From the IMG/VR virus record IMGVR_UViG_3300008110_000223, positions 1-32,883 of that record: DNA of 32,883 nucleotides. One strand, given 5' to 3'. The position numbers and the translations under genes were made by a program. This document shows positions 1 through 32,883 of the stretch, in pieces; within the stretch, counting starts at the first letter, position 1; every line of letters begins with the position of its first letter. Source of the stretch: a virus. Below the pieces are notes generated by a model. It saw only the letters and a list, made by a program, of their open reading frames with translations. It was not told where the DNA came from and made no database searches.

Positions 1-114
1 GTAAATGCGATGTAAATCGTTCCATAGATGTGGTGAACTGAAACGAATCTAACCGATACTGGTAAATGCTACTAAGCGAAATAGCAACCATGATGCTCCA
101 GTAAGTGAGTCAAA
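1..114. repeat. Direct terminal repeat, left copy
   Basis: The first 114 bases are identical to the last 114 of the window (32770-32883). I checked this base by base. The simplest reading is that the contig comes from a circular or circularly permuted molecule and the assembler repeated the overlap, giving a unique length of about 32,769 bp. The repeat cuts through a non-coding RNA candidate, so it is unlikely to be the true physical end of the packaged DNA. Confidence 0.95.
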
Positions 115-364
115 ACAAATGGAATAGAGTAAAGGCAAAGTAGTAAACCTGAAAAAGACAAGTACCATATACGAAACCATAACACTCATATAGTAATGCA
201 GGAATTGGCAGCCAGTTCCACACAAAAGAGAAATGCACTATGGAGGTAGGTATGAGAGGGTCGCAAGTGTAAGTCAGTAAAATGTACCATTTGCAAACGG
301 AACGGGAGGTACTAAGGTGGAGTAAAAAAACCCGATAGCGGTTCGATTCCGCTTCGTTCCGCTA
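1..364 (+). ncRNA. Large structured RNA with tRNA-like 3' end (3' part; 5' part is at 32711-32769)
   Basis: This stretch has no reading frame and is dense in stop codons, but is rich in complementary segments. At its 3' end, 337-353 is a textbook tRNA T-arm: a 5-bp stem (AGCGG/CCGCT) and the 7-nt loop TTCGATT. It is followed at once by a 3' acceptor strand (CGTTCCGCT, 355-363) that pairs with 32711-32719 across the contig junction. ACCCGAT (330-336) pairs with GTCGGGT (32744-32750), where an anticodon stem or tmRNA P2 would be. Inside are further helices: 17-23/299-305, 57-62/98-103 with 68-71/82-85, 116-122/287-293, and hairpin 201-219 extended by 197-200/234-237 and 190-193/238-241; GTACC (162-166) with GGTAC (308-312) would be a pseudoknot. 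There is no clear D-arm, G3-U70 pair or tag frame, so it is not an ordinary tRNA or tmRNA. Identity unknown. Confidence 0.6.
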
Positions 365-375
365 ATTTTTTTTTT
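337..375 (+). terminator. Rho-independent-type end of the structured RNA
   Basis: The T-arm hairpin (337-353) and the 3' strand of the closing stem (355-363) are followed by AA and ten consecutive T (366-375). A GC-rich stem followed by a T tract is what an intrinsic terminator looks like, so the RNA probably ends here and is separate from the downstream mRNA. Confidence 0.55.
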
Positions 376-393
376 AACAACAAAACAAATACA

Positions 394-501
394 ATGAAAA
401 AATTAACATTTCAACAAGCACTTCAATTGATAATTAAGCAGAAGGGTTACAGACCAAGAAACATAGTTGCACTCGCATTGAAAATGATTTCATCAAAATA
501 A
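394..501 (+). CDS. Small basic protein, 35 aa, unknown
   Basis: A 35-codon frame starts MKKLTFQQALQL and ends ALKMISSK. Its leader (366-393, T-rich then AACAACAAAACAAATACA before ATG) is almost the same as the leader of the next gene at 502-527, which supports real translation. The protein is lysine-rich and amphipathic and probably helical. It is the first gene after the structured RNA, 18 nt beyond the T10 tract. I recognise no family. It may be an early regulatory or host-takeover peptide, but this is only position-based. Confidence 0.5.
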   Translation: MKKLTFQQALQLIIKQKGYRPRNIVALALKMISSK

Positions 502-527
502 TTTTTTAACAACAAAACCAAATCAAA

Positions 528-758
528 ATGGAACATGTATCACAATTCAAAGGCAAACCAAATCTATTCATTTGTCAAGACTATGATGGCGACCTATGGG
601 TTCAATCATACGAAACAATTGTTGCAAGAATAGATAGCGAAACAAATGAACTTATTGAATTAGGTAAGTGGAGTGCAACCACTACAAGACATTGCAAGTT
701 CGTTGCAAGAGAAATGAATTTAACTTATGTACCTGCTACTAACAAAGAAACTTATTAA
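528..758 (+). CDS. Hypothetical early protein, 76 aa
   Basis: ATG start preceded by the A-rich leader AACAACAAAACCAAATCAAA and no Shine-Dalgarno. The protein (MEHVSQFKGKPNLFICQDYD...) is mixed beta-like with aromatic residues and repeated short hydrophobic strands, and has no signal peptide or membrane segment. It lies in a run of small early genes (394-1771) with short spacers. I recognise no family. Confidence 0.6.
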   Translation: MEHVSQFKGKPNLFICQDYDGDLWVQSYETIVARIDSETNELIELGKWSATTTRHCKFVAREMNLTYVPATNKETY

Positions 759-779
759 TCAAAATCAAATACAATTATT

Positions 780-1037
780 ATGAAATCAGAAACTCCAATG
801 ACAATGGCAAGAATTATCGGCAAATTCAAAGGCAGAACATTTATTGTTCAATCAGAATTGCAAGCGTATGCAGATGAGTATGAGCATAGTGAAGAACCGC
901 ATATAAAAATGCTTGCTGATGTAATGAGAAAATTAGCAAAGGTTTGTGCTAATACTATATCAGAAACAGATGCTGATTGGAATTCGCTTTGGAAAAATGA
1001 TGATAGGGCAGTTTTAGATGTAAACAAATCAATTTAA
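780..1037 (+). CDS. Hypothetical early protein, 85 aa
   Basis: ATG start 21 nt after the previous stop, with an A/T-rich leader. The product begins MKSETPMTMARIIGKFKGRT and is predicted to be mostly helical and acidic (EYEHSEEPHIKMLADVMRKLAK, residues about 33-54). No motif, membrane segment or known family could be seen. It is probably co-transcribed with its neighbours. Confidence 0.55.
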   Translation: MKSETPMTMARIIGKFKGRTFIVQSELQAYADEYEHSEEPHIKMLADVMRKLAKVCANTISETDADWNSLWKNDDRAVLDVNKSI

Positions 1038-1061
1038 TTATCAAATACTTTTATAATCAAA

Positions 1062-1085
1062 ACCTTTTGGTGTATAGGTCAACCA
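1062..1085 (+). promoter_or_regulatory. Repeated leader element, copy 1 (possible pseudoknot)
   Basis: A 24-nt segment, differing by one base from 1791-1814, lies just upstream of a start codon (ATG at 1097). ACCT (1062-1065) can pair with AGGT (1076-1079), and TGGT (1068-1071) with ACCA (1082-1085). These two stems interlock as an H-type pseudoknot. The position before two different genes suggests a shared translational or transcriptional control site. Confidence 0.5.
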
Positions 1086-1096
1086 TACAATTCACA

Positions 1097-1516
1097 ATGA
1101 GAAAGCAAGTAAACATCGTAATGAATCAAGCAGTTACCGAAATGGTACAAACTATTAATGATTCTTTCCCAAGCATCTACACAAAAGATGATGTGATTAG
1201 TGTACTCAAAAAGTTAGCATCTAACATTGATGAAAAAGTAAAGATGTTACCAGATGAATCATCAGTACCTAATCTCAAAGCAATCTTAGATGTAATATCA
1301 GATACCTGTGATAGTTTCCATGTAGATGATTATGTACAAGTAGACCATGATTCAGCAGAGTTTTCATTAGATTACAATAATAGAGTAACTCTGGATAGAG
1401 TAGATTTTGAAATGGATATGACTGATGTATATGAAGTAATTGCAGAAGCATTAGAAGATAAGTTCAGAGTTGAAGAAACAATAACTATTGATACAAATGT
1501 GGAGACACCACAATAA
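1097..1516 (+). CDS. Hypothetical acidic early protein, 139 aa
   Basis: I chose ATG 1097 (MRKQVNIVMNQAVTEM) over an upstream TTG at 1067, because that TTG lies inside the repeated leader element and the same leader precedes ATG at the same distance in the DUF932 gene. The protein is acidic, with alternating helix- and strand-like segments (ISVLKKLASNIDEKVKMLPD; VTLDRVDFEMDMTDVYEVIAEALEDKF). No catalytic motif or known family is evident. Sharing a leader with the DUF932 gene suggests the two are regulated together. Confidence 0.6.
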   Translation: MRKQVNIVMNQAVTEMVQTINDSFPSIYTKDDVISVLKKLASNIDEKVKMLPDESSVPNLKAILDVISDTCDSFHVDDYVQVDHDSAEFSLDYNNRVTLDRVDFEMDMTDVYEVIAEALEDKFRVEETITIDTNVETPQ

Positions 1517-1531
1517 AAACTGGTATCAAAT

Positions 1532-1771
1532 ATGAAAGGGCAAATAACACACAATGATTGCGAAACGGTTTACATATCGTATGACCAAGCAGTTGCAATG
1601 CAACAAGCAATTCAAGAAATGGAAAAAGAACTTTGTATCAAAGTTGATTCAATTTATGTATCAACACCAATACCAGATAAAGGTAACTGGTGTGATGTCA
1701 TGCCAACACAAGCAAAGTATTTACTTGAATTAGGTTGTAGAATGGGAGTTATATTATCAAATAAAATTTAG
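1532..1771 (+). CDS. Hypothetical early protein, 79 aa
   Basis: ATG start 15 nt after the previous stop. Sequence begins MKGQITHNDCETVYISYDQA, followed by a helix-like QAVAMQQAIQEMEKEL and a C-terminal segment with two cysteines (DVMPTQAKYLLELGCRM). No recognised domain. It is one of the string of small early genes. Confidence 0.55.
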   Translation: MKGQITHNDCETVYISYDQAVAMQQAIQEMEKELCIKVDSIYVSTPIPDKGNWCDVMPTQAKYLLELGCRMGVILSNKI

Positions 1772-1790
1772 TAACTTAGTATTAATTAAA

Positions 1791-1814
1791 ACCTTATGGT
1801 GTATAGGTCAACCA
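1791..1814 (+). promoter_or_regulatory. Repeated leader element, copy 2 (possible pseudoknot)
   Basis: Second copy of the 24-nt element (one mismatch to 1062-1085), ending 10 nt before the DUF932 start codon at 1825. Stem 1 is 1791-1794 with 1805-1808 and stem 2 is 1797-1800 with 1811-1814; both stems are preserved in the two copies because the single difference lies outside them. Confidence 0.5.
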
Positions 1815-1824
1815 AACTAAAACA

Positions 1825-2760
1825 ATGAGTAACATTATCAGTTCAGCATTCGATGGATTGCAGGTCAATGACATGGCTAATGCACAAGCAGTATCAGAAT
1901 TATTAGAAAACTATGGTTTGCGGTGGAGTGTAGAAAAGCAACCGCTTTATCTGAAAGGTGATATTGAAACACCATACCATGCAATAGTTCGTACCGATAC
2001 GCAACAAGTATTCCAGACCTGCAAAGATTCTTATGTGCCATACCAGAATTCAGAACTTGCAGAATTACTTATCCGTATTTCACAACAAGGTGGATATAAG
2101 ATACATTCTGGTGGTGAATTTAATGGTGGTGCAAAAGTGTACTTGCAACTGGAAAGCGGTAATATGATTACAGACATAGGCGAAAACCGAAGCAAGGTTA
2201 AAGGTTTCATATCTGGTATTAACGGACACGATGGTACTTGCACATTGAAATGGGGGTCTGTAAATTTTACCATTTGCTGCAAAAATACATTTGCCCTTGC
2301 AGGTAGAACGTTACAAAACTCCGCTAAGCATACCAATAGTATGTTGCGTAAAGTAGATTCATACCTGCGAGATATTGGTGTGATTATCCAACAAGAGCAA
2401 AATCTATTTGATACCTATCTGAAATTTGCCGAAGAACCTGCTGCAAGAAAATCTATTGCTAAAATAGTGAGAGCAGTTACAGATGTAGATATCACAATGG
2501 ATAAATCAGAAGCAGAAGAAAAGTTTAGTACATATCAGTTAAATAGAACTAACGAACTCATGGAATCTATTGCTACCGAAATGAATAGCAAGGGTCAAAC
2601 CATGTGGGGTTTATTTTCTGGTGTTACACATTACACAAGTCACGTCATGCCAGTACAGAAAAGAGATAACGCAAGGATGGAATCTAAATATACTGGTACT
2701 GGTCGAAGAATAGACAATGATGTAATGCAGTTAATCATGCAGGACATGAAACTAAACTAA
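1825..2760 (+). CDS. DUF932 phage/plasmid-like protein, 311 aa
   Basis: The length and pattern fit the DUF932 / phage-plasmid-like family found in many phages and plasmids. Recognisable stretches are the N-terminal domain with LRWSVEKQPLYL and the segment VRTDTQQVFQTCKDSYVPYQN (about residues 54-74), a glycine-rich core around GGYKIHSGGEFNGGAKVYLQL and the C-terminal part with TMWGLFSGVTHYTSHV. The biochemical role of the family is not established; it is usually found with replication and recombination genes, as here. It is preceded by leader element copy 2 and followed by a strong terminator, so it closes the first early operon. Confidence 0.8.
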   Translation: MSNIISSAFDGLQVNDMANAQAVSELLENYGLRWSVEKQPLYLKGDIETPYHAIVRTDTQQVFQTCKDSYVPYQNSELAELLIRISQQGGYKIHSGGEFNGGAKVYLQLESGNMITDIGENRSKVKGFISGINGHDGTCTLKWGSVNFTICCKNTFALAGRTLQNSAKHTNSMLRKVDSYLRDIGVIIQQEQNLFDTYLKFAEEPAARKSIAKIVRAVTDVDITMDKSEAEEKFSTYQLNRTNELMESIATEMNSKGQTMWGLFSGVTHYTSHVMPVQKRDNARMESKYTGTGRRIDNDVMQLIMQDMKLN

Positions 2761-2776
2761 TCAGAATCAGTAATAA

Positions 2777-2811
2777 AAAGGGTGGATATTTTTTCCACCC
2801 TTTATTTTTTT
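2777..2811 (+). terminator. Rho-independent terminator after DUF932 gene
   Basis: A perfect 10-bp stem, AAAGGGTGGA (2777-2786) with TCCACCCTTT (2794-2803), has a 7-nt loop and is followed by A and a run of T. Confidence 0.9.
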
Positions 2812-2849
2812 ATCGTAATTTACATTCATAATCATAAAAACAAATCACA

Positions 2850-3080
2850 ATGACAAAGCAAGAATTATATGTAATGTTCGACATCATTGAGCAATTACAT
2901 ACTTCATCTTTCATGATGAAAGAAGTATTAAAGAACAAGAGTAATGAGGATAGTAAATATCCAAATGAAGTTCTTGAAAGTGTATATAAGGAACATGCAG
3001 AAAAACTATCTGATAATTTAGCAATGCTTATTTCAATAGTAGGATTAGATGAAATCATAAAGGATAGTATTACAGAATAA
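2850..3080 (+). CDS. Hypothetical helical protein, 76 aa
   Basis: ATG start with leader ATAAAAACAAATCACA, the same type as the ERF gene leader. The product (MTKQELYVMFDIIEQLHTSS...) is predicted to be entirely helical, with a methionine-rich segment SSFMMKEVLKNK and a hydrophobic C-terminal helix LAMLISIVGLDEII. No known domain. It is the first gene after the terminator, 25 nt upstream of ERF, so it is probably part of the recombination operon. Confidence 0.55.
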   Translation: MTKQELYVMFDIIEQLHTSSFMMKEVLKNKSNEDSKYPNEVLESVYKEHAEKLSDNLAMLISIVGLDEIIKDSITE

Positions 3081-3105
3081 ATCTTTAATCATAAAAACAA
3101 ATACA

Positions 3106-3732
3106 ATGAGTAACGCAAAACCAAAGCAGGTCATTACTGAATCAGTAACACTTGCAACAATTCAATCAGAGGTCAAAGCACCAAAGGGTAAGTACAATTC
3201 ATTCGGCAAATACAAATACAGAAGTGCCGAAGATATTGTAGAAGCAGTAAAGCCAATCATTCATAAGTACGGATATTGGCTAACCATGAATGATGAGATA
3301 GTTCATGTAGCAGGTACAGATAGGTTGTACATTAAGGCAACAATCGTGTTGAGTAATGGCACTAATACTTACACTACATCAGCATTCGCAAGGGAAGAAG
3401 AATCAAAGAAAGGTATGGATGGCAGCCAAATAACTGGTGCGAGTTCATCGTATGCAAGGAAATATGCACTTGCAGGTCTGTTCGCATTGGATAATGAAAC
3501 ACCAGATAGCGATGCTACAAATACGCATGGCAGCAAACCAGAAGTCAAAGATGCGAAACCAGAAATGACTGATACATTAATGATGAAATTGCTTGGCAGA
3601 TATATGGGCGGTGAATTAGATGTATTTAAGAAAGCACAAGAACACTATACACTAAGAGAGAAAGATGTAGAAGCAATAGAATCATTACCGAAAAACTTTG
3701 TTCACCCTAATAAAAATAATAACAATGAGTAA
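3106..3732 (+). CDS. erf: ERF-family single-strand annealing protein, 208 aa
   Basis: ERF-type recombinases anneal complementary single strands during phage recombination. The N-terminal half shows the family pattern: KGKYNSFGKYKYRSAEDIVEAVKPII (residues about 25-50), an IKATIVLSNG strand, and the signature segment GSQITGASSSYARKYALAGLFAL (about 104-126), the strongest evidence. The C-terminal part is acidic and variable, as is usual. The stop overlaps the start of the exonuclease gene (ATGAGTAA), which couples their translation. Annealing protein plus 5'-3' exonuclease is the classic Red-like pair. Confidence 0.88.
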   Translation: MSNAKPKQVITESVTLATIQSEVKAPKGKYNSFGKYKYRSAEDIVEAVKPIIHKYGYWLTMNDEIVHVAGTDRLYIKATIVLSNGTNTYTTSAFAREEESKKGMDGSQITGASSSYARKYALAGLFALDNETPDSDATNTHGSKPEVKDAKPEMTDTLMMKLLGRYMGGELDVFKKAQEHYTLREKDVEAIESLPKNFVHPNKNNNNE

Positions 3733-4390
3733 AATAATTTTACCGATTGAGCAATACTCACAAGAGTGGTTCAATTCAAGGAGAGGTAAGTTCACCAGTA
3801 GTAATATCTGGAATCTAATGGTTGAGCCAAAAGAGAAAACCAAAAAAGATAATGGTGAATTATCACAGACATCAAAGGATTATGTGATGCAGAAACTATC
3901 AGAACGACTAACTGGTATTAAAAGGGAATTCAATAATGAAGCAACCGCTTATGGTGTTGAGTATGAGCCAAAAGCAATAGCAGTATATGAATTACATTCT
4001 GGTAATAAGGTTGACCCTACTGGTTATATAGAATGTATTGAGAATATATATGGTGGAACTCCAGATGGTTTAGTAGGTACTGATGGAAGCATACAAGTTA
4101 AATGCCCATTTGAACCAAAGAATCATTTATACTTTTGCCTAACAGAAAGTGTAGAGCATTTCAAAAGAAAGTATAGGGAATACTATTGGCAGGTGCAGAG
4201 TGATATGTTTGTATCTGATAGGCAATGGTGCGACTTCATAAGTTATTGCCCTTATATGCCAAGCGGTAAAGAACTATGGGTCATGAGAATCCAACGTAAT
4301 GATGAAGATGTACAGAAACTTTGTGATGCTATTGGTCTTGCGTACCGATACATGATGGAGTTAATGGAGAAACTGAATAAAAGTTTTTGA
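3725..4390 (+). CDS. YqaJ / lambda-type exonuclease, 221 aa
   Basis: Start ATG 3725 is used (MSKIILPIEQYSQEWFNSRR) rather than an upstream TTG, because it overlaps the ERF stop and has an ACAATG context. Family features: QEWFNSRRGKFTSSNIWNLM near the N-terminus, the acidic segment YGVEYEPKAIAVYE and the catalytic stretch GGTPDGLVGTDGSIQVKCP. D114 and K126 align with lambda exonuclease D119 and K131, but the position of catalytic E129 is Q124. The family resects 5' strands of double-stranded DNA ends; this copy may be altered or inactive. Partner of the ERF gene; its stop overlaps the next start by one base. Confidence 0.85.
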   Translation: MSKIILPIEQYSQEWFNSRRGKFTSSNIWNLMVEPKEKTKKDNGELSQTSKDYVMQKLSERLTGIKREFNNEATAYGVEYEPKAIAVYELHSGNKVDPTGYIECIENIYGGTPDGLVGTDGSIQVKCPFEPKNHLYFCLTESVEHFKRKYREYYWQVQSDMFVSDRQWCDFISYCPYMPSGKELWVMRIQRNDEDVQKLCDAIGLAYRYMMELMEKLNKSF

Positions 4391-4791
4391 TGCACAAAAG
4401 TCATTTACTTAAATACATACAATTGTACTCTGGTTGTAGTGATGTTTCGCTAAAAAGAATCAGCAATCTGATTGATGAATATACCGAAGCAAATCCTACC
4501 ATAAAGAAGCAGGTAGTGAAAGAATATGTTGATAGGGTAATCATCAAAGATAGGTTTGATAAAGTAGTGGAACTTTTGCCTATTTCACAATACCTGCAAG
4601 AATACTGCTTGGCTAATGACCTAAATATATCAGACCTTAAATCCAAACGTAGGAGTAGGGATTTAGTGCGATTACGGAGGGATTATGCCATGAAGTGTTA
4701 CCAGATGGGTTATACTATGCCAGAAATAGCCAAGTCAATTAATCGTGACCACTCAACCATTGTACATTATTTTTATCATTACAAAATTTAA
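4390..4791 (+). CDS. DnaA domain IV-like DNA-binding protein, 133 aa
   Basis: Start ATG 4390 overlaps the exonuclease TGA by one base. The C-terminal 50 residues contain the DnaA domain IV pattern: a basic helix (SRRSRDLVRLRRDYAMKCYQ), a helix-turn-helix (MGYTMPEIAKSI) and the signature NRDHSTIVHYFYH. No AAA+ domain is present, so this is not a full DnaA. Such stand-alone domains occur in phage replication regions and may mark or compete for an origin. It may bind the candidate origin 1 kb downstream; that is inference from position. Confidence 0.75.
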   Translation: MHKSHLLKYIQLYSGCSDVSLKRISNLIDEYTEANPTIKKQVVKEYVDRVIIKDRFDKVVELLPISQYLQEYCLANDLNISDLKSKRRSRDLVRLRRDYAMKCYQMGYTMPEIAKSINRDHSTIVHYFYHYKI

Positions 4792-4796
4792 TTACC

Positions 4797-5105
4797 ATGA
4801 ATGAGCAAATAGAATTATTATTTACAGAGAAATTAACCATGCCAAAAAACCAAGTCATGGAAGTCCTATACTATTTAATAGAAAAAGCATCAATAGGTAG
4901 GGCAGCAAGTACGAGGGATATACAACGTGATTGCTATGTACTAAATGTAACCGCTAAAATATCAGAATTGAGAAAGTTAGGGGTGCAGATATTATGCGAT
5001 AGCGTTAAGCACAAAAATAAATTTGGTAGAGAAATTACATTTGGTGCATTCAAAATACTTAACTTGCAGGAGAGCAAAACTATTTATCTAACAAAAAACC
5101 AGTAA
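4797..5105 (+). CDS. Winged-helix DNA-binding protein, 102 aa
   Basis: Starts 5 nt after the DnaA-like gene. The middle reads as a winged helix: NQVMEVLYYLIEKASIGRAAS (helix 1), TRDIQRDCYVLNVTAKISELRKLGVQI (helix-turn-helix) and a wing with FGREITFGAFKI. It resembles phage helix-turn-helix proteins that follow nucleases in replication operons. Role probably regulatory or in replication; target unknown. Confidence 0.6.
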   Translation: MNEQIELLFTEKLTMPKNQVMEVLYYLIEKASIGRAASTRDIQRDCYVLNVTAKISELRKLGVQILCDSVKHKNKFGREITFGAFKILNLQESKTIYLTKNQ

Positions 5106-5106
5106 C

Positions 5107-5361
5107 ATGATTACTATTAATGACAAAGTATTAAATGACAAAAAGATTCCTGCATCAGCCAAATTGCTTTTGGGTTATGTACAGAGCCAAGGCGAAGTAT
5201 CTGATACCAATGAGCAATTAGCCAACAAGTTTGGTGTAACATCTGTATCAATCACATCATGGGTTGCCAGATTGGAAAAAGCAGGATATGTTGAACTGAA
5301 ATACGCAAGGCGAAAGAGAACAATAACCGCCAAGGTAGAAGAAGTAGCCGAAGCAGTATAA
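5107..5361 (+). CDS. Winged-helix protein (replication-initiator-like), 84 aa
   Basis: ATG one base after the previous stop. The layout is an N-terminal strand MITINDKVLNDKKIPASAKLLLGYV, a helix-turn-helix (TNEQLANKFGVTSVSITSWVARLEKAGYVEL, about residues 36-64) and a basic wing (KYARRKRTITAK). It is a clear paralogue of the gene at 5439: both share D-K-x-IP-x-x-AK and the LEK segment at the end of the recognition helix. The fold is like the N-terminal domain of initiator proteins and phage helix-turn-helix_36 proteins. A terminator follows directly. Confidence 0.65.
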   Translation: MITINDKVLNDKKIPASAKLLLGYVQSQGEVSDTNEQLANKFGVTSVSITSWVARLEKAGYVELKYARRKRTITAKVEEVAEAV

Positions 5362-5381
5362 TCGGCAATCATCGGAAATAA

Positions 5382-5414
5382 GATAGGGGAGTAGAAACTC
5401 CCCTATTCTTTTTT
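5382..5414 (+). terminator. Rho-independent terminator
   Basis: An 11-bp stem (5382-5392 with 5397-5407, one G-T pair) with an AGAA loop and CTTTTTT after it. It separates the recombination operon from the second winged-helix gene and DnaB. Confidence 0.9.
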
Positions 5415-5438
5415 ATATCACAATGAAAAGACAAAACC

Positions 5439-5843
5439 ATGAGTAACTGGTACATTACTATACCTGCAAATATACTCATTGATAAGCAGATACCGAACAC
5501 CGCAAAAATACTTTATGGTGTTATATCAAATCAGCAATCAATGAATGGTGTATGCACACTATCTAATACACAATTCTCTGAATACCTAAATGTAACCACA
5601 ACGCAGGTATCAGCACTTATATCAAAACTGGAAAAAAGTAATTTGATAAGTAGGAAAATAATATACAATGATAAAAAACAGATAGTAAAAAGAGAATTGA
5701 AAATAATTGATAGGGTATTAAAGAAAACTGGTACACCCTATACAAGAAAACACGAAATACCTATACAAGAAAACACGAAAGATAAAAACAAGTATTATAA
5801 AAATATAGATAGGGAATCCGTAAAGAAAATAATAATAACATAA
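5439..5843 (+). CDS. Winged-helix replication-initiator-like protein carrying iterons, 134 aa
   Basis: ATG start after the terminator (MSNWYITIPANILIDKQIPN). The N-terminal 90 residues are a winged helix (LSNTQFSEYLNVTTTQVSALISKLEKSNLISRK). The C-terminal 40 residues (TGTPYTRKHEIPIQENTKDK...) are poorly structured and basic; this part is encoded by a 23-bp periodic repeat array. A replication initiator whose gene contains its own iterons and lies directly before the helicase gene is the arrangement of lambda O-P, so this is the best candidate initiator. That role is inferred; no biochemical motif proves it. Confidence 0.65.
   Translation: MSNWYITIPANILIDKQIPNTAKILYGVISNQQSMNGVCTLSNTQFSEYLNVTTTQVSALISKLEKSNLISRKIIYNDKKQIVKRELKIIDRVLKKTGTPYTRKHEIPIQENTKDKNKYYKNIDRESVKKIIIT
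5714..5780. repeat. Iteron-like direct repeats, 23-bp period
   Basis: A 21-bp sequence occurs exactly at 5737-5757 and 5760-5780 (it begins CCTATACAAG and ends AACACGAAA). A third, degenerate copy at 5714-5734 keeps the AAGAAAAC core in register: the core starts at 5721, 5744 and 5767, exactly 23 bp apart. A 23-bp period is about two helical turns, suitable for binding a protein repeatedly on one face. Confidence 0.7.
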
Positions 5844-5894
5844 TAAATAATTTATACCATAAATATCACATAACCTTTTTAATTTTATTTAACA
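5781..5894. other. AT-rich stretch, candidate origin unwinding element
   Basis: About 110 bp following the iterons are strongly AT-rich, covering the end of the initiator-like gene and the 51-bp spacer before dnaB (several runs of A and T, few G or C). Iterons followed by an AT-rich segment next to initiator and helicase genes is typical of an origin. The role is inferred. Confidence 0.4.
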
Positions 5895-7244
5895 ATGAGT
5901 ACAAAGACATCGCAATTACCTTACGAAAGTAAAGTACCGCCACATTCTAAGGATATAGAACGAAGCATTATAGGTATCCTGCTATTAGAATCATCATGTA
6001 TTCCCTTGTACATTAAAAAATTGTCAAGGGATTTCTTTTATGTAACAGATAACCAAGTAATTTATGATGCAATACAATATCTGTATGACCATAATCAGAA
6101 TGTAGATATATTGACCGTTACAAATCGTTTGAGAGCAGAGAATAAACTGGAAGATGTAGGTGGTGCATACAATGTAGTTAGATATACCAATGAGGTAGTT
6201 AGTTCAGCACACATGGAAACATGGATTGTAATACTACATGATTACTATTTACAAAGAGAGGGGATAAGGATAGGGTATGAAATGATTAAGGATTGCCAAC
6301 AAGCAGCAGATATAAACATGGTACTTAATGCTGCATCCAGTAGTATAAGTAAATCACAAGAGAATGTATATGTCAATACCGAAAGGTCAATGACGCATTA
6401 CCTATTTAATTTAGCACAAGAAAGAAGTAGAGTAAGTGAGAATGGTCAGATAGGAATAGATACTGGTTACAGAAGTATAAATAAAACTATAAGTGGTTGG
6501 GTAAATCCAGACCTAATTATACTTGCTGCTCGACCCGCCCAAGGTAAAACTGCTTTTATGTTGAATACAATATACAATGTATTGATGCAGGATATACCAG
6601 TAGGTGTGTTTAGTTTAGAAATGTCTGGTGAGCAATTAGTAAATAGATTACTATCATTAGATAGTGGAATAAGGCACACAGATATAAGGCATAATAATTT
6701 AACTGATGATGAAAGAAGATTGCTATTCAAATCAGAAACACGATTATCCAAAGTGCCATTATTTATTGATGATACACCATCACTCAACATTCGTGATTTA
6801 AGAAGCAAGGCAACCATAATGAAACGCAAGTATGGTATAAAGATGCTTTGTGTGGATTACTTGCAACTTATGTCTGGAATAGATAAGAAAGCAAACAGAG
6901 AGGGAGAGATAAGTGAAATCAGTAGAGGGTGCAAGATTATAGCAAAGGAATTGGATATACCAGTAATAGCATTATCACAATTAAGCAGAGCAGTAGAAGC
7001 AAGACCAGATAAGATACCGCAATTATCAGACTTGCGTGAAAGTGGAAGTATAGAACAAGATGCTGATGCAGTTATATTCTTAATGCGACCAGATACATAT
7101 AACATACAAGAAGTAGAGATAGATGGGCAGACCATACCAAGCCAAGGTATAACATTAGTCAAGATAGCAAAGAATAGACATGGTAGTATAAAAAGTGTAC
7201 CGATGAAATTTGTTGGTGATACAATGAAATTTATTGACTATTAA
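5895..7244 (+). CDS. dnaB: Replicative DNA helicase, DnaB family, 449 aa
   Basis: Full-length DnaB-type helicase, the hexameric motor of the replication fork. N-terminal domain about residues 10-110 (PPHSKDIERSIIGILLLE; VDILTVTNRLRAENKLEDVGG), linker, then RecA-like ATPase: Walker A ARPAQGKT at 212-219, Walker B LCVDYLQL with D321, then the SQLSRAVEARPDKIPQLSDL segment and LRESGSIEQDADAVIFLMRP. ATG 5895 is in an ACAATG context. No primase gene is seen, so host primase is presumably recruited. It follows the candidate origin, as expected. Confidence 0.95.
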   Translation: MSTKTSQLPYESKVPPHSKDIERSIIGILLLESSCIPLYIKKLSRDFFYVTDNQVIYDAIQYLYDHNQNVDILTVTNRLRAENKLEDVGGAYNVVRYTNEVVSSAHMETWIVILHDYYLQREGIRIGYEMIKDCQQAADINMVLNAASSSISKSQENVYVNTERSMTHYLFNLAQERSRVSENGQIGIDTGYRSINKTISGWVNPDLIILAARPAQGKTAFMLNTIYNVLMQDIPVGVFSLEMSGEQLVNRLLSLDSGIRHTDIRHNNLTDDERRLLFKSETRLSKVPLFIDDTPSLNIRDLRSKATIMKRKYGIKMLCVDYLQLMSGIDKKANREGEISEISRGCKIIAKELDIPVIALSQLSRAVEARPDKIPQLSDLRESGSIEQDADAVIFLMRPDTYNIQEVEIDGQTIPSQGITLVKIAKNRHGSIKSVPMKFVGDTMKFIDY

Positions 7245-7255
7245 AATGTATTTTT

Positions 7256-7696
7256 ATGATTGACATACTTTACTGGTTTATGAAGAAGTACAAACAAATA
7301 ATTCCGAAAGAAAAAGATTTACACTTAAAGGTAACTAACTATTTAAGAGTAAGATACCCAGATGTTATATTCCGAACTGATTTTGGTGCAGGTATGAAGA
7401 TGACCATAGGACAAGCAATGAAGCATAAGAGGATGCAGTCAAGTGATGCATATCCAGATATATTTATTGCCGAACCTAAAAACGGATTTTGTGGATTGTA
7501 TATTGAATTAAAACGTAATGCGGAAGCAGTACACAAAAAGAATGGTGATATACGAGCAAGTGAACATATCCAGAAACAATACGCAATGCTTAAAAGATTG
7601 CAGGAAAAGGGATATAAAGCGGTATTTACTTTTGGATATACTAATACAATATATGTAATTGATGAATACCTACAAGGCAATAGAGTGGTTGTATGA
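7256..7696 (+). CDS. VRR-NUC domain nuclease, 146 aa
   Basis: The stand-alone VRR-NUC fold is a PD-(D/E)xK-type nuclease common in phages, possibly acting on branched DNA. Seen here: a conserved N-terminal helix (EKDLHLKVTNYLRVRYPDVIFRTD), GMKMTIGQAMKHKRMQSSDAYPDIFIAEP with the catalytic D of YPD, then GLYIELKRN (E-x-K motif) and QKQYAMLKRLQEKGYKAVFTFGY. Length is usual for phage versions. Starts 11 nt after dnaB; the next gene overlaps its end by 35 bp. Confidence 0.88.
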   Translation: MIDILYWFMKKYKQIIPKEKDLHLKVTNYLRVRYPDVIFRTDFGAGMKMTIGQAMKHKRMQSSDAYPDIFIAEPKNGFCGLYIELKRNAEAVHKKNGDIRASEHIQKQYAMLKRLQEKGYKAVFTFGYTNTIYVIDEYLQGNRVVV

Positions 7697-8156
7697 TACT
7701 GAATTTGAATTAGTATTTAAGAACATAGGCAAAGACTTGTGGGAGGATTTGCGTCAAGAGGTATCTCTAATAGTATTAGAATATGATGTTACTAAAATTA
7801 GAGAATTATTAGAGAAGGGGAAACCAGTATTTAAGTTTTGGATAGTTCGTATATGTTGTAACCAAGTGCATTCAAAGAATGGCAAGATGTATAAACAATA
7901 CAATACATTAGTACCGATTGAAGATGTAAACAAGTTAATGAGTGAAACAGAACTAAATCAGTATGACCACAATACTATTGACCAAGTACACAAACTAATT
8001 AACAAACTATATTGGTATGATAAAGAAATACTAATGATGTATATTGAGCATGGGTCTGTTCGTAAAGTATCTGCTTTAACTGGAATACCACACACAAGTA
8101 TATTCATCACAATTAAAAACATACAAAAATGTATCAAGCAGTCATTGGATTATTAG
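7662..8156 (+). CDS. Sigma-70-like protein, 164 aa
   Basis: Start ATG 7662 is used (MNTYKAIEWLYDTEF). The N-terminal part resembles a sigma region 2 helix set (DLWEDLRQEVSLIVLEYD; FKFWIVRICCNQVHSKNGKMYKQY), and the C-terminus has a region 4 helix-turn-helix (INKLYWYDKEILMMYIEHGSVRKVSALTGIPHTSIFITIKNIQKCIKQ). It could redirect host RNA polymerase to phage promoters, but may also be a regulator that only resembles sigma factors. It is late in the replication module, a sensible place for a middle or late gene switch. Confidence 0.6.
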   Translation: MNTYKAIEWLYDTEFELVFKNIGKDLWEDLRQEVSLIVLEYDVTKIRELLEKGKPVFKFWIVRICCNQVHSKNGKMYKQYNTLVPIEDVNKLMSETELNQYDHNTIDQVHKLINKLYWYDKEILMMYIEHGSVRKVSALTGIPHTSIFITIKNIQKCIKQSLDY

Positions 8157-8392
8157 GTAGTGCATTCCTAACTATCATTTATTATTACATATTGCAGATA
8201 CCTAAGTACCTAAAAGAAAAGTTGTCGCTACATATTAAACCATTTAATTGTGGATTCTGTATGTCATTCTGGTTTTGCCTATCATACCAGTTAACACAAA
8301 ACAATTTATTAGATTCACTATTTATTAGTAGTGCATCACCTTTCGTATATTTATATTTTGAAGATAAAATTTTAAGCAAATGGGTATTATAA
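8129..8392 (+). CDS. Small membrane protein, 87 aa
   Basis: ATG 8129 overlaps the sigma-like gene by 28 bp. A transmembrane helix is predicted at residues about 4-23 (AVIGLLGSAFLTIIYYYILQ), followed by a central segment with clustered cysteines (FNCGFCMSFWFCL) and a hydrophobic C-terminal part (SLFISSASPFVYLYF). Family not recognised. A role in superinfection exclusion or membrane modification is possible but unsupported. Confidence 0.6.
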   Translation: MYQAVIGLLGSAFLTIIYYYILQIPKYLKEKLSLHIKPFNCGFCMSFWFCLSYQLTQNNLLDSLFISSASPFVYLYFEDKILSKWVL

Positions 8393-8715
8393 ATGATGAA
8401 GAAATAAAATTCTTAGAAGATAATCGTTATCTTTATGACATGATAACCAAAGCAGGTTATTGTAGAAATTACACAAGAGAGATATATGAGGGATTGAGTG
8501 CTTTACATAATAAGTATATTGAGAAGCACAATTTTACTCATTGGTGTAATGATTGTAGAATTATATTAGTAAAGAATGTTTATAGGTGGTATGATTCTTT
8601 ATTAGATAAAAACTATAATGATGCGATGGAAGTATTTGCAAGTATAACTAATGAGGATGCAGTACCAGTACCAGAGAAAAAGAAAAGAGGTCGCAAACCT
8701 AAATCACAATCTTAA
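8380..8715 (+). CDS. Hypothetical protein with AT-hook-like tail, 111 aa
   Basis: ATG 8380 overlaps the previous gene by 13 bp. The body is helical (NDEEIKFLEDNRYLYDMIT; REIYEGLSALHNKYIEKH) with CRNY and CNDC cysteines. The C-terminus is acidic then basic, ending EKKKRGRKPKSQS. KRGRKPK resembles an AT-hook (RGRKP), which binds the minor groove of AT-rich DNA. No enzymatic motif is seen. Confidence 0.6.
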   Translation: MGIINDEEIKFLEDNRYLYDMITKAGYCRNYTREIYEGLSALHNKYIEKHNFTHWCNDCRIILVKNVYRWYDSLLDKNYNDAMEVFASITNEDAVPVPEKKKRGRKPKSQS

Positions 8716-8725
8716 ATAAATTTAT

Positions 8726-9142
8726 ATGCCAGTATCACAATGTCGCAATGGTAAATGGCGAATAGGCAACGGAGAGTGCAGGTATAATACACAAGAGGAT
8801 GCGGATAAAGCATGGAAGGCAATGGAATACTTTGCTGAAACATACAATGACTATCCAGAAGCAGCAGTCAATAATGCAAAGAGAGCATTAAAGTGGAAAG
8901 AAGAAAAAGGAAGTTCTTGCGGTACAAGTGTGGGTTGGGCAAGAGCAAGGCAATTAGCGAACAAAGAAGGCATCAGTAGGGAAACTATAAGCAGGATGGC
9001 TTCATTCAAAAGACATCAGCAACATAAAGATGTACCATACGAAGAAGGATGCGGAGGAATTATGTGGGATGCTTGGGGAGGTACTGAAGGAGTTGAGTGG
9101 GCAATTAGAAAACTTGCACAAATAGATAGAAATGGAAAGTAA
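8726..9142 (+). CDS. Conserved phage domain protein (RALKW...WDAWGG type), 138 aa
   Basis: Residues about 48-130 match a pattern I know as an appended domain in phage structural or protease proteins: NAKRALKWKEEKGSSCGTSV, GWARARQLANKEGISRETIS, RMASFKRHQQHK and GGIMWDAWGGTEGVEWA. I cannot name the family with certainty. Here it stands alone with a short N-terminal region (MPVSQCRNGKWRIGNG). Its biochemical function is unknown. It is spaced 10 nt from the preceding gene and overlaps the next. Confidence 0.65.
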   Translation: MPVSQCRNGKWRIGNGECRYNTQEDADKAWKAMEYFAETYNDYPEAAVNNAKRALKWKEEKGSSCGTSVGWARARQLANKEGISRETISRMASFKRHQQHKDVPYEEGCGGIMWDAWGGTEGVEWAIRKLAQIDRNGK

Positions 9143-9335
9143 ATTCACCACACTAATAAATAAAGATGGTCAATATATCCGAGTAGATGGAAAGGATATT
9201 ATTGTTACAGATATACCAGTTCTATTTGATGCAGCAACCACAATAAATGATTTAAGGCACAAAGCAGAATATGTGCATATTGATTTTAATCATATTGACC
9301 TAATAGGTATATCAATAGTTCAAATACATAAGTAA
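9132..9335 (+). CDS. Hypothetical protein, 67 aa
   Basis: ATG overlaps the end of the previous gene by 11 bp. MESKFTTLINKDGQYIRVDGKD is beta-rich, without membrane segments or recognised motif. A T-rich tract (ATTTTTCT) follows the stop before the next leader. Confidence 0.5.
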   Translation: MESKFTTLINKDGQYIRVDGKDIIVTDIPVLFDAATTINDLRHKAEYVHIDFNHIDLIGISIVQIHK

Positions 9336-9365
9336 ATTTTTCTATCACCATAAAAACAAAAAACA

Positions 9366-9677
9366 ATGAGTAACGAAAAAAAACAATCACTTCGAATCGG
9401 TAATGGCAAAAAGAGAAAAGAGAATTGGCTAACCGCTTCAATCTGTCTGGACAAACTTAGTGGACATGTTTACGAATTTCAAGGCAAGAAGTATGTCAAT
9501 CTCAACATCAATATCAAAGAGCAGCCAGACCAATATGGCAAAGATGTGGAGATTTCAATCAATGACTACAAGCCAAATAATGTTTCATTCAACAATAACC
9601 AAGGTAGTAAGGTATCAATGAATACCAACTATGCACCAGTTAGCAAACAATCTATTGATGAAGAACCACCATTCTAA
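9366..9677 (+). CDS. Small basic protein with SSB-like acidic tip, 103 aa
   Basis: ATG in the leader context ATAAAAACAAAAAACAATG. The first 75 residues are basic and beta-rich (GKKRKENWLTASICLDKL; YEFQGKKYVNLNINIKEQ), followed by an Asn/Ser-rich linker (NNVSFNNNQGSKVSMN) and the tail SIDEEPPF. This resembles the organisation of single-stranded DNA-binding proteins: OB fold, flexible linker and an acidic tip ending in P-F (the E. coli tip is DDDIPF). No OB fold could be verified by eye. Position in the replication module fits. Confidence 0.6.
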   Translation: MSNEKKQSLRIGNGKKRKENWLTASICLDKLSGHVYEFQGKKYVNLNINIKEQPDQYGKDVEISINDYKPNNVSFNNNQGSKVSMNTNYAPVSKQSIDEEPPF

Positions 9678-9682
9678 TTCAG

Positions 9683-10000
9683 ATGAAAAATCATGTGAAA
9701 ACTTATCTAAATCATTTCCAGTATTGTGGTGATGAATTTATACCATGCGAAGTATGTGGTGGCAAAGCAGTAGATATACACCATATTGATTGCAGAGGGA
9801 TGGGCAATACTGGAAGTGATAAGGATAATATAGAAAATCTAATGGCAGTATGTCGAGAATGCCATATAAAGTTTGGAGATAAGAAACAACATATTGATTT
9901 CCTTAAAAAATTACATCATGTCAAACTACATAAGCAGAATAACAAAAGAGGTATTGCAAAAGAACAAGCAATCCAGAGACAACATGATGCTTGTGGTTAA
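9683..10000 (+). CDS. HNH endonuclease, 105 aa
   Basis: HNH/beta-beta-alpha-metal nuclease. Zinc-binding pairs CEVC (22-25) and CREC (57-60), the DIHHID core (31-36) with H33/H34, and N52 in DNIENLMAVCRECH are all present. The family nicks or cuts DNA and is often found near terminase genes in tailed phages, where it assists packaging. It could also be a homing nuclease. The following gene overlaps its end in another frame. Confidence 0.85.
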   Translation: MKNHVKTYLNHFQYCGDEFIPCEVCGGKAVDIHHIDCRGMGNTGSDKDNIENLMAVCRECHIKFGDKKQHIDFLKKLHHVKLHKQNNKRGIAKEQAIQRQHDACG

Positions 10001-10223
10001 AACAATACATGACTTTGAAATGTCAATGTTTGCTATTCCACAAAGTGCATATTATCATGCTTTGTTTTCAGATAAACTTAGCAGCATCAAAACGATAGAT
10101 AGGGTCTGGAGAAAGATGCAGGAAGAACACCCACACCTGCGAGGGGAGGATTGGGAGGAAAGGCAGATTTTGGCAGGTAGGGTAAGCAGGGATATATCGG
10201 CAGGTATGCCAACCTTATTTTAG
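9918..10223 (+). CDS. Hypothetical protein, 101 aa (start uncertain)
   Basis: The frame overlaps the HNH gene. Candidate starts are ATG 9918 (MSNYISRITK, 83-bp overlap), ATG 9984 (MMLVVKTIHD, 17-bp overlap) and a weaker TTG at 9873. I favour 9918 because an MSN start recurs in this genome, with low certainty. The C-terminal region is GC-rich and basic (RVWRKMQEEHPHLRGEDWEERQILAGRVSRDISAG). No family recognised. It ends the replication module. Confidence 0.5.
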   Translation: MSNYISRITKEVLQKNKQSRDNMMLVVKTIHDFEMSMFAIPQSAYYHALFSDKLSSIKTIDRVWRKMQEEHPHLRGEDWEERQILAGRVSRDISAGMPTLF

Positions 10224-10417
10224 ACCCAGATTTTAGCCGATTTCAGCCCATTTTTGGGGTGTTTGGCTATCAAGATATACCAAGGCAGGAAAAACAGCCG
10301 TTAATCGTCTGGAATGTGCCTTAAAAATATGGTCAAAAAAGTAGGGCAAAATTTGGATTTTATATTTTTTTCTATTATAGTGCTAAAAAATTTAGTAAAT
10401 CAAAAAAAACCAATAGC
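10224..10417 (+). promoter_or_regulatory. Intergenic region with hairpin and possible promoter before the ParB cassette
   Basis: This 194-bp gap is the longest between genes inside the replication-to-structure part of the map. It holds an imperfect hairpin at 10235-10268 (AGCC/GGCT outside, CCCA/TGGG inside with a TTTT loop) and, at 10353-10380, TTG then 17 nt then TATTATAG, which partly matches the Bacteroidota -33/-7 pattern (TTTG, TAnnTTTG). No reading frame is supported in it. Confidence 0.35.
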
Positions 10418-11005
10418 ATGGCATTCAAAGAACGCAAACCACAACTGATTGATGTAAACAAATTAGTTCCGAATGATACCAACCCAAGGTATATTCGGGA
10501 TGATAAGTTCCAGAAACTTATTAAATCATTAAAAGAGTTTCCAAAGATGTTGGAATACCGACCAGTCATTGTCAATTCAGACATGGTAGTATTGGCAGGT
10601 AATATGAGATTGAAAGCAGCAATGGAAATTGGATTATCAAAGATTCCTACAATCATTGCAACTGAATTAACAGAGGAAGAACAGAGAGAACTGGTAGTAA
10701 AAGACAATATCGGATATGGTGAATGGGATTGGGATATTTTAGCAAACGAATGGGATAAAGAACAATTAGAGGATTGGGGTCTGGATATTAAGATAGATGC
10801 TTTTGTTGGAACAGAAGATGAAGATGATACCATACCAACACCCAAAGCAACTGATGATGGTTATAGTGTATTTGAGTTAGTTATGTTGCATGAAAATAAA
10901 TTGCAACTATTAGATACATTAAATAGTGTAAAAAATAATTACCTATTTGAAAAGCAGGAAGATGCACTAATGGAAATACTAAGAGTATATAATCAAAAAC
11001 AATAA
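10418..11005 (+). CDS. ParB/sulfiredoxin-fold protein, 195 aa (first of two)
   Basis: ParB-like nuclease/ATPase-fold domain: IDVNKLVPNDTNPRYIRDDKF at the N-terminus with NPR (22-24), a strand RPVIVNSDMVVLAG and the motif GNMRLKAA (61-68, the GxxRxxA box), then ELTEEEQRELVVKDNIGYGEW. The part after about 100 is acidic and differs from chromosomal ParB, with no helix-turn-helix partition domain. It starts the cassette of ParB, cupin, PP-loop protein and ParB. In related phage and bacterial loci this fold is paired with a PAPS-reductase-like protein; function unproven. Confidence 0.85.
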   Translation: MAFKERKPQLIDVNKLVPNDTNPRYIRDDKFQKLIKSLKEFPKMLEYRPVIVNSDMVVLAGNMRLKAAMEIGLSKIPTIIATELTEEEQRELVVKDNIGYGEWDWDILANEWDKEQLEDWGLDIKIDAFVGTEDEDDTIPTPKATDDGYSVFELVMLHENKLQLLDTLNSVKNNYLFEKQEDALMEILRVYNQKQ

Positions 11006-11023
11006 TCATATAAATTTACAATT

Positions 11024-11827
11024 ATGTTACTACAAGAGAATGCAGCATTTATCAGTTTTGCAAACGAATCAGCAGGTGTAATCTTTGATGATTCAAATCA
11101 TGACAAGTATCCGATAACTTATTACAATGTGATTAATGGTGAAGGGTTTACACCAAAGAAAGATTGCAGTTATTACGGATATGTATATAAGGGATTATTG
11201 TGCATCAAAAGAGATAATAGTGTAGATAATTATTTGAGTGATGGTATGTATTTTTCTTCTGATGGTACATTCCAAATTGATAAAGCATTTTGCCATAATG
11301 CAGTTATCATTGAGGTACATCATACCAAAGGCATTTATCCAGAAAACAAATACAGAGCAATGTTTACTATCGGTGGTCCTATTGAGGAACATGGCAGATT
11401 AAAATACATTGATGGTTGTACTGATAGTTTATTGATTGCACCAGTTAAGTTTGGCGACCCATGTTTTAATCACCTGCATTTCCCAACAGATATAACACAG
11501 ACACCACATACGCATCCAAGCCACCGCATTGGTATTGTGGCAAAAGGTAATGGAGAATGTATCACACCATTCGGTAATTTGCCATTGACTAAGGGAATGA
11601 TATTTGTAATTAAAGAATGGGATGGTAAAACATTTGCAGTAGGTATTGATGGCAAAGAATATGAAATAGGTAATCATTGCTTCTATACAAAAGATGAAAG
11701 CATGGATGTCATTGCATTTCACCCAGATAGCGACTTTGGTCCCAAAGATGAATTCCATCCAATGATTAATCGGACTATTGTAAATGGTATTAGTGCTAAT
11801 CAGATTGATAGTATTAGAACTAAATAA
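11024..11827 (+). CDS. Bicupin-like protein, 267 aa
   Basis: Two cupin-like halves. The C-terminal half has the clearest motif: HTHPSH (H162, H164, H167) followed by a beta strand GIVAKGNGECITP and a glycine turn GNLPLTKGMIF. The N-terminal half is beta-rich (YYGYVYKGLLCIKRD) without the histidine motif. Cupins often bind a metal and act as dioxygenases, isomerases or binding proteins; which it is cannot be decided. Located 18 nt after ParB-1 and 6 nt before the PP-loop gene, implying a common task. Confidence 0.65.
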   Translation: MLLQENAAFISFANESAGVIFDDSNHDKYPITYYNVINGEGFTPKKDCSYYGYVYKGLLCIKRDNSVDNYLSDGMYFSSDGTFQIDKAFCHNAVIIEVHHTKGIYPENKYRAMFTIGGPIEEHGRLKYIDGCTDSLLIAPVKFGDPCFNHLHFPTDITQTPHTHPSHRIGIVAKGNGECITPFGNLPLTKGMIFVIKEWDGKTFAVGIDGKEYEIGNHCFYTKDESMDVIAFHPDSDFGPKDEFHPMINRTIVNGISANQIDSIRTK

Positions 11828-11833
11828 CTTTAT

Positions 11834-13003
11834 ATGATACGGAAAAAAGAATACATAAAAGAAAGTGTATATGAAGAATCACTCAATAGGATTCGGTATA
11901 TCTATGATTCATTTGATAAGGTAGTGGTTAGTTTTAGCGGAGGGAAAGATAGTACCGCAGTTCTGAATATGACATTGCAGATAGCAAAAGAAAAGAATAG
12001 ATTACCATTAGAGGTTGTATTCTTTGATGAAGAAGCCATACACCCACCGACTATTGAATATGTACAAAGGGTTGCAGATAATCCAGATATAAACCTAAAC
12101 TGGTATTGCTTACAAGTGAAACATAGAAATGCTTGTAGTAATGAAGAACCATTTTGGTATTGTTGGGATAGCGAAGCAAAAGATAAATGGGTAAGAGATT
12201 TGCCACCGAGTGCTATTACCGACCATAAGAATTTTAAGAAAGGTATGTCATTCCAAGAGTTTAGTCCTTATTTGTATGATAGGAAAGATGGAAAAATAGC
12301 AATGCTTACTGGTATCAGAACACAAGAGAGTTTGCGTAGGTATCAAGTTATTGCCAGAAAAAAGAACGAAGCATATATCAATAGCAAATCAGAAGCAGGT
12401 CAGAATCAGTACCGATGCTTTCCTATTTACGATTGGTCAAGCGAAGATGTATGGTTGGCAGTACATAAATATGGATGGGATTATAATAGAACGTATGACT
12501 TATTTAATCAAACCAGATTGCATGGTGATTTCCTGCATCAAAGAGTTTGCCCACCTTTCGGAGAAGAACCATTAAGAGGTTTGTGGATTTATGCAGAGTG
12601 CTTTCCAGAATTATGGCACAAAATGCTTTATAGGGTTAATGGTGTTGCGACTGCATGGAGGTATGCCAATAGTTCGCTATATAGCAATAGCAATAGCAAA
12701 CCAGATGATATGACCTATCGTGATTACATTAAAATAGTATTGGATAGTTATGACCATGATAGCAAAGAAGAAGTATCAAATAATATAAATAGGTACATTC
12801 GGTTACATGAATCCAGAACAAAGAATCCAATACCAGAAGAAGAACCACACCCATTGAGTGGAGTATCATGGAAGTGGTTATGTCGGGTTGCAGTACGAGG
12901 TGATTTCAAAGGTAGGCAGTCAAACACACTAAATACAGAAGCAATTAAAACCAGAAATAAATTAGGTATTACATTAGAAGAAGCACAAAAAATATACAAA
13001 TGA
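11834..13003 (+). CDS. PAPS-reductase-like PP-loop protein (IbrA/YbdN type), 389 aa
   Basis: PP-loop ATPase/pyrophosphatase fold: SGGKDS at 35-40, FFDEEAIHPPTIEYV (substrate-side helix) and PIYDWSSEDVWLAVHKYGW near 197-215, all typical of the PAPS reductase family. The C-terminal half continues far beyond it (VCPPFGEEPLRGLW near 239; WRYANS; SWKWLCRVAVRGDFKGRQS), like IbrA/YbdN proteins with a DUF3440-type tail. The catalytic ECGLH motif of true PAPS reductases is absent, so it is not a normal sulfate-assimilation enzyme. The stop overlaps the second ParB start (ATGA), which couples them. Confidence 0.85.
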   Translation: MIRKKEYIKESVYEESLNRIRYIYDSFDKVVVSFSGGKDSTAVLNMTLQIAKEKNRLPLEVVFFDEEAIHPPTIEYVQRVADNPDINLNWYCLQVKHRNACSNEEPFWYCWDSEAKDKWVRDLPPSAITDHKNFKKGMSFQEFSPYLYDRKDGKIAMLTGIRTQESLRRYQVIARKKNEAYINSKSEAGQNQYRCFPIYDWSSEDVWLAVHKYGWDYNRTYDLFNQTRLHGDFLHQRVCPPFGEEPLRGLWIYAECFPELWHKMLYRVNGVATAWRYANSSLYSNSNSKPDDMTYRDYIKIVLDSYDHDSKEEVSNNINRYIRLHESRTKNPIPEEEPHPLSGVSWKWLCRVAVRGDFKGRQSNTLNTEAIKTRNKLGITLEEAQKIYK

Positions 13004-13509
13004 GTAAAAACTTTAATCAGCCATTAGACAGAATCCAATGGATTCACAGAGATAATCTGAAACCAAATGATTACAATCCTAATAAGGTTGCACCACCAGA
13101 ATTGAAACTATTAAAGATTTCAATTATTGAAGATGGTTGGACACAACCTATTGTAGTCAATTCTGATTTCACTATTGTAGATGGTTTCCATAGATGGACT
13201 GTTTCTGGACATAAAGAAATTTATGCAATCACAGATGGCTATGTTCCAGTAGTAGTTCTAAAAGAAACAGAAGCAAGTCAACGCAAGATGGCGACCATTC
13301 GCCACAATAGGGCAAGGGGAACTCATGGTGTTCTTGAAATGAGCAATATAGTTTCCGATATGGTAAAGAGTGGTTTAAGTGGAGAGGAAATCATGCAGAG
13401 ATTAATGATGGAAAAAGAGGAAGTAGTTAGGTTATTATTCAGAGCAGGTATTCCAAAGTCAGATGTATTTAAGGATATGGAGTTTAGTAAAGCATGGCAA
13501 CCAAAATAA
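13000..13509 (+). CDS. IbrB-like ParB-fold protein, 169 aa (second of two)
   Basis: ParB/Srx fold with NDYNPN (23-28), IVVNSDFTIVDGFHRWTVSGHKE (GFHRW at 62-66, the GxHR box), VPVVVLKE, and the very characteristic MATIRHNRARGTHGVL (98-112), which I associate with IbrB/YbdM-like partners of IbrA/YbdN. A C-terminal helical part LSGEEIMQRLMMEKEEVVRLLFRAG follows. Translationally coupled to the PP-loop gene. Partner role likely; substrate unknown. Confidence 0.85.
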   Translation: MSKNFNQPLDRIQWIHRDNLKPNDYNPNKVAPPELKLLKISIIEDGWTQPIVVNSDFTIVDGFHRWTVSGHKEIYAITDGYVPVVVLKETEASQRKMATIRHNRARGTHGVLEMSNIVSDMVKSGLSGEEIMQRLMMEKEEVVRLLFRAGIPKSDVFKDMEFSKAWQPK

Positions 13510-13515
13510 TGTTAT

Positions 13516-13872
13516 ATGAATCCCAATCTTATACCATTCCAGAAAGGTCAGTCTGGAAATCCAAATGGCAGACCTAAGAAATTTACTACTCTACTAAAAG
13601 AGCAGGGATATAAACAAACAGAAATAAATGATACCATACAAACTATGTTATCATTATCGGTTGAAGAATTAAAACAAATACATGATGATACAGATGCAAC
13701 CATATTGGAAAAAACGATTGCTAATGCACTTTATAGAAGTTGGCGAAAAGGAAGTTTGTATTCTATCGAAACTTTACTTACGAGGACATTTGGTAAACCT
13801 AAGGAAACGATTGACCTTGATGCTGATGTCAAATTTAGTGGGTTAGAAATTGAAATAATAAAGCGTGAGTGA
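13516..13872 (+). CDS. terS: Terminase small subunit-like DUF5681 protein, 118 aa
   Basis: N-terminus contains FQKGQSGNPNGRPKKF, the DUF5681 signature, followed by helical segments (LSLSVEELKQIHDD; TILEKTIANALYRSWRKG) and an acidic C-terminus. Proteins of this type lie directly upstream of large terminases and serve as the DNA-recognising small subunit. The stop overlaps the start of the large subunit by 8 bp. Confidence 0.75.
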   Translation: MNPNLIPFQKGQSGNPNGRPKKFTTLLKEQGYKQTEINDTIQTMLSLSVEELKQIHDDTDATILEKTIANALYRSWRKGSLYSIETLLTRTFGKPKETIDLDADVKFSGLEIEIIKRE

Positions 13873-15064
13873 TAAACTGAAAATAAAAGGTAGTGAAATC
13901 CTATACAGAAATATAGCAAGTACAAAGAGAATTGTTATCAATAGAGGTGGAACAAGAAGTACCAAATCATATTCCATTTCACAGATAGCAGCAATATGGT
14001 TAATTACTGGTAGGATAGGAACTAAGTACCAAGCAAGAGGTACATTCAGTATAGTGCGGAAATACTTTCCATCACTAAGGGCAACTACTATAAAAGACTT
14101 TTGTGATATTCTGGAAGAGTTAGGTGTTGATGGTATAATAGAACACAATAAGAATACAAAGCAATTTACATACGATGGCAGGGTGGTTGATTATTTTTCT
14201 GTTGACCAAGAAACAAAACTAAGAGGTAGGAAACGTGACCACCTATTTGTAGATGAAGCGAATGAGTTAAATAAAACAGAATGGCAGCAATTACTTTTTC
14301 GTACTACTGGTAATATCTATTTAGCATTTAATCCATCAGACCCAAATCATTTCATAAAAAAAGAATTAGAGGATATAAGACAATATACCGAAAAGGATAT
14401 TGAAGTAATTGTATCTACCTATTTGGACAATCCGTTTCTGGAAAGTAGCATTATCAAAGAAATAGAACTATTAAGGAACACCGACCCGATTTTGTGGCAG
14501 GTGTATGGTAATGGAGAATGGGGTGCTATTGAAGGTCTAATCTTTAATAACACCAATCTGGTAGATGAGTTGCAGGGTAATGTTATTGGCTATGGTCTTG
14601 ACTTTGGATTTAGTATAGACCCAACCGCTTTGGTTGAAGTCAGAAAATCACAAGGCGAATTATACATAAAAACTCTTTTATATGAAAGGGGATTGACTAA
14701 TGCAGACCTATCAAAGAAGATGAATGAATTAGGTGTACAAAAGAATGTTCCGATAATAGGGGATTCGGCAGAACCTAAAAGTATTGAGGAACTATATCGT
14801 GATGGTTGGAGAAATATAAAACCTGCACAAAAGGGTAAAGATTCTGTAAGAGCAAGTATTGATATTTTAAGGAGGTACAAAATAAACTATATGCCAAATG
14901 ATATATTAGGTACTGAATTAAAAACATATAAATACAGAATGGATAAGAATTTACAAATGACTGATTCGCCTATTGATATGAATAACCACTCAATAGATGC
15001 ACTAAGATATTTTGGACTAAATGAATTAAACATTACCAATAAAGGGATTTACAGATTAAGGTAA
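13865..15064 (+). CDS. terL: Terminase large subunit, 399 aa
   Basis: Packaging ATPase and nuclease. GTG start (GTGAGTGATAAA, MSDKL) overlaps terS. ATPase domain: Walker A-like GGTRSTKS at 28-35, FRDEADEL-type Walker B at DHLFVDEANEL (D130, E131), and TTGNIYLAFNPSD as motif III. Nuclease domain: acidic residues D246 (YGLDFGFSIDP), D300 (IIGDSAEPKS) and D378 (NNHSIDALRYFGL). Length is typical. Directly after the small subunit. Confidence 0.95.
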   Translation: MSDKLKIKGSEILYRNIASTKRIVINRGGTRSTKSYSISQIAAIWLITGRIGTKYQARGTFSIVRKYFPSLRATTIKDFCDILEELGVDGIIEHNKNTKQFTYDGRVVDYFSVDQETKLRGRKRDHLFVDEANELNKTEWQQLLFRTTGNIYLAFNPSDPNHFIKKELEDIRQYTEKDIEVIVSTYLDNPFLESSIIKEIELLRNTDPILWQVYGNGEWGAIEGLIFNNTNLVDELQGNVIGYGLDFGFSIDPTALVEVRKSQGELYIKTLLYERGLTNADLSKKMNELGVQKNVPIIGDSAEPKSIEELYRDGWRNIKPAQKGKDSVRASIDILRRYKINYMPNDILGTELKTYKYRMDKNLQMTDSPIDMNNHSIDALRYFGLNELNITNKGIYRLR

Positions 15065-15093
15065 ACAAGATTAATAATAATATATTTAATTAT

Positions 15094-15675
15094 ATGTGGA
15101 ATAAGTTATCAGTTCGCCAGTTCATTCAACTATATGATATTGAAACGAACACTAATTTACATCTGATAGAAAAGCAGGTAAAGATGCTATCAGTAATTGA
15201 GGGTAAAGATGAATCAGAATATGATTCGGTGAAGTACATGAAACTATTGGAATTATTACATGATAAAACTTCCTTTTTTGATAACATACCAGAAACCAAA
15301 CCAGTAGATATTATTGAGGTTAATGGCAGGAAATATAAGTTTGTGCATGAGATAAATAAATTAACCGCAGGTCAATTCATAGATATATCCCATTGGGGAG
15401 GAAATCTAATGGAATTGCATAATGCAGTTGCGTGTTTTATGTTACCGATTAAAAATGGTAAGGTGCAGAAGTATGGTAGTATTGAGCATGGTGTAATAGC
15501 AGAGGATATGCTTGATGCAAGATTTGTAGATGTACATGGTTGTCTGGTTTTTTTTTATCATGTATTGATAGAATTTACAAATCTTACTCTAAACTCTTTG
15601 AACTTAAAAGCGGAGAACCAAAAGATGTTAATGAGTTTAGCAAGAGATGGGGTTGGTTTACATCAACTAAATTAG
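15094..15675 (+). CDS. Tail-chaperone-like protein, short (0-frame) form, 193 aa
   Basis: Starts MWNKLSVRQFIQLYDIETNT. The pattern (helical LIEKQVKMLSVIEGKDESEYD; then VNGRKYKFVHEINKLTAGQFID) resembles tail assembly chaperone-type proteins of Bacteroidota siphophages. At 15549-15555 a T_TTT_TTT heptamer lies in frame, and a conserved-looking second frame follows. In 0 frame the tail after the slip (YHVLIEFTNLTLNSLNLKAE...) is less protein-like than the other frame. The short form is like gpG and the long form like gpGT of lambda; this role is inferred. Confidence 0.6.
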   Translation: MWNKLSVRQFIQLYDIETNTNLHLIEKQVKMLSVIEGKDESEYDSVKYMKLLELLHDKTSFFDNIPETKPVDIIEVNGRKYKFVHEINKLTAGQFIDISHWGGNLMELHNAVACFMLPIKNGKVQKYGSIEHGVIAEDMLDARFVDVHGCLVFFYHVLIEFTNLTLNSLNLKAENQKMLMSLARDGVGLHQLN

Positions 15676-15827
15676 TTGCAGATTATGAAAACATATCAGT
15701 ATCGGAAGCATATTTACTAAATGTCTTTTATTATCTAAATATACTTGCATACTTGAAAGATTATAATAAAGAGCAGGAAAGAAAACACAAAGAAGAATTA
15801 TGGCGAATCCAGCATCTAAAGAAGTAG
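15094..15827 (+). CDS. Chaperone-like fusion protein by -1 frameshift, about 244 aa
   Basis: If ribosomes slip back one base at 15549-15555, the first 154 residues continue for 90 more: LSCIDRIYKSYSKLFELKSG..., then KRWGWFTSTKLVADYENIS and VSEAYLLNVFYYLNILAYLKDY. The second frame has no good start codon of its own (only TTG 15540 lies upstream of the slip) and is longer and more protein-like than the alternative. The tail of the fusion overlaps the start of the next gene by 28 bp. Confidence 0.6.
15549..15555 (+). other. Slippery heptamer T_TTT_TTT within a T9 run
   Basis: The homopolymer 15548-15556 has nine T. In the 0 frame it is read GTT TTT TTT TAT, giving a canonical X_XXY_YYZ heptamer. 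An assembly error (true length T10) would produce the fused frame without any slip. Confidence 0.6.
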
Positions 15828-16468
15828 TTGCAAATCTTAAAATAGGTGGTCGAACTTTATTAGGCGACGAGTGGATTGCATTAGTCAATGATACTCTGGA
15901 TAAGAATGTAGATGTACTGCTTAATGATATGGCAGTTGATTTGGTAGATGAGTTCGGAAGATTAGCACCAGTTGGTGCGACTGGTAGTTTAGCATCTGGA
16001 ATTACTATACTTGGTGTAGAACAAAAGGAAGATGGTTTATATAAATTAGAAATACTATTCAAAGAAGAATATACTGATTATGTAGATAAGGGTGTGTTAG
16101 GTATAAATCCATCAAAGAGTAAAACTACATTACCAAATAGAGAGGGAAGGAAATATAAATTTAAGAAGTATGGAATGCCAGAAGATGCTTTAACGAAATT
16201 GCAGGATTGGGCGAGAGCAAAAAACATACAATTAAAAGCAGAAGCATCAGTCAAAGCAAGCAAAAGTAAAAGTGGAAAATATAAACCACCTAAAACAAAA
16301 CTTAGGGAAACTAATTCTGGTGCAAAGAGTTTAGCATACATAATAAAAAAGAATGGTATAAAAGCGAGTAATTTCCAAATGAGAGCATTTAAGAATGTAG
16401 CACCTGCATACCAATCTAAATTAGAAGCACTTGGTTTTAATTCACTATTAATTAAAGTAGCAAAATGA
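15800..16468 (+). CDS. HK97 gp10-like neck/tail completion protein, 222 aa
   Basis: Begins MANPASKEVVANLKIGGRTL. The segment NDMAVDLVDEFGRLAPVGATGSLASGI resembles the N-terminal part of HK97 gp10-type minor head-tail proteins (helix then RAPVGTGxLxxSI-like turn), followed by LEILFKEEYTDYVDKGVLG. A basic linker (SVKASKSKSGKYKPPKTKL) precedes a C-terminal helical part. It would sit between head and tail. Overlaps the frameshifted gene at its start and the next gene at its end. Confidence 0.6.
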   Translation: MANPASKEVVANLKIGGRTLLGDEWIALVNDTLDKNVDVLLNDMAVDLVDEFGRLAPVGATGSLASGITILGVEQKEDGLYKLEILFKEEYTDYVDKGVLGINPSKSKTTLPNREGRKYKFKKYGMPEDALTKLQDWARAKNIQLKAEASVKASKSKSGKYKPPKTKLRETNSGAKSLAYIIKKNGIKASNFQMRAFKNVAPAYQSKLEALGFNSLLIKVAK

Positions 16469-17706
16469 TTACACTAACAGAACCTACAATAAATTTTTTA
16501 CCATCATTTAATCGTATCAATTTTGATATATCAAGTGATAATGCAACTGCAACTGGATTTAAGTTTGCGGTAAAGATATATAATGCAGATACTGGAACAT
16601 TAGTAACTACTGCTTACTATGACCCTGCACCATTGCCATTTAGTGCTATTACATTCGATGTATCAAGGTTTCTTATTGAGGGATACCAATGGCAAAACCT
16701 ATTCCCAGAAACTGGTGAATGGAAATTTAATGAGTGCATACTAAATAGATTCTATTTGAAATGCTATGAATACTACGATGTATTGGGTAATGGTATCTAT
16801 GAGATAGACCCTGCAACGGAAGTAATTAGTAATACATATACTTGTTTTGCAGGTTCATTTAATTTCTTTGATAGACCAGAATGGGATGATAATAGGTATA
16901 ATGGTGAAGCAGATTCTTATTATCCACTAACTGATGAAGTTAATTTCCAATTACATCAAGACTTCTTTAAGGTATTTACTTTTTATGACCCTAATGATTA
17001 TATAACATCAATAGGTATTTCAAGAATAGATAATACTGGAAGTACAAACTATTCATCAATAAAACCACTAAATGCAGGTGGTGATTCCCTAACGCATTTT
17101 ACTTTTATACCAGTAGATTGGGGTGCGACAGACCAGACAATACAATTTAATTTAAGCATTAACTATACTAATCCATTAGGTGTACAATCAGAGCAATTTG
17201 CTACAATTACTTTATTTGATTGCAAAAAGTATGAGGTAAAAAACATTGTATGGATAAATAGGTTTGGTGGATTAGATTCATACTCATTTATATTAGCAAA
17301 TAGAAAAAGCACACAAGTAGAGAAGAAGCAATATCAAAGAGATTATACAGATTATGGTCAAACATTTATAGACCCATATAACATATTTCAGAATACATCA
17401 CCGACATACTACACAAAAGAAATACAAAAGATTACTATTAATACAGAATATCTTACAGATAGGGAGAGTATTATATTTAGGCAGTTATATTCTTCACCAT
17501 TAATTTATTTATACGCAAAGGGTGATTATCTATTTAATAATGCGGAGTTCCCAGAACAAAGTTTTATAGGCAATACACATTCTGCTTTTATACCAGTCAA
17601 ATTAAATGCTAACGCATACGAGATTAAACAGAAGCAGAATGAAAAATTGTACCAGATAGAAGCGGAGTTAGAGTATTCAGAACCATCATATAGGCAGATA
17701 ACATGA
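16465..17706 (+). CDS. Tail protein, 413 aa
   Basis: ATGA overlap with the previous gene. The protein is beta-rich from the start (LTEPTINFLPSFNRINFDIS) with repeated Y/F-rich strands and no catalytic motif, as expected for a structural tail or baseplate component. It lies between the neck protein and a 715-residue tail protein. Not assigned to a named family. A role as distal tail component is likely from position. Confidence 0.55.
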   Translation: MITLTEPTINFLPSFNRINFDISSDNATATGFKFAVKIYNADTGTLVTTAYYDPAPLPFSAITFDVSRFLIEGYQWQNLFPETGEWKFNECILNRFYLKCYEYYDVLGNGIYEIDPATEVISNTYTCFAGSFNFFDRPEWDDNRYNGEADSYYPLTDEVNFQLHQDFFKVFTFYDPNDYITSIGISRIDNTGSTNYSSIKPLNAGGDSLTHFTFIPVDWGATDQTIQFNLSINYTNPLGVQSEQFATITLFDCKKYEVKNIVWINRFGGLDSYSFILANRKSTQVEKKQYQRDYTDYGQTFIDPYNIFQNTSPTYYTKEIQKITINTEYLTDRESIIFRQLYSSPLIYLYAKGDYLFNNAEFPEQSFIGNTHSAFIPVKLNANAYEIKQKQNEKLYQIEAELEYSEPSYRQIT

Positions 17707-19850
17707 CAACAAGATTATTTGTAGAGGGATATGAAGTTGATTTGATACAAGATATAGATGTAGATTTTACATTTAGTATTACCGATATACAAGATATTGA
17801 AAAGCGGAATACATCATATAGTAAAACTATTGTAATACCGCATTCGCCAAATAACGCAAATTTATTTGGTCATATATACGATATAGCAGTTGAGAATGAC
17901 TACAATCCATTACTACCAAATATCAATATAAATTTTAATCCTGCTAAGCAAGCAAAAGCAGTTTTGTATGTAGATAATGTACGGATATTTGATGGTATAA
18001 TTAGATTGATTAATATCAAAAATAAACAAGGTGAAATTACCTATGAAGTAAATCTATTTGGTAAATTAAAAGATATTCTCTTTGCACTTGGTGATAAGTT
18101 GATTGAGGATATAGATTTCTCTGATTATAATCACCAGTATAATCAAACGCAGGTATTTGATTCGTGGAATAGATTAGAGTGGGTTGATGGTGCTGATAAC
18201 TATGTATATCCATTAATTGATTTTGGATATGGTAATACCGCAACGAATTTTAAGTTTGAGAATTTCAAACCATGTTTATTTGTTAGAGAAGTAATTAAAA
18301 GAATGTTTGATGATGCAGGGTTTATCATAGATACTGCATTCTTTGATACTACATATTTCAAATCTCTTTTGTATATCAAAGGAGATAAAATGACAATATC
18401 ATTATCAAACTTTTTGAATGTATATATTCCTTCATGGAGTTATTTCGGAACTGGAACTGCTGATGATATATCATTTAATTTTATCGATTTGAATAATGGG
18501 TTTACACCAAGTTTAGTAAATAAGAGATGGACTTCTAATAGGAGTACATTCAAGGCAACATTTTCATTTGAAGCAGATTCTTTGGGTATTGATAATACTG
18601 GAAATGTTTGGGATGCAATAGCGACTATTGATATACAGAAAAACGGAACAACTATTGCAGGTATTTCAAGAATTGCTCAACCTAATGAGGTTGCTTTCTT
18701 TGATGACATATTTGTAAGTGCCGAAGTAGAATTAAATAATGGAGATTATTTAGAGGTATATTATCAATTCTATTCTAATGACCCGATGTCTTCTGAAACT
18801 GCAGATTATGGTTATACCTATCCGAGAATGAAAGTATATAATTCTGTTCCGCAGGAGTATGATATTATTTATGGTGATACAATAGATTACAATAAAATAC
18901 TACCAAGACAAATTAAGCAAAGGGATTTTTTGAAGTCAATAATCACCATGCACAATTTGTATGTTGAAGCAGACCCAGTACAATCTAATAGATTAAACTT
19001 TATACCATATCCACTATACTATGAAACAGATGCATCTCAATCAATAGATTGGTCAAATAAATTAGATGTATCGCAGGATATAAAGATTATACCTATCGGT
19101 GAGTTAACTGCAAGAGAGTATAATATAAGTTATGAAAATGATAATGATTACTGGTCGCAATTATACCGAACTAAATTTAATGAAATATATGGTCAGTATA
19201 GAAGATTAGTAGATAATGATTTTGAATTACAAACTCAAAATATAAGAGTATTATTCGGAACACCAGTAATGCGTGAAGAATCATTAGGTCTTAAAATACT
19301 GCATTTATATAAGGTACAAAATAGCGTTAAGCAGCCAGACAATTTCAAACCAAGAATAGCATTTTGGAAAGCAGTTGTTCCTTGTCCTGCATGGAATATA
19401 ACAATAGGAGGTACTACATTTTCAGCAGGTACAAACTACCCTTATGCAGGACATCTTGATGACCCAATAAATCCAACAAAAGATTTATGCTTCGGAACAC
19501 CGCAAGAGGTATGGTTTACAATAGGTAGTTATCCAAGTGCTAACTTAGGAAACTCATTCTATAAAGATTTCTTTGATGCTATAACGGATAAAGATTCTAA
19601 ATTGGTACAAGGATATTTTCACCTTACGCCATTAGATATTAAAAATCTAAGATTTAATTCATTAATAAAAATCGGTAATCATTATTTTAGATTACAGAAG
19701 ATTGAGCAATATAATCCATACGGAAATGATTTATGTTTAGTTACACTAATTAAAGTAATATCTGGACTTACTGCAACTGCACCATTCTTACTGAATGAAG
19801 ATGGTACATACTTGTTGCAGGAAAACGGAACAAGTAAATTTTATATTTAA
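17703..19850 (+). CDS. Large tail/baseplate protein, 715 aa
   Basis: ATGA overlap couples it to the preceding gene. N-terminus MTTRLFVEGYEVDLIQDIDV and KRNTSYSKTIVIPHSPNNANLFG look like the tail-hub-type protein of Bacteroidota siphophages. Long beta-rich stretches (DGADNYVYPLIDFGYGN; VSAEVELNNGDYLEVYYQF) and a C-terminal end LLNEDGTYLLQENGTSKFYI support a structural role. Adjacent to the fibre gene (5-bp gap), so it probably forms the tip where the fibre attaches. Exact identity not provable by eye. Confidence 0.6.
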   Translation: MTTRLFVEGYEVDLIQDIDVDFTFSITDIQDIEKRNTSYSKTIVIPHSPNNANLFGHIYDIAVENDYNPLLPNININFNPAKQAKAVLYVDNVRIFDGIIRLINIKNKQGEITYEVNLFGKLKDILFALGDKLIEDIDFSDYNHQYNQTQVFDSWNRLEWVDGADNYVYPLIDFGYGNTATNFKFENFKPCLFVREVIKRMFDDAGFIIDTAFFDTTYFKSLLYIKGDKMTISLSNFLNVYIPSWSYFGTGTADDISFNFIDLNNGFTPSLVNKRWTSNRSTFKATFSFEADSLGIDNTGNVWDAIATIDIQKNGTTIAGISRIAQPNEVAFFDDIFVSAEVELNNGDYLEVYYQFYSNDPMSSETADYGYTYPRMKVYNSVPQEYDIIYGDTIDYNKILPRQIKQRDFLKSIITMHNLYVEADPVQSNRLNFIPYPLYYETDASQSIDWSNKLDVSQDIKIIPIGELTAREYNISYENDNDYWSQLYRTKFNEIYGQYRRLVDNDFELQTQNIRVLFGTPVMREESLGLKILHLYKVQNSVKQPDNFKPRIAFWKAVVPCPAWNITIGGTTFSAGTNYPYAGHLDDPINPTKDLCFGTPQEVWFTIGSYPSANLGNSFYKDFFDAITDKDSKLVQGYFHLTPLDIKNLRFNSLIKIGNHYFRLQKIEQYNPYGNDLCLVTLIKVISGLTATAPFLLNEDGTYLLQENGTSKFYI

Positions 19851-19854
19851 GATT

Positions 19855-22416
19855 ATGGCAGATAAAAAAATATCACAATTAGTTGAGAGGTTAACTACCG
19901 CAGCAACAGATGTATTCCCAGTTGTATATGTTGGTGCAACTGAAACACAAAAGGTAAAAGCATCAACCATATTTCAGTATATCAAAAGCACATTGATTAC
20001 TGGTATCATACAAGCAACTACTGATACTGATAAGTTTCTTGTGCAAGATGGTTCAGAAATTAAGTATCGTACTGGTAGTGAAATGCTTGGAGATATACTA
20101 CCAACTCAAACTGGTAATGCAGGTAAGGTATTAAAGACCGATGGTACAAGTGCTACATGGCAAGATGATGCAACTGCAAATACTTTATTTGCTTTACCAT
20201 TCTCAACAGACCACTTAGCAGCAACTGGAAATCAATATGTAGTTGGTGATGTTGTTTATTATAGTGGAAATGTTTATGAATGTATTGCTACTAACGATTC
20301 AATAATTCCGACAAGCACTACATATTGGACTTTGCTTGGTGCAGGTAAACCACTTGTGCAGCAACCAACTGATTGGAACTCTACAAGTGGAAATAATCAG
20401 ATTCTTAATAAACCTACTATACCTGCCGCACAAGTAAATAGTGATTGGAATGCAACAAGTGGAGTAGCAGAGATATTAAATAAACCAACTATTCCATCAA
20501 CTCCATCATTGCAGCAAGTTACTGATGTTGGTTTGCAGACAAATGATTCTATTAAATTAGAAAATGGATTCGATATTTTTGATCCTGCAAATTCTGTATG
20601 GATTGAGGTGCGTGGTGGTGATGGATTTATAGCAGCAAAGATTACAGGAGGATTGGATTATTTTTTAGCAGAAGTTGGAAATTTAGGAATTGGTGATGGA
20701 ACTGGAAAGTTTGGAGTTATCTCATCTTCATTAATTCCTGCATTAACTCAAAAGATATTTAATCTCCCTGCAATCAGCGGTTCAAGTGCAACATTGGTAA
20801 CATCTGTGAATGGAACAAGTGCAGGTACAAATGGTAATGTTACAATTCCAACTGGAGCAACATTAACGCTACAAGATGTTACGGATAATGGAAATACAAC
20901 TACTGATGGTATTGTACTTGGAGTTGATGGTGTGTCAGTTTATGACCCATTCATAGCAGGGCATATAGAAATAAAAGGTAATAATGGATTGCAAGTTATT
21001 CAACAAGGTGGAGTTTTTTCGTGGTTTGAAGTTAATGGTTCTCAATTAAAATTTGGTGAAGCAATTAAAGGGATATTTGACCAAAGTATTTTGACTGCAT
21101 CACGAACATATAATCTTCCTAATTCAAATGGTACACTTGTATTGTCAGTTAATGGAACATCACCAAATTCATTAGGAGATATTTCAATACCAGTTGGAGG
21201 TTCACAAACATTGCAGCAGACAACAGACTTAGGTAATACTACTACTAATGATATTGAGTTTATTGATGCAGGGGTTATTGAAGCAGATTATGTTGATTAC
21301 AAATTAGTTCCCACATCACCAGTTGTTATACAAGAAGGAAGAACTACATGGAATGATGACTTAAAAACATTGCAAGTACATACAGAAAATATAGGTGTAC
21401 AAATTGATGTAGGGCATGACTTAATTCAAAGAGTTGTAAATAATACTGGTGTAACAATTAACAAAGGTTCAGTTGTATATATAAATGGTCAACAAGGTGG
21501 AAGACCAACAATTACTCTTGCAGATAATTCAAGCGACCTAACAAGTGCGACTACATTTGGTATTGTTATGGCAAACATACCAAACAATCAAAATGGTTAT
21601 GTTATTACAAATGGTTTGTTAAGTGGTATTAATACATCTACATTTACCGCAGGTCAGCAACTTTACTTAGGTACATCAGGTGCAATAACTGGTATAAAAC
21701 CAGTACAACCATTACACGCAGTTTATATTGCAAAAGTAATTTCTGTAAGTGTAACTGGTTCTATTTTTGTTACCATACAAAATGGTTTGGAGTTAGAAGA
21801 ACTGCATGACGTATTGATTACATCTCCTGCAAATGACCAAATACTTACATACGAAACATCAACTGGATTATGGAAGAATAAAGCAGCACCATTAGAACTT
21901 CCACAACAGAGTGGTAATAGTGGTAAATTTTTATTTACAAATGGTGTAACACCGAGTTGGAGTTTCCCTTCAAGGCATTACAAATTAGGTTTCAATAACA
22001 TTTCAGATTATGTAGTTAATGGTGGAGCAGGAACGCAGAACTTAGGTGTAGGCACATTAGGTATGTCGCTTACCCAAGACCTACAATCAATGTTGTATGC
22101 AATCAGCGGAACTAACTATGTGATAAATTGTAAGGTAATAGCAGCAGAGCAATTTGGTGGTGTAACAAATCAATTAGGATTACGAGTAACTTATTCAAGT
22201 GCGAATGGAGTATTCAGTACCGACCAAATGGTTGTAGCAGCAAGAACACCACAATTCGGGAGTAACTTTGCTATACAAACTGCAACTCTAAATTTCACAA
22301 TACCTATTCAATACAATGGTGCGAATACAGACTATTTCAAGTTTGAGGTAATTATGAATCGTACCGCAGGAGGTAGTACATCAGTATTTCATTCAGAACT
22401 AATTTTTAGCGTATAA
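19855..22416 (+). CDS. Tail fibre / receptor-binding protein, 853 aa
   Basis: ATG 19855 (MADKKISQLVERLTTAATDVF) is chosen over an in-frame ATG at 19795 which lies within the upstream gene. N-terminal attachment region, then GNAGKVLKTDGTSATWQDD and tandem copies of an SDWNATSGVAEILNKPTIP-type repeat (near residues 165-215), then three units beginning LQQVTDVGLQTNDSI, LQDVTDNGNTTTDGI and LQQTTDLGNTTTNDI. The C-terminal part (about 700-853) is a different, beta-rich domain, probably the receptor-binding tip. Low-complexity, Gly/Asn/Thr-rich composition fits a trimeric fibre. Confidence 0.75.
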   Translation: MADKKISQLVERLTTAATDVFPVVYVGATETQKVKASTIFQYIKSTLITGIIQATTDTDKFLVQDGSEIKYRTGSEMLGDILPTQTGNAGKVLKTDGTSATWQDDATANTLFALPFSTDHLAATGNQYVVGDVVYYSGNVYECIATNDSIIPTSTTYWTLLGAGKPLVQQPTDWNSTSGNNQILNKPTIPAAQVNSDWNATSGVAEILNKPTIPSTPSLQQVTDVGLQTNDSIKLENGFDIFDPANSVWIEVRGGDGFIAAKITGGLDYFLAEVGNLGIGDGTGKFGVISSSLIPALTQKIFNLPAISGSSATLVTSVNGTSAGTNGNVTIPTGATLTLQDVTDNGNTTTDGIVLGVDGVSVYDPFIAGHIEIKGNNGLQVIQQGGVFSWFEVNGSQLKFGEAIKGIFDQSILTASRTYNLPNSNGTLVLSVNGTSPNSLGDISIPVGGSQTLQQTTDLGNTTTNDIEFIDAGVIEADYVDYKLVPTSPVVIQEGRTTWNDDLKTLQVHTENIGVQIDVGHDLIQRVVNNTGVTINKGSVVYINGQQGGRPTITLADNSSDLTSATTFGIVMANIPNNQNGYVITNGLLSGINTSTFTAGQQLYLGTSGAITGIKPVQPLHAVYIAKVISVSVTGSIFVTIQNGLELEELHDVLITSPANDQILTYETSTGLWKNKAAPLELPQQSGNSGKFLFTNGVTPSWSFPSRHYKLGFNNISDYVVNGGAGTQNLGVGTLGMSLTQDLQSMLYAISGTNYVINCKVIAAEQFGGVTNQLGLRVTYSSANGVFSTDQMVVAARTPQFGSNFAIQTATLNFTIPIQYNGANTDYFKFEVIMNRTAGGSTSVFHSELIFSV

Positions 22417-22417
22417 T

Positions 22418-22669
22418 ATGGCAAACATACATTCAGAAGAATATATCTACAAATATGGTAGATTAATACAATTTGGGGTTGAATACCTACAAGGTTTTTC
22501 GGCATTTGCAGATTTATTTTATGATGAATACAAGTTCAGAAAACCAGAATTAAATGAGTATGGTTATTCACCAGATTGGGTATATTGGCAAAAACAAAAT
22601 GCAAGTTCTATCATACAACTACATGATGACCTTGAAGCACAAGATTTAATTCCTACAACACCAGAATAA
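22418..22669 (+). CDS. Small protein between fibre and tape measure, 83 aa
   Basis: ATG one base after the fibre stop. MANIHSEEYIYKYGRLIQFG is aromatic-rich with a helical C-terminus (NASSIIQLHDDLEAQDL). No signal or membrane segment. Could be a fibre assembly chaperone or tail component by position; no family recognised. Confidence 0.5.
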   Translation: MANIHSEEYIYKYGRLIQFGVEYLQGFSAFADLFYDEYKFRKPELNEYGYSPDWVYWQKQNASSIIQLHDDLEAQDLIPTTPE

Positions 22670-22670
22670 A

Positions 22671-24947
22671 ATGGCAGACGAAAATAAGTTTATACTTGAT
22701 GTAGATGTAAAGCCATTAAAACTACAACTAAAAGAAGCCAACCAAGAACTACAAAAGGCAAGGCAGAAGTTTGGTGAGTTTAGTAATGAAGCAATACAAG
22801 CAGGACAAAAGGTCGGTGCTATTAAGGATGCTATTGAAGGTGCTAATGAATCGGCTGCTTTATTCGACCCAGGAAAAAAGTTTCAATCATTAACAACTGT
22901 TGCTACACAAGCAGCAGCAGGAGTTCAAGCAGTACAAGGTGCATTTGCATTATTCGGTAGTGAAAGTGAGAATGTACAGAAAGCACTATTGAAAGTACAA
23001 GGTGCAATGGCACTCACACAAGGATTATCTGAATTAAAAGATTTGGGTAAGTCATGGGAACAAGTTAAGATTGGAATCAAAGGTGCAACATCTGGATTAA
23101 GTGGATTTAAGAAAGCATTACTTGCAACTGGTATAGGTGCATTAGTTGTAGCAGTTGGTTTACTTGTTGCATATTGGGAAGATATTAAAGGTCTTGTCAA
23201 TGGTGTAAGTGGTGAGCAAGAAAAGTTAAATAAGGAAGCAGAGAAAAATGTAAAGGCACAGACAGATGCAATGGATGCTTTAGATTCATCTGATGAAATT
23301 CTAAAATCACAAGGTAAAAGTGAGAAGGAGATTTTGGAATTAAAGATGAAGCAAACAGAACAAGTTATTGCAGCACAAGAGGAACAGATTAAACAAGCGA
23401 AGATAACTAAGGATTCGCAGGTAGCAGCAGCAAAAAGAAACGCAGAAATCACAAAGCAGATTGTACGAGGTGGTATGGAGATTGCCACCGCAGGATTGCG
23501 TTTACTTGCACTACCTATTGATGCAGTTATTAAAACTGCAAATGAAATTAGTAAAGCATTAGGATTCGGAGAGATAACAACTTTCAGCATCAATGAGCAG
23601 ATTACAAAGATGAATGAAAGCGTTTCGGAGTTTGCAGGTAATATGTTATTTGACCCGAAAGGAGTTGAGGAAGAAGGTGATAAGTCTATCAAAGAAATGG
23701 AGAAAACTTTATTACAATCTAAAAATAAATATGCAGGATATCAGAATCAAATAAAGGAAATAAATAATAAGGGTAATAAAGAAAGGTCAGACGCAAATCA
23801 AAAAGCACAAGAGGAACAAGATAGAAAGAGAGAAGAAGCAGAGCAGGTATTATATGAAAGAAGAAAGAGTTTGAAGTCAGAGCAAGACCAACAATTAATG
23901 GAGTTAGATAAAAAATATGAAGAAGATAAAAAGAAATTAAAGGCAGCAGGTATTACAGATTTCAAAGTATTAGATGATTCCTATGCAAAAGAAAAAGCAT
24001 TATTAGATGAGAAATATCGGAAAGAGGAAGAACAAAAAACTTTGGAATTTGAAACACAACTTGCTCAAATAAAATTTGATACCAGACTTGCACTTATGAA
24101 AGAGGGCAAGGATAAAGAATTAGAGCAATTAAATTTTGACTATCAAAATGAACTTGCTGAAATTGAGAGAAATGAGAATCTAACTGCTGAAAGAAAAGCA
24201 CAATTAAAATTGGCGGCAGAAGAAAAATTAAATGCTGATAAAAAAGTTATTACTGATAACTATCTTAAACAAGAGATAGATGGGCAGATTGCACAATTAG
24301 ATTTAGAAGCAAAGAATGCAGAAGCATCTTTACAAATACAAAGAGATTTATTAGATAAAAAACAAGCATTACTAAAAGAGCAATTTGATAAAGGGTTAAT
24401 TACAGAAACAGAATATAATGCAGGGTTGCAATCTTTATCAGATGCCAGAAAAGAAATTGACAATAAGGAAGCAGAGAATAAAGAGAAATTATTAAGTGGT
24501 GTTTCAAATATATTAAAGAGTGCATCAGAACTTGCAGGTAAGCAGACCGCAGCAGGTAAAGCATTGGCTATTGCAGGTGCAACTATTGATACATTCCAGA
24601 GTGCAACTGCTGCTTATAAATCATTAGCAGGTATTCCAGTAGTTGGTCCTGCATTGGGAGCGGTAGCAGCAGGTTTGGCTATTGCAACTGGATTAAAAAA
24701 TATAAGAGAGATTGCAAAAACAAAAGTTCCAAACTCAAGTGGTGGCGGTGGTAGTGTTCCATCGGTATCTGGTCAAGGTGCAGCACCTAATATCCCACAA
24801 CAAGCAACTATTGGCAATTCACCAATTACATCACTACAACAAATAACACAACAATCACAACAACCTATAAGAGCATTTGTGGTTGAAAGCGAAGTTACAT
24901 CAGTACAAAATCGTGTTAGTGATATTGAACGCAGAGCAGGATTTTGA
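22671..24947 (+). CDS. Tape measure protein, 758 aa
   Basis: Long, almost wholly helical protein. A hydrophobic segment at about 150-168 (LLATGIGALVVAVGLLVAYW) and another Ala/Gly-rich one near 630-690 (AGIPVVGPALGAVAAGLAIA) flank a coiled coil full of K/E (QKAQEEQDRKREEAEQVLYERRKS). This is the standard tape measure layout. At about 1.5 A per residue it would imply a tail near 110 nm (rule of thumb). Ends with a Q/S/P-rich segment. Start one base after the previous stop region. Confidence 0.85.
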   Translation: MADENKFILDVDVKPLKLQLKEANQELQKARQKFGEFSNEAIQAGQKVGAIKDAIEGANESAALFDPGKKFQSLTTVATQAAAGVQAVQGAFALFGSESENVQKALLKVQGAMALTQGLSELKDLGKSWEQVKIGIKGATSGLSGFKKALLATGIGALVVAVGLLVAYWEDIKGLVNGVSGEQEKLNKEAEKNVKAQTDAMDALDSSDEILKSQGKSEKEILELKMKQTEQVIAAQEEQIKQAKITKDSQVAAAKRNAEITKQIVRGGMEIATAGLRLLALPIDAVIKTANEISKALGFGEITTFSINEQITKMNESVSEFAGNMLFDPKGVEEEGDKSIKEMEKTLLQSKNKYAGYQNQIKEINNKGNKERSDANQKAQEEQDRKREEAEQVLYERRKSLKSEQDQQLMELDKKYEEDKKKLKAAGITDFKVLDDSYAKEKALLDEKYRKEEEQKTLEFETQLAQIKFDTRLALMKEGKDKELEQLNFDYQNELAEIERNENLTAERKAQLKLAAEEKLNADKKVITDNYLKQEIDGQIAQLDLEAKNAEASLQIQRDLLDKKQALLKEQFDKGLITETEYNAGLQSLSDARKEIDNKEAENKEKLLSGVSNILKSASELAGKQTAAGKALAIAGATIDTFQSATAAYKSLAGIPVVGPALGAVAAGLAIATGLKNIREIAKTKVPNSSGGGGSVPSVSGQGAAPNIPQQATIGNSPITSLQQITQQSQQPIRAFVVESEVTSVQNRVSDIERRAGF

Positions 24948-24958
24948 TATTTATCAAT

Positions 24959-25546
24959 ATGGATAAAAATTTACCAATATATAAACTGGTTATATCCGAA
25001 ACAGAGGATGGTACGGAAGAAGTTGATTATGTTGCATTAGTTGAGAAACCTGCAATACAAAAAAACTTTTTAGCATTTAAGGATAAAAAGGTATTCTTTG
25101 CTGATGATGAACAAAGAATTGTTAGTGGTGCATTAATGATTGCTGACTTACCTATATACCGCAGGGATGAACAACTTGGTGAATACATGGTAGTATTTAC
25201 TGGTGAAGAAATAAAAAAAATAGTACAAAGATTCTTTAAGAAAGGATATCAGAGTAATGTAAACATTGAGCATAGTAAACCTATTGATGGTGTATTTATG
25301 TTTGAGAGTTACATAATCAATAGAGAACAAGGCAAATTACCGATGCAGGGTTTTGAAGATGTGCCAGATGGTAGTTGGTGGGGTTCGTATAAGGTAGAAA
25401 ATGATGATATTTGGCAGGAAGTTAAGGCAGGTACATTTAAGGGTTTCAGTATTGAGGGTATTTTCCGATATGAAAAAACTGAAATAACTGATGAAGATAA
25501 AATCTTCAATGAGATAAAAAATATATTAAGCAAAATTGAACACTAA
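24959..25546 (+). CDS. XkdF-like prohead protease, 195 aa
   Basis: ATG 24959 (MDKNLPIYKLVISETEDG) is better than an upstream TTG 24944 that overlaps the tape measure gene. Family features: DYVALVEKPAIQKNFLAFKDKK, IVSGALMIADLPIYRRD, VNIEHSKPIDGVFMFESYII (the H of NIEHS is a likely catalytic residue), and WWGSYKVENDDIWQEVKAGTFKGFSIEGIF with the Ser of FKGFS. This is the phage capsid maturation protease type. Followed by scaffold-like and capsid genes. Confidence 0.8.
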   Translation: MDKNLPIYKLVISETEDGTEEVDYVALVEKPAIQKNFLAFKDKKVFFADDEQRIVSGALMIADLPIYRRDEQLGEYMVVFTGEEIKKIVQRFFKKGYQSNVNIEHSKPIDGVFMFESYIINREQGKLPMQGFEDVPDGSWWGSYKVENDDIWQEVKAGTFKGFSIEGIFRYEKTEITDEDKIFNEIKNILSKIEH

Positions 25547-25568
25547 TATAAAACAACTATTTACAATT

Positions 25569-26153
25569 ATGACAACGAAAGAAGCATTGCTACAAATCAA
25601 AACTTTATTATCAAAGTTTTCTGATAATACACAAGCAAAGTTTGAACTTGTTGAGGACAAACTTGCTGATGGAACTATCGTATATTATGATTTAAGCACA
25701 AAAGAAATTTATGTTGTTGGTGAGGGTGGAGAAAAAGTACCTGCACCAGTAGGAGAACATGAATTGCAAACTGGTGAAATTGTTATTGTTGCAGAGGAAG
25801 GCAAGATTGCCGAAATCAAAAAGAAAGAGGATAAACCAGAAGTAGAAGTAGAGATTGAAACCGCAGAAGTTAAGGAAGAAGAAGTTGCTGCAAAAGATGA
25901 AGAATTGAAAAAGGAAGTAGAGAAGTTGAAGAAGGACTATGAGGAAATGAAAAAGAAAGTAGAAGAAATGTCCACCAACTTTGAAACTCTTTTGAATGCA
26001 CAAAAACTTAGTGCAGATTTGATGGAGCAAATTGCAACAGAGCCAAGCGGTAAACCAATTCAAAAACCTAATACATTCCATCAGCAACTTAAATCTGATA
26101 AAGATGTAAAGTTTGCTAAACTGCAAGAAGTATTTGCGAATCGTAAAAAATAA
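25569..26153 (+). CDS. Scaffold-like coiled-coil protein, 194 aa
   Basis: ATG 25569 (MTTKEALLQIKTLLSKFSDN) preferred over TTG 25536. Residues about 20-85 are beta-like (DGTIVYYDLSTKEIYVVGEG), followed by a highly charged E/K coiled coil (KKEDKPEVEVEIETAEVKEE; LKKEVEKLKKDYEEMKKKVE). Its position between protease and capsid genes and its composition suggest a capsid scaffold or protease-attached scaffolding protein. Confidence 0.65.
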   Translation: MTTKEALLQIKTLLSKFSDNTQAKFELVEDKLADGTIVYYDLSTKEIYVVGEGGEKVPAPVGEHELQTGEIVIVAEEGKIAEIKKKEDKPEVEVEIETAEVKEEEVAAKDEELKKEVEKLKKDYEEMKKKVEEMSTNFETLLNAQKLSADLMEQIATEPSGKPIQKPNTFHQQLKSDKDVKFAKLQEVFANRKK

Positions 26154-26181
26154 ATTTTTAACAGAATAAAACAAAAATAAA

Positions 26182-27138
26182 ATGGCACTTGACCTAACAT
26201 CACTTGCGAACTATGTAAAAGAAAATGAAGCACAACTTACTGCTGCTGCTATTTTCAAACCCAAAACTGCATCTTTGATTGAGCAGTTTGGTAATACACA
26301 AGTCGGTATCAAATCATCCGAAACAATTAACATTCTTACTACTGATGCTATCCTGCAAGCAGGAGGTACTTGTGGTTTTACCGCTAATGGTACAACTACA
26401 ATCACTCAACGCAGTTTAGTAGTTGGAAAAATCAAAGTTCAAGAAGCAATTTGTCCGAAAACTTTTGAAGCGAAATATACTCAAAAAGCATTGCGTCAAG
26501 GCAGCACTTATGATTATATGGCTTATGCACAAGAGTACACAGGTCAAAAGATTGAAAGAATTGGTGCTGCTCTTGAAACTGCATTGTGGCAAGGTGATAC
26601 TGGTTCTGGTAGTGGGCAACTTAATAAGTTTGATGGTCTGGTAAAAATCATTGATGCCCTTGGCTTTGGTGGTGCAGGAGACCCAATCAATGGTAATCCT
26701 ACTGGTATTACAACTGCAACTGGTATTACAACTGCAAATGTTGAGGGTATCGTAGATGGCATCTATACTTTGCTTCCTGCAAACATTTTGGATAAAGATA
26801 ATCTGACAATCTTTGCAGGTGCAGATGTATTCCGTACTTATGTAGTTGCACTTCGTAATTCAAACTTCTTCCATCACCCAGTTGATGCAGTTGGCATGGA
26901 AACAATCATTCCTGCTACTAATGTGAAACTGATTGGTGTGAATGGTCTGAATGGTACAAATAAATTGTTCGGTACACACATGAGCAATTTGTACTTGGGA
27001 ACTGACCTTCTGAATGAGCAAGAAAAATTTGAGTTGTTCTATGCTAAGGAAGCAGATGAAATGCGTTTTGTTACCGAGTTCAAACTTGGTGTACAAGTTG
27101 CATTCCCAGATGAAGTAGTTTATTTCAAATTGGTTTAA
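26182..27138 (+). CDS. Major capsid protein, 318 aa
   Basis: MALDLTSLANYVKENEAQLT begins a protein whose central part (TINILTTDAILQAGGTCGFT; RSLVVGKIKVQEAICPKTFE; QEYTGQKIERIGAALETALW) matches the pattern of major capsid proteins of Bacteroidota siphophages. It follows protease and scaffold genes, as expected. ATG follows an AAATAAA leader. A strong hairpin without T tract follows the stop. Likely an abundant protein. HK97 fold is assumed but was not verified. Confidence 0.82.
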   Translation: MALDLTSLANYVKENEAQLTAAAIFKPKTASLIEQFGNTQVGIKSSETINILTTDAILQAGGTCGFTANGTTTITQRSLVVGKIKVQEAICPKTFEAKYTQKALRQGSTYDYMAYAQEYTGQKIERIGAALETALWQGDTGSGSGQLNKFDGLVKIIDALGFGGAGDPINGNPTGITTATGITTANVEGIVDGIYTLLPANILDKDNLTIFAGADVFRTYVVALRNSNFFHHPVDAVGMETIIPATNVKLIGVNGLNGTNKLFGTHMSNLYLGTDLLNEQEKFELFYAKEADEMRFVTEFKLGVQVAFPDEVVYFKLV

Positions 27139-27146
27139 TAACATGG

Positions 27147-27179
27147 ATGGGTGGTTAGGTATATTGCCTAACTGCCCAT
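27147..27179 (+). promoter_or_regulatory. Strong hairpin after the capsid gene
   Basis: A 13-bp stem (27147-27159 with 27167-27179; two G-T pairs) and a 7-nt loop (TATATTG) lies 8 nt beyond the capsid stop. No T tract follows, so it is probably not a simple terminator; it may stabilise the capsid mRNA 3' end or be a processing site. Confidence 0.55.
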
Positions 27180-27197
27180 TCTCAAAATAAATTCAAC

Positions 27198-27719
27198 ATG
27201 GCTTGTAATTTAACGCAGGGATTCCCGATTGATTGTAAAGATAATGTCGGTGGTGTTAAAGCAGTTTACATTGCTAACAAAGACAACATCGCAACTATTA
27301 CAGAAGCAGCAGGAGTAGTTACTGGTATCACAATGGATGCAGGTACATACTTCTGGAAATATGACCAGATTAAAGAAACATCAAATTTTGCAGAAGCAAT
27401 TACAACTAATGTACAAAATGGAACGGTGTTCTATGCACAAACCATTGAGGTTATTGTAAATAAACTGCAAACTAATACCAGAAACGAAATCCTACTTTTA
27501 GCACAAGCAACTACAAGTGTTATTGTACAAGACAATAATAATAAATACTGGTTGCTTGGCAGACAAAATGGTTTGGATTTAACTGGTGGTGGTAGTGCAA
27601 CTGGTACTGCTTATGGTGATAGAAATGGATATACGCTTACGTTTACTGGTTCCGAACAACAACTTGCTATTGAAGTTCAAGCAGGTGTAATGGTACAAGG
27701 AACTTTGTATGACCAATAG
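27198..27719 (+). CDS. Major tail tube protein, 173 aa
   Basis: MACNLTQGFPIDCKDNVGGVKAVYIANKDN is the usual N-terminus of tail tube proteins in Bacteroidota siphophages and prophages. Beta-rich throughout (TVFYAQTIEVIVNKLQ; LLLAQATTSVIVQDNNNKYW) with a C-terminal GSEQQLAIEVQAGVMVQG. It sits after the capsid gene and before a terminator. About 170 residues is within the normal range for the family. Confidence 0.8.
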   Translation: MACNLTQGFPIDCKDNVGGVKAVYIANKDNIATITEAAGVVTGITMDAGTYFWKYDQIKETSNFAEAITTNVQNGTVFYAQTIEVIVNKLQTNTRNEILLLAQATTSVIVQDNNNKYWLLGRQNGLDLTGGGSATGTAYGDRNGYTLTFTGSEQQLAIEVQAGVMVQGTLYDQ

Positions 27720-27741
27720 TTTTTAGTTCACTCATTGTTTC

Positions 27742-27771
27742 ATCCCTTGCTTTTGCAGGGGATTTTTTTTT
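27742..27771 (+). terminator. Rho-independent terminator after tail tube gene
   Basis: Stem ATCCCTTGC/GCAGGGGAT (27742-27750 with 27755-27763) with a TTTT loop, followed by a run of nine T (27763-27771). Confidence 0.95.
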
Positions 27772-27802
27772 ATACAATCATCAAAGTTTTATATTTACCA
27801 TT

Positions 27803-28144
27803 ATGATAGTTATTGATAAAAACAATAATGGTTCATTTACAATATCATTGTGGGATAAAATACCTGCATACATTGATGATGTATATGATTTTAAGTTTGT
27901 CAATGATTTGACACATGAGGAAATTGATGTAACATACATTGATATATCAACCCACAAAGAAAGATATTCTCTATTTGATTATATTACATCTACATACACT
28001 AATGCTACAAGCGGATTTTATACATACAAAATAGAATATCATGGTGATTTGATTGCTACTGGTAGAATGTATTTAATGACAACTACTACTGCACCAATTC
28101 AATATGATGGGTATGATGACACCGCAATAGTTTACCAAAAGTAA
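27803..28144 (+). CDS. Hypothetical structural-region protein, 113 aa
   Basis: First gene after the terminator; ATG follows TTATATTTACCATT, which resembles a -7 type TAnnTTT sequence very near the start. The protein (MIVIDKNNNGSFTISLWDKI) is beta-rich with an immunoglobulin-like alternation (YTYKIEYHGDLIATGRMYLM) and ends TAPIQYDGYDDTAIVYQK. No named family. Position between tail tube and portal suggests a minor structural role. Confidence 0.5.
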   Translation: MIVIDKNNNGSFTISLWDKIPAYIDDVYDFKFVNDLTHEEIDVTYIDISTHKERYSLFDYITSTYTNATSGFYTYKIEYHGDLIATGRMYLMTTTTAPIQYDGYDDTAIVYQK

Positions 28145-28149
28145 TTTAT

Positions 28150-30150
28150 ATGTTCCCAAGATTTTTGAAGTTTGACCAAGTTCCCTTGCCGATTTTTAAG
28201 GAAATCAAAAGCAAGGAATTTATATATTATGGAGAGAAAAATGATTATCCAGAATATCTGCTTCGTCTTTATAATAATTCAGCGAAGCATAATGCTATTG
28301 TTACTGGTAAGGTAGATTATACTTGTGGTAATGGTTGGGAAGTAAAAAGTGATTCAGTAATTGACAAAGCAAAAGTTTATGGAATTATTGATAGTGTAAA
28401 TACATCAAATGAAAGTTTGAACGAATTGACATTCAAACTATCTACTGATTTATTTTTATTTGGTGGCTTTTACCTACAAGTAATTTGGAGTAAGGCAACT
28501 GGTGAGGTATCAGAATTATATCATATTGATTACTCAAAGGTTAGAACAAATACAGACAATACGCTATTCTTTGTATCAGATGAATGGATAAAGAATGGTA
28601 ATACTAATAGCCGACCAGTATATGAAACCTATCCTGCATTTGATGAGAATAATAGAACTGGAACACAGATACTTTACTATAAAGAATATAGAGCAGGATT
28701 AAATACATATTCATTACCAGATTATCGTGGTTCAATTAACTATATTGAATTAGATATATGTATTTCAGAGTATCATTTGAACTCAATCAATAATGGTTTA
28801 TTCAGTTCTAAACTTATCAATTTCCCTAATGGTCTGGTAAGTGAGGAAGAAGAATCAAGGATTGAGAGAATGATGAATAATAAATTTGCAGGTAGTAAAA
28901 ATGCAGGTAAGTTTATGTTATCATTTACAGATGGTGCAGATAAAAAGCCAGATGTAATTGATTTAAGTGGTACTGAATTAGATAAGCACTTTGATTTACT
29001 AAATAAAACCGTTCAGCAAGAAATCTTTGCAGGTGCAAAAATTACATCACCAATGTTATTCGGTATTAAAACCGAAGGACAATTAGGAGGTAGAGCAGAA
29101 TTGCGTGAAGCAAGTGAGTTATTTCAGAATACATATATCAATTCTAAGCAAAAAAGCATAGAGCAAATTATTAACTATATATATTCATTCAATGATATTA
29201 CCGCATACCTTGAATTAAAAAAGACAGAACCTATTGCTTTTGAGTTTTCAGAAAATGTCATTACTCAAAATATGACACAAGAGGAAATCAGAGAGAAGTT
29301 ATCATTACCGCCTATTGAGAAAAAGGAATCAGCAGGTTCGCAAGATATTATTAATGCACTAAATTCACTTTCACCATTGATTGCAACTAAGGTTGTTGAA
29401 AGCATGGATGTTAATGAACTTAGAACATTGATTGGATTAGCACCTAAAACAGATATAGTTACACCAACAGAAGTTGCTAATACACCAACAACAGAAGTAA
29501 TTGCAGCCGAGTGTAAACAACATCACCATTTCAAAGATGAAGATGTAATAAAATTATTTGAAGGTAAGGGTGTTTCTAAGGATAGATACCATGTACTGCA
29601 TTCAGATAAACTTTCTTTTAGTGATGATTTGAATACTGAATTATTTGCAGAATACAATTTGAGTAATATACAACAACTCATTCTGGAAAAAATTAAAGAG
29701 AATCCACTAATTACTAAAACTGAAATATCTGAAATAGCGAAAGTGCCATTGGTGGTTGTAGATGAAAATATAAAAGCATTGATTGAATCTGGTGCAATAT
29801 CAGAATCGGAAAAAAAAATCAGAGGTGAAAGACAAATCGAACGAAAGATTACATCTGATGCCAATCGCCAACTGAAAAAACTACCTGCAATTAGTCAATA
29901 TGAAATACTATACTCATACGAATTAAGAACAAATGTACCACCTGCTAAAAGCGGAAGCAGACCATTATGCCAGAGGTTATATAAATCAAATTTATTTTTT
30001 ACCAGAAAAGAAATTGAGGATATCAGTAGGCAATTAGGTTATTCAGTTTTCTTATTGTGTGGTGGTTACTATACTAATCCAAATACAGAAATAACCACAC
30101 CATATTGCAGACACTTTTGGCAAAGAAATGTTGTAGTAAAAAAGAAATAA
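28150..30150 (+). CDS. Portal protein with C-terminal extension, 666 aa
   Basis: The first 440 residues have the portal layout: KEFIYYGEKNDYPEYLLRLY, NAIVTGKVDYTCGNGWEVKS, the crown/clip segments and NKTVQQEIFAGAKITSPMLFG. After about 450 the protein continues for 200 residues with a winged-helix-like part (NPLITKTEISEIAKVPLVVV) and a Cys/His-rich domain (RTNVPPAKSGSRPLCQRLYK; GGYYTNPNTEITTPYCRHFW). The last domain resembles C-terminal parts of phage head morphogenesis proteins. The portal forms the DNA-entry ring of the head. Confidence 0.8.
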   Translation: MFPRFLKFDQVPLPIFKEIKSKEFIYYGEKNDYPEYLLRLYNNSAKHNAIVTGKVDYTCGNGWEVKSDSVIDKAKVYGIIDSVNTSNESLNELTFKLSTDLFLFGGFYLQVIWSKATGEVSELYHIDYSKVRTNTDNTLFFVSDEWIKNGNTNSRPVYETYPAFDENNRTGTQILYYKEYRAGLNTYSLPDYRGSINYIELDICISEYHLNSINNGLFSSKLINFPNGLVSEEEESRIERMMNNKFAGSKNAGKFMLSFTDGADKKPDVIDLSGTELDKHFDLLNKTVQQEIFAGAKITSPMLFGIKTEGQLGGRAELREASELFQNTYINSKQKSIEQIINYIYSFNDITAYLELKKTEPIAFEFSENVITQNMTQEEIREKLSLPPIEKKESAGSQDIINALNSLSPLIATKVVESMDVNELRTLIGLAPKTDIVTPTEVANTPTTEVIAAECKQHHHFKDEDVIKLFEGKGVSKDRYHVLHSDKLSFSDDLNTELFAEYNLSNIQQLILEKIKENPLITKTEISEIAKVPLVVVDENIKALIESGAISESEKKIRGERQIERKITSDANRQLKKLPAISQYEILYSYELRTNVPPAKSGSRPLCQRLYKSNLFFTRKEIEDISRQLGYSVFLLCGGYYTNPNTEITTPYCRHFWQRNVVVKKK

Positions 30151-30151
30151 T

Positions 30152-30748
30152 ATGAGCAGGAATATATATTTAATTAGCGAAACATCTTTTAAGGATTATA
30201 CTATTGCATCACAGAACATTGATACAAAGTTCTTAGGTAGTATAATTAAGATGATACAAGATAGATATATCCATCCGATATGTGGTAGTGCATTATATAA
30301 TAAGATACTGGATATTATTGAAGATGGTACAATCAAAACAAATCCTGCAAATGCAGATTACAAAACATTAGTAGATGAATATCTTACTGATGTATTGTTC
30401 AATTATGTATTGAGTGAAATACCTATGAGTTTACAATTTAAGTATGTAAATAAAGGTGTACTAAAAAGAACAAGCGAGAATAGTCAACAGCCAGACTTTT
30501 CTGAATTGACAAGTGTAATGGCATTCTATAAAGGTTATGGAGAATGGTATGCGGAGAGAGCCATTAATTATTTGATTGCTAATCCAACATTATTCCCAGA
30601 ATACCTAAACCCAGGTTCTGATGTTACAACTATTCATCCAGTTAGTAACCAATACAGAGCAGCAATATATTTAGGTAGTGGTGATTATGAAGACCCAAGA
30701 CCATATTCCGAAAGGTATCAAGGTAATAGATATAAAAAACCATTTTAA
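30152..30748 (+). CDS. Head-tail connector protein, 198 aa
   Basis: MSRNIYLISETSFKDYTIAS starts a helical protein of the connector type (DUF6712-like) found after portal genes of Bacteroidota phages. Helical regions include KFLGSIIKMIQDRYIHPICG and the internal YKTLVDEYLTDVLFNYVLSE. A C-terminal tail (DYEDPRPYSERYQGNRYKKP) is disordered-looking. Separated from the portal by one base. Confidence 0.7.
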   Translation: MSRNIYLISETSFKDYTIASQNIDTKFLGSIIKMIQDRYIHPICGSALYNKILDIIEDGTIKTNPANADYKTLVDEYLTDVLFNYVLSEIPMSLQFKYVNKGVLKRTSENSQQPDFSELTSVMAFYKGYGEWYAERAINYLIANPTLFPEYLNPGSDVTTIHPVSNQYRAAIYLGSGDYEDPRPYSERYQGNRYKKPF

Positions 30749-30750
30749 GT

Positions 30751-30882
30751 ATGGCATATAAGAAGAATGAGAAAAAATTACTTGAATACTTAAAGAAAAA
30801 AAATGACTTTAATACAACTCATAGACCAGTTAAAAACATTAGCACAAAGCCATCCAATGATAAGAACATTCGGAGAGGGTGA
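30751..30882 (+). CDS. Small basic protein, 43 aa (possible)
   Basis: An ATG two bases after the connector stop opens a 43-codon frame (MAYKKNEKKLLEYLKKKN..., ending DKNIRRG). It overlaps the start of the next gene by 80 bp. It is lysine-rich; the packed position supports translation, but the overlap makes it doubtful. Confidence 0.35.
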   Translation: MAYKKNEKKLLEYLKKKNDFNTTHRPVKNISTKPSNDKNIRRG

Positions 30883-31237
30883 CATCTATGACTATGTAGA
30901 TAATGGTGGCGAAATAAACTATCCAGTATTGTGGGTTGTGCAACAAAACCATACATTATCAAAGAACTCTATTACATACCAATTGCAATTAATATATGCA
31001 GATTTATTACTGGAAGATAAGAGTAATAGATTGCAATCTCAATCAGACCAGTTGCAAGTAGCAATGGATATTTTGAGCAAATTAAAATTAGACAATACAT
31101 ATACTTTTTCTATTTCAGATAATGTAAGCATTGAGACATTTCAAGAAAGGTTTAATGACTTTGCTACTGGTGTTTCAATGACAATAAGTTTCGTTAATCC
31201 ATATCCATTTAATTATTGCACATTCCCTACAACATAA
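30803..31237 (+). CDS. Tail completion / terminator-like protein, 144 aa
   Basis: MTLIQLIDQLKTLAQSHPMI, then RTFGEGDIYDYVDNGGEINY and PVLWVVQQNHTLSKNSITYQ, is the pattern of small tail-completion proteins in Bacteroidota prophages. Beta-rich centre followed by helices (RLQSQSDQLQVAMDILSKLK) and a C-terminal strand SMTISFVNPYPF. Fits a tail terminator joining the tail to the head connector. Last structural gene before lysis. Confidence 0.6.
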   Translation: MTLIQLIDQLKTLAQSHPMIRTFGEGDIYDYVDNGGEINYPVLWVVQQNHTLSKNSITYQLQLIYADLLLEDKSNRLQSQSDQLQVAMDILSKLKLDNTYTFSISDNVSIETFQERFNDFATGVSMTISFVNPYPFNYCTFPTT

Positions 31238-31242
31238 ACAGA

Positions 31243-31452
31243 ATGATACAAGACAAATTAGACGATATTGGAGTACCGACAACAATCATGTCATTTACTC
31301 TAAATCTTTTATCCATCATGCAGATAGAAATAATAAATATAGGTTTCACCATGATACTATCTTCATTATCTGGAATATATCTTTTACATAAAATAAAGAA
31401 TGAGAAGAAGAAAGGTAAACTATTAGATGAAGAATTAAATGAGAAGAATTGA
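31243..31452 (+). CDS. Small membrane protein, holin-like candidate, 69 aa
   Basis: ATG 31243 (MIQDKLDDIGVPTTIM). Two hydrophobic stretches, about 13-27 and 31-48 (IEIINIGFTMILSSLSGIYL), and a very basic C-terminal tail (KIKNEKKKGKLLDEELNEKN). Small size, membrane segments, charged tail and position right before the amidase are holin-like. Overlaps the amidase start by 14 bp. Confidence 0.5.
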   Translation: MIQDKLDDIGVPTTIMSFTLNLLSIMQIEIINIGFTMILSSLSGIYLLHKIKNEKKKGKLLDEELNEKN

Positions 31453-31864
31453 TTACATAGCAGTTCATTGTACCGCAACACCACAGACAACTAAGATTCA
31501 ATCCATATTAAATTACTGGAAAAACAACTTAGGTTGGAAGCGTGTTGGCTATCACTATATTATTGAAGCAGATGGCAAGGTTACACAATTAAGCGACATT
31601 GAGCAACCTACTAATGGTGTTGCAGGATATAATGCTAACTCAATACATATATCCTATATCGGTGGTGTAGATAAAAATGGTAAGGCAATAGACAACAGAA
31701 CAGATGCACAAAAGAAATCTATGCTAAACCTATTAAATACTTTGAGGAAACAAATAATGGTTAGGCAAAGATTCTTTCCTATAATACAAGGTCATTATCA
31801 ATTTCCAAAAGTGAATAAAGCATGTCCTTGTTTTGATGCAAAAAAAGAATATGAAACTATCTAA
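31439..31864 (+). CDS. N-acetylmuramoyl-L-alanine amidase (endolysin), 141 aa
   Basis: Amidase_2 / T7-lysozyme type; cleaves the amide bond between N-acetylmuramic acid and L-alanine in peptidoglycan. H10 in IAVHCTATP, H119 in QGHYQFP and C129 in KACPCFD match the zinc ligands (T7 H17, H122, C130); Y40 and K127 align with catalytic T7 Y46 and K128. The length of 141 is close to T7 lysozyme (151). No signal peptide, so a holin is needed. Overlaps membrane-protein genes on both sides. Confidence 0.92.
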   Translation: MRRIDYIAVHCTATPQTTKIQSILNYWKNNLGWKRVGYHYIIEADGKVTQLSDIEQPTNGVAGYNANSIHISYIGGVDKNGKAIDNRTDAQKKSMLNLLNTLRKQIMVRQRFFPIIQGHYQFPKVNKACPCFDAKKEYETI

Positions 31865-32042
31865 TATCAAACAATGGAAGACAACTGCTATTGGTATTGG
31901 AATACTAATAGCATCTATCACATCAGTATTTGTAGCAGATTTGAATTGGGGTGATGCAACCATCGGGATAGGTGTAGCAACTCTATTTCTATTTGCACCA
32001 GATACAATTATTGATGCCTTAACTAAATTTATAAATAAATGA
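31851..32042 (+). CDS. Holin-like membrane protein, 63 aa
   Basis: ATG 31851 (MKLSNIKQWKTTAIG) overlaps the amidase end by 14 bp; ATG 31836 would add five residues. Two hydrophobic helices, about 10-29 (KTTAIGIGILIASITSVFVA) and 34-50 (WGDATIGIGVATLFLFAP), with short loops. This two-segment form and the lysis position fit a holin. The stop overlaps the next gene (ATGA). Confidence 0.6.
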   Translation: MKLSNIKQWKTTAIGIGILIASITSVFVADLNWGDATIGIGVATLFLFAPDTIIDALTKFINK

Positions 32043-32515
32043 AGTATCTTTTTATCATTGTGATTTTTTTATACTCATGCACAACACAGAAAAAGGTAAT
32101 AAATTATTTGAATAATAATGAAGAAGTTGCTGCAAATTATTGTGCTAATAAATATCCAATCGGTACTGATACCATGGTTATAGTTGAACACGATACTACT
32201 ATTCTAAAAGAATACATTACAGAAATTGATTCATTAGAAATACATGATACTATATGTCTGGAATTAAGGGAGAAGATTAAATACATAATAAAAAATAACC
32301 CACCAGTAGTTAAGACCATAACCATTGAGAAAGAGAATACCGCTAAACTGAAAGCATTACAAATTAAAATAGAATCAAAGGATAAATTGATTGATGATTT
32401 GAATGCAGAACGGAAGAAGTATAAAAACCAGAGCAAGACAAGATTAACTATTATAATCTGGTTAGTGCTTATACTGGTTGGATTTATTGCTGCAAAATTC
32501 CTTCCGATACGTTAA
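32039..32515 (+). CDS. Unimolecular spanin (u-spanin) candidate, 158 aa
   Basis: N-terminal signal with lipobox FLYSC (Cys at 14), a periplasmic region with coiled-coil-like helix (about 105-135, TAKLKALQIKIESKDKLIDD), and a C-terminal transmembrane helix (about 136-155, LTIIIWLVLILVGFIAAKFL). An outer-membrane lipoprotein that is also anchored in the inner membrane is the u-spanin plan (T1 gp11 type), which fuses the two membranes at lysis. Cluster position after the amidase supports it. Confidence 0.75.
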   Translation: MKYLFIIVIFLYSCTTQKKVINYLNNNEEVAANYCANKYPIGTDTMVIVEHDTTILKEYITEIDSLEIHDTICLELREKIKYIIKNNPPVVKTITIEKENTAKLKALQIKIESKDKLIDDLNAERKKYKNQSKTRLTIIIWLVLILVGFIAAKFLPIR

Positions 32516-32710
32516 CAGTCGGCGTTCCAGACCATTACCAGTACACTATCATACTAAATTTCTTAGTAGTATTTTGCTAATATCATTAGCAGAAATTTGC
32601 CCTTTTGGGCATTTTTTTTGCCCTATACCAACTTCATAACTCATTGATATTCAATGTGCTATATGCTATCCTAAAAAATAATTTTGTGGAATAAAATTTA
32701 TTTGTATTTT
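32516..32710 (+). terminator. Post-lysis non-coding region: hairpins and terminator
   Basis: Three hairpins in a row: ACTAA/TTAGT at 32553-32567, a 7-bp stem 32575-32581/32585-32591 with an ATC loop, and TGCCC-TTTT-GGGCA at 32598-32611 followed by eight T (intrinsic terminator, late operon). Between 32620 and 32681 I see nothing. No reading frame supported. Confidence 0.75.
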
Positions 32711-32712
32711 AG
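32682..32712 (+). promoter_or_regulatory. Possible promoter for the structured RNA
   Basis: TTTTG (32682-32686), 18 nt, then TATTTTAG (32705-32712) partly matches the Bacteroidota -33/-7 pattern (TTTG, TAnnTTTG; one mismatch in the -7 box). A start near 32715-32719 would lie just inside the 5' strand of the closing stem, so fit to the RNA boundary is imperfect. TTTATTTG (32697-32704) is an alternative -7 box. Confidence 0.3.
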
Positions 32713-32769
32713 CGGAACGCAATCAGCGAAAAGTTCTTTCAAAGTCGGGTGTAGTAGTGGAAACCACAA
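32711..32769 (+). ncRNA. Large structured RNA with tRNA-like ends (5' part; continues at base 1)
   Basis: 5' end of the RNA described at 1-364. AGCGGAACG (32711-32719) pairs with CGTTCCGCT (355-363), extendable to 11 bp. GAAA/TTTC (32728-32731/32737-32740) could be a small D-arm substitute, although no GG doublet is present to meet the T-loop. TCGGGT (32745-32750) pairs with ACCCGA (330-335). GTGG/CCAC (32757-32760/32764-32767) forms a hairpin with an AAA loop. The element reads continuously only once the circle is closed. Confidence 0.55.
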
Positions 32770-32883
32770 GTAAATGCGATGTAAATCGTTCCATAGATGT
32801 GGTGAACTGAAACGAATCTAACCGATACTGGTAAATGCTACTAAGCGAAATAGCAACCATGATGCTCCAGTAAGTGAGTCAAA
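32770..32883. repeat. Direct terminal repeat, right copy
   Basis: Exact second copy of bases 1-114. Joining 32769 to base 1 restores the RNA candidate that begins near 32711 and ends near 364. Confidence 0.95.

Follow-up and report, generated by a model that had tools for sequence, protein, structure and literature searches.

What kind of RNA lies across the two ends of this phage contig, a tRNA enlarged by a giant insert or something else, and how would it be made? The window, that is, the whole stretch of 32,883 nucleotides analysed here (IMG/VR record IMGVR_UViG_3300008110_000223), was first described in a sequence-only reading, according to which the contig break hid a tRNA-like RNA in a gene-free region. 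Both statements on the setting held. An exact 114-nt direct repeat is shared by the two window ends, so that the genome closes into a circular map of 32,769 bp, and only the cut in this map splits the RNA (32716-32769 plus 1-361, ~410 nt). No gene lies between the ORF ending at 32515 and the ORF starting at 394. The features of the RNA upstream of its 3' end, and those flanking it, were as follows:

32682-32712, + strand: candidate promoter of Bacteroidota type, TTTTG (32682-32686), 18 nt, TATTTTAG (32705-32712)
32711-32719, + strand: AGCGGAACG, the 5' closing strand of the sequence-only reading, pairing with 355-363; specific to this genome
32716-32769, + strand: 5' part of the RNA, continuing at position 1
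32732-32741, + strand: boxA-like motif AGTTCTTTCA, where the conserved RNA begins
1-297, + strand: main structured domain, joined to the 5' part at 32769; homologous to L174
145-164, + strand: conserved motif AAACCTGAAAAAGACAAGTA, whose degenerate form AAACYTKAAWARGRCARGTA retrieves family members
166-172, + strand: 5' strand of a long-range helix, pairing with 248-254; five of seven pairs form in the window
248-254, + strand: 3' strand of the long-range helix; a conserved AGGGTCG motif comes next
263-294, + strand: hairpin (263-269 with 288-294, read from the sequence) that separates the AGGGTCG motif from the tRNA-like end; the equivalent hairpin covaries in relatives
366-375, + strand: T10 tract, probably leader sequence and not a terminator
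1067-1516, + strand: small protein of unassigned function, often encoded near the RNA

Homologous RNAs were found in diverse uncultured phage contigs, with at least seven distinct relatives. L051 and L055 were reached via capsid-gene relatives and have a ~500 nt non-coding region at the map position of the window's RNA; the capsid-gene relative L022 has no such region. Searches with an alignment of a DUF932 protein, with the small downstream protein and with a motif of the RNA led to L083, L088, L093, L096, L165, L170/L163 and L174; L209 was similar in appearance, as was, less surely, L085. Few genes are common to the window and L165, L170 and L174. The nearest full-length relative was L174, with 56% identity (241 of 428 aligned bases in common), and a search with its single sequence gave two matches in the window, one running over the join from 32732 to 170 (E 4.5e-7) and one at 231-364 (E 5.8e-5). 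A profile built without the window also matched it (E 3.2e-8). Homologs of the 1067-1516 protein were encoded close to the RNA in L083, L051, L096, L165 and L174 and were not found in the L170, L209 and L085 records; this family, characterized by a (H/Y)TK(D/E)DV motif, also occurs in phages without the RNA. Searches elsewhere were negative: blastn with the family RNAs as queries returned only short chance matches in plasmids and isolated phages, none of the 67 matches of the conserved motif in the bacterial genomes searched had an RNA-like context, model R1 had no match in 295 genomes of one class, and an MCP search in genome contigs found none. Further gene-free regions of ~500 nt, possibly more structured RNAs, were seen in two related phages (L098 1306-1793 and L100 995-1498).

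The RNA appears to be real and to represent a new family. Rfam returned no family at threshold for the window and eight relatives, including tRNA, tmRNA, GOLLD, ROOL and group I introns, in line with the earlier statement that a group I core is missing. Only weak sub-threshold matches were obtained, among which tRNA-Sec and SpF41 fell on the tRNA-like end. ARAGORN found no tRNA or tmRNA in the window or in the joined sequence with long introns allowed, and no tRNA in 12 family sequences in standard mode; its mitochondrial mode gave one match, in L174 only. A full cloverleaf with D-arm and anticodon arm was not found in the RNA, and three-frame translation, judged by inspection only, revealed no obvious tag peptide. 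No description of the family was found in the literature searched, most subscription papers lying outside that search.

Large structured RNAs of phages and prophages located near tRNAs, namely GOLLD and ROOL, offer the closest parallel in general appearance, and GOLLD can carry linked tRNAs or a tRNA in a linker (PMC12286853). An RNA particle scaffold of this kind, with the tRNA-like end as an attached or displayed module, would fit a large, structured RNA found only in phages. However, the Rfam GOLLD and ROOL models had no match even at E values up to 5 (window 1-420 and L165 300-960), the RNA is about half the length of GOLLD, and its tRNA part is a reduced element at the 3' end. We consider a particle scaffold quite improbable as the explanation in its own right, although it is compatible with the processed RNA that we favour below and does not exclude it.

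Folding energy was modest (z = −1.67 for the window) and is weak as evidence, so the case for the RNA rests on covariation in relatives. The modest z-score would also suit the remains of a tRNA beside unstructured intergenic DNA, where helices arise by chance; this is very improbable, being already disfavoured by the compensatory changes and conserved motifs found across divergent phages. Such changes, which the sequence-only reading had named as the check on its proposal, were present in the long-range helix, the hairpin and the tRNA-like end. In the long-range helix, 92.9% of cells were paired across eight sequences, with both-side changes in five of the seven pairs.

The tRNA-like end, hereafter mini-tRNA, consisted of the following parts:

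298-305, + strand: local acceptor 5' strand CGGAACGG, pairing with 354-361; L174 and L083 have it at the homologous position, with compensatory changes
306-336, + strand: linker or reduced arm in place of the D and anticodon arms; a covarying hairpin in compact relatives, e.g., GCCG CAGG CGGC
337-353, + strand: T-arm, AGCGG TTCGATT CCGCT; covaries in relatives
354-361, + strand: acceptor 3' strand TCGTTCC plus discriminator-like G361; part of the covarying mini-tRNA helix
361-364, + strand: tail GCUA, occupying the position of N73-CCA; the G-C-U was the same in all 12 aligned ends

In every relative with an available 3' end, the order was the same: one acceptor strand, a short linker or a hairpin, a T-arm of five pairs, the other acceptor strand and G-C-U. 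With the linker removed, 97.2% of cells in the mini-tRNA helix were paired across 12 ends, with both-side changes in 11 of 12 pairs, a count that is favoured by the partial placement of strands by complementarity and by the omission of a one-base T-arm bulge in L093 and L096; the covariation score was equalled by none of 500 shuffles. A cleaner test, using a MAFFT-only alignment of hairpin and mini-tRNA, gave 95% pairing and double changes in 16 pairs, with far lower values in slid controls. Additionally, with L165 and L170 left out of its construction, a covariance model recovered both (4e-20 and 3e-6, respectively). The stack of acceptor and T-stem comprises 7 + 5 bp with covariation, and the T-arm carries a TTCRANT loop on an acceptor of 7–8 bp. 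The acceptor was mismatched in the larger-linker members L083 and L085, and in L170 the mini-tRNA resembles a tRNA whose anticodon arm is gone. Comparison of sequences supports an RNA with a long structured body capped at its 3' end by a compact mini-tRNA with acceptor, one short arm, T-arm and a tail that is GCU, not CCA, and with neither a D-arm nor a recognizable anticodon.

This architecture differs from the outer plan proposed earlier, a tRNA with a 300-nt domain standing in for its anticodon arm, in which the two RNA ends pair and form a closed RNA, possibly switching with the local acceptor. The T-arm of that plan, at 337-353 with loop TTCGATT, is present and covaries. The closing stem 32711-32719/355-363 is likewise an exact 9-bp complement in this genome (shuffle P ~0.001), with a nested anticodon-like helix of 7 bp at 32744-32750/330-336 (P ~0.007) and a 6-bp counterpart in L085 (P 0.096), and the energy model for the window favours the long-range stem by ~5.6 kcal/mol. 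However, a 5' partner for the acceptor was sought in the six relatives with a known 5' end (L174, L170, L165, L051, L093 and L096) and none of note was found; the nested helix was not found in relatives either. The homology with L174 begins at 32732, downstream of the 5' closing strand, and this strand overlaps the predicted −7 element: as the promoter alignment places that element at 32705-32712, most of the strand may not be transcribed as assumed. The window's own local acceptor was not significant by itself (P 0.17), and the local reading hence rests on the relatives. We conclude that the giant-insert plan is probably wrong and that the large domain lies 5' of a tRNA-like end with a local acceptor. 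The closed RNA is accordingly an unlikely general form, to which we still give some weight; a 5'-3' stem, which energy models prefer here, may form in this particular genome. What stands of the earlier proposal is an RNA that is structured, probably new and in part tRNA-like, backed by homologs and compensatory changes.

Several known RNAs share parts of this design. As in tmRNA, acceptor and T-arm are joined to a long RNA, but tmRNA models had no match (ARAGORN on the joined sequence; Rfam on the relatives and window 1-420), the conserved acceptor is local, and the G3-U70 pair is missing, as had been noted earlier, the third pair being A301-U358 in the local register. D-armless mitochondrial tRNAs likewise combine an acceptor, one arm and a T-arm, whereas the mini-tRNA has no recognizable anticodon or decoding role. 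The acceptor, short arm, T-arm and T-run of the SpF41 sRNA (RF02435) align to window 294-375 with 24.6 bits, far under the gathering score of 52, and SpF41 is streptococcal and has no long conserved body. In MALAT1/mascRNA-type long non-coding RNAs, a long RNA is followed by a tRNA-like element and cut by RNase P in MALAT1; these RNAs are mammalian and unrelated in sequence, and cleavage of the window's RNA is our proposal.

The flanks of the RNA suggested how it may be expressed. The promoter consensus of Bacteroidota is TTTG / TAnnTTTG, and the candidate at 32682-32712 recurs at equal spacing (18–19 nt) and at the same place upstream of the L174, L051, L055, L093 and L096 RNAs, from which we infer a transcription start at ~32716. 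Promoter type, together with phages of Flavobacterium, Bacteroides and Phocaeicola among the terminase relatives, points to a host in the Bacteroidota, although the terminase matches also include Gram-positive phages. Close to the 5' end, most relatives carry AGTTCTTTNA or (A/T)GCTCTTTGAAA. This is a short, AGTTCTTT-like motif, distinct in most but not all members of the family. At the position corresponding to this boxA-like motif, 16S leaders in the Flavobacteriaceae read AGTTCAT. A match to GCGAAGGTCG in one rRNA leader was judged to be due to chance, since other leaders vary at that place. Elsewhere in the genome, the window encodes a PAPS-reductase-like protein with a DUF3440 domain (11834-13003), flanked by ParB_N-like proteins.

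At the 3' side, the T10 tract that had been taken to end the RNA is present at 366-375, but an end there is doubtful: a terminator search at this side found none, relatives carrying the RNA lack the T-run, and a leader resembling the T10 region, TTTTTTAACAACAAAAC, lies at ~504 ahead of the gene at 528. Promoter, boxA-like motif, a position heading a co-directional early gene block and the failure to find a terminator would also be expected of a cis-acting leader, an antiterminator or regulator of the early operon whose tRNA-like end binds a protein or ribosome uncut; mini-tRNAs near start codons in another phage, L104, agree with this as well. Yet the geometry of a tRNA is preserved in T-arm, acceptor and tail, as one would expect if a tRNA-processing enzyme acts on them, and known antiterminator leaders are smaller than the large conserved body of this RNA. 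A purely cis-acting leader is therefore rather improbable.

We instead favour, at about even chances, a phage-specific RNA of ~400 nt that is transcribed from its own promoter with a boxA-like leader and cut by RNase P before its 3' mini-tRNA. RNase P measures the stack of acceptor and T-stem, and its substrates beyond tRNAs include tmRNA and MALAT1 (PMC4919913); the mini-tRNA presents such a stack of ~12 bp with a T-loop. The promoter ahead of the early genes would drive the RNA, and the boxA-like leader would probably recruit host Nus factors, allowing the polymerase to run through untranslated RNA. Host RNase P, we infer, most likely recognizes the stacked acceptor and T-arm and cuts at ~297/298, which would set the 3' end of the RNA and free the downstream mRNA. 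Once released, the body might, as a guess, act as a decoy or as a stable scaffold. Phages have few large structured RNAs, most of them without a known function, and a built-in minimal tRNA would provide a direct handle, through RNase P, on how they are made.

Use of mini-tRNAs as cutting signals is supported by L104. In that phage, eight of them occupy intergenic positions, all oriented with the genes, and the ATG that follows is 25–27 nt away from each T-arm match. The helices of the eight also covary with one another. This repeated arrangement suggests a way of processing phage mRNAs; no report of it was found in the papers searched. Tentatively, and with somewhat more doubt than belief, we propose that anticodon-less mini-tRNAs are general cutting signals in uncultured phages, probably those of Bacteroidota. 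They would serve both to mature the long RNA and, as in L104, to split polycistronic mRNAs just ahead of start codons, much as tRNAs punctuate transcripts in mitochondria.

The linker of the L104 elements (record G001, reverse strand; L104 369-5950) contains TGG, and their tail is CTAAATTTTTTA-like. Single mini-tRNAs upstream of genes were seen in L180, L182, L218 and L230 with the T-arm plus tail pattern, a search in which ordinary tRNAs made up 46 of 81 matches. Larger phages carrying the window's 1067-1516 protein family (L128, L129, L130, L137, L138 and L139) contained tRNA-like elements with odd or shortened middles, several of them just upstream of genes.
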